Under the pieces are notes generated by a model. The model ran no database searches. It was not told the origin of the DNA and saw only the letters and a program-made list of their open reading frames with translations. A stretch of DNA of 64,000 nucleotides, from positions 104,961 through 168,960 of the forward strand of contig JASLWR010000001.1 of NCBI GenBank assembly GCA_030740765.1, read 5' to 3'. This DNA comes from Thermoplasmatota archaeon (GTDB lineage Archaea > Thermoplasmatota > Penumbrarchaeia > JASLWR01). A program made the position numbers and the translations under genes. Positions 1-64,000 of this stretch are shown here, piece after piece (position 1 is the first letter of the stretch; each line of letters starts with the position of its first letter).

Positions 1-534
1 AATTTAGATGGTGATTCGGACAATGATCGTGTATCCGACTTTTATGAATATCATAATGGGAGGGAAATAACTATCCCATTTATGATAGACAGTGATGATG
101 ATGGTTTAACCGACTATGACGAATTAGAAATTTGGGGAACCAATCCCTTGAATCAGGACACAGATGGCGATGGATTATGGGATGCATTTGAAGTGAAGTT
201 TAACTTTGACAAGACCCGTAGACGTATCCAACATCTAAACCCATTAAAAGGAGAAGACAGAGATGGGGATGGTCTTAAAGATTCTGAAGAAGTATTCGAT
301 TATGATACAAATCCATTCAATAAGGATACTGACGGAGATAGAGTGCCCGATGGAGAAAAATGGGGACCCAAGGATACTGGAGATACCATTGAGATAGATG
401 GAGACCCAAATACCGATTTCGGGGCTTGCCGGGGTTATGCCGCAAAAGTGAAAAAGAGCGATTTACAGGTATATATAGCTATAAATACAATTGGGAAGGC
501 CCTCGTGTATCATATGATTCAACAAACATTTTAA
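1..534 (+). CDS. Secreted calcium-repeat (thrombospondin type 3-like) protein, internal fragment before a frameshift
   Basis: The frame is open from base 1, so the gene begins before the window. The protein is made of Asp-rich units of the DxDxDGxxD type (for example DSDDDGLTDYDE and DTDGDGLWDAFE), the thrombospondin type 3 / EF-hand-like calcium-binding repeats common in archaeal surface proteins. After the repeats the frame runs into unconvincing sequence and stops at 534. The sensible continuation is in the frame that opens at about 423. A -1 shift at the GGGG run (421-424) would join the two parts. I read this as the front part of one frameshifted surface protein. A sequencing error, a decaying gene or programmed frameshifting are all possible. 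Confidence 0.6.
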   Translation, partial: NLDGDSDNDRVSDFYEYHNGREITIPFMIDSDDDGLTDYDELEIWGTNPLNQDTDGDGLWDAFEVKFNFDKTRRRIQHLNPLKGEDRDGDGLKDSEEVFDYDTNPFNKDTDGDRVPDGEKWGPKDTGDTIEIDGDPNTDFGACRGYAAKVKKSDLQVYIAINTIGKALVYHMIQQTF

Positions 535-1670
535 ATACCCATGAGCTACAAAAAATTAAAATAAATCTACCCCGATTAACGACTTTATTATCCCGTTCTG
601 GTACAAACTCTTATGAATGGTATTTGGATTACTGGGCTTTCGAGGATTGGGATATTTTTAGAGAATATCTATTCTGGGCTAGAGAAAATGGTATTAAAAC
701 AACAATTAAAGTTCGTTCTCAGAATAACCCTGTTCAATCACCTTATTCGGCACCTTTTAAAAGTAATTGGGCTCGATTGGGAAATGAGTTAGGTAAAATG
801 GCCCAACGTTTTCCGGAAATCCTTGCCGTAGTATTGGATGATTATTCTAACATGAAAAATACTGACAACGCCAAAGATTTATCAACCCAATTAAGAAATT
901 ACAATCCTTATGTATCTCTTTTATCTGTGACATATTATGATCATGGGAATTACAACAACATAGAAAATTGGAAAGGGATCAAAGACGGGGTTTTTGATGG
1001 GATACATTTTGCACCAAGTGAAAAAGATAGCTATGATAAAATTAATCCTTATGCTATAAATACCGTTCTTACCACTTTCCACAAGGAAATGAAAGGTTTA
1101 TATAATAAGATGAATGCCCTGACAGGGGGCTTAAGAAAATATCCAAATCTGAATCTCGTCTATATGGGCGCATATTTTGCACCACACTTTAACAATCAAG
1201 AAGGAAAATACAAAAATAAAGATTCTGGTCCTGACGATGTAAAGAGGGATTTTCCTCATCATGAAGAAATATATCTAAATCTATTCGATGAATACCACAG
1301 ATCCATTGAAGCCTTAAAGAATGGACAAAACAGTATTTTCGGGAATAGCTATAAAAACTTTCATATTTATGGGATGAAAATAGCAAATCTGAACTATTAC
1401 ACATCGAATCCTCCAAATGGGCTTATAAATAGGGAATACCTTTGCCCCTGGTGGAGGGATTTCTGGATTGACTTATCAACAAAGTTAAATCCATTAATTT
1501 CAAATAGATATCCCAATTTAAATGTAGGAGACCCTTGGAGAAATCCCTGGCAAAACCCATGGCAGAATTATCTACTTTCCTACAATACATTAGAAACTGA
1601 GAGTTCGAATAGTAATAATCCATTTATGCTAGAATACCGAGACCTATTAAATTATTTGTTTCCTTATTAG
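426..1670 (+). CDS. C-terminal part of the frameshifted surface protein (possible TIM-barrel-like domain)
   Basis: This ORF has ordinary protein-like composition (many Trp, Tyr and Asn) but no good start: its first codon is TTG with no ribosome binding site, and it overlaps the calcium-repeat ORF by about 100 bases. The block from about residue 60 (YEWYLDYWAFEDWDIF, then RENGIKTTIKV and ILAVVLDDYS) alternates strand-like and helix-like stretches as in a glycosidase-type barrel. I cannot assign a family. No transmembrane segment or anchor is visible at the C-terminus, and the gene ends a few bases before the next start. Base composition is AT-rich, like its neighbour and unlike most of the window. 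It is probably the second half of the gene that enters the window at base 1. Confidence 0.55.
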   Translation: MPGLCRKSEKERFTGIYSYKYNWEGPRVSYDSTNILNTHELQKIKINLPRLTTLLSRSGTNSYEWYLDYWAFEDWDIFREYLFWARENGIKTTIKVRSQNNPVQSPYSAPFKSNWARLGNELGKMAQRFPEILAVVLDDYSNMKNTDNAKDLSTQLRNYNPYVSLLSVTYYDHGNYNNIENWKGIKDGVFDGIHFAPSEKDSYDKINPYAINTVLTTFHKEMKGLYNKMNALTGGLRKYPNLNLVYMGAYFAPHFNNQEGKYKNKDSGPDDVKRDFPHHEEIYLNLFDEYHRSIEALKNGQNSIFGNSYKNFHIYGMKIANLNYYTSNPPNGLINREYLCPWWRDFWIDLSTKLNPLISNRYPNLNVGDPWRNPWQNPWQNYLLSYNTLETESSNSNNPFMLEYRDLLNYLFPY

Positions 1671-1692
1671 ATCAAAAGTGGAGACCACAAAC

Positions 1693-2070
1693 ATGACAAA
1701 TCTAAAGGTAACAAGTTCGGGAATAATAATTTTTCTAATCATATTTGGAATTGGCTTTTTCTTTCCAAGTACAACCGTAGGTTCTCAATTTAACCCCGAT
1801 CCGGATCTCATTTGGAGTGTGCCTGAAGAGGGGGTGGAGCTTTGGTCAATGGCCGTTTCATCTATTGAGAACAAAATTGCTGTTGGTTTCACAGTCAATA
1901 TTAATGGAACATATCGAGATGAAATAAAAATATTAAATGCAACTACGGGTAATGAATTCATAACAATTACAAATTTTACAAGTTCCCCTCTTGCTATGAG
2001 TTGGTCGCCTGATGGAAGGTTTCTTGCGAGTACAGGTTATTATAATAATCATATATATTACAATTTTTAA
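1693..2070 (+). CDS. N-terminal fragment of a WD40 surface protein (signal peptide plus first blade)
   Basis: The ATG at 1693 follows a GGAG and opens with a hydrophobic signal or anchor segment (about residues 9-26). A beta-propeller blade follows, with the WD40-type phrase MSWSPDGRFLAS near the end. A GTG at 1678 is an alternative start. The frame stops at 2070 in the middle of a blade. The natural continuation, with strand sequence ITIFNTSSWNE, lies in the +1 frame that overlaps from 2012. The break falls in an AT run (about 2040-2070) where a one-base indel is likely. Together with the next ORF it would form one protein of about 980 residues. Confidence 0.6.
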   Translation: MTNLKVTSSGIIIFLIIFGIGFFFPSTTVGSQFNPDPDLIWSVPEEGVELWSMAVSSIENKIAVGFTVNINGTYRDEIKILNATTGNEFITITNFTSSPLAMSWSPDGRFLASTGYYNNHIYYNF

Positions 2071-4639
2071 TACCAGTTCTTGGAACGAGACCGCCACTTT
2101 AGTTGGTCATGAACCAAACATAGGCGATCCTTCTTGGTCGCCCGAAGGGGATAGGATCGCATCATGCTCGGATGATGGCACCGCTAGAGTCTGGGACATA
2201 AGTACAGGTGAAGAACTGTGGAATTACACACATAACGATCCCGTAGCGGGGGTCTGTTGGTCATCCGATGGGAGGCGAGTGGTATCAGGGTCTACCGACG
2301 GAGAAATTAAGGTAGTCAATGCATCAGACGGAGCAGTATTATTTAATTTTACGGGCCCTACCGACAGAGGACTTCAATGTATAAGATTGTCCCCTGATAG
2401 TACAAAAATCGCTACCGGTTGGGGTGAACTTTTTCAAGAGGATATTATTATTTGGAGTGCAAATAATGGAACAAAGCTTTTAAATTTTACGGGAGATAAT
2501 TCATTTCTTTCATCCATTGACTGGTCACCTGATAGTAGTATGATAGTCGCAGGATTTTGGGATGATAAGGTAAAGATTTTCAGAGCTTCCGATGGAATGG
2601 AACTTATGGCATACAATTTTCCACCATTCAATTATTGGTTTCAGAAAGTAGAATGGTTTTCAGATGGAGTTAGAATTGCCGCTCAGACAAGGGGCGCTGT
2701 AATAATTTTGAGTGTGGACCCCGATAATGATGGATTCTTTTATGATGATTTCCCTTTCGACCCGGCAGCATCCCTAGACTCTGATAGCGATAACTATCCT
2801 GATGAGTGGAATCCTGGCATGGGACCAGAAAATTCTACCTCGAATCTCACAAAATTAGATGATTTTCCATATAACGCCACACAATGGAACGACACCGATA
2901 ACGATGGATGGGGTGACAATTACGCCAATACTACATGGCCCAACGAACGTGAATGGCCTGTTGGGGCTCAACACATCCCCAATGCATACCGACCGGACCG
3001 TTTTCCTCTCAAAGCAACCCAATGGAATGACACGGATGGCGACGGCTGGGGTGACAACTATGCCAACATATCGTGGGGCCAAAACCGCAGTATAGGAATT
3101 TACATCCCAAACGCCTATAAACCCGATCGTTATCCACTAGACCCGACAAGATGGAATGATACTGATGGAAACAATGAGCCATCCGATTTCGATGGGGACG
3201 GAATACCCGACTACCTCGATCCTGATATAGATGGTGATGGATGGAATAACACCATTGAGATGGAAATTGGGACGGATGTCTGGGATAATACATCATATCC
3301 AAGCGACCTTGATTCCGACGGTATTCCTGATGTACTAGACCTCGATATAGATAACGACGGATGGAACAATACTATCGAAATCGAAGTTGGCACAGACCCA
3401 TACGACAGTCAATCATTCCCTTCCGACCTTGACCGCGACGGGATTCCCGACATCCTTGATCCCGATATCGACGGCGACGGTTGGAACAATACTATCGAAA
3501 TCGAAGTTGGCACAGACCCATACGACAATCAATCATTCCCCACCGACCTTGACAACGACCGTATCCCCGATCTCATTGACCTAGACATCGATGGAGATGG
3601 ATGGAACAACACCATTGAACTCGAAATAGGCACAGATCCATACGACAACCAATCATTCCCTTCCGACATAGACCGCGATGGCATACCCGATCTCATCGAC
3701 TTGGACATCGACGGTGACGGCTGGAACAATACTATCGAACTCGAAGTTAGAACAGACCCATACGACAAACAATCATTTCCTTCAGATCTAGACAACGACA
3801 CCATCCCCGACATCCTCGACCCCGACATTGACGGCGACGGCTGGAACAACACTATCGAACTCGAAGAAGGCACCGACCCATACGACCCGCTATCCTACCC
3901 CCAGGAAGGCGCTGATGACGACGATCCTCCCCCTCCCGACGGTGAAAAGGATTCCGATGGCGACGGCTACAATGACACCTATGAGAACGCATCCGGCAGC
4001 GACCCATACGATAAGAAATCAACACCCCTCGACCGGGACGGGGACGGCGTTCTTAACGTCGAGGACGCCTATCCGGACGACCCTGACCGGTGGGAGGACG
4101 AAATAAACGTCCTGATCGTAATAATCTGCATCGGAGTGGGGTTGATCGTATTACTGGCAGGAGTTAATGCTTATATAAGGATAAGGACGAAAGAGCAGGT
4201 CCTTGCCAACAAAACGAGAGGAGCGATCCTCAACTATATCGATGAACATCCGGGAACCCATCAGAGAGAGATCCGCAAACAGTTCAAGATGGGCGGCGGA
4301 GCGGTGTCCGGCCATCTGCGGAAAATGGAACGGGTCGGACTTCTGAGATCCAATCGGGAAGGTTTTTACAAGTGCTATTATACCGACGGCTTCGTGACGG
4401 ACAAGAGAAATATTACGCCGATGCAGAAAAAACTTATCAAAATTCTCGCAAAGAGACAGGGAGCGACCTATAACGAATTGGGCAAAGAACTGGGAATAAC
4501 GCGTGAAGGGGTACTCTACCACATGAAGGACCTCGAGGACAAGGAACTCGTGAGATCGGAGGAACGTGAGAACTCATTGTTCTGGTATCTTGACGAACCC
4601 CATAGTTTTGGCACTGGGGAGACAGAGGAAACGTCATAA
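2012..4639 (+). CDS. WD40 / calcium-repeat / transmembrane / double winged-helix protein (putative membrane-tethered regulator)
   Basis: Order of parts: WD40-type blades (residues about 25-240, phrases such as PSWSPEGDRIASCSDD and ARVWDISTGEEL); Asp-rich calcium repeats (about 245-690), including six 40-residue copies; one membrane helix (about 698-722, VLIVIICIGVGLIVLLAG); then a cytoplasmic part with two winged-helix domains (about 730-790 and 800-860), each with a recognition-helix phrase (GGGAVSGHLRKMER and TREGVLYHMKDLE). The winged pair resembles archaeal double-HTH regulators and the soluble 139-residue protein at 42798. Inference: the propeller and calcium domain sit outside the cell and the DNA-binding part inside, a one-component sensor. 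The listed start is probably not the true N-terminus, because the signal peptide lies in the preceding frame. Base composition shifts from AT-rich to GC-richer along the gene. Confidence 0.8.
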   Translation: MEGFLRVQVIIIIIYITIFNTSSWNETATLVGHEPNIGDPSWSPEGDRIASCSDDGTARVWDISTGEELWNYTHNDPVAGVCWSSDGRRVVSGSTDGEIKVVNASDGAVLFNFTGPTDRGLQCIRLSPDSTKIATGWGELFQEDIIIWSANNGTKLLNFTGDNSFLSSIDWSPDSSMIVAGFWDDKVKIFRASDGMELMAYNFPPFNYWFQKVEWFSDGVRIAAQTRGAVIILSVDPDNDGFFYDDFPFDPAASLDSDSDNYPDEWNPGMGPENSTSNLTKLDDFPYNATQWNDTDNDGWGDNYANTTWPNEREWPVGAQHIPNAYRPDRFPLKATQWNDTDGDGWGDNYANISWGQNRSIGIYIPNAYKPDRYPLDPTRWNDTDGNNEPSDFDGDGIPDYLDPDIDGDGWNNTIEMEIGTDVWDNTSYPSDLDSDGIPDVLDLDIDNDGWNNTIEIEVGTDPYDSQSFPSDLDRDGIPDILDPDIDGDGWNNTIEIEVGTDPYDNQSFPTDLDNDRIPDLIDLDIDGDGWNNTIELEIGTDPYDNQSFPSDIDRDGIPDLIDLDIDGDGWNNTIELEVRTDPYDKQSFPSDLDNDTIPDILDPDIDGDGWNNTIELEEGTDPYDPLSYPQEGADDDDPPPPDGEKDSDGDGYNDTYENASGSDPYDKKSTPLDRDGDGVLNVEDAYPDDPDRWEDEINVLIVIICIGVGLIVLLAGVNAYIRIRTKEQVLANKTRGAILNYIDEHPGTHQREIRKQFKMGGGAVSGHLRKMERVGLLRSNREGFYKCYYTDGFVTDKRNITPMQKKLIKILAKRQGATYNELGKELGITREGVLYHMKDLEDKELVRSEERENSLFWYLDEPHSFGTGETEETS
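3181..3900 (+). repeat. Six in-frame 120-bp tandem repeats coding 40-residue calcium units
   Basis: Each 120-base period encodes a unit of the form DIDGDGWNNTIE, GTDPYDNQSFPSD, then DRDGIPDLLDP. The period is exact, so copies stay in frame. Copies differ mostly at third positions. Such arrays can expand or contract by recombination, changing the length of the stalk between the propeller and the membrane. Confidence 0.9.
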
Positions 4640-4659
4640 TTGTTGGGAAGGTGAGGGTA

Positions 4660-4965
4660 ATGACGGATACTTTGGAAAGCGATATGACGGACGAGATGGA
4701 AGAACTGACCGAAGATATCGAGCTCTATGATTTTATCGAAAGTCCCGAATGCACGAGCGCCATGAGGGAATATCTCGCGAACAGGGCGGCCGAGGACGGG
4801 CTCCCGCCCGCAGTGATGATCGGCAGGGCCGACCGCCTGCTGGATATTCTCAGGTTGAATGCCCATACGCTGGGATGCATATTGAACGGGGATATCGTGT
4901 GCATAGACGGCGCGCTGTTTCCCCGCGATATGGTAAGGTCCGACGGGCGCGGTATATTGTCATAA
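4660..4965 (+). CDS. Small acidic hypothetical protein
   Basis: 101 residues from the ATG at 4660, which follows GGAAGGTGAGG; a GTG at 4651 would add three residues. The gene starts about 20 bases after the membrane-tethered regulator and probably shares its transcript. The N-terminal third is strongly acidic and helix-like; the rest (AVMIGRADRLLDILRLNAHTL) looks like a small helical domain. There is no signal peptide, membrane helix or metal motif, and I do not recognise a family. Its position suggests a partner of the regulator, but nothing in the sequence proves this. Confidence 0.6.
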   Translation: MTDTLESDMTDEMEELTEDIELYDFIESPECTSAMREYLANRAAEDGLPPAVMIGRADRLLDILRLNAHTLGCILNGDIVCIDGALFPRDMVRSDGRGILS

Positions 4966-5027
4966 GTGCGGCGGGCACCGTAAAGCACGTCCTGTTGCGA
5001 GGGAAAACTGTTCTCCAGCGATGAATC

Positions 5028-5130
5028 ACCCACAGATGGATCTGTGGGTTTCATCCTCGGAAACGCAGGAATCTGCTTCCTCTTCTCCGCCCCCACCAAA
5101 CGGTGGGGGTTACCGAAGAGGATTCCTGCG
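5028..5130. repeat. Two adjacent strong hairpins in an intergenic stretch (structured RNA, mobile-element end or terminator)
   Basis: The 4966-5254 gap holds no gene. It holds a perfect 10-bp hairpin (5028-5037 with 5040-5049, two-base loop). A longer hairpin follows: outer arms 5064-5073 and 5121-5130 (CGCAGGAATC and its complement), a middle stem 5080-5085/5115-5120, and an inner GC stem 5090-5097/5102-5109 closing on AAAC. A short perfect hairpin followed by TTTCA resembles IS200/IS605 termini, but no transposase is nearby. Terminator or leader RNA are alternatives. Confidence 0.6.
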
Positions 5131-5254
5131 GATGGAATGAACATCGGTGGATGATCCATTATTTGCGAGAAATATCCGGACCAAAACTTATTTTGGGCAT
5201 AACGCCGATATATGCTGGTTTATTTTACTAGACCCCATACAAGGTCGTGGCCAA

Positions 5255-8200
5255 ATGCTAAGATTATCACAAATTGTTATTTTTACATGCATCGTACTGC
5301 TGTTTTCGACCATTCCTTTCGACAGTCTCCTCCGTGAGGAAGAAACCGTTGCGGAGGCGGATGTGATCGATCCTGAAAATATTGGAAAGAGCGGCTCCAT
5401 TCTCACGGTAGGATCTGGAGGACCTGACAAAAAGGTAATAATGACCACACGAAGTGCCTCTCCCGATGATATCGAGGAACTCAAAGCGCGGGCCGGTGTG
5501 TGGCAGCCGGGAGTGGACTACAATCCGATCATCAACGGGCGCGGTACGGGACTGAAACCACCCACCGAGGAAGAATGGGCCGGAATGGTTGGCGATTTTG
5601 GCATCGTAGAAGGGATCGCTCCACCCATCAACGGGCCGATCAGTGCATCCGTCGATCATTTCAGCAGTAATTACTTCCCTCCAATCGGCAATCAGGCCAA
5701 TGAAGGGTCATGCGTTGCCTGGGCCACGGCTTATTACACAAAGACCTTCCAGGAGGCGAAGGAACATGGCTGGGACCTCTCCGGAGCAAGTTTTGGGGGC
5801 GGCGAACCCACCGAAGCCTATCATGACCGAATTATGAGCCCCGATTTCATGTACCACCAGATAAATGACGGTTTGGATACAGGATCGTATTATAACTCTG
5901 CCATGGACCTCTGTAACCGGATCGGAATTTCCAGTTGGAAGAATATGCCATATGATCCGAATGATTCTACTACATGGCCAACCGAGGCGGCCTGGAGAGA
6001 GGCCCCGTGGTACCGGACCGATCAGGGATATAATTATCTCTGGACCTATCCACCGAACAACGCAAACGGCATAACGGATCTGAAGACATGGCTCGACAAT
6101 GAAAATCTGGCAATAATCAGTCTTAGAGCAGAGGAATATGCGAATCTCGATGCCAATGATCTTTGGAAGAACGATACATACAGCGATGCCGCAGGAACGA
6201 ACCATGCAAATACCATCATCGGGTATGACGATAATTTCGGTCCTTACACAGAGAACGGACAAGCACGAACAGGTGCGTTCAAGGTGGCGAACCAATGGGG
6301 TACGGGGTGGGGTGGTGATAGTAATAATGATGGTATGTATTGGCTATCCTATGAGTGTATGAAATGGGATATAGAATATACCTTCCTTTTTGATGACAAG
6401 ATCGCGTATGAACCAAAGGTTCTTTCCGTATTCGAAATGAGTCATAATAAAAGGGGCGAGTGCGATGTATCGGTTGGGATCGGTGATCCCGACAGTCCGG
6501 TTTCCGTAAAGGATTTTGATGATTGGTACAATGGTTTCGACGGTGGAAATGAACCTTTTCCCAACAACAAGATGGTTTTCGATATAACCGAGTTCATGGA
6601 CGACGTGCCAGAAATAAACGGCTCCACCATATTCATAAAGGTCAATGACACCGCCAGCGCCACAACTGGCTCCATAGATTCCTTCTCGGTGGAATATTAT
6701 TCCGATTATCTCAACGATACCTTATTCATAAAGGCCCTGTCGGGAGACCCAGGGGTAAATACCGATCCGAACAACCCTGTAAATGCGTCACTGACTCTCG
6801 AGGATATTACCAATCCCGTGGCTGACGCCGGGACCGATCAGACCGTGGGGAACGGTACCACGGTATATTTCAACGGAACAGGCTCCAGCGACAATTCAGC
6901 CGTCGATAATTACACGTGGAACTTCAGTTACAAGCAGGCCCAGCAGGCCCCCCAGGGCGGCAAGCTCGGCTTTATTTTAAACGGCAACGGCAAATACAAC
7001 GTCACTCTGTACGGCGACAAGCCCAACTTCACTTTCAACAGCTATGATGAATACAATGTCACCCTGAACGTCACCGACCCTTCGGGGAACTGGAACCTGG
7101 ATCACGTCATAATAAATGTCAAAGATATGGCTGCCCCCGGTGCGGACGCCGGACCGGATCAGATCGTGGACCAGGGAGATACGGTTACCTTCGACGGCAG
7201 CGGAAGTTCCGATGACGTCGGAATAGACAATTATACATGGAACTTCAGCTATGACGGACAGGAACGTACCCTGTACAACGTATCCCCCAACTTCACATTC
7301 GTGATAGTGGGCTCTTACGTCGTTAATCTGAATGTCACCGATGCCGAGGGGAATTCCGACACTGACACCATGAATGTCACAGTGAATGATACCACTGCAC
7401 CGCAGTTCGGTGCAAAATGGCACAATACTCTGGGTCCGGGCGATCCGGCATTCTTCTCCGCTAATATAACCGACAATGTAGGCATCAACACGGTGATGTT
7501 CGATTTTACCCTCAACGGAATCGTAAACCACAACTGGTCGGTCACAAACAATACCGGGAATTCCTGGGAGATAAATTTCACCATGCCTGTGGATACAACA
7601 TCCATCGAGTACTTTTTCTGGGCGGAAGATACCTCGAACAACGGGGGCGCAAGCAACAACGAGTCATTCGGTGTGAATGACAGCGAGGCCCCGGCATTCG
7701 GTACAATATGGAAAAATACCCCTACCACAGGTGAAACGGCATTCTTCTCCGGCAACATCACGGACAACGTGGGAGTAAATACGGTGATGTTCGACTTTAC
7801 CCTGAACGGTATATCACACTACAACTGGTCGGTGACCAACAACACCGGGGATTCCTGGACCATAAGTATTCCTCTGTCCGGGAACGCAGCATCAATAGAG
7901 TATTATTTCTGGGCGGAGGACGGGTCCGGTAATGGGGCAAACGACACCAATGCCTCCGTAGTTGTGGGAGATAACGACAAAGCGGCATTCGGTAATATTT
8001 GGTCAAGCGGTCTGAGCACCGGCGAGCTCGCACTGTTCTCGGCAAATATCACGGACAATATCGGCGTGAACTCGGTGAAGTTTGGTTACACGGTGAACGG
8101 GAACATTAATGAGAATGTTTCAGTGGTAAACCAGACCGGTGATAACTGGACAATAACCATAAGAATACCGACTGACTGCGCGAATTTCAAATACTTTTTC

Positions 8201-11200
8201 TGGGCAGACGACGCGGCGGGGAACGAAAGGCGAACCGGAGAAACATCCCCGGCGGTGACCGACAACGATAGACCGGTGATCGGCATCATATGGAACGGTG
8301 GGATAACTACTGGCGACAACGCGTTGTTCTCGGCAAATATAACGGACAATATTGGCATAAACTCGGTAAAGTTTGGATACACGGTGAACGGGAATATCAA
8401 TGAGAATGTAACGGTGGCAAACCAGTCGGGAGACGACTGGACAATAACCATAAGGATACCGGTGGACTGTGTGAGTTTTGAATTCTTCTTCTGGGTGGAT
8501 GACGCGGTGGGGAACGAGAGAAAATCAGTCACACAGACTCCAGGGGTAGCTGACAATGATAGGCCGGTGATCGGTGTGATATGGAACGGCGGCCTGAGCA
8601 CAGGCGAACTCACCCTGTTCTCGGCAAATATCACGGACAATATCGGCGTGAACTCGGTGAAGTTCGGTTATACTGTGAACGGAAACATCAATGAGAATGT
8701 TTCGGTAACAAATCAATCCGGTAACGACTGGACGATAACTATACGGATACCTGCCGACTGCACGAGTTTCGAGTATTTCTTCTGGTCGGATGATGCCACT
8801 GGGAACGAGAAAAAATCCACAATTCGGACGCCGGTGGTGGCAGACAACGATCGACCGGCAATAGGGACCATCTGGAACGCGGTCCTTAGCACTGGCGAGC
8901 TTGTGCTGTTCTCGGCAAATATAACGGAAAATATCGGCGTGAACTCCGTAAAGTTCGGCTACACGGTGAACGGAGCCATAAATGAGAACGTTTCCGTGCT
9001 TAATCAAACCGGTGATAACTGGACGATTATGATCAGAATACCGGCGGACTGTGTGAGTTTCGAGTATTTCTTCTGGGTGAATGACGGGGCAGGGAACGAA
9101 AGGAGGTCCGCAACCCAGACACCGGCTGTATCCGATAACGACCTACCGGTATTCGGAATTATTTGGGCGAGCACCCTCACCACTGGCGACAGTGCCTATA
9201 TTTCCGCCAATATTACAGATAACATAGTAGTAGATACTGTAACACTGGATTTCACCATAAACGGGGCCCAGCGCCATAACTGGTCGGTTACGAACAAGAC
9301 CGGGAATTCATGGGATATCACAATATTATTACCAGCGGATACCTTGTTCTTCGAATACAAGTTCCATGCCCGGGACAGTTCCGGCAACTGGGAGGAGAGC
9401 CAAAATGCGACCCCCTCAGTAAGCGATAACGACAAACCTATGTACGGCGTTCAATGGGAAAGTTCTCTTAGCACCGGTGAAATGGCGTGTTTCTCCGTAA
9501 ACGTCAGCGACAATCTCGCAATTGGTGCCGTCATGTTCGATTTCACCATAAACAACGTGTCAAATTACAACTGGACCGTAACAAATGTAACGGGAGAATC
9601 GTGGTCCATCTATATCAGGATCCCGGGATATGCCACCTCCATCGAATACTGGTTCTGGTCGCAGGATGCTTCGGGAAACCGGGAAACTAGCAATAAAACT
9701 GTTTTCGCGGTGACGGATAATGACGGACCAGTATCAGACCCGGGAATGAACATAACGACGGACCAGCACATACCAGTGGTATTCAACGGAAGCAACAGCA
9801 CTGATAATGTAGGGGTCGATAATTACACCTGGAATTTCATCTACGAAGGGCAGGCGACTAAGCTTTACGGCATGTCCCCGGTATTTATCTTCCACATCGT
9901 GGGTACGTATACCGTTACCCTCAACGTCAGCGATGCCTCTGGTCAATGGGACTTGAATACGACAGAAGTGACGGTTCTCGATATAACACCCCCCACGGTG
10001 GAAGCTGGATCAGACCGCACCATAGACCAGCACGAGATTCTCTATTTCGACTCCACCGGGTCCGGTGATAATGTGGGTATAGGAAATTACACGTGGAACT
10101 TCACTTGTGGGGGAATTTGTGTGCAGTTGTACGGAGCCTACCCTATCTTCACGTTCAATTTTGCCGGGAACTTTTCTATCGAGCTTATCATCCTCGACCG
10201 AGTCGGGAACCAGGCACGGGATAACATGACCGTCAACGTCAACGATATCACGCTTCCCGTGGCCGAGGCGGGGTTCGACCTTGTGGTGAACCAACACCAG
10301 GAGGCCATACTCAACGGCAGCGCTTCCACCGATAACACGGGCATAAAAAATTACACGTGGGAATTCATGGATAACGGGACCCTGAAAACCCTTTACGGAG
10401 CAGTTGTGGGTTACGTGTTCCATAACGCAGGAACGTTCAACATCACCCTTACGGCGAGAGATGCGACCGGCAACATGATAAGCGACTATCTGAATGTGAC
10501 TGTGAATGATACTACGCCGCCAAAGGCGATGGCGGGACCCAATGTTACCATAGTTCAGCACGAGTACGTTACCTTTGATGGAAGAAATTCTATCGATAAC
10601 GTCGGAATCGTGAATTACACCTGGTCCATCACACCGGTCATTAGCAGAGTGGTGCTTAACGGTGCTCTGGTAAGCTACCAGTTCCACACTGCCGGTATTT
10701 TTACCGTAAACCTTACCACCATGGACTCTCGCGGAAACCGGGCCTATGACATACTTGTACTGACTGTGACGGACATAGCCAAACCGGTGGCATCTGCGGG
10801 CCCCGATATTACGGTGGACCAGCACGAACGCGTAAGCTTCAACGGAAATGCAAGCAGCGATAATGTCGGTATAACAAACTACACGTGGACCTTTAGCTAT
10901 GAAGGGAGTGATATAACCCTGGTTGGCGAGAAAACCAGCTTTGTGTTCCACAGAGCAGGTGTGTATGAAGTGACCCTCACGGTCAGCGATGCACTGGGCA
11001 ACAACGAGACGGTTGATTTGACGGTCACGGTACTGGATATCACCAATCCAGTGGCCGACGCTGGGGGGGAACTTCAATCCGGGGATCAGGATTTGGTGAC
11101 CTTCGATGCCAGTGGCAGCACGGATAACGTGGGTATCGTCGCCTACAATTGGACCTTTATCTTCAATGAAAACACCTACGTTATCAAAGGGAAGAACGTA

Positions 11201-13036
11201 TCATTCAAGTTCGATATTGTGGGCAAGTACACGGTTACGTTGAACGTCCTTGACGCTATGGGGAACCGTGACAGCGATACTATGGAAGTGACGATTAAGG
11301 ATACCACGCCGCCGGTTGTGATGATATCGGGACCCCTTGAGGTGGGGTTGGGAGACCTGGCTTCCTTCAACGGAACCCTGTCCCGTGACAACGTGGGTAT
11401 AGCAAGCTACCTGTGGAGCATCCTGCATAACGGGAACTTCGAGAACAGCGCCGGGATATCAATGGAATACAGATTCAAAGAGATAGGCGAATATACCATA
11501 ACACTCACCGTCACCGACAGCGAAGGGAACTCGGGAACAAAGGTCCTCATTATCATCGTTGCAGACCTCGAGCCGCCACAGGCCGACCCTGGTGAAGACG
11601 TCGACCTGACAGAGCCCGGTTTGGTAATCTTCGACGGAGCTGGCTCGTTAGATAATGGAGAGATCGAGAACTACACGTGGACTTTCACCTATCAGGGTGA
11701 AACGATTAAGCTCTACGGCAAATCGCCCTCGTTTTCATTCGACGTTCCCGGGAACTATAAAGTTGTACTGGACGTCACCGATGCCGAGGGGAACCACCAC
11801 GAAATGGCCAAATACGTAAACGTCTCCGCCCCTGCCGACAAACGTGGAGAGGCAGACGAGGGAAAATGGATGCAGGGTGCCGGATTCTGGATAATGCTGG
11901 CCGTTCTGGTACTGATCGTGCTTCTGGTCCTGTTTTTCCTGTTCGGAAGGAGAAGAAAAAAGGAATCCAAAAAGGAGAAAGCACCTGAAGAGGAAGAGGA
12001 GATCGTCATGGTGTCCAAGGTAACGAGCGGCCCGCTTGGATACGGCAAGACCGGTACAAAGAGGAAAGGAAAAGTTGCAACTGGGAACTCAGGGGCCCAT
12101 ACAAGAGGAAAGGAGGCAAAATCCAAGCGCGGAGCGGGACGCAGAAAGGGGACGGGGGCAGTGAAGAAGGGAAAGATATCCGCAGAAGCCCGCAAAGGAC
12201 GATCACGGGGCAAGAAGGGAAGGAAAACGGGAAAGAAGGGTGGAGGGAAACGCACGGGTAAAAGAAAAAGGGGGCGGATTGCTTCATTCCCCGAGGAGAG
12301 TTCCGAGAAAAGAAGTGAAAAAATAAAACCCGAAACGGTGAAAAGCGGCGATATGTGGGATGAGGATGAATGGGCATTCAAGATCAGCCGCTTTGGTGAG
12401 GAGGAGGGAAATCTGTTGGAAGGCCGCGAGGATGAGGAGCCGTGGGGAGGAGATTGGCACGATGACACCGAGGAAGAGGAGGCGGAGGAAGGGACATGGC
12501 AGGATGACAGTGAGGAAGAGGGGACAGTGGAAGAAACTTGGGAGGACGACAGTGAGGAGGTGGAAAAGGATCAATGGACCGACGGATTTGGAGAAGAAGA
12601 TATGGCGGTCCATGCAGATTGGGGTGAGGAAGCGGAACACTCCGGCGAGGAGGAAGAAGAGGACGAGTATGAATGTCCGGACTGTGGTTTTGCGCTGGGT
12701 GAGGACGATAATATATGTCCGTCCTGCGGTGCGGAGTTTGAGGAGGAAGAGGAAGTGGATGAAGCCTCCTACTGGCCCGAAGAAGGCATATTTGAGCCGC
12801 CCGAGCTGGAAGGGGGAAGATACGGAGACAATGACGAAGAGGTCGATTTCATCATTGATACCGGCTACGTGGAATTCGGTGCTGATGACGTGGAGTACGA
12901 ATGTCCCGAATGCAGGGGGGCCATAGGTCAGTGGGATACGGACTGCCAGGAGTGCGGGACCACATTTGACGATGAGGACGAGGAAGGTGAGGTCGCTGGT
13001 GCCAGTTGGGACGATGATATGGAATCATGGGACTGA
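5255..13036 (+). CDS. Giant surface papain-like cysteine protease with PKD/Ig-like domains, transmembrane helix and cytoplasmic zinc ribbons
   Basis: I start at ATG 5255, where a signal peptide begins (MLRLSQIVIFTCIVLLFS); the frame is open further upstream without leader-like sequence. 2593 residues. The papain-type (C1A) domain is at about 130-370: Cys153 in NEGSCVAWA, His317 in GTNHAN, Asn346 in NQWGTGWGG. Next come two PKD domains, eight repeats beginning like IWNGGLSTGELTLFSANITD, and eight more PKD-like domains, all rich in NxT/S sites. A membrane helix is at about 2208-2231, followed by a Lys/Arg-rich stretch, a very acidic stretch, and two CxxC...CxxC zinc ribbons (about 2474-2494 and 2550-2570). 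Extracellular proteolysis is likely; the cytoplasmic ribbons suggest a signalling or anchoring role, which is inference. It overlaps the next gene by 10 bases. Confidence 0.9.
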   Translation: MLRLSQIVIFTCIVLLFSTIPFDSLLREEETVAEADVIDPENIGKSGSILTVGSGGPDKKVIMTTRSASPDDIEELKARAGVWQPGVDYNPIINGRGTGLKPPTEEEWAGMVGDFGIVEGIAPPINGPISASVDHFSSNYFPPIGNQANEGSCVAWATAYYTKTFQEAKEHGWDLSGASFGGGEPTEAYHDRIMSPDFMYHQINDGLDTGSYYNSAMDLCNRIGISSWKNMPYDPNDSTTWPTEAAWREAPWYRTDQGYNYLWTYPPNNANGITDLKTWLDNENLAIISLRAEEYANLDANDLWKNDTYSDAAGTNHANTIIGYDDNFGPYTENGQARTGAFKVANQWGTGWGGDSNNDGMYWLSYECMKWDIEYTFLFDDKIAYEPKVLSVFEMSHNKRGECDVSVGIGDPDSPVSVKDFDDWYNGFDGGNEPFPNNKMVFDITEFMDDVPEINGSTIFIKVNDTASATTGSIDSFSVEYYSDYLNDTLFIKALSGDPGVNTDPNNPVNASLTLEDITNPVADAGTDQTVGNGTTVYFNGTGSSDNSAVDNYTWNFSYKQAQQAPQGGKLGFILNGNGKYNVTLYGDKPNFTFNSYDEYNVTLNVTDPSGNWNLDHVIINVKDMAAPGADAGPDQIVDQGDTVTFDGSGSSDDVGIDNYTWNFSYDGQERTLYNVSPNFTFVIVGSYVVNLNVTDAEGNSDTDTMNVTVNDTTAPQFGAKWHNTLGPGDPAFFSANITDNVGINTVMFDFTLNGIVNHNWSVTNNTGNSWEINFTMPVDTTSIEYFFWAEDTSNNGGASNNESFGVNDSEAPAFGTIWKNTPTTGETAFFSGNITDNVGVNTVMFDFTLNGISHYNWSVTNNTGDSWTISIPLSGNAASIEYYFWAEDGSGNGANDTNASVVVGDNDKAAFGNIWSSGLSTGELALFSANITDNIGVNSVKFGYTVNGNINENVSVVNQTGDNWTITIRIPTDCANFKYFFWADDAAGNERRTGETSPAVTDNDRPVIGIIWNGGITTGDNALFSANITDNIGINSVKFGYTVNGNINENVTVANQSGDDWTITIRIPVDCVSFEFFFWVDDAVGNERKSVTQTPGVADNDRPVIGVIWNGGLSTGELTLFSANITDNIGVNSVKFGYTVNGNINENVSVTNQSGNDWTITIRIPADCTSFEYFFWSDDATGNEKKSTIRTPVVADNDRPAIGTIWNAVLSTGELVLFSANITENIGVNSVKFGYTVNGAINENVSVLNQTGDNWTIMIRIPADCVSFEYFFWVNDGAGNERRSATQTPAVSDNDLPVFGIIWASTLTTGDSAYISANITDNIVVDTVTLDFTINGAQRHNWSVTNKTGNSWDITILLPADTLFFEYKFHARDSSGNWEESQNATPSVSDNDKPMYGVQWESSLSTGEMACFSVNVSDNLAIGAVMFDFTINNVSNYNWTVTNVTGESWSIYIRIPGYATSIEYWFWSQDASGNRETSNKTVFAVTDNDGPVSDPGMNITTDQHIPVVFNGSNSTDNVGVDNYTWNFIYEGQATKLYGMSPVFIFHIVGTYTVTLNVSDASGQWDLNTTEVTVLDITPPTVEAGSDRTIDQHEILYFDSTGSGDNVGIGNYTWNFTCGGICVQLYGAYPIFTFNFAGNFSIELIILDRVGNQARDNMTVNVNDITLPVAEAGFDLVVNQHQEAILNGSASTDNTGIKNYTWEFMDNGTLKTLYGAVVGYVFHNAGTFNITLTARDATGNMISDYLNVTVNDTTPPKAMAGPNVTIVQHEYVTFDGRNSIDNVGIVNYTWSITPVISRVVLNGALVSYQFHTAGIFTVNLTTMDSRGNRAYDILVLTVTDIAKPVASAGPDITVDQHERVSFNGNASSDNVGITNYTWTFSYEGSDITLVGEKTSFVFHRAGVYEVTLTVSDALGNNETVDLTVTVLDITNPVADAGGELQSGDQDLVTFDASGSTDNVGIVAYNWTFIFNENTYVIKGKNVSFKFDIVGKYTVTLNVLDAMGNRDSDTMEVTIKDTTPPVVMISGPLEVGLGDLASFNGTLSRDNVGIASYLWSILHNGNFENSAGISMEYRFKEIGEYTITLTVTDSEGNSGTKVLIIIVADLEPPQADPGEDVDLTEPGLVIFDGAGSLDNGEIENYTWTFTYQGETIKLYGKSPSFSFDVPGNYKVVLDVTDAEGNHHEMAKYVNVSAPADKRGEADEGKWMQGAGFWIMLAVLVLIVLLVLFFLFGRRRKKESKKEKAPEEEEEIVMVSKVTSGPLGYGKTGTKRKGKVATGNSGAHTRGKEAKSKRGAGRRKGTGAVKKGKISAEARKGRSRGKKGRKTGKKGGGKRTGKRKRGRIASFPEESSEKRSEKIKPETVKSGDMWDEDEWAFKISRFGEEEGNLLEGREDEEPWGGDWHDDTEEEEAEEGTWQDDSEEEGTVEETWEDDSEEVEKDQWTDGFGEEDMAVHADWGEEAEHSGEEEEEDEYECPDCGFALGEDDNICPSCGAEFEEEEEVDEASYWPEEGIFEPPELEGGRYGDNDEEVDFIIDTGYVEFGADDVEYECPECRGAIGQWDTDCQECGTTFDDEDEEGEVAGASWDDDMESWD

Positions 13037-15570
13037 ATGGATGTGACCGATTGACTAATGGCCTCCGCATCCACAAGATCATTCTCGTATTCTGCGTGGT
13101 GGCTTTGCTAGTGTTGTCGGGCCTTGCACTATATCTCCAGTTTTCCGAAGAAGCTACCAACCGGGTACCGGGTAGGGACTGGTACACACTGGAAGATATG
13201 AAGCTCGATATCGATTCACCATATCTGGAGTCAGCCGTGATGGGCGGGTTGTACCTTGTGAACTGCCAGCGCTCGGACGGAAGTTTCAACTACCAATACG
13301 ATCCCGAAAAAGATAGTTATTCCACTGACAATAATATGCTTCGCCAGCTCAGAACTACCTATTCCGTCCTTTTGATCTACAAACATTATCCAGAATCCAT
13401 ATTTCTAGAGACCGGCGAGCTTGCCATGGAATACATCGAGGATTACGTGGAGTATATCGACACCGATACGGCCCATATCGTTCACAACGGAGACTCGAAA
13501 CTGGGAGGAGCGGCACTGGCTCTCCTCTGCTATGTAAGCTTCGAAAAGGTGGCCGACGCACGCTACCGGGAAACCCTTGACGCCCTGGGGAACTTTCTTA
13601 TTTTTTCCCAGGACAATGCCACCGGGGAGTTCAACAACTACTATCAGGTGGACGGTAAGATACCGGCGGAGGGCGACAAATACTACTGGAAACACACGGA
13701 TTATTACCCTGGCGAGGCATTCCTGGTCCTGGCCTTCCTCTACCAGCACACACGGGAGGAAAAATACAAGGACTGCTGGGATCTGGCATTCGACTATTAT
13801 TACAATTATTACGGCGGGGAAAATTCATATTATTCGCCATTCAGTCCCTGGGCCACCGGTGCGGCTCTCATAATGTACCAGTTCGAAAAGGACGAGAGAT
13901 ACGTCGAGATGTCCCGTTCCATGGCGGATCGGGTGCTATACGGGCAGGACCAGTACCCCCAGGGCTTCGAGATACCCGAATACGTGGGAGGTTTCTATTA
14001 CGACAAGTATGTAAGGTATCAAAAAGAGCCGGTGGGTGAACCTGACTACTACCCCAGGGCGAACACGGCATCGAAAATTGAGGGCCCCATGGACTATTAC
14101 TGGATGATGGAGAGATATGATCTGTCCGGAGATAAGAAATTCTACAGGGATAGGATGCTGCTAGGGTCGGATTTTCTATTAACCCTCCAGTACAATGATT
14201 CCGATGCAAAAGCATTCCCGGATCCCAAAAAGGCATACGGAGGCGTCCCGGGAGGGGTTAACGACAGGGATGTGAGAATAGATTACAATCAGCATGCCAT
14301 CGTGGCCTGGATAAAGATACACGACTATCTCGTGCTCAAGGAAGACCTGCTGATGGAGGTGAAGGGCGAGGAGCGAGTTCACGGTAGAAACTGGTTCAGC
14401 TTTGAAGACCTGAAAGAGCCCGTGGGCTCCCCCTATCTCGAGGCTTCTGTGGCAGCGGGACTGTACCTTGTGAACTGCCAGCGTCCGGATGGGAGTTTCA
14501 ATTACCAGTACGATCCCAGAGAGATTTCCTATTCGTCAAGTGACAATATGCTCCGCCAGCTCGGAACCACCTACTCGATCCTTCTCCTTTACCGCAACTA
14601 CCCAGAGAAGATATTTCTCGATGCGGGAGAACTGGCCATGGGATACGTGGAGGAACACGTGGGGTACATCGACCAGAACACTGCCCACATCGTCCATGAA
14701 GGCGACTCGAAACTGGGGGGTGCGGCCCTGGCCGTGCTCTGTTACGTGACCTACGAGAAGGTGGCCGATGACCGCTACAGGGACACACTGGACGCTCTGG
14801 GGAACTTCTTTATTTTCTCCCAGGACAATGCTACCGGGGAGTTCAATAACTACTATCAGGTGGACGGCAGGATACCGGAGGAAGGGGATAACTATTACTG
14901 GAAGCATACTGATTATTACCCCGGCGAGGCGCTCCTGGCACTTGCGTTCCTCTACCAGCACACTCGCGAGGAAAGATACATGGAATGCTGGGAACTGGCA
15001 TTCGATTATTATTATAATTATTACGGGGGAGAGAACTCGGATTACTCGCCTTTCAGTCCCTGGGCCACCGGAGCGGCGCTGATCATGTATGAGTTCCAGG
15101 CCGACGAGAGATACGTGAACATGTCGCGCTCTATGGCCGAAAGTGTTCTAACAGGACAGGATCAGTATCCGGAAGGATTCGAGATCCCGGAGTACGTGGG
15201 GGGTTTCTACTACCAGCGTTACCTGAGATATCAAAATGACCCGGATGGTGAGCCCGATTATCATCCAAGGGCGAATACTGCGTCGAAAATTGAAGGCGCC
15301 ATGGACTTTTACTGGATGATGGAAAGATATAATATATCCGGCGATAAGGAATTCTATAAGGAGAGGACGATGCTGGCGTCGGATTTCCTGGTCATGCTTC
15401 AGTACAACGAATCGGATTCGGACTCTTTTCCTTCGCCGCGAAGATGTTTCGGAGGGGTGCCCGGAGGCGTTGCGGACCGGGAAATCAGAATAGACTACAA
15501 TCAGCATGCAATGGTGGCCTGGTTGAAAACGTACAATTATATTGAACAAAAAAAAGGGATACTGGGGTGA
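13027..15570 (+). CDS. Membrane-anchored, tandemly duplicated alpha/alpha-barrel-like protein
   Basis: 847 residues. An N-terminal anchor (about residues 18-37) is followed by two copies of a domain of about 400 residues, the first starting GRDWYTLEDMK (49) and the second GRNWFSFEDLK (453). Both share YLVNCQR.DGSFNYQYDP, MLRQL.TTYS and GGAAL. These helix-rich, aromatic-rich repeats resemble six-hairpin glycosidase or terpenoid-cyclase-type toroids, but I cannot name the family or substrate. The anchor implies action outside the cell. The start overlaps the end of the giant protease gene, so the two are translationally coupled and may work together, for instance on polymer or glycoprotein breakdown. 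The two halves are very close, indicating a fairly recent internal duplication. Confidence 0.8.
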   Translation: MGLNGCDRLTNGLRIHKIILVFCVVALLVLSGLALYLQFSEEATNRVPGRDWYTLEDMKLDIDSPYLESAVMGGLYLVNCQRSDGSFNYQYDPEKDSYSTDNNMLRQLRTTYSVLLIYKHYPESIFLETGELAMEYIEDYVEYIDTDTAHIVHNGDSKLGGAALALLCYVSFEKVADARYRETLDALGNFLIFSQDNATGEFNNYYQVDGKIPAEGDKYYWKHTDYYPGEAFLVLAFLYQHTREEKYKDCWDLAFDYYYNYYGGENSYYSPFSPWATGAALIMYQFEKDERYVEMSRSMADRVLYGQDQYPQGFEIPEYVGGFYYDKYVRYQKEPVGEPDYYPRANTASKIEGPMDYYWMMERYDLSGDKKFYRDRMLLGSDFLLTLQYNDSDAKAFPDPKKAYGGVPGGVNDRDVRIDYNQHAIVAWIKIHDYLVLKEDLLMEVKGEERVHGRNWFSFEDLKEPVGSPYLEASVAAGLYLVNCQRPDGSFNYQYDPREISYSSSDNMLRQLGTTYSILLLYRNYPEKIFLDAGELAMGYVEEHVGYIDQNTAHIVHEGDSKLGGAALAVLCYVTYEKVADDRYRDTLDALGNFFIFSQDNATGEFNNYYQVDGRIPEEGDNYYWKHTDYYPGEALLALAFLYQHTREERYMECWELAFDYYYNYYGGENSDYSPFSPWATGAALIMYEFQADERYVNMSRSMAESVLTGQDQYPEGFEIPEYVGGFYYQRYLRYQNDPDGEPDYHPRANTASKIEGAMDFYWMMERYNISGDKEFYKERTMLASDFLVMLQYNESDSDSFPSPRRCFGGVPGGVADREIRIDYNQHAMVAWLKTYNYIEQKKGILG
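13171..15567 (+). repeat. 1212-bp in-gene tandem duplication
   Basis: Unit 1 (13171-14382) and unit 2 (14383-15567) align at a constant offset of 1212 bases, with long runs identical at DNA level (for example around 13621 and 14833). The in-frame duplication doubles the barrel domain of one protein. Confidence 0.9.
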
Positions 15571-15593
15571 TATGGGAAGCTTGCCGGGTTCGT

Positions 15594-16007
15594 CTATTTC
15601 TTGAATATATCCTTGATCTTTGAAAAGAAGCCTTCTGCTTTTTCCTCATGGATCTCGTAGCAGAAGCCTTCAGACGCCTCTTTGCTCTTTTTCTGCAATA
15701 TGCCGCCTATTGCCGACAGTTCACCGGCATCCAACCAAACTCCGACACAATCCTGGCAGAAATCGACAGTAACACCTTCAACGGTGTAAAAGTTCATCTT
15801 TTTGCTGCAACTGGGGCAGCTCAGCTTTCTACCCAGGCTTTTGGCTGTAAATATGAGCCCCTCGAAAGAGGTGCAGCCATCTGTTATCTTATCAAGCTCA
15901 TCCTTGTCAAACCAGATGCCCATACACTGGGGACAAGCATCCAACTCGATGTTCTTTTTCGTAAGCAGAACCATGGGACTCATGCATCTGGGACATTCTC
16001 GGGCCAT
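15594..16007 (-). CDS. Double zinc-ribbon protein (zf-TFIIB family)
   Basis: 137 residues with two copies of a CxxC-x16-CxxC module: Cys5/8 with Cys25/28, and Cys64/67 with Cys84/87. Each is followed by the signature (I/V)W(F/L)D..EL. This is the small zf-TFIIB-like family (not transcription factor B itself). A lysine-rich tail follows (FFSKIKDIFKK). The molecular role of the family is not established; a soluble metal-binding protein is all the sequence supports. It is convergent with the barrel gene and lies downstream of NAD synthetase on the same strand, about 60 bases away. Confidence 0.85.
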   Translation of the reverse strand: MARECPRCMSPMVLLTKKNIELDACPQCMGIWFDKDELDKITDGCTSFEGLIFTAKSLGRKLSCPSCSKKMNFYTVEGVTVDFCQDCVGVWLDAGELSAIGGILQKKSKEASEGFCYEIHEEKAEGFFSKIKDIFKK

Positions 16008-16065
16008 GTGGGAAAGAAATAAGGAATTGCTATAATTATTTTATTGTGTAATTTCATGTAGAAAA

Positions 16066-16902
16066 TCAATATTCTCTTCTGTCGATGCCCACGGTGTAAA
16101 GACCGATCTTGGGAATTCTCGGAAATCGGCGCTTATGTATCGTCGATATAACCATATTACGAATTCTCAAGACTTCCTCATGGGGAATACCCACCTTTTC
16201 CGCCACGTATTCCTCGCCATAACCCAGATCGAATCCCGCCAGTATCTGGTCCAAGAAAGCATAGGTGATCTTCAACTCGTCCTCGTCGTTGACACCTACC
16301 GCTAGACCGGGGGAGGGTTTTTTCTCCAGCAACCACTGGGGCATTCCAAGAGATCGAGCCAGCTGGAAAACCTGGGTCTTGTAGAGATCTCCAATAAGAG
16401 CCAGATCGCTGGCCCCATCTCCGAATTTTGTGAAATAACCCACCAGTAGCTCGCTTTTGTTCGAAGGGCCGATGACAAGGCAATCATAAAGATTGGCAAA
16501 ATAGAAGAGGATACATATCCGTATCCTGGGTTTGATATTGATCTTCCCGCGATTCTTCGCAGCCTCGCCGACTTCGCCCAGTATGCCATGCCGCGATAGG
16601 GGGTCTGCGAATCCCTTCACCAGATCGTTGATGGGGAGGGTGTGCACCGGCACATCGAGGTATCGTGATAACTTTTCAACATCTTCAAAGTCCCCCGGAG
16701 GCGTGGAATCTTCGGGCATGAAGAACAGGTGAACCCGCTCCCGTCCCAGGGTATCGACACAGAGTTTTGCGCAAAGGGCGCTGTCAATCCCCCCTGAAAG
16801 CCCGATAACTACGCCACTGGCTCCGCTCTCTCTGATATTCACCCCCAGAAACTCCCCTATGATTCTTTTCACATCGGTATTGACCTTCTTCACGAACACC
16901 AT
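16066..16902 (-). CDS. nadE: NAD synthetase, ammonia-dependent type
   Basis: 278 residues, the usual length of the short, glutaminase-free NadE. It adenylates nicotinate adenine dinucleotide with ATP and amidates it with ammonia to give NAD. The PP-loop SGGIDS is at residues 36-41. The nearby phrase FFMPEDSTPP and the later NKSELLVGYFTKFGDGASDL and GDLYKTQVFQLA are typical of the family. The start is the ATG at 16902. The gene diverges from the large surface protein gene to its right. Confidence 0.95.
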   Translation of the reverse strand: MVFVKKVNTDVKRIIGEFLGVNIRESGASGVVIGLSGGIDSALCAKLCVDTLGRERVHLFFMPEDSTPPGDFEDVEKLSRYLDVPVHTLPINDLVKGFADPLSRHGILGEVGEAAKNRGKINIKPRIRICILFYFANLYDCLVIGPSNKSELLVGYFTKFGDGASDLALIGDLYKTQVFQLARSLGMPQWLLEKKPSPGLAVGVNDEDELKITYAFLDQILAGFDLGYGEEYVAEKVGIPHEEVLRIRNMVISTIHKRRFPRIPKIGLYTVGIDRREY

Positions 16903-17116
16903 TATATCGAACTTGGTACGATGAAAAAGAGATTTAAATCTTTTCTCGTCAGTTCGCTGCCAGAAACATCAATTATCTTAACTAGTCGGCGTCATAAACG
17001 ACACAATTAGAAACATGGCCGTTAAATTTATACACATTACTAACAGTTCTAATAATGTACCATAAAATATATGTAAGACTGAGAAGATATTCCGAAAGTT
17101 ACAATTTGGGCATCCG
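16903..17116. promoter_or_regulatory. Divergent intergenic region between nadE and the 1498-residue surface protein gene
   Basis: Holds the perfect palindrome AGATTTAAATCT close to the nadE start and, nearer the right-hand gene, the TATA-like stretch AAATTTATACAC. No coding sequence is seen. Exact start sites cannot be placed by eye. Confidence 0.45.
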
Positions 17117-20100
17117 GTGACCAATATGATTGGCAAGAACAAGATAATTATTTGTATGATCGTGGCGGGATTGATCTTTTCTTCCTTAGAGTTATTTATC
17201 AATACCGAGAGAAAATCGGATACCGTGATAGATTCTTCCTCCCTGTTAGGTAATATCCAGGTAAAAGATAATACGAGAGGTGCGGAAACCGTAATCCTCT
17301 CCGACGATTTTGATGATGGTTGGGGGAACTTTTCCGGGTGGAGTAATAATCAGGGGCGGTGCGAAAGACGGGAGAGCTATGACGGCGATTCTCTGGCCTA
17401 CAACGGTCACAGTATTTTTATGTGGGGGACGACCGAGAACTGGAACGCTCCCAGTTATACCACCGTTACCACCTACCTTGATCTGAGTTACACCAGTGAT
17501 GTCAAGCTGTCCTTTTATTACGCATACGAGGATATGGAAAATAATTACGACTTCTTATGGATCGATGTGGACCGCGATGGCAATCCGGGCAACGGTTTTT
17601 CAAACTCGCAGTGGCAGGTGGTACCGGATGCGGATGACGGCGACCACGCCACATCATCCAATGATTATATCTTAAAAGAATATGACCTCTCGCAGTTCTC
17701 GGGCAACAGCAATGTAATTCTCCGGTTCAGATGTCAGTTCAGATGGCGCGATCGATGGGATATCATAGCACTGGATAATATTTCAGTGAAGGTAAATTTC
17801 AAACCCCGATATATGAAAGACAGCTTTAATGTTTCACCAGCTATCTTATATACCCTGACCGAGGACAATGCGATAGTAAATCTTTCTATATCGGACCCGG
17901 ACGATCACTCGGTGGGCGATTTCTCCATGACGGTGGACGTCCGCCTCAGTGATAACATAACGCAGCTTCGATATGCGGACAACATTTCAACCAAGGACCC
18001 GAGGTTCTCCATGGAACGTATCTTACACGGTCTTTTTAACTTAACGCTGTATTTTGATCCCGGAAGGGTATTCGGTTTCGGTTTCGTGGATCTGAAGATA
18101 ATATTATTCGACCCGGACGGGCTCACTGGGGGAACTCAATACCAATCACTGGAGAATGCAATCGAGCTAAAGAACCATTATCCAGGAATAAATGTCAGTT
18201 CCATGAGCAACAACAAATTACGGCTAAACAAACTCGGGGGATCGTCCATAGCGTTTTCCGGTACCTACCAGGACCTTGATTTGCAAAGCGATTCCGATTA
18301 CAATCTTAGCATCCGAATAAGAGATGAGGATAACGTCGTCTACGACCTAACGACCAATGCAGAAAACGGAGAGCCGGGGTTATCCATAACAAAAATATCG
18401 AACCATACCTACGACTATCAGTATATCTGGATGCCGGATGATGGATATCCAACGTCCTATTACGATCTTAGCATCGAGGTGAACGATGGGGTGGGGGGTC
18501 AAAACATCTCGACTTTCGAGGATCAGTCCGATACATTTGAGCTCTACAGGGCCGAGATCACGGGGGTTTCCATGGAGCCGGAATACTGCAACCGCTATCT
18601 GGGTAAACCCATCTTTATCAACTACACGGTTGTGGAAAATATTTCCGGTGAATACGATCTTAGAAGCGTGGACGTGAACATCAGTCTGAGAAGCTCCAAC
18701 GGCACCATTAAGACCATTTATCCGAATGCGAGGAGATCCGCTTTCCAAATTATCAATCTTACAAACAATTCCTTCATGGCTTCGTACAAGTTTGAGGAAT
18801 CAGATTCTTTTCCGGATGACGAGTTCGATCTCAAGATCACTATCCATGACGGAGCCGAACCCATATTCGTCTCCGGTTATGATGATAATCTCGACGTCTT
18901 TTCCACATACTTCAACATAGAACCCCAGATACTTCAGGTGAGTGCTTCGCCCATTCGCCTCAACACCTATTACGAGCCAGAGCTGACCTTGTCAGTTAGG
19001 TTTAGCGATCCCGACCTTCACGCGGCGGGGTTATTCTCGTACGAAGTGTCGATCAAAAACCCTTCTGATGAAATTCTCTTGGTATATTCAACGGGTGTCA
19101 AGGAAGTGGCAAAGCTGACCTCATCACTGGCGGAGGGCGATGTATACCAAGCAAATATTACCTTCGAGGTGAACGGGACCTTCGAGGTGGGGACCTATGA
19201 CGTTGAAGTGAAGATATATGATGCGTTAGGAGCCGGAGCGTCCGTACCCTTTTCGGAAAACGCGGATCTCTTCGAGCTATACTTCAACGTACCGCCGTCG
19301 CCGCCTGACACTCTGCTGCCTGACGAGACACGGGATACCGCTCCTTTCATACACTGGTATGGTGCAACAGATACCATAACGGAGAGCTATGATCTGGAAT
19401 ACTATATTATGATCGGAACTGTGAAGGGAAGCGGAGATGTGGTGCCGTGGCGATGGATCGGAAAGAATCCATTTTACCAGGTCGAAACAGCCCTATCCTA
19501 TGATACCTATTACCTGGAAGTTATAGCCACCGACGGATTGGATAATTCCACGCCGTTAATGCAGACGCTGGATATATTTGTGCTTGCCAACCTTCCTCCC
19601 ACACCGCCGAACAATATCCTCCCGGACTTTACCATGGAACAGTTGCCGTTGATAACGTGGTCCGGAGCGGCGGACGGTGATGGAGATTCGATAATTGGAA
19701 ACTTTCTCCAGATCGGAACTTATCCGTACAGCGATGACATCCTTCCATGGGTTGACGTGGGACCTTACTCACAATACCAGATCCAGAATGAGCTGCCACT
19801 TGGTACCTATTACGTGCAGGTCCGCGTCTCAGACGGGCATTCCTCATCGTACATACAGCAGGAATTACTCCATATAGTCGGTGATGCCAACGCACCACCG
19901 TCGCCACCAACGGAGATGTACCCCGTCAAGACGTGGGAGACCACGGCGAATATTAGCTGGGTAGGTGCCTACGACATCAACAACGACACCATAACCTATT
20001 CGATACAGATAGGAAGCAGCAGTGGGATTGGTGACGTTCTGCCCTGGGTGGACGGGCTCACCACGAACAACTACCGGACAACGAAAGAACTCGCTATAGG

Positions 20101-21613
20101 TAAATACTACGTTCAGATCAAGGCATTCGATGGTGAATTATTTTCCGTGATATTCGAAGCGATATTGGAAATAACCGAAAAGGGAAACATGCCGCCTTCC
20201 CATGTGAGCAATATATCGCCCAGCACTACAACAAATTTGACTCCCACCATTCATTGGGACCCTGCAACTGATCCCGAGGGAAAGGATGAAATAATCGTAT
20301 ATTTTATCCAGATAGGCCTGTCCAAGGGTCACGGCGAGATAGTATCCTGGTATCCGGTGCAGAACCATACGAAATTTCAATTATTAAAGGAGCTTGCGCC
20401 GAATGTAATCTACTATGTTCAGATAAAGGCGTTCGACGGTGAGAGTTATTCTCCGGTGGCCTATCAGACACTGGAGATCATAGTTTATATCACGGAGATT
20501 TCTTTTGACGCGCAGATGGAAAATATGACCGTGGAGAAGGGAACAAAATACACATTCAACCTGCGCATCATCAACCGCGGGACGAACGTGGATAATGTCA
20601 CCGTTAAAATCAGTTCGGATAATGAATTTCTCTCATTCATATCTCCACTGGAGAACTCCTTCAGAATGTCCCCGGAAAAAGAGATCATACTTACTCTGAA
20701 TATATTTGTACCCGAGGATTCAACAATTACGGGAGATCATGTCATTAACGCTGAATGTACCTCGGAGATACCGACGTTCTTCTCCGTGACAGAGCAGCCG
20801 CTTTCAATCAATATAGTAGAAAAGAAAGTAAATGATGTGCGTTCGCCACTGGAGAAGTTGATGGAGGACAATCCGTTAATGTTCTACGGGGCAATAGCCA
20901 TGATAGCCCTGATAATCCTGATGATTATCATTATTATGGTGGTGAAACGTATAAAGAACAGGATACCACCGGAACTGCTAGATCGGGAAAATGACAAAAA
21001 GGACATGGCCGAGATCACCTACAGCCCTGTGGTGAAGGGGGGCGTTGTGGCCAAGAGGATCATGCCTGAAGCTAGCGAGCTGTTCAAGAAGAAGGGGGCG
21101 GCGCAGCTGCCGTCGGGCCAAAGCCCCGTGAAGAAACTGCCGGAGCAGAAGAAGCGGCTTGCATTACCACAGTATTCGGTAGTGATCGACATGAACACGA
21201 AGCAGGTGGTGGGACATACCGAGACCGATGGTGCTGCAAAGGATGACAAGGACGATGATGCGGACATAATCGATTTCCAGTACGTGGACGGAAAATACGA
21301 GATCCAGACCACCAGCGTGCCGTCTGCTCATCCGTACCAGAAACCCTCTCCAACACCCAGTGTACCCGGTGAGAGCCTCTACAAGCCTGCTCCCACCGCC
21401 CCGACGCAGAGCAAGTACCAGCCAAAGGCACCGGGATCCGTTCCGGAGCCCATTCCGGGAGCGGTCTCCGGGATGCCGACATCTACTCCTGCGCAGTCAG
21501 CTCCCACCGTACCAAAACCTGCTCCGGCAGCAGGTCCGGCCTCTCCTGTACCAAAACCTACTCCGACAGCATCTGGTGCTGTCTCACCCATGCCGCCTCC
21601 GCCACCTGTATGA
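17117..21613 (+). CDS. Large type I membrane surface protein with repeated beta-sandwich domains and Pro-rich cytoplasmic tail
   Basis: 1498 residues from GTG 17117; ATG 17126 is equally possible and keeps the signal segment (IIICMIVAGLIFSSLELF). The N-terminal block (about 55-230, DDFDDGWGNFSGW ... WDIIALDNISVKV) looks like a MAM- or jelly-roll-type adhesion domain. It is followed by Ig-like domains and, from about 710 to 1120, four fibronectin-III-like units each opening with PP.PP or NMPPS and containing YYVQIKAFDGE-type strands. A membrane helix is at about 1255-1278. The cytoplasmic tail of about 220 residues is rich in Pro, Ala and Lys. No catalytic motif is visible. Adhesion or S-layer-linked receptor functions are plausible. 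Confidence 0.8.
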   Translation: MTNMIGKNKIIICMIVAGLIFSSLELFINTERKSDTVIDSSSLLGNIQVKDNTRGAETVILSDDFDDGWGNFSGWSNNQGRCERRESYDGDSLAYNGHSIFMWGTTENWNAPSYTTVTTYLDLSYTSDVKLSFYYAYEDMENNYDFLWIDVDRDGNPGNGFSNSQWQVVPDADDGDHATSSNDYILKEYDLSQFSGNSNVILRFRCQFRWRDRWDIIALDNISVKVNFKPRYMKDSFNVSPAILYTLTEDNAIVNLSISDPDDHSVGDFSMTVDVRLSDNITQLRYADNISTKDPRFSMERILHGLFNLTLYFDPGRVFGFGFVDLKIILFDPDGLTGGTQYQSLENAIELKNHYPGINVSSMSNNKLRLNKLGGSSIAFSGTYQDLDLQSDSDYNLSIRIRDEDNVVYDLTTNAENGEPGLSITKISNHTYDYQYIWMPDDGYPTSYYDLSIEVNDGVGGQNISTFEDQSDTFELYRAEITGVSMEPEYCNRYLGKPIFINYTVVENISGEYDLRSVDVNISLRSSNGTIKTIYPNARRSAFQIINLTNNSFMASYKFEESDSFPDDEFDLKITIHDGAEPIFVSGYDDNLDVFSTYFNIEPQILQVSASPIRLNTYYEPELTLSVRFSDPDLHAAGLFSYEVSIKNPSDEILLVYSTGVKEVAKLTSSLAEGDVYQANITFEVNGTFEVGTYDVEVKIYDALGAGASVPFSENADLFELYFNVPPSPPDTLLPDETRDTAPFIHWYGATDTITESYDLEYYIMIGTVKGSGDVVPWRWIGKNPFYQVETALSYDTYYLEVIATDGLDNSTPLMQTLDIFVLANLPPTPPNNILPDFTMEQLPLITWSGAADGDGDSIIGNFLQIGTYPYSDDILPWVDVGPYSQYQIQNELPLGTYYVQVRVSDGHSSSYIQQELLHIVGDANAPPSPPTEMYPVKTWETTANISWVGAYDINNDTITYSIQIGSSSGIGDVLPWVDGLTTNNYRTTKELAIGKYYVQIKAFDGELFSVIFEAILEITEKGNMPPSHVSNISPSTTTNLTPTIHWDPATDPEGKDEIIVYFIQIGLSKGHGEIVSWYPVQNHTKFQLLKELAPNVIYYVQIKAFDGESYSPVAYQTLEIIVYITEISFDAQMENMTVEKGTKYTFNLRIINRGTNVDNVTVKISSDNEFLSFISPLENSFRMSPEKEIILTLNIFVPEDSTITGDHVINAECTSEIPTFFSVTEQPLSINIVEKKVNDVRSPLEKLMEDNPLMFYGAIAMIALIILMIIIIMVVKRIKNRIPPELLDRENDKKDMAEITYSPVVKGGVVAKRIMPEASELFKKKGAAQLPSGQSPVKKLPEQKKRLALPQYSVVIDMNTKQVVGHTETDGAAKDDKDDDADIIDFQYVDGKYEIQTTSVPSAHPYQKPSPTPSVPGESLYKPAPTAPTQSKYQPKAPGSVPEPIPGAVSGMPTSTPAQSAPTVPKPAPAAGPASPVPKPTPTASGAVSPMPPPPPV

Positions 21614-21640
21614 TCATGGGAAAAATTCCAATGCTGGTCG

Positions 21641-21648
21641 TTTTTTTT
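21641..21648 (+). terminator. T8 tract after the surface protein gene
   Basis: Eight consecutive T residues follow the stop codon by about 28 bases, matching the U-rich tracts at which archaeal RNA polymerase terminates. An AT-rich promoter-like stretch follows before the next gene. Confidence 0.5.
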
Positions 21649-21674
21649 CATAAAATAATATAGCCGGGTATCTA

Positions 21675-22244
21675 ATGATAAGATCGAAAATATGGTTTAG
21701 ATGTGCAGTGGTCCACGACCCGGTCACCCCAAAGATAGTACGGCCCGCTGTCATAGGTTGGGATGCAAAGCAGCGCAGCATTGACCTTACTATAGAGAGA
21801 TCATTCAAGGGAGATGAACTGCTCAGGCGCATGAAAGGCTGGATCACGGTGCGGACTAGGGATGTCATCGAGGTTGTGAGCAAGCACGGCAGGTTGAACA
21901 TGCTTGACGAGAGGGATCTGGTGGTTGAATATTGTCACAAGTGCGAAGTTCGACAGAATGTCGAGATTTGCATTTGTGACAATGTTCGCGGAATCGCAGC
22001 CTGTAGATTTCCGCAGAAAATCGAAGGCTCAGCAATGCCCAAAGGGTATTGCGTAGCCTGACCGCACACTTGCGGGCAGGGATAGGAACATCTCTGATGT
22101 TTCAAGACGAAGTGGGAGCCTGAAAGGACCGATTCCGCTGAATACGACAGCGTGGAAGATTTCGAGGCACTAAAGGTCGAAATGAAAAAGAATTTTGGCT
22201 CGGAGGTCGAAGTGGAGCTGATCGAGGAAAAGAAAGTGTGGTGA
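21675..22244 (+). pseudogene. Small hypothetical gene split by a 213-bp hairpin element
   Basis: The reading frame from ATG 21675 gives about 85 normal residues ending RDLVVEY. It then enters the inserted element and stops at 22059-22061. Removing the element together with one TA joins codon GAA to TAC GAC AGC, and the frame continues DSVEDFEALKVEMKKNF... to a TGA at 22242. The restored protein would be about 121 residues, mixed alpha/beta, with no family I recognise. The inserted length (213 bases) is a multiple of three, but it carries a stop codon, so the gene is broken unless the truncated product works. Confidence 0.7.
21932..22142 (+). mobile_element. Hairpin element, long form (211 bp plus TA)
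   Basis: Begins TTGTCACAA and ends CCGATTCCGCTGAA, with TA on both sides. The left end folds as TTGTCACAA...TTGTGACAA around GACAGAATGTC. The right part is a 12-bp stem (GCGGAATCG with its complement) enclosing about 120 bases of smaller hairpins (CAATGCCC-AAA-GGGTATTG; CCGCACACTTGCGG; AACATC-TCT-GATGTT). There is no ORF for a transposase. It shares both ends with the short copy at 26479 and is likely a non-autonomous element. Confidence 0.75.
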
Positions 22245-22589
22245 GAGGATACGATAGATCAATGAATGGTCCTGGCGGGTTCATTAACAAACAGCTTTGA
22301 GTTTCCCGGTCTTACGGCCTCCGCCCAGATCACTCCCCCGCCACCAGGGGAAGTTCGTGAAAACGTCAGGTGAGCACAATAAAAAGGTTGTGCGGATATT
22401 TTCCAAGGGGAAATAAATTTACCTTGTAGATCATCAGCATTTTTCTTTTATCACCCATCCTTTTTTTACCAGAATCGATATACGGATAGCAGCGTTTTCG
22501 CGCGTTATTATCACAATATTGTAAGGGGACGGAAAAAATCGCGGAGCGATGAGTTTGCCAGTTCAATAAATTATCGTGAGGAAAATAAA
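22245..22589. other. Intergenic stretch without a recognisable gene
   Basis: About 345 bases between the broken gene and the helicase gene. No convincing ORF. The right end is AT-rich and contains ACAATATTGT, a 10-bp palindrome, about 70 bases before the helicase start; it could be a regulatory site. Confidence 0.5.
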
Positions 22590-25500
22590 ATGCTTTCGAA
22601 CCTTAGTGAAAAAGACATTAGAAGATTTGCGGATTCCAGGATAATATTCGACCGGGGTATGGGTTACTTCAAGCGAGGAAACGTTAGTACCATCGAACTC
22701 GCGAAAGGAGGGAAAATGATCCTTGCCGAGGTTGACGGGAACTATGGGCTTTACGATGTGGAGATATGGGAAGAGAAGGGGGAACTGAAAGCGGACTGCG
22801 ACTGCCCTTATGACGGCTACATATGCAAGCATATCGTGGCGGTCCTTTTAAAATTTTACAAGATGTCAAAGCACGATGAGAACGTGGACAGGGAATCACT
22901 GAAAAAGAAGAAAAAGATGCCCCTGGCGGAAAAGAAAGGCTATGAAATGAATATGCAATGGGATTTCAAAATGGAAGAGATAGTGAAAAGAACATCAAGC
23001 CAGGCGATTCTCAACGCTTTCGAACTGCTGAGAACTAAGAAGATAGACATCGTGTCCATGACCAATGGGAAACTGGTGGCGAAGGTCGATGAAAGAAACT
23101 TGTTACCGAAATGGCATTATAACGATTGTATCTATGATGACAAGATAAGGGTTCGGATAAAGAAGACATTTCACATGACAGAGCCGTTAATAGAATGCGA
23201 TTGTGCGAGATACGGTTCCGCGAGATGCGAGCATGTCGCCGCCACTATGTTGGCTTATTATTTCAGGAGGTATGGAAAAAAGCTCGTGGATGTCGAGGAT
23301 GAATTTATATCCGGACTCCGACGTAAGAAGTTCAGGTCTCTAATTGAAAAACTTGACACTATGAACCTGGAAAGCCAGATTCCGAAAACACAATACGAGT
23401 TCTTTTTCACAACAAAGAGATTGAAAAACCGTTATACTACCTGCAAGGACGATGGCGGGTTCTACCTCCAGATGGCGAAGAGCAGGGTCCTGAAATCGGG
23501 TAAACAGGGGGTCATCTCGCAGGTCAGAGAAAAACACCTTGAAAAGAACTATAACAGCATGTCGGATAGACGAAGGACTGCCTTCAAGGTATTCATCCGG
23601 AACGTGAAGTACTCCAGAAGGTTGGGATGGTATTCCGCCAGCGATAACAATCTTTCCAAGGGCGTATTCGAAGATGATGCCGACGGGAGCCTGCTCCTCG
23701 AACTGCAAGCGCTTTACAGAAACGAACCGGAGGCGTTCAGGCACTGTGTTTTCCCGGGTGATAAGGGTACCGCTGATCTTATCGTAAAAACCGAGAAGGA
23801 GCGGAATAGAGCAATACTTACCTGCATGATAAGCGCCGGGGATCGAAGATTCCATCTCGGAGAGAGAAACGTTACCCTCATCGGTAATATGCCGCTTTGG
23901 TGCTCAGTTTACGAGAAAGGGTCGGACTCCTTCGTCGTCCTGCAAATTGACACTTTGCACCCGGAGATGATCCGAAAGATGAGCGATTTTTCCGGCGCGG
24001 AATTAAAGCTTGAAGAACTGAACGATTTTCTGGAACAATACTATCTGAAGCTGTCTAACATCCTGAAGGTAGCACTTCCGGACGAATACGAGCCTGAAGA
24101 AATAAATGTCAAGGCGACCCCTCGTCTTTTTCTAAGGGATCATCTGAACTCCTTCAATATCGAGCTACGTTTTCTGTATGCGCGGGAAGAAGTATCCGAA
24201 AAGGACGTTGAAGATATCGTCAGCAGAGATGAGAACGGAAAGATGGTCCGGATCAAGCGGGATCGGGAATCCGAGAAAGAGTATCTTCGGTTTCTAATGG
24301 ACAACGGTACGATGGAGCGAGACGGTTTTCTGGTTCCTGCCGTGGATCCCTATCTGTGGCTCAGCGATGCGGCCAATGAATTGGTTGCCCACGGCTACGA
24401 GATATTCGGGAAATCCGATCTCCTGAACAACAGGTTGAACCCGGAAAAACCGAGCCTTCGACTGGAAATATCGAGCGGGATCGACTGGTTCGACCTGAAG
24501 GGTGAACTTTCTTTTGGAGAGAACACCGTCCCGCTGAACGATCTTATGAATACCATAAATAAACACGAGAGATTTATCCGATTGAGTGACGGAACTAGAG
24601 GGGTTATTCCGGCCAAATGGCTGGAGAAGCTATCCGGTACCATTGGGTTTCTTAAACGTGATAAGAAGGGGAATGCAAAGGCCACGGCCTCGCAGATCGC
24701 TATCGTCGAATCCATTCTGGACATATCGAAAAAATACACGATGGATGAGAAGTACAGGCAGATCAAGAAAAAGTTTTCCAGATTCAAGTCGATAAATAGC
24801 GCTCCGTTACCTGGCAATATGAAGGGAACATTGAGGCCATACCAGAAGGCAGGCTACGACTGGCTGCATTTTCTGAAAGATTTCTCCTTTGGCGGTTGTC
24901 TTGCGGACGAGATGGGACTGGGAAAGACCGTACAGGTCCTGGCCCTGCTGCTCTCTGAAAAGGAAAATGGAAATGAAACACCATCTCTTGTAGTGGTTCC
25001 AAGGTCCCTGATGTTCAACTGGGAGAACGAGATAAAGAAGTTCACCCCCTCCATTAGTGCATATATCCATCACGGAACGGGCAGGTCGAAAACGGGCGGC
25101 CGTATCTGGGGATATAACAGGGATCTGATCATAACGACCTACGCAACACTGAGGAAGGATGCCGATATTTTCGGCAGGAAGACCTTTCATTACATAGTTC
25201 TGGATGAGTCACAGCAAATAAAGAATCCTCTTTCAAAGACCGCAAGAGCCATATACGGTATGAATGCGAGATACCGATTGGCAATGACTGGTACGCCCAT
25301 AGAGAACAATTCGATGGATCTTTGGTCGCAGTTCGCCTTTTTGAATCCAGGACTGCTGGGGAATATAGATTATTTCAAGGATACCTTTGTGAAAAGCATA
25401 GAGCGAGATGGGGACGCGGCAAAGACAAGTTCTCTCAGGAACACGATCTACCCTTTCCTGCTCATGCGTAAGAAGGATATGGTGGCAAAAGACCTTCCCG

Positions 25501-26216
25501 AAAAACAGATCACCGTGTCATATTGCGGAATGAGTTCGAAACAGAGGACGGTATACGAGTCCCACAGATCGAGGATCAGAAGAGAGATCGATACGGCCAT
25601 CCGGGAAGAAGGCATTGGAAAATCACGCTTCAAGATACTTCAGGGTTTGACGAAATTGAGGCAGATATGCAATCATCCCCGGCTTATCGACGAGAGCTAC
25701 ATGGGGGGTTCCGGGAAGTTGGATATGCTGAAGGAGCGGATGGAGGAAGTTATCTCGGAAGGCCACAAGGTGCTGATCTTTTCCTCATTCGTAAAGATGC
25801 TTCATATCGTTCGCGCCGAATTCGAAAGGAAGAATATCCCATTCTCCTATCTCGACGGAAGGACGCGAAAGAGAAAGGAGGCGGTGGAGCGTTTCCAGAA
25901 CGACCCGGCAGTATCGGCATTCCTCATCAGCCTCAAAGCGGGCGGCCTGGGCCTCAATCTCACGGAGGCCGATTACGTTTTTATCGTCGACCCCTGGTGG
26001 AATCCCGCGGCGGAGATGCAGGCGATAGACCGGACCCACCGAATAGGACAGACGAAGAGCGTTTTCGTTTACAAGGCCATCACAAAGGATAGCGTCGAGG
26101 AAAAGATACTGAAACTTCAGGAGAGCAAGGTCGAGCTGGTTAAGAACGTCATAGCGGTGGACAAGGGCATATTCAAGAAGCTCGGCCGGGACGACATCGA
26201 GAAACTGTTCGCATGA
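22590..26216 (+). CDS. Snf2-family helicase with SWIM zinc fingers
   Basis: 1208 residues; ATG follows GTGAGGA. A SWIM-type zinc finger is near the N-terminus (Cys70, Cys72, Cys79, His81 in CDCPYDGYICKH), with a second CxC...CxH (CDCARYGSARCEH) at about residues 209-221. The Snf2 ATPase core fills the C-terminal half: Walker A in DEMGLGKT (about 772-779), box II as LDESQ (about 872; DEAH/DEAQ is usual), TGTPIENN, and motif VI QAIDRTHRIGQT near 1145. Such proteins are DNA translocases of the bacterial/archaeal HelZ-like Snf2 group, thought to remodel protein-DNA or polymerase complexes. It converges on the ATPase gene with a gap of only 5 bases. Confidence 0.93.
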   Translation: MLSNLSEKDIRRFADSRIIFDRGMGYFKRGNVSTIELAKGGKMILAEVDGNYGLYDVEIWEEKGELKADCDCPYDGYICKHIVAVLLKFYKMSKHDENVDRESLKKKKKMPLAEKKGYEMNMQWDFKMEEIVKRTSSQAILNAFELLRTKKIDIVSMTNGKLVAKVDERNLLPKWHYNDCIYDDKIRVRIKKTFHMTEPLIECDCARYGSARCEHVAATMLAYYFRRYGKKLVDVEDEFISGLRRKKFRSLIEKLDTMNLESQIPKTQYEFFFTTKRLKNRYTTCKDDGGFYLQMAKSRVLKSGKQGVISQVREKHLEKNYNSMSDRRRTAFKVFIRNVKYSRRLGWYSASDNNLSKGVFEDDADGSLLLELQALYRNEPEAFRHCVFPGDKGTADLIVKTEKERNRAILTCMISAGDRRFHLGERNVTLIGNMPLWCSVYEKGSDSFVVLQIDTLHPEMIRKMSDFSGAELKLEELNDFLEQYYLKLSNILKVALPDEYEPEEINVKATPRLFLRDHLNSFNIELRFLYAREEVSEKDVEDIVSRDENGKMVRIKRDRESEKEYLRFLMDNGTMERDGFLVPAVDPYLWLSDAANELVAHGYEIFGKSDLLNNRLNPEKPSLRLEISSGIDWFDLKGELSFGENTVPLNDLMNTINKHERFIRLSDGTRGVIPAKWLEKLSGTIGFLKRDKKGNAKATASQIAIVESILDISKKYTMDEKYRQIKKKFSRFKSINSAPLPGNMKGTLRPYQKAGYDWLHFLKDFSFGGCLADEMGLGKTVQVLALLLSEKENGNETPSLVVVPRSLMFNWENEIKKFTPSISAYIHHGTGRSKTGGRIWGYNRDLIITTYATLRKDADIFGRKTFHYIVLDESQQIKNPLSKTARAIYGMNARYRLAMTGTPIENNSMDLWSQFAFLNPGLLGNIDYFKDTFVKSIERDGDAAKTSSLRNTIYPFLLMRKKDMVAKDLPEKQITVSYCGMSSKQRTVYESHRSRIRREIDTAIREEGIGKSRFKILQGLTKLRQICNHPRLIDESYMGGSGKLDMLKERMEEVISEGHKVLIFSSFVKMLHIVRAEFERKNIPFSYLDGRTRKRKEAVERFQNDPAVSAFLISLKAGGLGLNLTEADYVFIVDPWWNPAAEMQAIDRTHRIGQTKSVFVYKAITKDSVEEKILKLQESKVELVKNVIAVDKGIFKKLGRDDIEKLFA

Positions 26217-26221
26217 GAACA

Positions 26222-27490
26222 TTACGGCATCAGCCGCCACTTCCAGTAGGGCCGAAAAACGATCCTTCTCCCGTTCTTAATTATTTCATCTTCGAAATCC
26301 AATGTAATGACCAATCCCTCGTCCTTGTCGAAATGGAGCATGGATTCCGCCATGGACTTCAGTTCCCGATCCATCGTTTCCGGGGCGGCGGGTTCCAGGC
26401 AAACATTGATCAGTTCTTTTATCTCGTCATCTTGTCTCAATACGAAATCGGTCTCGGTTCTTCCCCTCCAGTAGTATATTGTCAATGGTGCGAAGTTCGA
26501 CAATATGTCAGATTTCGCAGCTTGACAATGTTCGCGGAATCGAGGTCCCGAAGGGCCGATTCCGCTGAATATGTCTTGATTTTCCCTCCGGAGGTCGAGA
26601 TAGACACGGTTTTCAAGGAGCCTGCCCCGGTCGCCGGAGAAACGAAATGATACCTCTTGCCTGAGACCGTTGTCGATGGCATAGACCTTCCGGGGCATGG
26701 CCATCTGCTCCTTGAGAGAGAACGCATAAAACGGCACGAAGGAAAACAGGAATGAGGACGAGAAATATCCAGTGAACCGGTCGATGGTATCGAGTGATAT
26801 CTTGGGGGAGAGAGCCTTTCTCGTGGCGGAATAGGACATGGAATTAGCTATATTCGTCATGTAGTAAGATGCCAGGGCTTCGAGCTTCCGGGCATCCTTG
26901 ATATGGAATCTGGTAACGATGTCCCTGTGCAGTATATCGTAGTAGGTTTGCCGTAAAAGTTCCGCTCTAACGTTGTCGTTTGGCTCTAGTACTACTCGAG
27001 GAAAACCGCCCCGCTGGATGAATTCATTCGTATAGCCTTTGAGCTCTGCGCTGTCGGCGATGATGGATACAGGATCAGATGGAAGATGATCATTGAACTG
27101 CAGAAATTCAGCCAGGTCCAGTGGGAATACCTCCATTTCTAGGTGACGTCCCGTCAACAGCGTTGCGAATTCCTCGGACATCAGAGCGCTTGATGATCCG
27201 GTAACGAATATCTTCACGTCCTCCCTTCTGTCGTGGACGCTAGTTACCCACCGCTCCCACTGAGGTACCATCTGAATCTCGTCAAGCACCAGATATATGC
27301 GTCCCTCAGGGTGGAAAAAAACCCTGTAGGCGTCCACGATGAATTGAAGAATATTATCCTGGCCATTGGATGAGAACTTTGGGTCCTCGAAATTGACATA
27401 AAGGGTGTTCACTGGTAATATCCCGCGTGCTTCTATGAGATCTTCGAGCACCTGCAATAAAAGAGTCGTCTTTCCGGATGAAATGGGCAT
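26222..27490 (-). CDS. AAA-type ATPase (AAA_14/DUF4143), N-terminally truncated and carrying an in-frame element
   Basis: 422 residues. The fold matches the archaeal/bacterial AAA_14 plus DUF4143 family: P-loop remnant PISSGKTTLLLQ, Walker B YLVLDEIQMVPQWE, sensor FVTGSSSALMS, DUF4143 C-domain with RGGFPRV, and the restriction-like end YYWRGRTETDFVL. Two oddities. The protein starts inside the P-loop, so the first conserved Gly (GPRRSGKTT is usual) and about 40 N-terminal residues are missing; the DNA just upstream belongs to a different gene remnant. Also, 31 residues between RRENQD and IYYWRGR are encoded by a hairpin element (26479-26569). Probably inactive, though still open end to end. 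Confidence 0.8.
   Translation of the reverse strand: MPISSGKTTLLLQVLEDLIEARGILPVNTLYVNFEDPKFSSNGQDNILQFIVDAYRVFFHPEGRIYLVLDEIQMVPQWERWVTSVHDRREDVKIFVTGSSSALMSEEFATLLTGRHLEMEVFPLDLAEFLQFNDHLPSDPVSIIADSAELKGYTNEFIQRGGFPRVVLEPNDNVRAELLRQTYYDILHRDIVTRFHIKDARKLEALASYYMTNIANSMSYSATRKALSPKISLDTIDRFTGYFSSSFLFSFVPFYAFSLKEQMAMPRKVYAIDNGLRQEVSFRFSGDRGRLLENRVYLDLRRENQDIFSGIGPSGPRFREHCQAAKSDILSNFAPLTIYYWRGRTETDFVLRQDDEIKELINVCLEPAAPETMDRELKSMAESMLHFDKDEGLVITLDFEDEIIKNGRRIVFRPYWKWRLMP
26479..26569 (+). mobile_element. Hairpin element, short form (91 bp plus TA), inserted in frame in the ATPase gene
   Basis: Same ends as the long copy: TTGTCA on the left, CCGATTCCGCTGAA on the right, TA on each side. It folds into two hairpins: TTGTCAA...TTGACAA enclosing TGCGAA/TTCGCA and GACA-ATA-TGTC, then GCGGAATCG with its complement around GGTCCC-GAA-GGGCC. 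Removing 93 bases restores QDIYYWRGR, the expected family sequence. In the reading direction of the ATPase the element has no stop and adds 31 residues. Confidence 0.8.
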
Positions 27491-27509
27491 GGTATTTCCT
27501 ATAACTTGT

Positions 27510-27794
27510 CTGCTACCAAATCCCTGGGGCCTTTACGACATGCTGGGCAATGTTTGGGAATGGTGCAGGCCTGGTGGGAGATACAAGTATTACGGCGGGG
27601 CGGGAGGATACAGCAGGGGACGTGATCTCATGCCTTGGGGAAAGGGAGGCGAGCTCATAGGTGAACGATTTTGCGAGAGGCAATCTCAAAAAAGACACCC
27701 TTTGTTCTCCTTTCGCCTGATTGCCAGACCGAATAAGAGTAAGCATGTCAAAGCGTTCAAGGAGGTGAGGGGCGATGAGCCAGATGATCGATAA
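27510..27794 (+). pseudogene. 3' remnant of a formylglycine-generating-enzyme-like (FGE-sulfatase domain) gene
   Basis: The frame reads PNPWGLYDMLGNVWEWC, the hallmark of the FGE-sulfatase/SUMF1 fold, then a degenerate glycine-rich part and FSFRLIAR, the usual end of the domain (GFRLV/IR). The several hundred bases that should precede it are absent: directly upstream, on the other strand, is the truncated start of the ATPase gene. Both genes are therefore cut at about 27490-27510, marking a rearrangement junction. The stop at about 27792 overlaps the start of the next gene. Confidence 0.75.
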
Positions 27795-28305
27795 AAAGCT
27801 ACTCCTCGGGAACAAGGCATACCCCCTTAAAACCCACAGCTCAAACGACGATATTATTGTATTCGCAAAGGGTTTAAAGATAAAAAGCATCAAAATCCCC
27901 ATTAAGGACGACGAGAAGCGTTTTGACACGGCAGCGTTACAGGGGCAGATACCATCTATGCTTATGGGAGGAAAATGGCACATCATCTTGTTTGATGAGA
28001 TTGTTTCGGTCAAGCAATTCGAAGGCGATAAACCCAATTTCTCTTTCATTGGGGGTATGAAGAACCAGAAATATCAATACCTCGAATTCTTGATCCGAAC
28101 AATAGATCCGGACGAGAAATTCATGGTTACCTATGACGATCCTGATCCAGAGCGCTTCAAGGAAGTTCGTGATACACTCAAAGAAGGGATGGGAAGAAAT
28201 ACTTGGGAAAATAAGTTGGAAACGGCATTGACTACTTATCCAGAAAATACGAAGGATTGGCAGGAATATTTTTCCCTCATCAGAGAATTTTATGACACCG
28301 ATTGA
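27775..28305 (+). CDS. Hypothetical protein
   Basis: 176 residues beginning MSQMIDKKLLLG, with a GGTGAGGGGCG purine run just before the ATG. The first 115 residues are strand-rich (DDIIVFAKGLKIKSIKIPI, WHIILFDEIVSVKQFEG), suggesting a small beta domain; the last 60 are helical and charged. No signal peptide, membrane segment or metal motif is present, and I recognise no family. It overlaps the degraded FGE-like remnant, so it may be part of the same imported or rearranged block. Confidence 0.65.
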   Translation: MSQMIDKKLLLGNKAYPLKTHSSNDDIIVFAKGLKIKSIKIPIKDDEKRFDTAALQGQIPSMLMGGKWHIILFDEIVSVKQFEGDKPNFSFIGGMKNQKYQYLEFLIRTIDPDEKFMVTYDDPDPERFKEVRDTLKEGMGRNTWENKLETALTTYPENTKDWQEYFSLIREFYDTD

Positions 28306-28606
28306 TAGAAATTAGCTTTTTGAGATACTTACCTGACTAAGGATTCAAGTTGTCCGAAAAAATCGGACAACTGAAATTGATGTCTTCAGATGGCAAAAAA
28401 TACCTTACGGATTGCGCTAACACAAAGAATATGTTCAGGATCATTCAATCAATACCTTCGCCAAAAGCAGTACAGCTCCCAAGTAAATTGAATTAGTGAA
28501 AACTTCGGAGCTGGGTGGGCGAAAAATGGATAAAATGAAGTAAATATTCATCATTGGTCATCGTTGCGAAGGATCTACCGATACATCGAAAAATTTCCCG
28601 AACCCC
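28306..28606. other. Intergenic stretch with one perfect hairpin
   Basis: About 300 bases with no convincing ORF. It contains a perfect 10-bp inverted repeat, AGTTGTCCGA (28348-28357) and its complement (28363-28372), separated by AAAAA. It could be a terminator stem for the upstream gene or a binding site. Confidence 0.5.
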
Positions 28607-29011
28607 CTACTTTCTCGGCCCGATCTTCTCAAACGCTTCCAGAAAATAATCCGGCAGCAGGCTTACCTTCCGGTTCTCGTTGACGTATACCATGGAGACG
28701 TACCCTTCCGCGAGAAGTTCAAGAACCTCGTCATCCATTACCCGATACACCAGGGACCTTATCTTGAATCCCTTTTCCGTGATATCGTCGAATTTCGTAT
28801 GTATCTCCAGAAGGTCGTCGAAATAGCCCGGTCTCAGGTACTTGCAGTACGTATCCACAATGGGAATGTCCTTTCGATATGGCAGACCTAGTTCCCGGAA
28901 CATCTCGATACGGCCCACCTCGAAGTACAAAAAATAACTACCGTAGTAAAGCACCTCCGCCGTATCGGTCTCCGCATATCTTGCCCGGGTTCGGGTAATG
29001 AAGGTTTTCAT
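28607..29011 (-). CDS. Hotdog-fold acyl-CoA thioesterase (YbgC/4-hydroxybenzoyl-CoA thioesterase family)
   Basis: 134 residues, the normal length for single-hotdog YbgC/FadM-type enzymes that hydrolyse acyl- or aroyl-CoA thioesters. The N-terminal strand RTRARYAETDTAEVLYYGSY carries the family's conserved Asp (ETDTAEV) and Tyr, and FEVGRIEMFRELGLPY is the central helix. The gene lies on the same strand as, and about 290 bases downstream of, the ring-opening hydrolase gene, with terminator-like hairpins between. Thioesterases of this family occur in benzoate gene clusters, where they are thought to release CoA from dead-end intermediates; that role here is inference. Confidence 0.85.
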   Translation of the reverse strand: MKTFITRTRARYAETDTAEVLYYGSYFLYFEVGRIEMFRELGLPYRKDIPIVDTYCKYLRPGYFDDLLEIHTKFDDITEKGFKIRSLVYRVMDDEVLELLAEGYVSMVYVNENRKVSLLPDYFLEAFEKIGPRK

Positions 29012-29096
29012 GGGCCAACCTGATCTCTTAACGTGTAGCGAAAAGGTATTTGTATAGCAGGGGGAAAGACCCTCGGCGAATCAAGATTCACCTGGT

Positions 29097-29278
29097 TCGG
29101 CCAATGCGTTAATTGGCCGACTTCTTCCTGCAACCCCTTTCTTTTTATGCCGTCCAGGGGTCGTACGCGACTCCTGTAATGGTAATAAAAGAGGGATGGG
29201 GTTTGGGGAAGGGATTCTTCCCTTCCCCACACCTGTTAAACAAATACGAAACAATGGGGAGGAAATCGACTCCTCCCC
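29097..29278. terminator. Three consecutive GC-rich hairpins downstream of the hydrolase gene
   Basis: In the 29012-29298 gap: TCGGCCAAT/ATTGGCCGA (29097-29105 with 29112-29120), GGGGAAGGGA/TCCCTTCCCC (29205-29214 with 29219-29228) and GGGGAGGA/TCCTCCCC (29256-29263 with 29271-29278). They follow the hydrolase stop on the minus strand and probably help end or process its transcript. Confidence 0.6.
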
Positions 29279-29298
29279 GATGGTGACAGAAAAGCGAT

Positions 29299-30441
29299 TT
29301 ACTCATCTTTGGGCAGGGGTTTGGCCAGAACAGCCTCGAACATTTCGTCGTCCTGGTATGCTCCCTGCGCGATGAGCTGGCGGTATTTGATAAAATCGAT
29401 GGTGTCCTTGCCTGTGATCTTCTTCGTGTTGAAGGCATGGAATCCAAGGAAAGCCTCTCCACCCATGTTCGCAGCCAGCCAGTGCCTGTTGTAGTTCTTG
29501 GAGTAATCCCAGAAGAACTTTTTCTTGGCTCTAATGCTGTCGATTGTCTTGATTAGGCAGCCTGGAAACAGGTTTGTGAACCTCCAGATGATGTTGTTCA
29601 CCTCCTTGTTCAGAAGCTCGAAATCGATTTTGGCGTTCCAAACGTATTTCCGTGCTTCCTTGAACTCGTCTCCGGTCTTGAACTCGCCGTATGCGATCTC
29701 ACCGTCATCGATATATTTATCCGTGATCACCTGGGGATTTCTGATCCACTTGTCCCCTTCCTTGATCACCGGGACGGCCTTCGTTATGAAACCTATCCTC
29801 TTCATCTTGTAAGCGGACCACATCTCGCAGCTGATACAGTTCCACATTGCGTCCTCGATCCCCATATACCAGGGCAGGAAATCGCTGGAGCCTCCGTCCG
29901 GTGCGCTGCCGTGCTTGGGTCCCGCCTGCCCGAAAATTGCAAGATCGGAACTGACTGCAAGGTCCGCTGCCATACCTATTTCCTGACCCCCTGCGATCCT
30001 CATACCGTTGACCCTGCAAATAACCGGTTTTTTACAGAAGAGTATTGCATCCACCATGTGGTTGAACAGTTCCATGTATTCCCCGTATTCGTTGCATCGC
30101 TTGGAGTAGTATTCCGCATATTCCTTGGTGTTGCCACCTGTGCAGAATGCTCGGTCTCCCGCGCCGGTGAAGACCACAGCAACCACGCTTCGGTCCACAG
30201 ATGCATTGTGGAATCCAGCGATCACTCCCTTCACCATTTCGGTGGTATATGAATTGTACTGCCGGGGATTATTAAGTGTTATCCATGCAGAATAAAGTCC
30301 TTCCACTTCATTTCCCTTAGGGTCCAGTACCGGTTTCTTTTCATACATCGTGCAGGGAGCTTCCGTTCCGAAATACTCGTCTCCCTTGAACAACTCGTGA
30401 TTCTTTATCTCGTCTTCTCTCGGTAACCAATTCAAAGTCAT
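29299..30441 (-). CDS. bamA: 6-oxocyclohex-1-ene-1-carbonyl-CoA hydrolase (ring-opening hydrolase)
   Basis: 380 residues, matching the family's usual length. A crotonase-superfamily enzyme that adds water and cleaves the alicyclic ring of 6-oxocyclohex-1-ene-1-carbonyl-CoA to 3-hydroxypimelyl-CoA, the committed ring-opening step of anaerobic benzoyl-CoA degradation (also called Oah). The diagnostic stretches are present: CTGGNTKEYAEYYS (100-113), KPVICRVNGMRI, GGQEIGMA and FGQAGPKHGSAPDGG (170-184); these are the regions used to recognise bamA genes. I start at ATG 30441, six bases after a GGAGGG; an upstream frame extension lacks a site. Divergent from the dehydrogenase and hydratase genes of the same pathway. 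Confidence 0.95.
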   Translation of the reverse strand: MTLNWLPREDEIKNHELFKGDEYFGTEAPCTMYEKKPVLDPKGNEVEGLYSAWITLNNPRQYNSYTTEMVKGVIAGFHNASVDRSVVAVVFTGAGDRAFCTGGNTKEYAEYYSKRCNEYGEYMELFNHMVDAILFCKKPVICRVNGMRIAGGQEIGMAADLAVSSDLAIFGQAGPKHGSAPDGGSSDFLPWYMGIEDAMWNCISCEMWSAYKMKRIGFITKAVPVIKEGDKWIRNPQVITDKYIDDGEIAYGEFKTGDEFKEARKYVWNAKIDFELLNKEVNNIIWRFTNLFPGCLIKTIDSIRAKKKFFWDYSKNYNRHWLAANMGGEAFLGFHAFNTKKITGKDTIDFIKYRQLIAQGAYQDDEMFEAVLAKPLPKDE

Positions 30442-30462
30442 TTTTTCCCTCCGTTCTAACAA

Positions 30463-30662
30463 TTATTGACTGGATTATTAAGCCCCGATCAGGTGGATTT
30501 TACCTTATCGAATTAATATTATATGATACTTTTCGTGGTATTCTGGCGCTCCTCCAATGCAGGCGAAGCACTTATTACAATAATATTATATATCGATATA
30601 ATTATGCACTTGCACGACCCTAATGCATTATATCAATTTAACCGAAACAAGAGGGAACAGTA
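30463..30662. promoter_or_regulatory. Divergent promoter region of the benzoyl-CoA lower-pathway genes
   Basis: 200 AT-rich bases separate the hydrolase gene (minus) from the dehydrogenase gene (plus). The 12-bp palindrome TATATCGATATA lies at 30589-30600 inside a longer AT run, with TATA-like boxes on both sides (TTAATATTATATGATAC towards the hydrolase, GCATTATATCAATTTA towards the dehydrogenase). The central palindrome could bind a regulator of both transcripts. Confidence 0.55.
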
Positions 30663-31772
30663 ATGGATTTGCCTGAACAAATTAAAACATGGCAGATGAT
30701 CCGACCCTGGAAAAAGGACAGAGAGACGGGAGAGATAACGGAAGGACGTCTGGAAATCGTGGAGATCCCCGTACCCTTATTGTCTGAAGGCGAGGTTCTG
30801 GTGAAAGTGGCAGGATGCGGAGTTTGCCATACCGATCTCGGATATTTCTATCACGGAATACCCACTATAACAAGGCCGCCACTCGCTCTCGGCCACGAGA
30901 TTTCGGGTGTGATCGTGGCAGGAGACGATCGGTTCATCGGAAAAGAGATAATTGTACCTGCAGTGATGCCTTGCAATGAATGCCCCATATGCGATGAAGG
31001 TCGCGGAAACAGGTGTCTGGGTCAGAAAATGCCGGGCAACAGTATGGGAATTTACGGTGGATTCTCAAGCCACATCCCGGTCCCTGTGGAAGACCTATGT
31101 TTCGTGGAAGACCGCAGAGGATTCGAACTAGAGGAACTTGCTGTTATCGCCGATGCAGTCACCACACCCTTCCAGGCCTGCGTGCGAGGGGATCTCAAAC
31201 CTGGGGACAATGTTATAATAATTGGGACTGGCGGTGGTGTGGGAGTATATGTCACCCAGATGGCCAAGGCATTCGGTGCAAACGCGGTAATCGGAATCGA
31301 TCTGGATCGGAAAAAGCTTGAACGCGCTCTGAATTACGGGGCAGATTTTGTCATCAACTCCACGGACAAGGACGCCTATGCTGTGAAAAACGAATTCAAA
31401 TCCATCTGCAAGAACAACAAATTACCGTCAAGCTACGGGTGGAAGATATTCGAGGTCACCGGGACCAAAGCCGGACAGGAAATGGCACTGGCATTGCTGT
31501 CGTTCATTGGAAAACTGGTGGTTGTGGGTTTCGGCATGCAGAAGAACCAGTACAGCATATCCCGCCTGATGGCATTCGATGCCGATATCATCGGTACCTG
31601 GGGATGTCTGCCGAAATACTATGATAATGTGCTGAAATGGGTTCTGGATGGAACCATAAAGATCAAACCCTTCGTAGAAACCAGACCCATGAGCCAGATC
31701 AAGGATGCTTTCAAGGATGCCAAGTCCGGGAAACTGACGAAACGAATCGTCTTGACACCGGATTTCGTATAG
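30663..31772 (+). CDS. had: 6-hydroxycyclohex-1-ene-1-carbonyl-CoA dehydrogenase
   Basis: 369 residues of the zinc-dependent alcohol dehydrogenase (MDR) family. It oxidises 6-hydroxycyclohex-1-ene-1-carbonyl-CoA with NAD to the 6-oxo compound used by the ring-opening hydrolase (also called BamQ). The N-terminus KTWQMIRPWKKDRETGEI and the run GCGVCHTDLGYFYHGIPTI are characteristic of this enzyme. Catalytic zinc region Cys52/Cys55 and GHE (77-79); structural zinc Cys104, 107, 110 and 118; nucleotide loop GTGGGVG (188-194). ATG 30663 follows GAGGGA. It is followed by the diene hydratase gene after 120 bases that include a small AAGGG-TTCG-CCCTT hairpin (31834-31847). Confidence 0.93.
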   Translation: MDLPEQIKTWQMIRPWKKDRETGEITEGRLEIVEIPVPLLSEGEVLVKVAGCGVCHTDLGYFYHGIPTITRPPLALGHEISGVIVAGDDRFIGKEIIVPAVMPCNECPICDEGRGNRCLGQKMPGNSMGIYGGFSSHIPVPVEDLCFVEDRRGFELEELAVIADAVTTPFQACVRGDLKPGDNVIIIGTGGGVGVYVTQMAKAFGANAVIGIDLDRKKLERALNYGADFVINSTDKDAYAVKNEFKSICKNNKLPSSYGWKIFEVTGTKAGQEMALALLSFIGKLVVVGFGMQKNQYSISRLMAFDADIIGTWGCLPKYYDNVLKWVLDGTIKIKPFVETRPMSQIKDAFKDAKSGKLTKRIVLTPDFV

Positions 31773-31891
31773 ATTATTTTATCCCAAAGCTAAGATTTAA
31801 TGACTTTCTCCACGAACGGCTATATTGCGATTGAAGGGTTCGCCCTTGCGGTTAGTGGGAGTGATCAAGGGCTTGAAAGGAGTAAGATACA

Positions 31892-32659
31892 ATGGAATAC
31901 AATACGATCATTGTGGATGAGCGGGATCTTGTGGGAAGGATAACCTTCAACAGGCCCCCGGTAAATATTCTGAACATTGAAATGATGCGTGAGATAAACG
32001 ACGCATTGAAATCTTTCCAGGTGCGGAAGCTCAGGGTACTGGTGCTGGATGCAAACGGCAAGGCATTCTCGGCCGGTGTGGACGTATCCGATCACATGGG
32101 AGGCAAGGCTGATGAGATGATCCGCGTCTTTCATGCCATTTTTCATAACATGAGCATGATCGAAGCCCCCATAGTGGCCCTGGTCAAAGGGGCAGCTCTT
32201 GGGGGAGGATGCGAGGTGGTTGCCTTTTGTGATCTGGTCCTTGCCTCGGACAGGGCAAAGTTCGGGCAGCCGGAGATAAAAGTGGGTGTGTTTCCACCGG
32301 TTGCCGCAGCAATATTTCCCAAAATTATGCCTTATAAAAGAGCTTTGGAGCTGCTGCTGACAGGCGATATCATAAAAGCCGATGAGGCTCGCAACCTTGG
32401 TCTCGTGAATCAGATTTTCCCATTCGATACCTTCGAGGCTGATGCCGAAAGGTTCATCCGGGAGAAAATAGCCTGCAACAGCGCAGTGGTTCTCCGCTTG
32501 ACGAAAAAGGCATTCGTGGAAGGCGCTTCGAATAATTATCACGAGGCTATGGTAAAGATCGAGGACATCTATCTGAGCGAGCTCATGCTAAGCAAGGATG
32601 CAAACGAAGGGCTCGAGGCATTTATCGAAAAACGGCCGCCCAAATGGATTGACGAATAA
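31892..32659 (+). CDS. dch: Cyclohexa-1,5-diene-1-carbonyl-CoA hydratase
   Basis: 255 residues, a crotonase-fold hydratase of the size expected for Dch (BamR). It adds water to the dienoyl-CoA made by benzoyl-CoA reductase, giving 6-hydroxycyclohex-1-ene-1-carbonyl-CoA for the neighbouring dehydrogenase. The signatures FSAGVDVSDH (59-68), GAALGGGCE (100-108, oxyanion hole) and FGQPEIKVGVFPP (124-136) fit Dch better than generic enoyl-CoA hydratase. The start has a clear GAAAGGAG site. With its two neighbours it completes the path from dienoyl-CoA to 3-hydroxypimelyl-CoA. The biotin ligase gene follows about 100 bases on. Confidence 0.92.
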   Translation: MEYNTIIVDERDLVGRITFNRPPVNILNIEMMREINDALKSFQVRKLRVLVLDANGKAFSAGVDVSDHMGGKADEMIRVFHAIFHNMSMIEAPIVALVKGAALGGGCEVVAFCDLVLASDRAKFGQPEIKVGVFPPVAAAIFPKIMPYKRALELLLTGDIIKADEARNLGLVNQIFPFDTFEADAERFIREKIACNSAVVLRLTKKAFVEGASNNYHEAMVKIEDIYLSELMLSKDANEGLEAFIEKRPPKWIDE

Positions 32660-32755
32660 TGGAGAGTAAGGTTCGCGTACTAATGTTTGTTGCAGTAACG
32701 ATTTCGTCTATGGATCCTGATAATATTTTGCAGAATGAAAGACGGTGATCGAATA

Positions 32756-33760
32756 ATGACAAGAACCGCTTTGAATACCGCTTGGGATGTTCTGAGAGTC
32801 CTCCTGGAAAAAGAAAATACCAAATCCTTCGTTTCGGGTCAAATGGTAGGAGACAAACTAGGTATATCGAGGGCTGCCGTTGGAAAATCTGTTCGAGTTC
32901 TTAGGGATATGGGTTTTCAGATTCTTTCAGTTCCCTCAAGAGGTCACCGATTGAGCGAGATGCCGGACCTGCTGCTCCCACCTCTCGTGGAAAATAAATT
33001 GAGGACGGATCATTTCGGAAGGGATTATCATTATTACACTGAGGCAGCTTCCACGAACGTGGTGGCCAAGTCCCTTGCACCCACTCTGGAAACAGGAAGC
33101 GTGGTTCTGGCGGAGATACAGAAGCAGGGTAAGGGCCGATTGGAGCGCATATGGGAATCTCCCGAAGGTGGGATATACATGTCTCTTTTCCTTCGGCCGG
33201 ATATTGCCACACAGGAGGTGAGCAGGATCACTCTCGTCATTGGGGAGGCCATTGCAGCCTATCTCGAAGACATCTCCGGTATCCCGGCAATGATCAAGTG
33301 GCCCAACGACATTATGATGAAGGACCGGAAAATATGCGGGATACTGACATGGATGGACGGTGATATGGATCGGGTAAACTGGGTCATAGTTGGCATAGGG
33401 ATCAACGTTAACATCGAAAGGGATTACTTTATCGAAAAGGAGCTTAATACAGCGGGTTCGTTAAAGATGCTTACAGGGGCCGATTTCTCCCGCGTCGATA
33501 TCCTAACAGGGCTATTGGGTGCTCTTGAAACGGGCTACCAGTCCTTTTTATTGGATGGGTTCGGGAAAATAGTCCCCCGGATCCGGCTTCGTAATTATCT
33601 TTTGGAAAAGGAGGTCGCAGTAACCGGGCCAAGGCAACGGTCGAAAGGAATATGCCGGGGCATAGATGATGACGGATGCATGATCCTTGAGGTCGAGGGA
33701 GGAGGATCATATCTGGTGACCTCGGGAGATGTCACTCTGAGAAATAGTAGAAAGATATAA
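32756..33760 (+). CDS. birA: Biotin-protein ligase with N-terminal winged helix (BirA type)
   Basis: 334 residues. The N-terminal helix-turn-helix (about 5-65, SGQMVGDKLGISRAAVGKSV) is followed by the ligase domain (STNVVAK; KWPNDIMMKDRKICGIL; GIGINVN) and a C-terminal SH3-like domain. It activates biotin with ATP and attaches it to carboxylase carrier domains; the HTH suggests it is also a biotin repressor. The glycine-rich loop reads KGRLERIW where GRLGRxW is usual, replacing one conserved Gly by Glu. I start at ATG 32756 after GGTGAT; 32735 is an alternative. Its place beside benzoyl-CoA genes fits a biotin-dependent glutaconyl-CoA decarboxylase or propionyl-CoA carboxylase, neither of which is in the window. 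Confidence 0.93.
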   Translation: MTRTALNTAWDVLRVLLEKENTKSFVSGQMVGDKLGISRAAVGKSVRVLRDMGFQILSVPSRGHRLSEMPDLLLPPLVENKLRTDHFGRDYHYYTEAASTNVVAKSLAPTLETGSVVLAEIQKQGKGRLERIWESPEGGIYMSLFLRPDIATQEVSRITLVIGEAIAAYLEDISGIPAMIKWPNDIMMKDRKICGILTWMDGDMDRVNWVIVGIGINVNIERDYFIEKELNTAGSLKMLTGADFSRVDILTGLLGALETGYQSFLLDGFGKIVPRIRLRNYLLEKEVAVTGPRQRSKGICRGIDDDGCMILEVEGGGSYLVTSGDVTLRNSRKI

Positions 33761-33826
33761 TTTAGAAAGGTTTTTCAATCAATAAAAGGTTCACGGTTAT
33801 GTTTCAGTTACTTAGGTGGCGATTAT

Positions 33827-36800
33827 TTGTCGTATAAAATGTCTGCTCATACTTTTACAATTATTATTGTGATACTATTATTGGTAATGCCCATTACGGG
33901 AACCGCCATTTCCGATCACAACAGCTCGAAGAGAAGTAACTACCATAATGGCGGTGCGGTTCTATCAGAAAATAATCACTTCATATCCATCCAAGTCGAA
34001 GAGACCTCGCAATCGCATCAAGACCTGTTCGGTTATACTGTCAAGGGCTTTGTAAACGAGTACAAGAACGGCGGTTTCAACCCAGGTGACAGGAATCGCA
34101 ACCGAATCGAGGATACTCTCGAGGAACAGGTCAAGGACAGTGCTCCGGGGGACCTTGTGGAATGCATGGTCCTGCTCTCAACGGATGATTCACTATTCGA
34201 TGTATCATCTCTCGAAAACGCTGGCGCATATATAATGGAGGTATCGGATTATATCGACCAGATTCATGTCCGGTTACCAGTTGGAATGCTTGACGAGGTA
34301 TCCCTTCTTCCCGATGTGGCCGAGGTCTGCGCTATACCAAGGCTTAAAACTTATTTGGACAGTTCGGGCAACGCTATTAACATGCCTGATGTGTATTCCA
34401 TAGGTTTTACGGGGCAGGGAACTACGATAGCAGTACTCGATACTGGTATCGATGGCAATCATGAGGCATTCCAGGGTGGAAAAATACTGGCTTTCAAGGA
34501 TTATACTGTCTGGCCCCCACAGATCCGAAGCGCTTATGATGACGACGGGCATGGAACCCATTGCGCATCCATTGCGGCAGGGAATCCTCCGGGTGGCGGG
34601 GGATCGGGCGGGCGGTACCGAGGCATGGCATACAATGCAGACCTATTGATAGCCAGGGTTTTGGGAGCCTCCACCTATGGCTATGTGGTGGAAGCTGTTA
34701 ACTGGGTCGTGTCAAATCGTAATACTTACAATGTTCACGTCATGTCACTTTCCATAGGGACCGTGAACCAGCAGGGAGGCCCCATCCACAGCGATTCCAT
34801 GAACAGCGCTTGCAACGATGCCGTAGGGTACGGTATAGTGGTATGTGCTGCAGCCGGGAACGATGGCGAGGATGGACTGCACATTGGCTCGCCTGGAAAC
34901 GCCCCTCATGTAGTCACGGTTGGCTCCAGTAATGATTTCGGTCAGCTTTCATCATTCTCTTCCAGGGGTCCAGGAATTTCAACCGGCGCCATGAAACCGG
35001 ATGTGCTGGCTCCAGGTGAATACATCAAAGCGGCAAGGGCATCGGGAACCAGCATGGGTGGGGCTGGCTGGACGAACGGCGTTGTGGACCCCACCAACTA
35101 CATAGGCGCCCAGGGCACCTCAATGTCATGCCCGCACGTTGCGGGAGTGGCAGCCATACTGAGAGAAGCGAATTCGGATACGTCGCCCGGAGATATCCGC
35201 AACGCACTTAGGGAGAGCGCACCGAATGCTAACAATCCAAATAACGACCGTGGATGCGGTATGATAGATGCAAAGGACGCTCTCGATCTCATTGGTAATT
35301 CACCCAAGATCACAGCCATCATGGTCAAAGGTGGGAATGGCATCCAAGGGCATGTTCCCGATGTGGACGAGGACGAAGTGATCCAGTTCTCCGCAACTGC
35401 AACAGATGACAAGAACCTGCTTGAATCCTCTTTTGTGTGGGATTTCGACAACGACGGGAACAATGACGCTACCGGGAGAACGGTTAGCACCAGCTACCCC
35501 ACCGCAAAGCTGCGGAACGGTCTCAAAACCATCAAACTCGAAGTTACAGATGTAGACAACTTCAAGGTCACCGAATATTGTTACGTAAGGGTTCACAACG
35601 TTGCCCCCACCGGGAATATAATAACATCCGGACCCCTGGATGAAGGTGTGTTGATAGAGTTCACTGGGGCCCTCTCCGATACTGCCTCGGACCTGGATTC
35701 TCTGAAATGGTACTGGGATTTCGACGGGGAGAACGACATGCCATACGATGGCATCAACGTTTGGAGCGGCGACCATATTCCCGATAACGACCGTATGGCC
35801 GATGGGACAGGAACCTCGGCAAGTGGATCCTACACCTATCTCGAAAGCGGGACCACAACCGTGCTGCTTATCGTATGGGATGATGACGTGGACCAGACGA
35901 ACTTAACTAGTTCCATTACCATTCAAAACCGTAAACCCAACGCCATGATCGATCTAGGCGTCGATATGAATTTGGACTCTCTCTACGAGGATGATGTCAT
36001 AGAATTCGATGCATCGGGCTCTACGGATACGGAAAACGACATGAATACGCTGGAGTACAAATGGGATTTCGGGGACGGTGAGGAATCGGAGTGGCAGGAT
36101 GATCCGGACGGGACGCACAGTTACTCACAACAGGGTTACTATACGGTCACGATCCGATTGAAGGACAACGATGGTGCAGGCGATACGGACAGCATGGATA
36201 TAGAGATCAAGAACAAGAGACCCACTGCGGTGATCAACGAGTTTCAGGATGAATATTTCGAAGGAGATATCATAAATTTGATAGCTACGAATTCAACGGA
36301 TACCCCAGGAGATATAACATCGCTGCAGTACTACTGGGACCTGGACACCGATACCGATGAGGACAATGACGGGATACCTGACAACGATCACGATATAAAA
36401 GGAGGACAGGAGGAATTTCCCTATGTCAACAACGGCACCTATCACATTTCTCTCATTGTTGAGGACAACGACGGCGTTTCCGATATAACAGATGCCACAA
36501 TATATATTAAGAACTCACAGCCGTATGATCTAAACCTGTCTGCCGTCTACGGGGGGAAAGTTCAAAACGAAGCATTCGAGGTGGAGGAAGGGGAGGAAGT
36601 GGCTTTTCTGGGAGATGCAACTGACATTTCCGGAGATATCGACGGGCTGAACTACTCGTGGGATTTCGGAGACGGCGGGTCTCTCGCATTCGGGAAGAGT
36701 GCCCGACATACTTTCCTGTATTCCAGTGAAAACGCATTCGTGATTCAACTAACGGTAACAGACGATGAACCGGATAACGCGGCCGGTGCCACCTTTTCCA

Positions 36801-38242
36801 TATACGTTAAGAATATCGCGCCAACTCTGGAACTGGGGGATGATCAGGTCCTGGAAAAGAACGGCTCCATAATAGTGGAACCGAAGATCACCGATTCTCC
36901 CGGCGATCTGGCCAGGATGTGGTACAGGTGGTCCATCGTCGGAAAAGATGCACAGCCGGACTTCAATAACCTTGATTCGACCGATGAAATATTGTCCCAT
37001 GAGTTCGTGAAAGACGGCGAATATGACATTTATCTCAGGATAGAGGACGATAACGGTGCAGCGGTAATGGATAGTATAAGGGTGGTGGCAAAGAATGTGG
37101 GGACGAAGGTTAAAGTGAAGCCAGGGGCCAGACCGGGTGAAAATCCTGAGGAGGAAGTAGAAAAGGATCAGGGAATGCCTGCACAGGTGGGACGGTTCCT
37201 TAAAGGTGTGGACTCGTGGGTCTGGCTGGTAACGGGGGGCGTTTTGATCGTATTGCTTTCGTTCATAATAGTGATCAAGGTCACAAGACGAAGAAGGTAT
37301 CGGAAAAACCTAATGAAAGCGTTTAAAAGAGACGATGTGGAAGAGGCAGCACAGAAACGTAGAAGCAAACAGGATGGTAAGGAAAACGAAGAGAACTTCG
37401 ATTATCTTTCCAACGAAATGGGATTGCGGAGTACGAGAAAAAAGGGGACGGACACCGGTTATGAGGAACTTTACGTCGAAAAGAAGCCAAATAGCCGCCA
37501 ATCCATGTTGGAACGCGAACTGGCATATGACGCTAATGATCTGAATTTTTTCAATGACGTGGGTGAAACCGAAGCAGATGATCTGTCGGACCTCACCGAA
37601 AATATGTCGGACCTTCCCGAACTGGACATGGCCCATTACGCTGCGATAAAGGAATACGAGGCAGAATATGAGCTTGATACAGAGTGGAGCGACGATGAGA
37701 CCAATGTGCTTCCCGAGCAAGATGAGTTCTGGCCTTTACTTGAGCCTGCTGTGAAGAAGAGGACGAAAGATAAAAAGAAATTTGATGAACTCTTCGCACT
37801 TCCGGTAACGGGGAAGAGTGCGAAATCCAAAAAACACGTTATGAAACCCTTGTCCCGTGAAAAGAAAATACCCCTTATGAAACCACTCAAGGAGGAGAAA
37901 TCATCCCACAAAAGAGGGAAGACCGGGGGAAAGACAGCAATAAGAGCTCTTCCACCGATGATGAAGCCGTTCACTGAAGAGAGAGCGGGACGGGGAAAAT
38001 CCGGCGGAGTATATCATGACGAGAAGGACTGGATGAAGAAGATGGAGGAGCGACCCTGTCGCGTTGAGGTTATTTTACCGGAAGACCAGGACGAATGCAT
38101 TGAGGAAACAGGACTGGAGCTCAGCTTCAAACCGCCAGCCAGATACAAACGAACCGAAAAAAATTCTCCCACCTGCAAGCACTGCAAGGCCCCTGTTAAA
38201 AAGGGATGGTGGATGTGCCCGAACTGCAACAAAAAGATCTGA
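33827..38242 (+). CDS. Surface subtilisin-like protease with PKD domains, membrane helix and cytoplasmic zinc ribbon
   Basis: 1471 residues from TTG 33827 (AGGTGG site); ATG 33839 is an alternative, both before a signal peptide (FTIIIVILLLVMPITG). An inhibitor-like propeptide (about 75-170) leads into the S8 domain with Asp205 (AVLDTGID), His242 (GHGTH) and Ser432 (GTSMSCPHVAG). Six or so PKD-like domains follow (phrases such as YKWDFGDGEESE). The membrane helix is at about 1128-1150, then a charged cytoplasmic region and a CxxC...CxxC zinc ribbon at the end (CKHCKAP ... MCPNCN). The layout (protease, PKD stalk, helix, cytoplasmic ribbon) is the same as in the papain-like protein at 5255 although the proteases are unrelated. 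The TGA is followed by an AGGGGGGG that probably serves the next gene. Confidence 0.93.
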   Translation: MSYKMSAHTFTIIIVILLLVMPITGTAISDHNSSKRSNYHNGGAVLSENNHFISIQVEETSQSHQDLFGYTVKGFVNEYKNGGFNPGDRNRNRIEDTLEEQVKDSAPGDLVECMVLLSTDDSLFDVSSLENAGAYIMEVSDYIDQIHVRLPVGMLDEVSLLPDVAEVCAIPRLKTYLDSSGNAINMPDVYSIGFTGQGTTIAVLDTGIDGNHEAFQGGKILAFKDYTVWPPQIRSAYDDDGHGTHCASIAAGNPPGGGGSGGRYRGMAYNADLLIARVLGASTYGYVVEAVNWVVSNRNTYNVHVMSLSIGTVNQQGGPIHSDSMNSACNDAVGYGIVVCAAAGNDGEDGLHIGSPGNAPHVVTVGSSNDFGQLSSFSSRGPGISTGAMKPDVLAPGEYIKAARASGTSMGGAGWTNGVVDPTNYIGAQGTSMSCPHVAGVAAILREANSDTSPGDIRNALRESAPNANNPNNDRGCGMIDAKDALDLIGNSPKITAIMVKGGNGIQGHVPDVDEDEVIQFSATATDDKNLLESSFVWDFDNDGNNDATGRTVSTSYPTAKLRNGLKTIKLEVTDVDNFKVTEYCYVRVHNVAPTGNIITSGPLDEGVLIEFTGALSDTASDLDSLKWYWDFDGENDMPYDGINVWSGDHIPDNDRMADGTGTSASGSYTYLESGTTTVLLIVWDDDVDQTNLTSSITIQNRKPNAMIDLGVDMNLDSLYEDDVIEFDASGSTDTENDMNTLEYKWDFGDGEESEWQDDPDGTHSYSQQGYYTVTIRLKDNDGAGDTDSMDIEIKNKRPTAVINEFQDEYFEGDIINLIATNSTDTPGDITSLQYYWDLDTDTDEDNDGIPDNDHDIKGGQEEFPYVNNGTYHISLIVEDNDGVSDITDATIYIKNSQPYDLNLSAVYGGKVQNEAFEVEEGEEVAFLGDATDISGDIDGLNYSWDFGDGGSLAFGKSARHTFLYSSENAFVIQLTVTDDEPDNAAGATFSIYVKNIAPTLELGDDQVLEKNGSIIVEPKITDSPGDLARMWYRWSIVGKDAQPDFNNLDSTDEILSHEFVKDGEYDIYLRIEDDNGAAVMDSIRVVAKNVGTKVKVKPGARPGENPEEEVEKDQGMPAQVGRFLKGVDSWVWLVTGGVLIVLLSFIIVIKVTRRRRYRKNLMKAFKRDDVEEAAQKRRSKQDGKENEENFDYLSNEMGLRSTRKKGTDTGYEELYVEKKPNSRQSMLERELAYDANDLNFFNDVGETEADDLSDLTENMSDLPELDMAHYAAIKEYEAEYELDTEWSDDETNVLPEQDEFWPLLEPAVKKRTKDKKKFDELFALPVTGKSAKSKKHVMKPLSREKKIPLMKPLKEEKSSHKRGKTGGKTAIRALPPMMKPFTEERAGRGKSGGVYHDEKDWMKKMEERPCRVEVILPEDQDECIEETGLELSFKPPARYKRTEKNSPTCKHCKAPVKKGWWMCPNCNKKI

Positions 38243-38257
38243 AGGGGGGGCGCATTT

Positions 38258-39454
38258 CTGGAGGAATACGAAGTCGCGGTCATAGGTTGCGGCATCTCTG
38301 GGGCGACATTTGCATACAAGATAAGAAAGGCCGGCCTTGACGTGGCTGTATTCGAGCGGACACGGGAGCCGGGACAGCCGGTGAGATGCGGGTGCGGATT
38401 TTCAAATAACTGTTTTACACCTCTCGGTATTCCACTGCAGGACGAATTCATCATTAACAGGCTCGAGGGGATATGCTTCGTCACACCTTCTCTTTTCAGA
38501 TATTATAATAATACGAGCGTCGGTTACATCCTGAAGAAGGATATTCTTATCTCTTATCTGGCCGCTAAGGCGGAACAGAAGGGAGTTCGCTTTTTCAAGA
38601 ACGAGCGGATAATCAAAGTGGAAAGGGAAAAGAACGGAAAGTACCTGCTGCACTCGAGCAGGGGAAAGTACCGGTGCGAGGTGATGGTGGACGGCAGCGG
38701 TTTTACTTCTCCCGTCCGCTCATATCTCGGACTCGCCGCAATACCCACACTTGGTGCGGTGAGGTTTCTATATCCACGCGAAGAATTCGAACCGAGCGGT
38801 GTAGGGGTCACTTCCGAAGACGCCAATTATGCAAATTTCATCTTTCACCCAAAAATCCTGCCCGGGGGTTACGGCTGGGTATTTCCAATGGGCCGATACG
38901 TTCAGGTAGGCGCTGTGTGCCGGGGTAATCCGACAAGTTCTCTGAGAAATCTTTTAATGCACCATGGCAACGAGTTTCAGACACCCGCCGAGGTCACAGG
39001 AGGCAGGATACCATGCCGTGGACCGGTGGATAAATTGGTTTACGACAAAATCCTTCTCCTTGGAGAGAGCGGGTCTCTCGTGAATCCCATGAATTACGCA
39101 GGGAACTACAGTGGGATGCTTAGTGCAAAAATCGCTGCGGATGCCGTGAGGAGATATTTTAATAATAAAAAGGAGGATGGGGATAGCTCAATTAAATTAA
39201 AAGAATACGAAAGTAAATTGCTTTCGCACCCATCGCAGTCACCTCTTTTGCGGCGCGGCGCGAGTTCACTGTACGGATTGACGGAAAAGGCTCTTGATCT
39301 CCTGGGCAAAGCCTCGAGAAATCGAAGCCGGGGCGGTCTCTCGATCATGAAACTATGGCTCGGATTATTCAGGGCTCCCTCGGTACTGAGGGAACTTGGG
39401 CATCTTAGAGAATTGAACCGCGCGATGCTGGTTCTCTGGGAAAACGGATGGTAG
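38258..39454 (+). CDS. Geranylgeranyl-reductase-family FAD oxidoreductase, apparently starting at CTG
   Basis: 398 residues. The family reduces the isoprenoid chains of archaeal lipids, among other substrates. The FAD-binding motif GCGISG (10-15) lies in frame upstream of the first GTG (38342), so a start there would cut off the Rossmann fold. The frame is closed by the previous gene's TGA at 38240-38242, and between lie only AGG GGG GGC GCA TTT CTG. CTG 38258, seven bases after AGGGGGGG, is the best start. Other marks: FERTREPGQPVRCG, the signature PGGYGWVFPMG, and GESGSLVNPMNYAGN near the second FAD contact. The next gene follows after 7 bases. Confidence 0.88.
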   Translation: MEEYEVAVIGCGISGATFAYKIRKAGLDVAVFERTREPGQPVRCGCGFSNNCFTPLGIPLQDEFIINRLEGICFVTPSLFRYYNNTSVGYILKKDILISYLAAKAEQKGVRFFKNERIIKVEREKNGKYLLHSSRGKYRCEVMVDGSGFTSPVRSYLGLAAIPTLGAVRFLYPREEFEPSGVGVTSEDANYANFIFHPKILPGGYGWVFPMGRYVQVGAVCRGNPTSSLRNLLMHHGNEFQTPAEVTGGRIPCRGPVDKLVYDKILLLGESGSLVNPMNYAGNYSGMLSAKIAADAVRRYFNNKKEDGDSSIKLKEYESKLLSHPSQSPLLRRGASSLYGLTEKALDLLGKASRNRSRGGLSIMKLWLGLFRAPSVLRELGHLRELNRAMLVLWENGW

Positions 39455-39461
39455 ATCCCAT

Positions 39462-40109
39462 ATGACAGAAAAGGAATCGGAAAACCCGAGAAAGGATCCG
39501 GAAACGCATATACGCAAAAGGGTGCTGGAGCCACTTGGAGAGCTAATGCCCCGGGTGATAGAAGGGCTCAAGGAGTTCAATATACACTTTCCGATCCAGA
39601 AGATGGCCTATCTGGAGATACAGGGAGACCTTGCTCATGATGAACTTCAGGAGTTTCGGGAGGAGTTGCTGAAATATCTTGAAGAGGGTTACCGTTTCAA
39701 AAAATACTACTGGAACTTTATTCAGAGAACCTACGCCCTGTTCGATAAAGAGATGAAAAAGGACGGAGCCTCCATTCCGGGTTTCAAGTACTATCAGGCG
39801 CTGAAGATAGATATGTATCTAGCTCTTTTCGGGTTCGAGGGGGAGGCATGGAACGCGCGTTTCGATTCATACATAGAAAAGATAAGAGAGAAGGTAGGGA
39901 ACATGGAGCCACCTCCAAGGACAGGCGAGCAGTTTCTCTGTGACTTAAAAAAAATAATGGAAATACCGGTTAAGAAGATAAATAAGCTTCAGAAAAAGTT
40001 ACTTGCCAGTACCCGAGTGATGGAAGAAAGGATAAACCATCTCCGTGAGGACCCTTCGGTCCTTTTGAAAAACCACTTTTTAGACCCTGCCGGACAATCC
40101 TCTCTCTGA
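39462..40109 (+). CDS. Hypothetical helical cytoplasmic protein
   Basis: 215 residues, starting 7 bases after the flavoprotein gene and so probably co-transcribed with it. The sequence is almost entirely helical and charged (HDELQEFREELLKYLEEGYRFKK region), with aromatic residues clustered at about 80-100 (YRFKKYYWNFIQRTYALF) and again near 110-125. No signal peptide, membrane helix or metal-binding motif. No family recognised. Its pairing with a lipid-type reductase suggests a role near membranes or lipids, but this rests only on position. Confidence 0.7.
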   Translation: MTEKESENPRKDPETHIRKRVLEPLGELMPRVIEGLKEFNIHFPIQKMAYLEIQGDLAHDELQEFREELLKYLEEGYRFKKYYWNFIQRTYALFDKEMKKDGASIPGFKYYQALKIDMYLALFGFEGEAWNARFDSYIEKIREKVGNMEPPPRTGEQFLCDLKKIMEIPVKKINKLQKKLLASTRVMEERINHLREDPSVLLKNHFLDPAGQSSL

Positions 40110-40174
40110 TAGATTATTGCATAATATCTTTAAATATGGATATTCGTTATCGATAAATAACTCGCTAATGACCT

Positions 40175-40220
40175 TACTTGAAAAGGCGGGTACCGACATA
40201 GAATCAGAGATTCTATTAGG
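40175..40220 (+). repeat. 46-bp hairpin repeat, copy 1
   Basis: Starts TACTTGAAAA and ends in a 7-bp hairpin TAGAATC-AGA-GATTCTA followed by TTAGG. A second copy is at 61067-61112, 41 of 46 bases identical, with the differences confined to the middle eight bases. Both lie between genes. Confidence 0.8.
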
Positions 40221-40470
40221 GTTCGATGAACTATGTTCATCATCACCTACTGGCCCGGCTTGAAAGGCTTGACCGCATCCTGTTTGCGGGGTAACGTTCC
40301 CGCAAATACAGATGTATGTACCATACATCAGGAGCGGGCAAGTGAGACGCGTCGGTAAACGCGTCAACATTGACGTGCCAGTATGGTACGTCTTCACTTG
40401 AAAAGTCGAGTCATACTGGCGGCTTGAAAGTTTGGCGAGCCAGAAGGGTCGCCTTCACTTATCTATTGAA
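40175..40470 (+). ncRNA. Candidate structured RNA or long leader before the 673-residue membrane protein gene
   Basis: The 375-base gap has no ORF but a chain of short hairpins: TAGAATC/GATTCTA; GATGAAC-TAT-GTTCATC; TTTGCGGG/CCCGCAAA; GATGTATG-TAC-CATACATC; GACGCGT/ACGCGTC; GCCAGTATG/CATACTGGC enclosing CTTGAAAA; and GGCGA/TCGCC. The phrase CTTGAAA recurs four times, each near a stem. It could be a small RNA, a riboswitch-like leader for the downstream gene, or a decayed mobile element. Boundaries are approximate. Confidence 0.5.
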
Positions 40471-40484
40471 CATGGACGAAAACC

Positions 40485-42506
40485 ATGGCCACTCCCATAG
40501 TAATACCTACATTCATTGCAGGCATTGCGAGCCTGACCCTTGGAATCTACGTCCTGAAAAAGAACTTCCGGGACCGGGCGAGCAGAGTTTTCTTCTTATT
40601 AATGCTGGCCTGCAGTTTCTGGTCCATCGGGGAATTCCTCCTTCAACTGACCCGCAATGAAACCGTCGCAACCATCGGTTCGAAGATGGCCAATGTCGGT
40701 TTTGTACTCATCCCCATCGCCTTGTTACATTTTTCTGTAGTGTATGCCAGGAGAAGCCAGAAAGAAAGCCATACTCAAAAAATGACAAAGGAAGTTGCGA
40801 GGCGGTCATCCGATGAAAAGCCTATGGCTGGAATGAGTGGCAGGACCTCCAAATCCATATACTTGCTTTATATCCCCCCGGTCATCATCGGATTGCTTAT
40901 CCTTTCCACCACCCTTTTTTTCACCGTCAGACCGGTGGTAACCCCCGATAAGATCATTGATGCAGACGGGGGACTCACCAGATACGGCAAGCTTTTCGGT
41001 GAAGGTTCGGGCGAAAACATAACACACTGGTACTTTCGGGATTACGACGGTGACGGAAATTACAGCTTCGGCGGCAACGGGACCGCGCCCGAGCCCTTCA
41101 TGATGGAGGACGGAAATAAATCCATAGTTATGGTCAATACCACATATGCTGATTTCAGAGACAACAACAACAATTCACTGGCGGGGGGTAAGGACGTTCA
41201 ATGGACAAGTATTGAGAGTGCGTCCAATTACGAGAAATTGTACTTGTTGGAATTCGACTGGAATGATGAGGAAGAACTATTCACAGGTAATAAAATATAT
41301 CTCGATAACGGCGACGGCGAGTTCGAGCACTTACCTGCGTCCATGAATATGACCGACAAGCTTGTATACGGGACGAATACGGGAATCAGCTACACAACAA
41401 CCGGGAAAGCGGACTATACTATCGATATATACAGGGCCTTGTACAAAAACAAAGACCTAGTTCACTGGTATTTCAGGGACCTTGATGGGAACGGGAAATA
41501 CAGTTTTTCCAAAAAAGGAGCCGAACCAGAACCCATAATGTACATGAATAGTAACAATACAATCATTATCTTCAATACGTCGTTTTCGAAGGCCGCAGGT
41601 AATTTCTCGGATTCGAACATTTCGTGGATTCCTCTCAAGAACGCATCCAATCACGCACTCATATTCTGGCTCGATGACTCCGAAAAAGGTAAAGGGATAT
41701 ACAATGACGGCGAGGATATCTACCTCGATAATGGGAACAGCAAATGGGACCCTGACTTTATACATATCACCTGGGTAAAAACCAATGAACCTTACAAGAA
41801 TTTCGTCTATATCCCCGGACCGTTCTACACCATTCTGGTGCTTGCCTTCTTCATCTACATAATATCGACCCTGGGTTTCTTTTTCAAGAAGTACCTGGTA
41901 AAGCGAAACCCAATATTCAGAAAACAGATCAAGTTCATGATCGTTGGACTACTATTAATAGTACTCATGATACTTCTGGGACCCATCCTGCCTGAAGTTC
42001 TGGGTTTGGCATGGCTGCCGATATTATGGGACAGCCTTCTGACTCTGGTAATATCGCTGTTCTTTGCCGTGGCAGTGCTGAAATACAAACTGATGGATAT
42101 CCAGTTAATAATCAAGAAGAGCTTGACATACTCAATGATCGTTCTCATGATAGCAATGCTCTTTACAGTGGTGGGGGAGTCGTTGGAATTCGTGATAGGC
42201 AAACTTCTGCCCAAGGTTTCCGAGCTGCTATCGAACATCATATCGGCCCTAATCGTTTCTATCTCGTTCATGCCCATGATAAACTACATCAAAAAACTCT
42301 TCAACAAGTTATTCCCGACTCTCGCAAAATACGAGCAGGAATACGCAGCACGGATATCTGCTTACGAGGCAACATTCGAGGCCATGTGGCAGGACAAGCA
42401 GATCACCGAGACGGAGAAAAGGGCACTGACGGTCCTTAGAAACAAGCTAAATATAACGGATAAGGAACATGACGAGATAGTGGAGAAACTTGGGATCGGG
42501 GAATGA
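40485..42506 (+). CDS. Multi-pass membrane protein with a duplicated extracellular Asp-rich domain
   Basis: 673 residues. Helices 1-3 (about 4-22, 35-57, 68-88) resemble the N-terminal seven-helix sensor region of archaeal histidine kinases, a fourth follows at about 128-150, and five more lie between about 448 and 605. The loop between (about 155-440) holds two related copies opening HWYFRDYDGDGNYSF and HWYFRDLDGNGKYSF, each ending YLDNG; the Asp/Asn pattern suggests calcium binding. The cytoplasmic end (about 620-673) is a short helical domain (EAMWQDKQITETEKRALTVL) with no kinase or HTH. A receptor or sensor is the best guess; I do not recognise the family as a whole. Confidence 0.75.
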   Translation: MATPIVIPTFIAGIASLTLGIYVLKKNFRDRASRVFFLLMLACSFWSIGEFLLQLTRNETVATIGSKMANVGFVLIPIALLHFSVVYARRSQKESHTQKMTKEVARRSSDEKPMAGMSGRTSKSIYLLYIPPVIIGLLILSTTLFFTVRPVVTPDKIIDADGGLTRYGKLFGEGSGENITHWYFRDYDGDGNYSFGGNGTAPEPFMMEDGNKSIVMVNTTYADFRDNNNNSLAGGKDVQWTSIESASNYEKLYLLEFDWNDEEELFTGNKIYLDNGDGEFEHLPASMNMTDKLVYGTNTGISYTTTGKADYTIDIYRALYKNKDLVHWYFRDLDGNGKYSFSKKGAEPEPIMYMNSNNTIIIFNTSFSKAAGNFSDSNISWIPLKNASNHALIFWLDDSEKGKGIYNDGEDIYLDNGNSKWDPDFIHITWVKTNEPYKNFVYIPGPFYTILVLAFFIYIISTLGFFFKKYLVKRNPIFRKQIKFMIVGLLLIVLMILLGPILPEVLGLAWLPILWDSLLTLVISLFFAVAVLKYKLMDIQLIIKKSLTYSMIVLMIAMLFTVVGESLEFVIGKLLPKVSELLSNIISALIVSISFMPMINYIKKLFNKLFPTLAKYEQEYAARISAYEATFEAMWQDKQITETEKRALTVLRNKLNITDKEHDEIVEKLGIGE

Positions 42507-42724
42507 ATTTTAAAAAATTAGCTTAGTACCGACTATTATTTACTTGAACAAGCCCGGTGTCAATCTGCCCCGTATATAATTCTACCATGCACATAGGCCC
42601 CTTTCTGATCCTGCACCCTGCCTTAAAAATCCTTATGCAATGAAATGCGTTAAGAGCTATCGGATAGCCAGTATTTGCTCCAATTAGAGCTAAACAAATG
42701 ACTGCCCCTTTCCAGAGCAAAAAT

Positions 42725-42763
42725 TTTCCGGAAAACATATTCTAATAGAAAATTTTATAAAAG
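42725..42763 (+). promoter_or_regulatory. Palindrome plus TATA box before the double winged-helix gene
   Basis: Within the otherwise gene-free 42507-42797 gap, the perfect 12-bp palindrome TTTTCCGGAAAA (42725-42736) sits about 18 bases upstream of TTTTATAAAA (42754-42763), which has a good position for an archaeal TATA box. The palindrome could be an operator, perhaps for the regulator encoded just downstream. Confidence 0.55.
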
Positions 42764-42797
42764 GAAAATGGACTGCTGAAAATATGGAGGTATCAAG

Positions 42798-43217
42798 ATG
42801 AACCGATTCGATATTTCAAAAAAAGTAAGAAGGAAAATCCTGTCATATATCAAGAGAAATCCCGGAAGTCATTTCAGCCATATTCTGAAGCGCTTGGAAT
42901 TGTCTTCAGGCAGACTTACCTATCATATTATGAAGCTTACCGAAGCCGAAAAGATATTTGCGATATACAACGGATACTGGAAAAGATTCTATCCCATGGC
43001 TATGAAGGGCGAAACGATCCCCAATCCAATAACTCCAAGACAGAAGGATACCTGCGATTTCATAAGGAAGCATCCGGGGGCCACCTACATGGATCTCGTC
43101 GGGAAATTCGGAAAGACCCGCCAAGCCATCATCTACCACATGAACAAGCTCATAAAGATAGGACTCGTAAGAGGCGAACGGGTTAAGAACAAATTCCATT
43201 TTTACCTCGAAAAATAG
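42798..43217 (+). CDS. Double winged-helix transcriptional regulator
   Basis: 139 residues with GGAGGT before the ATG. Two winged-helix domains, about 5-65 (KKVRRKILSYIKRNPG, SSGRLTYHIMKLTE) and 75-138 (TPRQKDTCDFIRKHPG, KTRQAIIYHMNKL). This is the same two-domain layout found in the cytoplasmic part of the membrane-tethered WD40 protein at 2012, without propeller or membrane helix. Such MarR/ArsR-like pairs bind DNA as archaeal regulators. It is followed within about 70 bases by the zinc-ribbon/AbrB protein on the same strand. Confidence 0.85.
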   Translation: MNRFDISKKVRRKILSYIKRNPGSHFSHILKRLELSSGRLTYHIMKLTEAEKIFAIYNGYWKRFYPMAMKGETIPNPITPRQKDTCDFIRKHPGATYMDLVGKFGKTRQAIIYHMNKLIKIGLVRGERVKNKFHFYLEK

Positions 43218-43284
43218 CTTGAACGAAGATTCGAGAGGTCTCATGAAAGGTCCCGACAATGTCTATCGGGAGGTGAAGGATAAT

Positions 43285-43638
43285 ATGAAAGAGAAGATAT
43301 GCCCGATATGTGAAAAGGGTTTATTAAAAACTGTTGAAGACGTGTTATCCGAGATAGAGGGATTTATCTTTATCGAAGATGGGGAACGCTGTTCGCATTG
43401 TGGAGAGGAATTCGTATCCGAGGAAGGGAGTCAAAAAATGATCAGGATCGCCCGAAGGATGAAAATATGGGGCGAACCCCTCAAATTGTACCGAAAATTA
43501 TCAAAGAGCGCAAGAGGCATTGTTTTGAGAATACCTGTGGATCTGGAAAAGAATCTGGATATACAAGGAAATGAAACTGTCGCAATTTCAAAATTGGGTA
43601 AGAATAAGATACTGATCGAACTTGCTTCAACCACTTAG
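43285..43638 (+). CDS. Zinc-ribbon plus AbrB-like small protein (YgiT/MqsA-like N-terminus)
   Basis: 117 residues from ATG 43285, eight bases after GGAGGTGA; the frame is open upstream but lacks another good site. The N-terminal CPICEKG and CSHCGEEF give a CxxC...CxxC zinc ribbon like that of YgiT/MqsA-type proteins. The C-terminal part (about 75-117, GIVLRIPVDLEKNLDIQGNETVAI) reads as an AbrB/SpoVT swapped-hairpin DNA-binding half. Antitoxin-like regulators have this combination, but no toxin gene is next to it; it sits downstream of the winged-helix regulator, probably on the same transcript. Confidence 0.75.
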   Translation: MKEKICPICEKGLLKTVEDVLSEIEGFIFIEDGERCSHCGEEFVSEEGSQKMIRIARRMKIWGEPLKLYRKLSKSARGIVLRIPVDLEKNLDIQGNETVAISKLGKNKILIELASTT

Positions 43639-43755
43639 GCAAATGTTTATTTAAAAAATCAAAGAGATGTGATAAACGATTGAATTGGAGAAATACGTTA
43701 GTATTATTGAAAATAGAATTTATTCGAGGTAGAAATCGATACCATCGGAACATCG

Positions 43756-45492
43756 TCACCAATATTCCACCTTTTCGATATCCAATCTCTCTATATACGG
43801 TTCGTTATCGGTGGAAACCTGGGTTTTCTCAAGCTCTTTAATTAAGATATTCGTGCGGGCGTTGAACCAATATGCCGGATGATTCGCTGGCGTGTAGAAC
43901 TTGGTCTGTCCTGTAAGATTGTCGAAATTATGCTCAATCCGCTTAATCTCATCGGGGGCTTCCCCGCCTGCCCAAGCTAAGGAGAACAGGTAAGGACCGC
44001 TAGACCATGAATCGGTTCCGAACAACTGGGCCGAGCCGAAAGCCTCTACCATTGAGTTTCTTATCACAACACAGGTCTCCGGGGTAAGAACAGGGGAGGA
44101 AGCGTGCGTTATCACCAATCCATCCTCCGCAAGCACCCGTGAAACGTTATCGTAGAACTCCACGGTATAGTTCATGGCCCGATCAAGGGTTCGGGGCTCC
44201 ATGAGATCGATAAAGATACAGTCGTACTTTTCCACAATATCGCTGCCATCGATCCCATCCCGTGAGATATCCTCATTGTAGCGAATAAGATAATCCCTTG
44301 GCATCTCGTTTTCCACATTCACCCGGGGGTCATCGAATGGAGAGTTGAGAAGCGTCGAGAAATAATCCTTTGAGACCTTCACCATGGCAGGGTCCACCTC
44401 CACTACGGTAACCTCCTTAACGGAAGAATGTTTCAGAATTTCGGACAGGGCGCCGCCATTGCCCCCGCCAAGCAAAAGAACCCGTTCGGGAGACTGCATG
44501 TTCATCATTGCTACGTGTACCATGGGCTCGTAAAGCTGGAAATGATCCTTTTGCGATAGAACAAGTTTTGAGTTCTGATACATTGTGAGATCCAGCTCCA
44601 TGTGCTCGCTTACCGCAATGGTGTTGTACGGTGTTTCCTTGTAATAGAGCACTACCCCGGGGAAATCCTCCTGTTGTCCCCCGTATTTTATGGGTGTGAG
44701 ATTCACGATGAGCGTAGAAAGGATCGTGGCAATGACCAGTAAGCAGATTATACTCCGACGGCGCTCCTTCAACACGGTCTTCAGCTGGCTAATCCTGGGC
44801 CATTGTCTCTTTACGACTGGTCTTCTACGATATAATGCGTACAATATTCCAAACAGCAAAACGACGAAGAGGGAGACGAGACCCACCACGAGAGCGGTAT
44901 CGTTCTTCCCGAGCTTATCCAGCAGAAATATGGCTGTGAAAACGCCGCCCAGGGCCGAACCCAGCGAATCGAGAGCAAAAATAGTACCGGTGTTCTTTCC
45001 AATATCACCGTAAGCATCGGAGGAAAAACCGGATAGTAATTTCATGGCGATAGGCAGCTCACCTCCCATAAGCGCAGGGACGATGCCAGCCATAAAGGCC
45101 ACCACAATGAGAAGATACGTATAATAAGATAAACCACCCAGGACCGGGAGACCGGAAAACCATTGTGCAATGGCGGGAGCGGCCTTTATGATGTCTCCCA
45201 TGAAAATGATGAGAATCCCTACGAAGAACTCTATTGCCATGAAGAGGAGAACGAGATATTTCGTCGTTTTCAACCTATCCGCCCACGAACCGAACAGGAT
45301 GGAGGTGAGATAGCCCAGGATGAACATGGATATCACCACGCCCATTGAGATGTTTGACGAACCTAGATAAACCACTGTCACCGCCTGCATCACCACCTCG
45401 TAGCCGAAAGATACGAAACCTGTTATGAACATGACCAGGCAGATGAATGGTCTCAGATCCCTGTATCCGTTCTTCTTATCGTTCAAGCTCAT
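43756..45492 (-). CDS. Membrane-fused spermidine-synthase-like protein, divergent copy
   Basis: 578 residues. About eight membrane helices (first 230 residues, MFS-like) precede a spermidine-synthase-type Rossmann domain (about 260-520). Compared with its tandem neighbour, key positions are altered: GGGNGG for GGGDGG, NEMPRD where TDGR binds the cofactor, and DLMEP for DLPDP; VEVDP is kept. The usual aminopropyl-transfer chemistry is therefore doubtful, and a different methyl- or aminopropyl-type reaction, or none, is possible. The ATG at 45492 overlaps the neighbour's TGA by one base (TGATG), so translation is coupled. Domain order matches the fused MFS/spermidine synthases of bacteria and archaea. 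Confidence 0.8.
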   Translation of the reverse strand: MSLNDKKNGYRDLRPFICLVMFITGFVSFGYEVVMQAVTVVYLGSSNISMGVVISMFILGYLTSILFGSWADRLKTTKYLVLLFMAIEFFVGILIIFMGDIIKAAPAIAQWFSGLPVLGGLSYYTYLLIVVAFMAGIVPALMGGELPIAMKLLSGFSSDAYGDIGKNTGTIFALDSLGSALGGVFTAIFLLDKLGKNDTALVVGLVSLFVVLLFGILYALYRRRPVVKRQWPRISQLKTVLKERRRSIICLLVIATILSTLIVNLTPIKYGGQQEDFPGVVLYYKETPYNTIAVSEHMELDLTMYQNSKLVLSQKDHFQLYEPMVHVAMMNMQSPERVLLLGGGNGGALSEILKHSSVKEVTVVEVDPAMVKVSKDYFSTLLNSPFDDPRVNVENEMPRDYLIRYNEDISRDGIDGSDIVEKYDCIFIDLMEPRTLDRAMNYTVEFYDNVSRVLAEDGLVITHASSPVLTPETCVVIRNSMVEAFGSAQLFGTDSWSSGPYLFSLAWAGGEAPDEIKRIEHNFDNLTGQTKFYTPANHPAYWFNARTNILIKELEKTQVSTDNEPYIERLDIEKVEYW

Positions 45493-47192
45493 CACTCCCA
45501 CGGATTCTGTAGTATAGGTCGGTCGATAGTCGATATCCTGGCGTCTTTGCGGGCACTTTCGAGGAAAGGATTCTTGCTCATAAAAAATGATGCGTTGTGT
45601 GTATCCCCGTTGTAATATTCTGTAGTTACCGTCCGCTCTTCCAATATAGCATCGATATCCTTCGGGGACATGCTGCGCGGCACGAGTTTACTGGAACCCA
45701 CTGCCGAGCTCCAGGGGCCGTATGTCCACACATTATACAGATAGAGGTCTACTTCGGAAAAGACCGAATGGAGCGTTTCCACTACTGACATTGTTATCTT
45801 CGGATACTCAAACCACGAGCAGGATTGTAAAACGAATATTCCGTCCTCCTTCAATACGTTCTTAACATCACCGAAGAACTCGGTGGTGTATAGCATTGCA
45901 ACCGCCTCGGTATCGGGGTCCGGCAGGTCCCCCACCACCACGTCGAACTTCTCCCCCTTGTAGTCTCTCACGAATATCCTGCCGTCTGTTATCTTCACGT
46001 CCACCCGAGGGTCGTCGAAACAGTTGTTGTTGATGGATTTTAAATATTTCTTGCATACGTTAATAACTTCGATGTCCAACTCCACGAAGGTAATTTCCAC
46101 TACGGTATCGTGTTTCAATATCTCCTCCACCGCACCCCCATCGCCTCCGCCAATTACGAGAACCTTTCTGGGAGCCGGGTGTGTTACCAGTGCCGGGTGG
46201 ATCAGAAACTCGTGGTACATGGCGTCGTCAAGCTCGCTTATCTGTAGCTGCCCATTGAGATACAGAGTCACACCTTCCGGTTCGTGCTCGGTGATCACTA
46301 TCTCCTGGTACTTGCTGTCCATGTGGAATCGGACGTTCCCACCATAGAACCTGTCGATGGAGCGGTTCTCGATCTCGGATATATTTGCGACTATCAGTAG
46401 GATCACGAACAGTATGACGACGGCGATCTTGTAGGGGGCCGTGGCCCGTTTTCGTCGAAGGTAGTTAGCTTTTTTATCTTTTCCGTTACCGGGCAAGGGG
46501 TCGAGTCCCATTTGGCGAACGTACCACTGGTGTGTGAAAAGAAGAATCATGCCTGCACAGAGTGTGGTAAGGGCCAGGAGAAGGGAGGTATAGGTTCTCC
46601 CCAAGAACGGTATGAAGAAGAGAGCGGTCAAAAGTCCGCCCAGACCCGCGCCGAGGCTGTCCACCGTAAATATTTTTCCGGATATCTTTCCCACATCCCC
46701 ATAGGTATCGTGCCCCTCCTCCTTGTCGACCCAGGCCATCAGCTTCATGGCGATGGGTATCTCGGCGCCCATGAGAAGCGGCACAATGAGAGCGATGAGG
46801 CCTATGGTTATGAGTAGCACATAGTAGTAATCCAGGTAATAGAAGAAGATGAAATATGACAGATAATCGGCGATGAAGAGACTGTATCTTGTAATAGGTA
46901 TTACGAGGACAAGGGCAACGCAGATTAGGCATTCGAGCATGGCCAGCATGGTAACGAGCTTTCGCTTGGATTTTGTGCGGTCCGCCAGTTTCCCGAAATA
47001 GAACGAGGAGAGGTATCCCATGATGAAGGTGGATATGATGAGACCCATTGCCACAGATGAGGATCCAATGAGAATTCCCACAGCACGCTCGAGAAGAACC
47101 TCGTAACCGAATGAGCATAAGCCGGTGAAGAACATGAATAGAAGAATCACGCGGCGGTATCGCTTCGATATTCCTTTGATCGCTTCACTCAT
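45492..47192 (-). CDS. Membrane-fused spermidine-synthase-like protein, canonical copy
   Basis: 566 residues with an N-terminal block of about eight membrane helices (to about 245) and a C-terminal polyamine-synthase domain. The decarboxylated-SAM and acceptor motifs are present: YHEFLIHP, GGGDGG, VELD, DDPRVDVKITDGR and DLPDPD. The product is expected to transfer aminopropyl groups from decarboxylated S-adenosylmethionine, or a related donor, at the membrane; the real substrate of these fused proteins is not known to me. First gene of a two-gene unit, transcribed away from a 315-base structured intergenic region. Confidence 0.85.
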   Translation of the reverse strand: MSEAIKGISKRYRRVILLFMFFTGLCSFGYEVLLERAVGILIGSSSVAMGLIISTFIMGYLSSFYFGKLADRTKSKRKLVTMLAMLECLICVALVLVIPITRYSLFIADYLSYFIFFYYLDYYYVLLITIGLIALIVPLLMGAEIPIAMKLMAWVDKEEGHDTYGDVGKISGKIFTVDSLGAGLGGLLTALFFIPFLGRTYTSLLLALTTLCAGMILLFTHQWYVRQMGLDPLPGNGKDKKANYLRRKRATAPYKIAVVILFVILLIVANISEIENRSIDRFYGGNVRFHMDSKYQEIVITEHEPEGVTLYLNGQLQISELDDAMYHEFLIHPALVTHPAPRKVLVIGGGDGGAVEEILKHDTVVEITFVELDIEVINVCKKYLKSINNNCFDDPRVDVKITDGRIFVRDYKGEKFDVVVGDLPDPDTEAVAMLYTTEFFGDVKNVLKEDGIFVLQSCSWFEYPKITMSVVETLHSVFSEVDLYLYNVWTYGPWSSAVGSSKLVPRSMSPKDIDAILEERTVTTEYYNGDTHNASFFMSKNPFLESARKDARISTIDRPILQNPWE

Positions 47193-47313
47193 TTTGGCAC
47201 CCGTAGACGGTGTTGGGAGATATGTATAACGGGAGAACAGATTAAAAACATTGTTAATGATTTTGAACTAAAAACGGACCTGACTGGACAAGTGGTGACT
47301 GATGAAGTATAGA

Positions 47314-47407
47314 GGGCCTGCGAGCTCTAGCCAACGTAGGCCCGATACAAAAAGAAAAAAAATACAAAAGGAGACGGTCAGTCTCCGGGGTCGGTGGCAC
47401 ACCGACC
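47314..47407. ncRNA. Three strong hairpins in the 315-base divergent gap (candidate structured RNA)
   Basis: GGGCCTGCG with CGTAGGCCC (47314-47322/47335-47343), GGAGAC with GTCTCC (47370-47375/47381-47386) and GGTCGGTG with CACCGACC (47389-47396/47400-47407). An A-rich run separates the first from the other two. They lie upstream of promoters on both sides, so they are not terminators of a neighbouring gene; a small RNA is possible. Confidence 0.5.
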
Positions 47408-47451
47408 AGTAATAGATTCTCCACAAAACCTCCGTTGTGAACCGATAACAC

Positions 47452-47484
47452 AAATAGTATAAATAGGCAGAAATAGTATAAATA
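47452..47484 (+). promoter_or_regulatory. Tandem TATA boxes before the 262-residue membrane protein gene
   Basis: AAATAGTATAAATA occurs twice, 19 bases apart (47452-47465 and 47471-47484), 24 bases or more before the ATG at 47508. Each contains a good archaeal TATA core. Two start sites, or a duplicated binding site, are possible. Confidence 0.6.
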
Positions 47485-47507
47485 CAAATGTCAGTCACGG
47501 TGATACA

Positions 47508-48296
47508 ATGGGTGCAAAAACAGGATATACGTTGTTGGGCTCCGGAATAATCTGTTTAGGCTTAACTTTATTACTTCCAACCGGTACGGGTAGTACTGGT
47601 ACCAGTTCAGCGGGAAGCCAAATGGGTCTATCCTGTCTGTCCGGCCTGCTGGGACTTGCTGGCCTGGGACTTGTTGTGGCCGGCAATATTGTTATCTTTT
47701 TGAAGAGGAACGAGCTTTCAAAGGGAGGAAAGAAAGGAGCCATAGCAGGCTTGATCGGCAGTATAAGCATGGGTGTTTTATTCTTGATAACTATCGGGAT
47801 GGCATTCTTTATGATAGCGGGCATTATTAGTTCTGCCTCCTCGAGTGAATCGAAGATAGATTCCAGTTCAGTAATGGACGATCTGCTGAGTTGGGCCCTC
47901 ATCTTAGGTGTAGTCGGCGTATTATCTGCCATCGCGCAGGTACTTGCGGAAGGAGGACCCAGTTTATGGTCCGAAAAGAAACCAGCTCAATTATTAGGGA
48001 TAATTGGCGGGTCTCTGGTAATAATCCTTACAATTGTCAACATGATACTTCTGACGTCTGTGATCGAGGACGTAAGAACTGCATACGGCGATATCGACAT
48101 TGAGGATGAAGAATCTATGACAGAGATGGAGAACGCACTTGACCCAGGAAAGCTCTATGCTGTTAGAGCATTTTCTTCGATCGGGCATTTTTTAATGGCC
48201 GCTGCGGCATTTATGATTGGATCAAGTATAGAACGTCCTGAAAAGAGATACGAGCAAACTAATTATCCTTACTATTCAATGCCGCCTTCTTATTAA
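47508..48296 (+). CDS. Six-helix membrane protein of unknown function
   Basis: 262 residues with about six hydrophobic segments (about 8-27, 42-66, 82-108, 125-145, 160-185, 225-245) and short, polar, Ser/Gly-rich loops. An acidic loop (AYGDIDIEDEESMTEMEN) precedes the last helix. The C-terminus is tyrosine-rich (YEQTNYPYYSMPPSY). Ribosome binding site GGTGAT before ATG. No transport or enzymatic motif recognised. Confidence 0.7.
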   Translation: MGAKTGYTLLGSGIICLGLTLLLPTGTGSTGTSSAGSQMGLSCLSGLLGLAGLGLVVAGNIVIFLKRNELSKGGKKGAIAGLIGSISMGVLFLITIGMAFFMIAGIISSASSSESKIDSSSVMDDLLSWALILGVVGVLSAIAQVLAEGGPSLWSEKKPAQLLGIIGGSLVIILTIVNMILLTSVIEDVRTAYGDIDIEDEESMTEMENALDPGKLYAVRAFSSIGHFLMAAAAFMIGSSIERPEKRYEQTNYPYYSMPPSY

Positions 48297-48474
48297 TTTG
48301 CGACAAGGATTATTCCATCTCAAATTAATATTATTTAATTTCAGGTTTCTCGAAATATGGGTGATTCATGTTTTTGTTAAGAAAGAAATAAATACGACCA
48401 GACTACTTTTCAAACTTCCCGATGACTGTCAAAGCTGAAAAAAATTCCCACCATTGTGCCCCCAGGTGCCCCAT

Positions 48475-49641
48475 ATGGACATATTATCCACTGGCAGATC
48501 CACAAAAGAAATCGGCGAAGAGACAGAAACTCTCACTAGAAGCGTGATAGCCAGGTTCGTAGACCGCGAAATAATTCCGGTGGCAAAGGAGATCGATGAT
48601 GCTGAGGAATTCCCCTTTGTAATGTTCAAAAAACTAGCTGATATCGGAGCTTTCGGGATCAGGTATCCCGTGGAGATTGGCGGTGGTGGCGGCAATACTG
48701 CTCTATATAACATAATTTGCGAGGAGATCGCCCGGGGATCAATGAGCCTTGGCGCAATAACCGCCATGCAGGCTCTAATGGGCACCAATTTTATATTCAA
48801 GTTCGGCACGCCCGAACATCACGAGAGATATCTGAAACCGGCCATAAGGGGCGAAAAGGTAGCGGCATTTGCTCTTACCGAGCCCGATGCCGGAACAGAC
48901 CTAAATTCGATACGTACCAGCGCGGTGCGCGAAGGTGACGAATACGTTATCAACGGTACGAAGACCTGGATCACAAACGCCCCGGTTGCGGACATGTTCA
49001 CCGTTCTGTGCCAGACCGACCGGAAAAAAGGACTGAGGGGCGTAAATTTTTTCCTGGTGGACAGGAATACGGACGGCCTAACGGTATCACCAAAGTTCGA
49101 CAAGATCGGGACCCGAGCCTCCATCATTTCCGAGCTAGCGTTCGACAACGTGCGAATACCGCTTGAGAACAGGCTCGGCGACGAAGGCAGGGGTATCGGT
49201 AACCTAATGAGAATACTCGCCCAGATCCGTGTAATGACAGCATCACTGAGCCTGGGCCTCGCACGGGCGGCCTTTGACGACAGCTTCCGTTACGCAACTG
49301 AACGAGAACAATTCGGAAGACCCATAGGAAAGTTCCAGGCCATACGGATGAAACTTGCCACAATGGCCACCGAGATCGAGGCATCGAGGCATTTTATTCG
49401 CTACGTGACAGGCATGATCGACCGGGATGAGAACACCCTCAAGGAAGCATCCATGGCAAAATATTTTGTCTCGGAAGTGGCATGCCGCGCCGCTGACCAG
49501 GCCACGCGGATATACGGTAGCTACAGTTTCTCAAATGAGTATGCCGTATCGAGGTACTACAGGGATACAAGGTTCCTGCTGTTCGGGGGCGGGACCTCGG
49601 AGATACTTCAGGACGTCATTGCAAGACAGCTGGGACTATAA
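48475..49641 (+). CDS. Acyl-CoA dehydrogenase
   Basis: 388 residues from ATG 48475 after AGGTG. An FAD enzyme that oxidises acyl-CoA to enoyl-CoA. Signatures: FALTEPDAGTDLNSI (FAD/substrate loop), WITNA, the C-terminal YATEREQFGRPIGKFQA and the end GGGTSEILQDVIARQLGL. Where many family members have the catalytic Glu in YEGT, this one has FGGGTSEI, so the base must come from elsewhere, as in other subgroups. Position just upstream of the methylmalonyl-CoA mutase genes suggests branched- or dicarboxylic-acid oxidation; glutaryl- or pimelyl-CoA derivatives from the benzoyl-CoA route are possible substrates, but specificity cannot be read from the sequence. Confidence 0.92.
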   Translation: MDILSTGRSTKEIGEETETLTRSVIARFVDREIIPVAKEIDDAEEFPFVMFKKLADIGAFGIRYPVEIGGGGGNTALYNIICEEIARGSMSLGAITAMQALMGTNFIFKFGTPEHHERYLKPAIRGEKVAAFALTEPDAGTDLNSIRTSAVREGDEYVINGTKTWITNAPVADMFTVLCQTDRKKGLRGVNFFLVDRNTDGLTVSPKFDKIGTRASIISELAFDNVRIPLENRLGDEGRGIGNLMRILAQIRVMTASLSLGLARAAFDDSFRYATEREQFGRPIGKFQAIRMKLATMATEIEASRHFIRYVTGMIDRDENTLKEASMAKYFVSEVACRAADQATRIYGSYSFSNEYAVSRYYRDTRFLLFGGGTSEILQDVIARQLGL

Positions 49642-49661
49642 ATCCATCAGCAGGTGATATC

Positions 49662-50060
49662 ATTCCCACAAGAATATTGATAGCAAAACCGGGATTGGAC
49701 GGCCACGATAGGGGGGCCAAGGTGATTGTGCATGCATTGATCGAAGCCGGCTTCGAAGTTATTTATACGGGCCTTCACCAGACGGTGGACAATATAGTGG
49801 AAGCCGCGCTTCAAGAGGACGTAACCGTCATAGGCCTCAGCATACTTTCCGGCGCCCACCTGCCGCTTACAAAGGGACTTATGGAGAAACTTGAGGCCAA
49901 CAAAATGGAAGACGTGATTGTACTCGTTGGCGGAAACATTCCAAAAAGGGATTTCGATGATCTCCATAACCTGGGTGTGGCAGGGATATTTCCCACCGGG
50001 TCCAATTTCGAGGATATAGTAGACTTCATCAACTCGAAGGTGGGTGGTAAAGTTGCCTAG
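49662..50060 (+). CDS. Methylmalonyl-CoA mutase, B12-binding subunit
   Basis: About 132 residues. The cobalamin domain, with the DxHxxG signature in KPGLDGHDRGA (the His replaces the lower ligand of cobalt), then GLSILSGAH and VGGNIP. The first strand TRILIAKPG is in frame before the TTG at 49677, where no ribosome site exists. ATT 49662, four bases after AGGTGAT, keeps the strand intact and is my preferred, unusual start; ATC 49659 is another. The gene overlaps the large-subunit gene by 17 bases. The split small subunit is the usual archaeal arrangement. Confidence 0.88.
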   Translation: MPTRILIAKPGLDGHDRGAKVIVHALIEAGFEVIYTGLHQTVDNIVEAALQEDVTVIGLSILSGAHLPLTKGLMEKLEANKMEDVIVLVGGNIPKRDFDDLHNLGVAGIFPTGSNFEDIVDFINSKVGGKVA

Positions 50061-51660
50061 ACCTCCCATAAAACTGAAGGACGTAGTTCTGGAATCCGGT
50101 ATAGAGGTAAAGCCGGTCTACGGTCCCGAAGACGTGATGGATAGAAATTACGAAAGGGATGTGGGAAACCCAGGGGAATTTCCTTTCACCAGAGGCATTC
50201 ACCAGTACATGTACCGCGCGCGCCCCTTTACCATGAGACAGTACTCGGGATTTGCCACAGCAAGTGATACAAATAAGCGTTTCAAGTATCTCATTTCCCA
50301 GGGCCAGACCGGCCTCAATGTGGCCTTTGACCTGCCCACGCAATTGGGACTCGATTCCGATGACCCCCGGGCATTTGGCGAGGTTGGCAGGGTGGGGATG
50401 GCGATAGATTCGCTGAAGGACATGGAGGAAGCGTTCCGGGACATCCCGATAGACAGGATAAGCGTGTCCCTGACCATCAATTCCATGGCCTCCGTCATGA
50501 TGGCCATGTATTTTGTGATAGCGGAGAAGCGGGGTGTGCCTCTCGGGGATCTTAGGGGAACCGCACAGAACGACATACTAAAAGAATTCGTGGGACGGGG
50601 TACGTGGATATACCCCGTTGGGCCTTCCATACGGCTAGTTACCGACACCATAGAGTTCTGTGCAAGGAACGTGCCAATGTATTACCCAGTGAGCGTCTGC
50701 GGGTATCATATCAGGGAGTCCGGTGCCAACCCGGTCCAGGAGATAGGGTATGCCTACGCCATCGCAAAGGCGTATATCGACGACGTTCTCAAGAGAGGAC
50801 TCGACCCTGATAAATTCATTGCCCGATTGTCGTTCAACTTCGACATTCACGGAAACTTCTTCGAACAAATTGCCAAGTTCCGGGCGGCAAGGGGATTGTG
50901 GGCCAGGATAGTCCGGGACGATTATGGCTGTGAGAATCCGAGAGCGCAGAAGATGAAGATGATCGCAGGCGGCGGAGGCGGGGGGCTCACCATCGAGCAA
51001 CCGGAGAACAATATAGTGCGGGGCGCATACTACGCCCTTATATCGGCCCTCAGCGGTACTCAGACCATGGCGCTGTGCTCCTACGACGAGGCGTATACCA
51101 TCCCCACCAAGAAGGCCGCGCTTTTATCATTACGGACCATGCAGATACTGGTTGAGGAAATGGGCCTTGCGGACACCGTGGACCCCCTGGCAGGCTCCTA
51201 TTACGTTGAATCACTTACCGGGGAGTTTGAACGCAGGATCATAACTTGCATGAAGGACGTGGATGATATGGGCGGTATAGTGAAGGCCATATCGGAAGGT
51301 TATATCCAGAGAGAAGTGTCGCGGCAGGCCTACGAGACCGAACGGAAGATACAGTCGGGCGAGATAATTAAGGTGGGGGTCAATAAATACCGGGTCGAGG
51401 AGGAGGATCGGGCGGTTGAATATCACGATTACGACAGGGAGAAGACCGACGAGCAGATAGGGCGCTTACGGGAGGTCAGGGCAGAACGGGATAATGCAAT
51501 GGTAAAAGAGAAACTGGATATCCTGAGGAAAAAGGCATCCGGCGACGAGAATCTCATGCCATATATCATTGAGGCGGTAAAGGCTTATGCCACGGTTGGT
51601 GAGATCGCCGATGTGTTCAGGGAAGTGTTCGGTGAGTTCCGTGAACCGGTGAGGTTTTAA
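50044..51660 (+). CDS. Methylmalonyl-CoA mutase, large (catalytic) subunit
   Basis: 538 residues. It interconverts (R)-methylmalonyl-CoA and succinyl-CoA with adenosylcobalamin. The TIM-barrel markers are there: TMRQYSGFATASDTN (Tyr67, the position that separates true methylmalonyl-CoA mutase from isobutyryl- and hydroxyisobutyryl-CoA mutases), GPSIRL (Arg197) and GYHIRESG (His222). Starts GTG 50044 inside the small-subunit gene; TTG 50053 is an alternative. The window also holds a biotin ligase gene, which would serve a propionyl-CoA carboxylase, so a propionyl-CoA to succinyl-CoA route is likely. Confidence 0.94.
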   Translation: MVKLPRPPIKLKDVVLESGIEVKPVYGPEDVMDRNYERDVGNPGEFPFTRGIHQYMYRARPFTMRQYSGFATASDTNKRFKYLISQGQTGLNVAFDLPTQLGLDSDDPRAFGEVGRVGMAIDSLKDMEEAFRDIPIDRISVSLTINSMASVMMAMYFVIAEKRGVPLGDLRGTAQNDILKEFVGRGTWIYPVGPSIRLVTDTIEFCARNVPMYYPVSVCGYHIRESGANPVQEIGYAYAIAKAYIDDVLKRGLDPDKFIARLSFNFDIHGNFFEQIAKFRAARGLWARIVRDDYGCENPRAQKMKMIAGGGGGGLTIEQPENNIVRGAYYALISALSGTQTMALCSYDEAYTIPTKKAALLSLRTMQILVEEMGLADTVDPLAGSYYVESLTGEFERRIITCMKDVDDMGGIVKAISEGYIQREVSRQAYETERKIQSGEIIKVGVNKYRVEEEDRAVEYHDYDREKTDEQIGRLREVRAERDNAMVKEKLDILRKKASGDENLMPYIIEAVKAYATVGEIADVFREVFGEFREPVRF

Positions 51661-51747
51661 TGTACAAAACAATTCCCTTGAATGAACGCATACAAAGTAA
51701 AGCGAAGCCCTAAAAATTCCTATCCCATCGTTCGCTTCGCTCACTTC

Positions 51748-51837
51748 GGAGCAAGCTCCGGGGCATTACGAAATTTATTCCCTTCGGGACCGGACTATCG
51801 CAAAGAATGGAATCTCGGAACAAGCTCCGGGGTATTA
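51748..51837. repeat. Direct repeat pair with CGGAGC-AA-GCTCCG hairpin
   Basis: GGAGCAAGCTCCGGGG at 51748 and GGAACAAGCTCCGGGG at 51817 (21-base repeat, two or three differences, 69 bases apart) lie between the mutase stop and the tag gene. The first copy forms a perfect 6-bp hairpin. It may mark the end of transcription or a small mobile repeat. Confidence 0.6.
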
Positions 51838-51871
51838 GACCCATAAAGGAATAATAAGAGATGAGAAAATC

Positions 51872-52459
51872 ATGAATTCCAAACCCGATACAAAACGCTG
51901 CTTATGGCCCGGCGACGATCCGCTGATGATTACTTATCATGACAAAGAATGGGGTGTCCCCGTCCATGACGATCGAAAACTATTTGAGTTCATAGTGCTG
52001 GATACTTTTCAAGCGGGATTGAGTTGGGCGATCGTACTCAAAAAACGGGAAGGTTTTCGAAAAGCATATGATAACTTTCAGCCTGAAATCATTGCGACTT
52101 ATGATGAAACCAAAATTGGAGAATTGATTCAAAATCCAGCGATTATTCGAAATAAACTGAAAATCCGAACAACCGTGACCAATGCTCAGACGTTTCTGGA
52201 TATCCGAAAAGAGTACGGCAGTTTCGACCGGTTCATCTGGCGGTTTACCGAGGGGAAAACCATCGTCAACCATTGGGAAACGGAAAAAGATATCCCATCA
52301 CATTCCACGGAATCCAACTCAATGAGCACTGAGTTAAAAACACGTGGTTTCAAATTTGTCGGGACAACTATCTGCTATGCATTCATGCAGGCAACCGGGA
52401 TGGTGAATGACCACCTGATAGATTGTTTTCGGTATAATAAGCTAAGGGCGATGAGTTGA
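51872..52459 (+). CDS. tag: DNA-3-methyladenine glycosylase I
   Basis: 195 residues, the family's standard size. It removes 3-methyladenine from alkylated DNA. RCLWPGDDPLMITYHDKEWGVP is the characteristic N-terminus; Cys10, His23, and the His and Cys of NDHLIDCF near 181-185 form the zinc site. FQAGLSWAIVLKKREGFRKA and KIRTTVTNAQ are further conserved blocks. The AT-richer composition and isolated position between repeats and a toxin-antitoxin pair suggest possible acquisition from bacteria. Confidence 0.94.
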   Translation: MNSKPDTKRCLWPGDDPLMITYHDKEWGVPVHDDRKLFEFIVLDTFQAGLSWAIVLKKREGFRKAYDNFQPEIIATYDETKIGELIQNPAIIRNKLKIRTTVTNAQTFLDIRKEYGSFDRFIWRFTEGKTIVNHWETEKDIPSHSTESNSMSTELKTRGFKFVGTTICYAFMQATGMVNDHLIDCFRYNKLRAMS

Positions 52460-52522
52460 GAAATTCATTGCTAAGCTTAATTTGTGAAACATTTTTGAAA
52501 AATCTTGTTATAATCAAGCGTC

Positions 52523-52921
52523 CTACCACGAATATTTTTTCAATACCTTTCGTTTCTCAAGAATATCAAAATGACCGTCATCCGTCAATACCTTCCCACA
52601 TTTTTCCGATATGCATGTCCGAGCAACCACAGCATCTACGGATGGTATTCCATAGGACGCAGAAAGTTTTCCGGCCTCCTTGGCAAGGTTCAGGTCCAGA
52701 TCTATCACGTCGATATATATCGATCTATGGATCAAGTGCAAGACCATCTCCAGTTTGTCCATCTTCCCGGTTCGAATGGATAATCTCGTAAGTTCGAGAA
52801 TGGTTACGGAAGGGATCACCAGACGGCCTTTTCCCCTTTTTATCCTTTCTAGAATCTCTACCGCTTTCGGATGTCCCTTGCTGAGCTGGATAAAGTACCA
52901 TGTATCAGCACAGAATCTCAT
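52523..52921 (-). CDS. vapC: PIN-domain ribonuclease toxin
   Basis: 132 residues. A PIN domain with acidic metal-binding positions: Asp in CADTWYF at the N-terminus, Glu in TILELTRL, Asp in PSVDAVVA and Asp in LTDDGHF. These enzymes cleave RNA when freed from their antitoxin. The start codon overlaps the antitoxin stop by four bases (ATGA), as usual in vapBC operons. Confidence 0.92.
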   Translation of the reverse strand: MRFCADTWYFIQLSKGHPKAVEILERIKRGKGRLVIPSVTILELTRLSIRTGKMDKLEMVLHLIHRSIYIDVIDLDLNLAKEAGKLSASYGIPSVDAVVARTCISEKCGKVLTDDGHFDILEKRKVLKKYSW

Positions 52922-53157
52922 CGGTCACCGTCCCGTTCCCGTTCGATCTCCGCCCAATCAATATCGGAAAGGTCCAGTTTTTTTACTGCTTCGATCAATT
53001 CGTCGATGGGATCAAACTCAACCTTCGCAAGCAGCAGCTTCCCTTCAAGTTCGATCACCCTCACATAGGTGTTCGGAAGAAATCCTTCCCTTTTTCGCAT
53101 GGAGGCCGGTATAACCATTTGCCCACGCTCACCAATCTTTACCACAGCTTCTTCCAT
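52918..53157 (-). CDS. vapB: AbrB-family antitoxin
   Basis: 79 residues from ATG 53157; longer frames lack a site. The N-terminal AbrB swapped-hairpin sequence (VVKIGERGQMVIPASMRKREG) binds DNA; the acidic C-terminal tail (LIEAVKKLDLSDIDWAEIERE) would wrap the toxin. It precedes and overlaps the toxin gene. A perfect palindrome at 53173-53191 lies just upstream and is a likely autoregulatory operator. Confidence 0.9.
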   Translation of the reverse strand: MEEAVVKIGERGQMVIPASMRKREGFLPNTYVRVIELEGKLLLAKVEFDPIDELIEAVKKLDLSDIDWAEIERERDGDR

Positions 53158-53172
53158 GAATATCACACTAAT

Positions 53173-53191
53173 ATGTATGATTTTCATACAT
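53173..53191 (-). promoter_or_regulatory. Palindromic operator of the vapBC operon
   Basis: ATGTATGA-TTT-TCATACAT, a perfect 8-bp inverted repeat 16 bases upstream of the vapB start. AbrB-type antitoxins commonly repress their own operon through such sites. Confidence 0.7.
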
Positions 53192-53289
53192 AATAAAATT
53201 AATCACCATTTTCAGTACTGCCTGTTTCCAGGTTTATCTTATTCATTTGGATTTTGATAATACATTTTAATAAGCTTAATTTCCCTTAA

Positions 53290-53553
53290 ATGTGCGGTCT
53301 TATCATGATGCCTCCTGAATGCACCCTCTGTGGGAAGGATTTCGACCCGTTTAAGAAGGACAGCGGATTGGTCTATTTCAAACGAACGGAATCAGACCTG
53401 GAATGGGATCATAAGATGGAGCAAACGGGGATGGTTGGTCACCCACCTTACGCTGTGTGGTTCTGCAAGAAGCATTACAAAATGGCGAAAGCACTTGAGA
53501 ATCTCACCCGTGGTGAAGCCATGGCACAGCTGAGAACCCTATTAAAAATATAG
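53290..53553 (+). CDS. Small Cys/His-containing protein
   Basis: 87 residues, or 82 if translation starts at ATG 53305. The CTLCGKDFDPFKKD motif near the N-terminus and FCKKHYK further on give CxxC...CxxxH, a plausible zinc site. The rest is compact and mixed, with no membrane helix. It has no recognised family. The next gene starts 10 bases on, so the two are probably co-transcribed. Confidence 0.65.
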   Translation: MCGLIMMPPECTLCGKDFDPFKKDSGLVYFKRTESDLEWDHKMEQTGMVGHPPYAVWFCKKHYKMAKALENLTRGEAMAQLRTLLKI

Positions 53554-53563
53554 TCTAATAAGT

Positions 53564-54379
53564 ATGACCTGTATCATAATGGATATGACCGGCATGAAAA
53601 ACCTGAGAAAATACGGGAATGAACCTTACACGGTGGTCGTCATACACGGCGGCCCGGGCGCGCCTGGGGAAATGGCGCCGGTTGCAAGGGAACTTTCGAC
53701 CCGTCATGGTGTGCTTGAGATTCTTAACGCGACAGCCACACTCGACGGACAGGTTCAGGAGATTCTTACGGTACTCAAGGAGCACGGAGACATTCCCATT
53801 ACGCTGATAGGCCATTCATGGGGTGCCATGCTCGCATACATCTTTGCGGCCAGATATCCGCTGCTGGTAAAAAAGCTAATTATGGTATGTAGCGGTGTCT
53901 TCGAAGCAAGATACGCAAAAGATATTATGGAAACCCGGCTTGCTCGCCTGGATGAAAAGGACCTTTTAAATTTCAATGAACTGATGGAAAAAATTTACGA
54001 TCCGGCCGTCGCCAATAAAAATGCTCCATTTACACTGCTGGGAAAGCTGATATCGAAGGTCGATTCGTTTCATCCGTTACCCAGAGACGACGATATGATG
54101 GAATGCAGCTACGAAGTGTTTCAGGGCGTGTGGGACGATGCGGAGGAATTGAGAAGCAGTGGTGAACTTATTGGGCTGGGTGCAAAAATTATTTGCCCGG
54201 TTGTGGCGATCCACGGTGATCACGATCCACATCCGGCAGAGGGGGTTCGAGAACCCCTGTCCCGCGTTTTGGGTGATTTCCGGTTTATTATTGTAGAGAA
54301 ATGCGGGCATTATCCCTGGTTGGAGAGATTTGCGAAAGACAGGTTTTACGATATACTCAGGGAAGAATTGTGCGGATAA
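53564..54379 (+). CDS. Alpha/beta hydrolase (proline-iminopeptidase-like group)
   Basis: 271 residues (a start at ATG 53594 is also possible). HGGPGAP (28-34) marks the oxyanion loop, GHSWG with Ser85 the nucleophile elbow, HGDHDPHP the acid region and KCGHYPWLE the catalytic His. The HGGPG loop is typical of the proline iminopeptidase branch, but ester or peptide specificity cannot be decided. No signal peptide, so cytoplasmic. Converges with the metallo-beta-lactamase gene to its right. Confidence 0.9.
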   Translation: MTCIIMDMTGMKNLRKYGNEPYTVVVIHGGPGAPGEMAPVARELSTRHGVLEILNATATLDGQVQEILTVLKEHGDIPITLIGHSWGAMLAYIFAARYPLLVKKLIMVCSGVFEARYAKDIMETRLARLDEKDLLNFNELMEKIYDPAVANKNAPFTLLGKLISKVDSFHPLPRDDDMMECSYEVFQGVWDDAEELRSSGELIGLGAKIICPVVAIHGDHDPHPAEGVREPLSRVLGDFRFIIVEKCGHYPWLERFAKDRFYDILREELCG

Positions 54380-54435
54380 AGACCTTAAACGCTTTATCAG
54401 CAATTTGTAGAGATATTGTATTTACGATATACCAT

Positions 54436-55266
54436 CTAAATCTCTATGATCATACCATCCGAAGCGATATCAAATCCCCTGCTCTCTACATATTTCCTTT
54501 CCCTACCATCGAGATTCAGTGGATTCGTATGATTTATATGGGTGAAAATAATACGATTTCCCACGTTCCCAAGAAGCTTAATTGTATCCAGGACGGGCGG
54601 GTGCGGAACCTCATCGAAGCGGTCCAGTTCATCTCTTGTGTAGAAGGTTCCATCCAGCAGAGCGATATCAACCGATTTTATTATTTCAGTAATGCTCCTC
54701 GTCCAATAATCTACATCGGGAAAATATCCTATTTTCCTGCCGGAGTCGATAACGTATCCCACTGTATCGGCGACCTCGTTTCTGTGCGGGACCGCAAAGA
54801 GATTGAATCCTACTCCATTAATCTCAAATTCCCTGTTGTCGGCCACCTCGATTATTTTGATATTATTTCCCCGGACCAGCTGATCGAATGGGTAATTATC
54901 TTCCATAAACAATTTCATCCGGGAAGTGCAGAAAACCGGAACATCCAGAGTACTCAGAGATTCCCTGCCAAGATGCCATAAGCCGAAGCAGTGACCAAAA
55001 TGAGCATGGGTCAGCAGTATCCCCTTCAGGGATGTTTTTATATCACCAATGCCGGGGTACATTTCTCTGAGTACTTCCAGTTGATATTTTAGATCGGGCG
55101 AAGCATCGATTATAATGAAAGTTCCATTCATATCATCGATTACGGCAATGGAAGGCCCGAATCTCCAATAATTACTATCATTTCTTGCCACCTGGCATAT
55201 CGAGCAACTGCATCCGATCTGTGGAATGCCTGCGTCCTGCCCGGACCCCAATATCCGGATATGCAT
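54436..55266 (-). CDS. Metallo-beta-lactamase-fold protein, PqqB-like
   Basis: 276 residues from ATG 55266, where the family's first strand begins (MHIRILGSGQDAGIPQIGC). The Cys-rich start (GCSCSICQVAR) and the altered metal motif THAHFGHCFG match PqqB of pyrroloquinoline quinone biosynthesis, a MBL-fold hydroxylase, rather than a hydrolase with HxHxDH. Further marks: FCTSRM, VPHRNEVADTVGY, DGTFYTRDEL and FTHINHTNP. No other pqq gene is in the window, so PQQ synthesis should not be assumed; PhnP-like relatives are an alternative. Confidence 0.8.
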   Translation of the reverse strand: MHIRILGSGQDAGIPQIGCSCSICQVARNDSNYWRFGPSIAVIDDMNGTFIIIDASPDLKYQLEVLREMYPGIGDIKTSLKGILLTHAHFGHCFGLWHLGRESLSTLDVPVFCTSRMKLFMEDNYPFDQLVRGNNIKIIEVADNREFEINGVGFNLFAVPHRNEVADTVGYVIDSGRKIGYFPDVDYWTRSITEIIKSVDIALLDGTFYTRDELDRFDEVPHPPVLDTIKLLGNVGNRIIFTHINHTNPLNLDGRERKYVESRGFDIASDGMIIEI

Positions 55267-55444
55267 ACCGGTAAATTGCGCTTTTTTGTATAAATATCTT
55301 TGGTGGGTGTGTTTAAAATTCGGATTCATCAACTTGATCTTTTCGCTTCAACCAGTACAGTTATCCTAACCGTTTATTTCACCCATTTTATTATATGCGA
55401 CAATTCATTACTGTAACTGAATATCCGACAAATCAGGTGTCAGC

Positions 55445-56098
55445 ATGGAAGTAAAAGAAGCCATCAAGGGGAGAACGTCAACGAGAGCATTTCTCGCTGA
55501 AACCGTCGAAAAGGAGATCGTGGAGGAGATACTTGCACTGGCCGCGGGCTCACCTTCCGCTCTTAACCTTCAGCCCTGGGAAGTTGTGGTGGTAGCCGGC
55601 AAGGAAAAGGAGCGGCTCTCGGACGTGATCCTAAAAGCGTATCGGGAAAAAAGCGTTCCTTGCGGCCCTTCAGCTAAAAAGAGAATGCCGCCCGAATACT
55701 ACAGAAGACAGAAAGAAGCATACAAGTCTATGATACCCCATATCGTGGAAGCCGGAATGGAATTTGATTCTTTCATTAACGAGGGGAGCTGTAAATTCTA
55801 TAACGCACCGGTAGCCATTCTCCTGTTTCTGGACGACTCGCACCCTGAGAGACGAATGATATGCCATGGCTCGTTTCTTGGATATCTGACGCTTGCTGCT
55901 CATTCACTGGGACTTGGAACGTGTCCCATTGGGATCATAAATCCCTACGGTAACGAGATAAAGGAATTTCTCAACCTACCCGAAGAAAAGAAATTAACGC
56001 TGGGGATCGCTCTCGGATATCCCGACACCGCTTCACCAGTGAACAAGATCAAGACGGGTCGCGACGGGCTGGAGAGTGTAGTGAAGTGGGTTTATTAG
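55445..56098 (+). CDS. Nitroreductase-family flavoprotein
   Basis: 217 residues; AGGTG before the ATG. The FMN-binding N-terminus GRTSTRAFL, SPSALNLQPWEVVVV and LGLGTCPIG are typical. Homodimeric NAD(P)H oxidoreductases of this family act on nitro compounds, quinones or enones; a substrate cannot be assigned. It stands alone between a divergent gene and the ATPase operon. Confidence 0.9.
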   Translation: MEVKEAIKGRTSTRAFLAETVEKEIVEEILALAAGSPSALNLQPWEVVVVAGKEKERLSDVILKAYREKSVPCGPSAKKRMPPEYYRRQKEAYKSMIPHIVEAGMEFDSFINEGSCKFYNAPVAILLFLDDSHPERRMICHGSFLGYLTLAAHSLGLGTCPIGIINPYGNEIKEFLNLPEEKKLTLGIALGYPDTASPVNKIKTGRDGLESVVKWVY

Positions 56099-56197
56099 GA
56101 CTATTTTTCATACTTGGCTGCATCTACTGATGAGTGAGAAAGCGGATTCCAACATCTCACTACGATTTTTCTTTTTCGGAAGTGGAATATGTGCATG

Positions 56198-56295
56198 TAC
56201 AACAAAACTGTTGTACAACAAAACTGTCGTGAAAACTATTATATAGACTGATTCCCATCATATACAACAAAAATGTTGTACAACAAAGTTGTCGT
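56198..56295 (+). promoter_or_regulatory. TATA box flanked by two 33-bp operator blocks of the ATPase operon
   Basis: Block A (56198-56230) and block B (56263-56295) are 30 of 33 identical. Each has TACAACA-N4-TGTTGTA followed by ACAACAAA...TGTCGT, i.e. a 7-bp inverted repeat plus a half-site. Between them lies the TATA-like ATTATATAGA (56239 on). Block B ends 14 bases before the ATG at 56310. A repressor bound to both would cover the promoter. Confidence 0.8.
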
Positions 56296-56309
56296 ATAAG
56301 GGTGTTGAA

Positions 56310-57575
56310 ATGTCAAGCGGAAAGTTATATCCAATAGTTGGATCCCCTGCAACCGGTAAGGCGTTCTTCGATAGAAAAGAGAAAATCAAAGAGATATGGG
56401 AGGCCCTCAAGACCGGTAGCGTGCTTTTTTTAGGTCCTAGAAGATTCGGGAAGACCAGTATAATGCTTAACCTTCGGGAAAAACCGAATCCTGGGTGGAC
56501 AGTATTCTACATGGATACAGAATGGATCGATGACCCAACTATGTTCATAGCGGATATGTTCACAAAGGCATTGTCATCCCCTACGCTAAGGGATAAGGTG
56601 CACAAAATAGTCAATAAAGACTCCAATAAGGAGATATTAGGTATTTTAGAATCTTTGGCATCCGGTAAACTTGGAACTTCCGAAGCGAAGTTCGCAATAC
56701 ACAAGCAGGTAATGAACGAATGGTTGAGAAAGGGACAATTCTTTATTAAAACCATTAATGACTCTCAAAAAGAAGGCTCTAAGATCCTTTATATCCTCGA
56801 TGAAGTTCCATGGATGCTCTCAAGTATGCTGAAAAAATGCGGTGCTGACGAAATCAGACAGTTCCTATCATGGTTCCGAGCACTCCGACATACGACGGAA
56901 GGTATGAGAAACATTCGTTTCCTGATCAGTGGTTCTATCGGATTGAACCATATTCTCCGAGAGGCGGAAGCTGTATCGACTGTAAACGATCTGAGAACAA
57001 TTTCAATAGAAGGTTTCGGAAAAGAAAAGGGATTGGTATTCACAAGGGAACTTATAAGAGCAAACAATTTCAAATGTAGTGATGATGTAGTTGATAGTAT
57101 CCTTAATATTATCGGTATACCCGTGCACCCGTTCTTCGTCCAACTTTTAGTATCATTCTTGGCAAATGAAATCAGAGACCGTGATTTGAAAGAACCATCC
57201 GTGGAGGATGTGGGCACTGTATATTGGTCAAGAGTGCTGGGATTGGAAGGAAAGATTTATTTTGATCACTATTACCAGAGATTATTCTCCTACTATTCAC
57301 CACTTGAGGCCGATGGGGCAAGAGAGATATTGGCACATTTATCCGTTAATCCCGAGCTAACAAAGAGACAGGTATTTGAAATATTCCATCGGATCGCAGG
57401 GGATACGGACATCAAACCGAATAAATTACGAGAAGCTTTCGAGAGAATGATGGATGATCTCATGAACGACTTCTATCTGGAATATGACCGAGCGAATGAT
57501 TGTTATCGATTCAGGTATAAGATACTACAAGATTGGTGGGGGCAGCAGCATCCCGCATTCGATTTTCAGATATAA
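56310..57575 (+). CDS. AAA ATPase with winged-helix C-terminus, first gene of a pair
   Basis: 421 residues. I start at ATG 56310; the open frame before it runs through the operator block. Walker A is LGPRRFGKTS (about 43-52), Walker B KILYILDEVPWML, a sensor FLISGSIG; the C-terminal third (about 330-415) looks like a winged helix (LTKRQVFEIFHRI). This is the archaeal STAND-like P-loop ATPase type (archaeal ATPase/MNS clade), whose biological roles are mostly unknown and which are often linked to mobile or conflict systems. The partner gene begins 15 bases downstream. Confidence 0.85.
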   Translation: MSSGKLYPIVGSPATGKAFFDRKEKIKEIWEALKTGSVLFLGPRRFGKTSIMLNLREKPNPGWTVFYMDTEWIDDPTMFIADMFTKALSSPTLRDKVHKIVNKDSNKEILGILESLASGKLGTSEAKFAIHKQVMNEWLRKGQFFIKTINDSQKEGSKILYILDEVPWMLSSMLKKCGADEIRQFLSWFRALRHTTEGMRNIRFLISGSIGLNHILREAEAVSTVNDLRTISIEGFGKEKGLVFTRELIRANNFKCSDDVVDSILNIIGIPVHPFFVQLLVSFLANEIRDRDLKEPSVEDVGTVYWSRVLGLEGKIYFDHYYQRLFSYYSPLEADGAREILAHLSVNPELTKRQVFEIFHRIAGDTDIKPNKLREAFERMMDDLMNDFYLEYDRANDCYRFRYKILQDWWGQQHPAFDFQI

Positions 57576-57590
57576 CGGAGGGTTCGGAGC

Positions 57591-59078
57591 ATGCCAATAT
57601 ACAAATTCACACCTGATCTCATGAGTGAAGAAGAACTCAAAGAGATCTCCGTGGGACGAGAAGTACTTCAAAGAAGAATCATCGATGAGCTGAATCAGGC
57701 AGTAAAGGGAAAATACCGAAATCATTACCTTATCCGAGGACCGCGAGGGATAGGTAAGACCCATTTCCTTTTATTACTCTATTATGCCATAAAAGAAGAA
57801 CTGAGTTCCGATTATATACCAGTCAAATTTGCTGAAGAAGAGTATTCCATTACTAGTATATACCATTTGATGATAAGAACCCTTGAGAGGCTTTCCCAGG
57901 AAGGCTTGGATCACTCGAATACGATTCAGATAATTAGGGACAAAGGGCCCCGTGACGGTTTGGAATACGCCATAGGGATGCTTAGAAAAATACGAAAGGA
58001 TACGGGAAAACAGATCATTCTGCTCCTTGAAAATCTGCACATACTGTTCAAAGCGCTCGGGAGACCTGACATTGCAAGATTGAGAAGTTTGCTGCAGGAG
58101 GACGATACTTTCACCTTTATTGGGACTGCCCCCGTATTTTTAAATGAAGTTGCGAGCGCGAAAGAACCCATGTACCTTTTCTTCAAACAGGAAGCTCTAT
58201 CAGGGCTATCCGATTCGGAAAGTATGGAGCTATTAGAGAAATTGGATCGAATAAGCGGGTTGGGTCTAATAAATAAAGAGCGGGATAGCGACAGAATAAA
58301 GGGCCTCAACCGGTTGACTGGAGGATATCCAAGGCTTATTATCTGGTTATATGAGATATTTTCCACTAACCAAGTTCTCGATATTGAAAAGAACATCATT
58401 CAACTTCTAGACGAACTTACTCCTTATTATGCACTAAGGATGGAAGACATTCCTGCACAGCAGAGGGTGATCTTTGACGCACTAACCCGCCACGATAAGC
58501 CCACAACGCCAACAGAACTTTCTAAAATGACTGAAATGAGCGTACAGTCGATTTCATCTCAATTAAAACGGCTAATGATATCGGGATACATAAAAAAGGT
58601 ATATCCAGAAAAGCGGCGGAAAGTCTCTCACTATGAGATAAACGATAGAATATTTAGATTATGGCACGTTATCAGAGAATCCCTTAACCGTGAGAAAGCG
58701 ATGTTAATAATAAGATTCTTTAAACTATGGTATAATGCAAAAGAATCGACTGATGAAGTAGGAGCATTGGATATGGGTGCTTTCCTTAAGTTTTTAAAGA
58801 AGTTAGAATCTCAGAAGAATGAGTGCCATGTCTTTGACTACCTAAAAACAATCGCGCCCACAGGTGAGTTTAATCTCATGGAGGAATCATTAAAAGCAAT
58901 TATAAATCAACTCGGCGAAAGTTACGCCGACCTCCTTAAACCCTACACAAAGGCACTGGAATACGCAATAACCGGCGACCCCGACGTTCTGATCACACTA
59001 CATCAGGAACAGCGGGAAGTGGCAAGAGAGATCGCTGAGATGATGATGTCGAAATCAGATGATGAAGATCACAAGTAG
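57591..59078 (+). CDS. AAA ATPase with winged helix and helical tail, second gene of the pair
   Basis: 495 residues, GGAGG site. Walker A RGPRGIGKTHF (about 50-60), Walker B position reads ILLLENLHIL with Glu-Asn instead of the usual Asp-Glu, sensor TFIGTAPVF, then a winged helix (about 305-370, MTEMSVQSISSQLKRLMISGYI, DRIFRLWHVIRES). A helical tail of about 125 residues follows. Same superfamily as its partner but clearly different in sequence. A winged helix and the operator blocks upstream make self-regulation plausible. Function unknown; a defence or element-maintenance role is only a guess. Confidence 0.82.
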   Translation: MPIYKFTPDLMSEEELKEISVGREVLQRRIIDELNQAVKGKYRNHYLIRGPRGIGKTHFLLLLYYAIKEELSSDYIPVKFAEEEYSITSIYHLMIRTLERLSQEGLDHSNTIQIIRDKGPRDGLEYAIGMLRKIRKDTGKQIILLLENLHILFKALGRPDIARLRSLLQEDDTFTFIGTAPVFLNEVASAKEPMYLFFKQEALSGLSDSESMELLEKLDRISGLGLINKERDSDRIKGLNRLTGGYPRLIIWLYEIFSTNQVLDIEKNIIQLLDELTPYYALRMEDIPAQQRVIFDALTRHDKPTTPTELSKMTEMSVQSISSQLKRLMISGYIKKVYPEKRRKVSHYEINDRIFRLWHVIRESLNREKAMLIIRFFKLWYNAKESTDEVGALDMGAFLKFLKKLESQKNECHVFDYLKTIAPTGEFNLMEESLKAIINQLGESYADLLKPYTKALEYAITGDPDVLITLHQEQREVAREIAEMMMSKSDDEDHK

Positions 59079-59106
59079 AATTGGAAAGACGGGGGAAAAT
59101 TCATAA

Positions 59107-59276
59107 GGTCGGCTAGTGCCGACCCTGGGAACCTTGACTCCCTTTTCTATGCTATCTATCGGTAATTTTGGATCGGGCCGCCGCCCGCTTCGCTCCGCAA
59201 CACCTATGGCGTTGCTGCGTCCTCGGAAAGACAATAACTGCTTTCCTACGGACGTTTGCCTGTGGGTCGGCGGCCC
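59107..59276. ncRNA. Hairpins and a closed three-stem structure after the ATPase operon (candidate terminator plus small RNA)
   Basis: GGTCGGC-TAGT-GCCGACC (59107-59124) is a perfect terminator-like stem. Further on, GGGCCGCCG (59175-59183) pairs with CGGCGGCCC (59268-59276) and encloses two nested hairpins (CAAC...GTTG, and GTCC...GGAAAG with CTTTCC...GGAC), a three-way-junction layout. The 59079-59374 gap has no credible ORF. Could be a small RNA or a degenerate mobile end. Confidence 0.5.
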
Positions 59277-59374
59277 TCTATAGTTACTTCAATTATCGAT
59301 CCACTAAACCAGTTCATCAGCGTCCATCATATCCAGCAGAATCAAATGGACAAACATCAACATTTGCCCATTTA

Positions 59375-59710
59375 TCAATACGCAGCAGTAACAAGTATTT
59401 CCAGATCCTCATCACTTTCGTTCACTAGGCCGTGAATGTCTCCTGTTGGGATCCAGATAGCATCCCCAGTTTTCACCTTTTTTCTGTCGTCCCCCACCCT
59501 CATGGTTCCTTCACCACTGAGAATGAAATAGATCTCCTCGTAGGGATCGATATGTTCCTCCAGCTCCCTCGAGGGCTCCAAAACCGCATGGGCGAGAAAG
59601 AGCATCGATCTCAACTCCCCCGACGTCAATAACATCTTTGCGATGCCACCTCCGTGAGCGCGGTATGTGGTATCGTTCACCTCGTCATCGTCTATGTTCC
59701 GGACTATCAT
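59375..59710 (-). CDS. Single-domain cupin protein
   Basis: 111 residues. Cupin motif 1 is degenerate in histidines (AHAVLEPSRELEEHIDPYEEIYFILSG region, with His and Glu residues) and motif 2 reads GDAIWIPTGDIHGLVNES. The fold binds a metal, often with an oxidase, isomerase or binding function; substrate unknown. It lies downstream of the TadA-like gene on the same strand, 60 bases away, and may share its transcript by chance. Confidence 0.85.
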   Translation of the reverse strand: MIVRNIDDDEVNDTTYRAHGGGIAKMLLTSGELRSMLFLAHAVLEPSRELEEHIDPYEEIYFILSGEGTMRVGDDRKKVKTGDAIWIPTGDIHGLVNESDEDLEILVTAAY

Positions 59711-59771
59711 GGTGTAACCTCTATAAAATGGCTAATAAACCTTCACTATAGAGAACTTTGCTTAGAATAAA

Positions 59772-61043
59772 CTATTTTCCCGACCTAAAATAATGTTTCT
59801 GAATGGTACCCGAAACTGCCAGCATGTCCGACTGATCCTTTGTGACCAAATGCTTCAACAACCTCTCTCTACGTGCCTGGATCTCGTCGAATTTTTTAAG
59901 GTCAATGCCAACGGCCCTTGATATCCTCTCCCTGAGTCTGCTGGGAACACCCGTCGATTTCAGTAAATTCGTTGCCGGGTCCCATTTATACAAATTATTC
60001 ATGCGCGGCCTGTCCTTTTCGAGACCAGCGATCTCCGATATCTCTGTGATCTTTCGTACAGTCTTCCCATCCACCGTCTTTCTCTCCATTACCACCAGCA
60101 GGTCCAGGGCCGTAAGCATTATTGGCGCAACGTTCATGGGAGGACTCATGAGCCTCGTTGCCGTCTCCTTTGCGGTATTTGCATGCAGCGTGCCCATGCA
60201 GCCATCGTGGCCGGTGTTCATGGCCGTGAACATCGTAACCGCCTCGCTCCCTCTTACCTCGCCCACGATTATCCGGTCCGGCCTCATTCTCAGAGAATTT
60301 TTCAAAAGAGTATCCATGCTGATCTCCATGGTACCGTCCCGTCCCGGCGGAATAGTCTCCAGCCTGACTATATGCTCGTGCATCAGCTGAAGCTCGGTGG
60401 TGTCCTCAATGGTCACCAGCCTGGTTCCCTCGCGTATAAACACTGCAAGAGCATTCAGAAAAGTGGTCTTCCCCGATCCGGTACCCCCCGATACAATAAG
60501 ATTCGCAGGCTTGTAATCCAATCCGTCCACGCACATCCAGAGAAATGCCGCCACCCTTGGGTTTATCGTCCTGTTTTTGATAAGGCTTATAATTGTCAGG
60601 GGATTTTTGAGGAACTTTCTGATGGTAAGTGTTGGCCCGTAAGGCGAAGCGGGCGGTATGGTGGCATTGAGCCGACTGCCGTCCTCCAGCCGGGCATCCA
60701 GAAACGGGGACGAACTGTCGATGGTCTTTCCGACAAGGGCCGCAATATGGTCGATAACTTCAATAATCTCCCCTTCGGTGATGAATATATTGGTATCGCA
60801 CATTCCGTATTTCCGATGATAGACCTTGACACATTTTTCCTCCCCGTTGTACATTATCTCTTCCAGGTTGTCGTCCGAAAGCAAGGGCCCGATATCACCA
60901 TATGCCTCCATGGATCCATTTTCTGAACTACTACGGGTGATCAATGAATATACGGGCAGATATCCCCTATCATCCAGATATATCTTTACCGGGCCGCGTT
61001 TCTCCAGTACCCGTTCCTTTCTATTTGTGGTATCTTCTCTCAT
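59772..61043 (-). CDS. Type II/IV secretion ATPase, TadA/CpaF-like
   Basis: 423 residues. I start at ATG 61043; a longer frame would translate the hairpin repeat at 61067-61112. Walker A GGTGSGKTTFLNAL, Asp box region TRLVTIEDTTELQL, Walker B RPDRIIVGEVRGSEA and the His box GCMGTLHAN identify the hexameric ATPase that powers pilus or secretion assembly. With the two membrane genes upstream it makes a three-gene TadA/TadC/TadB-like core. No pilin or prepilin peptidase is visible here. Confidence 0.92.
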   Translation of the reverse strand: MREDTTNRKERVLEKRGPVKIYLDDRGYLPVYSLITRSSSENGSMEAYGDIGPLLSDDNLEEIMYNGEEKCVKVYHRKYGMCDTNIFITEGEIIEVIDHIAALVGKTIDSSSPFLDARLEDGSRLNATIPPASPYGPTLTIRKFLKNPLTIISLIKNRTINPRVAAFLWMCVDGLDYKPANLIVSGGTGSGKTTFLNALAVFIREGTRLVTIEDTTELQLMHEHIVRLETIPPGRDGTMEISMDTLLKNSLRMRPDRIIVGEVRGSEAVTMFTAMNTGHDGCMGTLHANTAKETATRLMSPPMNVAPIMLTALDLLVVMERKTVDGKTVRKITEISEIAGLEKDRPRMNNLYKWDPATNLLKSTGVPSRLRERISRAVGIDLKKFDEIQARRERLLKHLVTKDQSDMLAVSGTIQKHYFRSGK

Positions 61044-61066
61044 ATACGTAGCCCTCCGAGGCTTTC

Positions 61067-61112
61067 TACTTGAAAAACCAAGTCCCGACATAGAATCAGA
61101 GATTCTATTAGG
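61067..61112 (+). repeat. 46-bp hairpin repeat, copy 2
   Basis: Same element as 40175-40220 (TACTTGAAAA at one end; TAGAATC-AGA-GATTCTA then TTAGG at the other). It lies 24 bases upstream of the TadA-like start, in the 150-base gap after the TadC-like gene. Confidence 0.8.
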
Positions 61113-61193
61113 CGACAGTGGGTCACCCAGCTGCATCTACAGGTCAAACTCCAAGCCCGGTTTGGCTAAAGAGCATGGGTCATTCGAATTGTT

Positions 61194-61958
61194 TCAGGCA
61201 AAACTCCTGATCATTATGGAGCCAAACCAGTATGCCAGGATAAAGGAAATGTACGAAATAAACATGAAAAATGGAGCTCTTATCATACCCAATCGTGTCT
61301 TATCCAAGATCACGCCCCACATGAGACTTGCGAATGCGCCAACTATGATGAGGAATATCTTTATCATGAGGACCAGACTGTCGAGGTCTTTACTCAGCGC
61401 GGCTGTGTCAATTAGTCCTATAGTGATGTTCTTTGGGTCGAAGAACGATAATATCAAAGCGGACATGCAGGCGAGCAGAACGGTTCCTCCCCAGAGAATG
61501 AAGGATGCGTGTTTCGAGGTCTGGGATTCCCGGTCGAACTTCAGCATGTACGTCTGCCACAGTTCGTTTCCCATTCTGTCCAACAGGTCGGCTAGAGATG
61601 CCTCCGCCTCCAGACCAACTTCAAGAAGGGAAAAAGTCCTCCTTGCCAGCTTGGATTCCGTCCGGCGGGTCAGGTTATGTATGGAATCAGCCAGCGACCT
61701 GGATTCCATATCTTGCACTACTTCCTTCAGATAAGTACCCAGTAGATCGCTTCTGACCCTGGAAGCTTCCTTGAACGCGTGCTCCAGTGAAGCACCGTTC
61801 TCCACCTCCTTTGCCAAAGACATCAGGAAATCAGGTAGAGCAGAATCTATCTTTCGTATTCTTCTCAGCTTCAACGATACGGGTATAGAGTATACAAGAG
61901 ATGCAATTCCTGCAAGAGCAAGAACGCCGATCATTATACCGTCATAGATATCTATCAT
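61194..61958 (-). CDS. Tad-type inner-membrane platform protein (T2SF domain), TadC-like
   Basis: 254 residues from ATG 61958; a TTG at 61967 is an alternative. A membrane helix at the N-terminus is followed by the T2SF core (DSALPDFLMSLAKEVENGASLEHAFKEA; LARRTFSLLEVGLEAEASLADLLDRMG) and three C-terminal helices. It would form the assembly platform with the TadB-like protein and contact the ATPase. Downstream of the TadB-like gene by 40 bases. Confidence 0.85.
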   Translation of the reverse strand: MIDIYDGIMIGVLALAGIASLVYSIPVSLKLRRIRKIDSALPDFLMSLAKEVENGASLEHAFKEASRVRSDLLGTYLKEVVQDMESRSLADSIHNLTRRTESKLARRTFSLLEVGLEAEASLADLLDRMGNELWQTYMLKFDRESQTSKHASFILWGGTVLLACMSALILSFFDPKNITIGLIDTAALSKDLDSLVLMIKIFLIIVGAFASLMWGVILDKTRLGMIRAPFFMFISYISFILAYWFGSIMIRSFA

Positions 61959-61998
61959 CTTACACAACCGTTTCTTATTCTGATTTCTTTTATAATAC

Positions 61999-62751
61999 TC
62001 ATATATTGGGATCGCGGGCCCGGGTAGATAAAATCAGGCCAAGAAGTATGGCTAACACGATCAACAGGGCCGGAACGGTGCAGACCTTCATACTGCCCAG
62101 TATTCCCCCATCGAGGAACGGGGCCACATCCGCTATGGATTCCGTGATGGAGCTTAAAAAGCCGAATACCACGAGGATTATGGGAAGCAGTATTCCTGTC
62201 GTGATGAAAATTTCCGCAGTCCCCGTGAGTTTCTTTGTATATGCTGCCAGGCGGGTTCGACGTTCTTCGAACTCCCGATCCGCAGTCTTTTTCAATATCT
62301 TCGAAATTCCAATATCGTCCCTTACGGCCATAACCATGGCCTCGAGCATCTTTTTAAAGGCCGGCGAAGCCGCCCGGCTGACAGCTTCCTCGATACATTT
62401 GTCGAGGTACTTTCCCCTCACCGTCTCTTCGAGAATGCGCGCGAACTCCTCCGAAATACAGCCGTAGTCCTCGTCCGCTATGTGTTTCATTGCCTCGGAG
62501 AGACCAACGCCGGAATCCACCAGTATCTCCATTGCCCGCAAGGCATAGATGACCTCACGGTCTTCTTCCCGCTTGCGCTGGGATGGGGATAGTTTTCGGG
62601 GATTGACGAATTTCTGCGGTAGTTCCTTCTTCTCGCTCCTGATCGTATTATTTCTTTTAGCAGCGTTCCGACTTTTTTCTTCAGGAAGGGGCTTTCCCCG
62701 TGCAATCGCCGGATCACGTTTCTTTCTACCATGTTGCGGGGAACGGCCCAT
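61999..62751 (-). CDS. Tad-type inner-membrane platform protein (T2SF domain), TadB-like
   Basis: 250 residues. A basic, Lys/Arg-rich N-terminus (about 75 residues) precedes the T2SF domain (YALRAMEILVDSGVGLSEAMKHIAD; FKKMLEAMVMAVRDDIGISKIL) and two C-terminal membrane helices. First gene of the secretion unit. It diverges from the reductase gene to its right, with about 175 bases between them. Confidence 0.85.
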   Translation of the reverse strand: MGRSPQHGRKKRDPAIARGKPLPEEKSRNAAKRNNTIRSEKKELPQKFVNPRKLSPSQRKREEDREVIYALRAMEILVDSGVGLSEAMKHIADEDYGCISEEFARILEETVRGKYLDKCIEEAVSRAASPAFKKMLEAMVMAVRDDIGISKILKKTADREFEERRTRLAAYTKKLTGTAEIFITTGILLPIILVVFGFLSSITESIADVAPFLDGGILGSMKVCTVPALLIVLAILLGLILSTRARDPNI

Positions 62752-62928
62752 AAAATTATCTTCCTAAATAGTGTGATCATACTGGAACTAGCTGATAATA
62801 TGTGTATTTACTTATAAAAATAGAACTCTCAAATAATACAGGCCATAAATTGCGGACCCCTAATCTTAAAATATCATATTATCGTTACTTTGCCCAATTT
62901 ATATATTTATATTAAAGGAGGCGGTACA

Positions 62929-63672
62929 GTGGAACTGGAAGGAAAAAACGCCATAGTGACCGGCGGCAGCCTGGGGATCGGCACGGCCATCGCCCTGAAA
63001 CTGGCCGAGGACGGAGCAAACGTGGCAATAAACTATCGAAGGCATGACAAAGAAGCAAATGAAGTGGCGGCCACCATCGAGGAGATGGGACGAAAGGCCC
63101 TGGTGGTCAAAGCCGACGTTTCGAGCTATGCGGATGCGGTTTCCATGTACGACGAGGTTCTCGCCTCGTTCGGAAGCCTGGAGATCCTCGTGTGCAATGC
63201 CGGGATAACACGCGACAGGGTCATCTGGAGAATGAGCGAACAGGAATGGGACTCGGTCATTGCCGTCAATCTGAAGGGTTATTTCAATTACAACAAGCTC
63301 GCGGCAGCCCTTTTCAAGGACAGAAGATATGGCAAGATCGTGAATATCACTTCCATCAACGGGATCAGAGGAAAGTTCGGCCAAACAAATTACTCGGCGT
63401 CCAAAGGCGGTATAATCGCACTTACCAAGTCTCTAGCAAAGGAGATGGGAAAGTTCAACGTGAACGTTAATGCAGTAGCACCGGGTATGGTTATGACGGA
63501 CATGGCAAAGAACATCCCGGCCCAGTTCCTTAACAAGGCAATAGACGAAACTGTACTGGGTAGAGTAGCTGAGCCCGAGGATATCGCAAACGTGGTGTCC
63601 TTCTTGTGCAGCGACCTGTCCAGGCATGTTACCGGAGAGATCATCAAGGTGGATGGGGGCCAGTATATCTAG
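62929..63672 (+). CDS. SDR-family 3-oxoacyl reductase / 3-hydroxyacyl dehydrogenase (FabG-like)
   Basis: 247 residues from GTG 62929, with AAAGGAGG seven bases before it and the TATA stretch TTTATATATTTATATT just upstream; a longer frame lacks a site. Nucleotide motif TGGSLGIG (11-18), NAG, the catalytic Ser in ITSING, Tyr155 and Lys159 (YSASK), and the end VDGGQYI. It reduces or oxidises beta-keto/hydroxy acyl thioesters. Because a thiolase gene follows 12 bases later, a CoA-ester role in beta-oxidation (for instance of 3-hydroxypimelyl-CoA) is more likely than fatty acid synthesis, which archaea usually lack. Confidence 0.9.
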   Translation: MELEGKNAIVTGGSLGIGTAIALKLAEDGANVAINYRRHDKEANEVAATIEEMGRKALVVKADVSSYADAVSMYDEVLASFGSLEILVCNAGITRDRVIWRMSEQEWDSVIAVNLKGYFNYNKLAAALFKDRRYGKIVNITSINGIRGKFGQTNYSASKGGIIALTKSLAKEMGKFNVNVNAVAPGMVMTDMAKNIPAQFLNKAIDETVLGRVAEPEDIANVVSFLCSDLSRHVTGEIIKVDGGQYI

Positions 63673-63684
63673 GGGGTATGAAAA

Positions 63685-64000
63685 ATGAAAGTAGGAATAA
63701 CCGGTATCGGGCATGGAAGGTTCGGGCGAAGAAGCGACGCAACCGTTCAGGAACTGGCCTTCGAGGCATTTCGCCTTGCCATGGAAGATTCCCCCGATCT
63801 GGACCGAAAAGATATCGATGCGACTATCATCGGCTCGGTTCCGGAATACCACAGGCAGAGGTCCCTGCCCGGCGTTGTGGCGGAGTACCTGGGTATGAAT
63901 CATCAGCCCACGTGGTTGACGGAAGCAGCCTGCGCCTCCAGCAGTGCGGCCATTCGGAGCGCTTACATGGCGATAAAATCTGGTATGCACGATGTAGTAG
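63685..64000 (+). CDS. Thiolase (SCP2-like acyl-CoA C-acyltransferase), 5' part
   Basis: Starts ATG 63685 after AGGGGG and runs off the window; 105 residues are visible. MKVGITGIGHGRFGRRSD is the usual N-terminus, and TEAACASSSAAI places the active-site Cys at residue 83. It belongs to the archaeal thiolase group related to SCP2/acetyl-CoA C-acetyltransferases. Linked to the SDR gene by 12 bases, it would cleave the keto-acyl-CoA made by that enzyme or act in mevalonate synthesis; the pairing favours beta-oxidation. Confidence 0.88.
   Translation, partial: MKVGITGIGHGRFGRRSDATVQELAFEAFRLAMEDSPDLDRKDIDATIIGSVPEYHRQRSLPGVVAEYLGMNHQPTWLTEAACASSSAAIRSAYMAIKSGMHDVV

Follow-up and report, generated by a model that had tools for sequence, protein, structure and literature searches.

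An in-frame double-hairpin insertion in an archaeal ATPase gene, its family of nested palindromes and a related coding unit in a sister genus

The window, i.e., the whole stretch of 64,000 nucleotides that was analysed, carries on its reverse strand a gene for an ATPase, in which the initial annotation had recognised a hairpin element inserted in frame at 26479-26569. This claim was borne out. The conserved ends ATATTGTC...GCTGAAT were located at 26476-26570, and the net insert was delimited as 93 bp (26478-26570), with boundaries that can be shifted by one or two bases owing to the AT on either flank. The features of the locus are as follows.

26222..27490, reverse strand: host gene, AAA_14/DUF4143 ATPase, N-terminally truncated; the start-less open frame reaches 27529
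26478..26570, forward strand: 93-bp insertion in the ATPase gene, a double-hairpin element; its conserved ends start at 26476, including the flanking AT
26476..26532, forward strand: hairpin 1 (ATATTGTCAA.../...TTGACAATGT), consensus structure with covarying pairs
26534..26565, forward strand: hairpin 2 (GCGGAATCG/CGATTCCGC), consensus structure

The insertion in the ATPase gene

The element folds into two adjacent hairpins with a z score of -7.3 as RNA and -7.1 as DNA, and none of 200 shuffles was found to be as stable. As had been annotated, no stop is encountered in the direction of the ATPase, whose frame on the reverse strand remains open across the element and gains 31 residues from it. 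Removal of the 93 bases was expected to restore the sequence QDIYYWRGR, and an IYYW-like motif is indeed contiguous in 19 aligned DUF4143 homologues from related genomes, directly after the insert point. The 31 residues are carried by none of these homologues, each of which fills six or fewer of the 31 insert columns (range 0-6), and this absence is matched by a genome search in which the ATPase matches break at residue 303-308 and restart at 336-338. The 93-bp element is hereby confirmed as a real in-frame insertion inside an archaeal ATPase gene. No empty site for this copy came from a close relative, the nearest genomes searched being those of other families.

The host protein lacks about 45 N-terminal residues in comparison with the 19 aligned homologues, for which reason it is not a clean example of a coding element. 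Its N-terminus is cut within window positions 27500-27800, where an unrelated gene fragment with GLYDMLGNVWEW starts on the other strand; the join may be attributed either to a fusion by deletion or to an assembly join. The GLYDMLGNVWEW motif is typical of formylglycine-generating-enzyme-like proteins.

A nested hairpin family in the source genome

The source genome comprises 3.59 Mb in 158 contigs, with an archaeal SSU rRNA match on contig 99. The element directly reveals itself there as a repeat family, with at least 42 BLAST matches (40 of 95 candidates scored) and at least 99 covariance-model matches, antisense self-matches included (150 of 1181 candidates scored), while the hairpin-1 pattern, at most two mismatches being allowed, gave 94 matches versus one for the reversed control. 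These totals, and that of the 51-nt unit given below, are lower bounds because scoring covered 40 of 95, 150 of 1181 and 150 of 1731 first-look candidates, respectively. For the delimitation of copies, 83 stretches (796 kb) were fetched, 12 antisense self-matches were left out among 87 family matches, element starts without a recognisable end were dropped from 125, and five copies were then added by hand, which resulted in 80 copies with both ends. The 93-bp element is absent from the 36 other genomes searched, and neither of two patterns was matched exactly in viral_contigs. The exact hairpin-1 pattern gave 34 single matches in named genomes, scattered over unrelated bacteria, which were read as chance.

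Three further loci (L117:5003, L131:4920 and L137:5002) harbour the element at an identical place with identical flanks and constitute three copies of a longer duplicated segment; their elements were copied along with the segment, as is indicated by the shared place and flanks. A different repeat family, with the outer sequence ATGAATCACCCACAGAT.../...GGATTCCTGCGGATG and inner hairpins, lies at window positions 5021-5134 and is also found at L128:3993 and L164:629 and partly at L117:4502.

The structure of the family is compensatory. Among 18 full copies of the 93-bp form, pair-keeping changes on both sides were observed at 11 of 34 base pairs, in both hairpins, and the median z score of 79 copies is -6.75 (12 mononucleotide shuffles each; one copy of more than 600 bp left out). 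Such strong predicted folds, together with pair-keeping changes in both the 93-bp and the 51-nt forms, are also what would be displayed by transcribed structured RNAs of a regulatory or terminator-like kind, kept for function and enlarged by hairpins added as RNA domains. We consider this explanation very improbable, since the pairing is equally expected from DNA hairpins, the elements lie in both orientations, in and between genes, and at very variable length, and none was matched by an Rfam family in the five loci searched, where archaeal SSU rRNA alone scored above the gathering cut-off.

The longer copies keep the outer ends and contain extra hairpins inside, reaching about 600 bp. Further features of the window are involved here.

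21929..22143, forward strand: second, longer copy (215 bp; net 213 bp), which interrupts a short gene with in-frame stops
22055..22107, forward strand: double-hairpin unit of about 51 nt inside the 21929-22143 element, matched by model R2
29071..29122, reverse strand: double hairpin of 51 nt inside a different array of hairpins, matched by model R2
40281..40333, forward strand: double hairpin of 51 nt, nested within a larger array of hairpins at about 40170-40480

Pairwise alignment of copies, with one copy of more than 600 bp left out and four partial copies added, yielded 164 insertion events of discrete lengths, of which 30 measure 50-52 bp and 19 measure 66-68 bp, accompanied by larger size groups. 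The 51-bp unit itself consists of two hairpins, and 15 such units were recovered in about 0.84 Mb by a stringent scan with the loop TNACGN, versus none with six control loops; in their alignment, 99.2% of cells are paired and both partners have changed at 12 of 17 pairs, a figure that is biased because perfect stems were required when most seeds were selected. The model of the 51-nt unit (R2) detected at least 67 places in the genome at E <= 0.01, seeds included (150 of 1731 candidates scored), and the 22 places inspected beyond the 93-bp family lie mostly in other hairpin arrays, outside long ORFs. The composite array at 40170-40480 has a z score of -6.4 as DNA, and its outer repeats are seen elsewhere in the genome. 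The larger finding is one of recursion, in which hairpin units are set inside hairpin elements.

With respect to the positions of nesting, 70 junctions of 48-70 bp inserts were analysed. Hairpin apices account for 30 of the 70 versus 23.5% of random positions, and stems for 6 of the 70 versus 23.8%. The loop GTAACG, suggested by several units as a fixed nesting target, was rejected, as it occurs at 4 of the 70 junctions versus 3.3% of all positions.

The relation of the family to genes was evaluated by leaving out the element and asking whether the empty site falls within an ORF of at least 100 residues with codon use like that of long genes. Ten of the 80 empty sites lie in coding ORFs, in comparison with 1578 of 2000 random positions from the same stretches, which makes in-gene placement the exception for this family in the source genome. 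The net length is divisible by three in six of these ten copies, five of which remain open, namely those in the ATPase, a glycerate kinase-like protein, a TPR protein, a TraB-like protein (below the Pfam cut-off) and a protein without family. The glycerate kinase-like protein (DUF4147 and MOFRL domains) accommodates a 219-bp insert, equivalent to 73 residues without stops; its homologues end near residue 435 and resume at 518-527, and the MOFRL domain is split and matched in two stretches. The element stands near the C-terminus of the TraB-like protein and near the N-terminus of the family-less protein, and these two cases are weaker because of its closeness to the ORF end. The sixth copy with a length divisible by three, at 21929-22143, introduces stops. 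At least one further in-gene copy, that at L099:9259, shifts the frame of its gene. Since the open cases use both strands and more than one frame of the element, the 93-bp form encodes no fixed peptide.

The initial annotation had likened the insert to the protein-coding palindromes of Rickettsia and had proposed counting the copies genome-wide and their share in genes. The likeness holds for the ATPase insert, which is palindromic, in frame and absent from homologues, and for the four further copies that keep their ORF open; it fails for the family in its own genome, where the share in coding ORFs is far below chance and some copies break the gene. The same counts may be taken to describe an ordinary intergenic family similar to MITE or REP sequences, whose in-frame copy would have survived by chance in a gene undergoing decay and would be uninformative on coding. 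The 70 copies outside coding ORFs, the loss of the ATPase N-terminus beside a fragment of an unrelated gene and the broken frames at L099:9259 and at window 21929-22143 point in this direction. We nevertheless regard this reading as rather unlikely, in view of the five in-gene copies that are in frame and open, including that in the conserved glycerate kinase-like gene, and of the sister genus described below, where 31 of the 38 sites code in a single frame. As to the MITE definition, the two ends, ATATTGTC and GCTGAAT, do not form an inverted pair and the element consists of two separate hairpins in place of terminal inverted repeats; AT is present at both ends in nearly all copies, on account of which a 2-bp target-site duplication and a fixed AT end are indistinguishable.

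IS200/IS605-derived elements, including REP/RAYT and PATE, are defined by a Y1 transposase that shares the same subterminal hairpins. Four PF01797 hits for Y1 transposases exist in the genome, two of them near full length, and their flanks (L168-L171) are devoid of the family ends; Y1 transposase was consequently rejected as the carrier, and no parent transposon sharing these ends was found near the four hits. Reverse transcriptase gave no match in the source genome, and it is uncorrelated with the unit, being present in one of three unit-bearing sister species and in two of four class members without the unit.

A related coding unit in a sister genus

Model R2 also matches two genomes of another family of the same class, mostly within protein genes; a match in a further genome, G128 (2.5e-4), was judged weak and left unused. 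Three species of one genus in that family, the sister genus, contain the palindrome GACGAATC-N(2-6)-GATTCGTC at 12, 16 and 10 sites (38 in total); it is present at one site in the source genome and at none in eight other class members searched, the reversed control giving zero, and a longer version of the pattern is confined to those three species among 389 genomes of the phylum. The 51-nt units of the source genome and of the sister family may be considered homologous on the basis of covariance-model matches, the best at 3.4e-7, and shared flank motifs.

Of these 38 sites, 31 are read in one fixed frame as DESxDSS within acidic protein regions (one of them, at a contig end, was assigned via its orthologue), and the remaining seven lie outside long ORFs. 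A truly coding-dominated archaeal palindrome does exist, accordingly, in relatives of the source organism, within one genus. Several proteins of this genus (L196-L227) contain long acidic stretches that consist largely of 17-residue palindromic units, some of them nested, which are read through as protein.

Hairpin A, which was not used for selection, is paired in 89.0% of cells in the 31 uninterrupted units (seven interrupted units of the 38 left out) versus 57.8% in shuffles, and its covariation amounts to 0.840 versus 0.269 (0 of 500 shuffles, which related sequences can beat without structure; slid controls at most 0.21). Moreover, exact gains were observed between orthologues. In L200, 51 bp have been gained within the loop of hairpin A, in a unit whose L225 counterpart is uninterrupted, and gains of 102 bp are present in L220 and absent from L197, and present in L227 and absent from L209; L196 and L216 represent the same gene with units at different places.

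It might be argued that these units are a protein tandem repeat spread by slippage and gene conversion, with the palindrome as a by-product of the peptide, given that some copies stand head to tail at exactly 51 bp and that the peptide is acidic and of low complexity. This account appears improbable to us, because single units occur in unrelated genes, seven of 38 sites are outside long ORFs, one gain was made within the loop of a different unit, and the stems of hairpin A change in step while the residues differ (RGGIHS, RESIRS, QNGDSE).

Known systems and the proposed explanation

Rickettsia palindromic elements (Ogata et al. 2000, 2002; PMC10969869, PMC3767692) are bacterial sequences of about 100-150 bp, of which nearly half of the copies initially described lay in ORFs. 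The source-genome family resembles them in placing palindromes in frame in unrelated genes, with many families and the host protein apparently kept. An in-frame palindrome without destruction of the ORF is seen here in only 5 of 80 copies, and frequent placement in ORFs, a feature of the Rickettsia elements, is a property of the sister-genus unit and not of the source-genome family, which is mostly intergenic and built of nested units. A coding palindrome is reported from another archaeon, Methanocaldococcus jannaschii (Suyama et al. 2005), according to the title of that paper and to a citing sentence in PMC2996958.

Nesting has a precedent in the organelle palindromes of Volvox carteri, which measure about 50 nt, are nested and form compound repeats of up to 633 nt in mtDNA (PMC2670323). 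The source family likewise sets palindromes inside palindromes but differs from those of Volvox, which reside in organelle DNA, have TAAA or TTTA loops and, according to the same source, are intergenic or intronic only, save for one rRNA module. Mitochondrial double-hairpin elements likewise consist of double hairpins, though of organelle DNA. PARCEL repeats of bacteria and eukaryotes are, like the sister-genus unit, coding repeats with palindromic DNA; they are 75-nt, 25-residue, amphipathic tandem repeats (PMC2996958), whereas the sister-genus unit is 51 nt long, acidic and often single. The tandem repeats of Borgs, which are extrachromosomal, add disordered protein segments in archaea as well but are direct rather than palindromic, the word "palindrome" being absent from the main text of the report (PMC9879509). 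A literature search that reached few subscription papers brought up no account of palindromes, nested or coding, in the present archaeal group. An archaeal analogue of the Rickettsia coding palindromes exists, for which an archaeal precedent is cited in print (M. jannaschii, 2005), and nesting is known from Volvox organelles.

Taken as a whole, the feature is probably one copy of a non-autonomous mobile double-hairpin family, spread through the genome, whose longer copies are built by nested units. Minimal copies would be two adjacent hairpins of about 93 bp, into whose loops and junctions smaller units, likewise double hairpins with a modal length of 51 bp and a second size of about 66 bp, may insert to generate tree-like structures, with a likely preference for DNA that is unpaired in the folded state. 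Selection in the source genome would leave most copies between genes, and survival within genes would be expected mainly where the length is a multiple of three and the frame is open, as in the ATPase. In the sister family, the related 51-bp (17-codon) unit may be tolerated in acidic, probably disordered regions and inherited in frame. We infer that an enzyme acting in trans recognises the folded single strand and drives the movement, and that the 51-bp units form one system with the 93-bp element.

A wider reading, which we advance tentatively and with somewhat less than even confidence, is that one archaeal class hosts a mobile DNA whose unit is a 17-codon folded double hairpin, recognised by shape more than by sequence and preferring the loops of its own copies, which would grow recursively into tree-like noncoding arrays and, within a single genus, would give rise to acidic peptides in frame, with nested units read through. 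The system is a clear example, from archaea, of palindromic mobile DNA that builds protein, and single exact insertions distinguish the members of its species triplets. The way in which the units move, recognition of the fold as opposed to the sequence, and the possibility that new disordered protein segments arise from in-frame selfish DNA thereby become testable.
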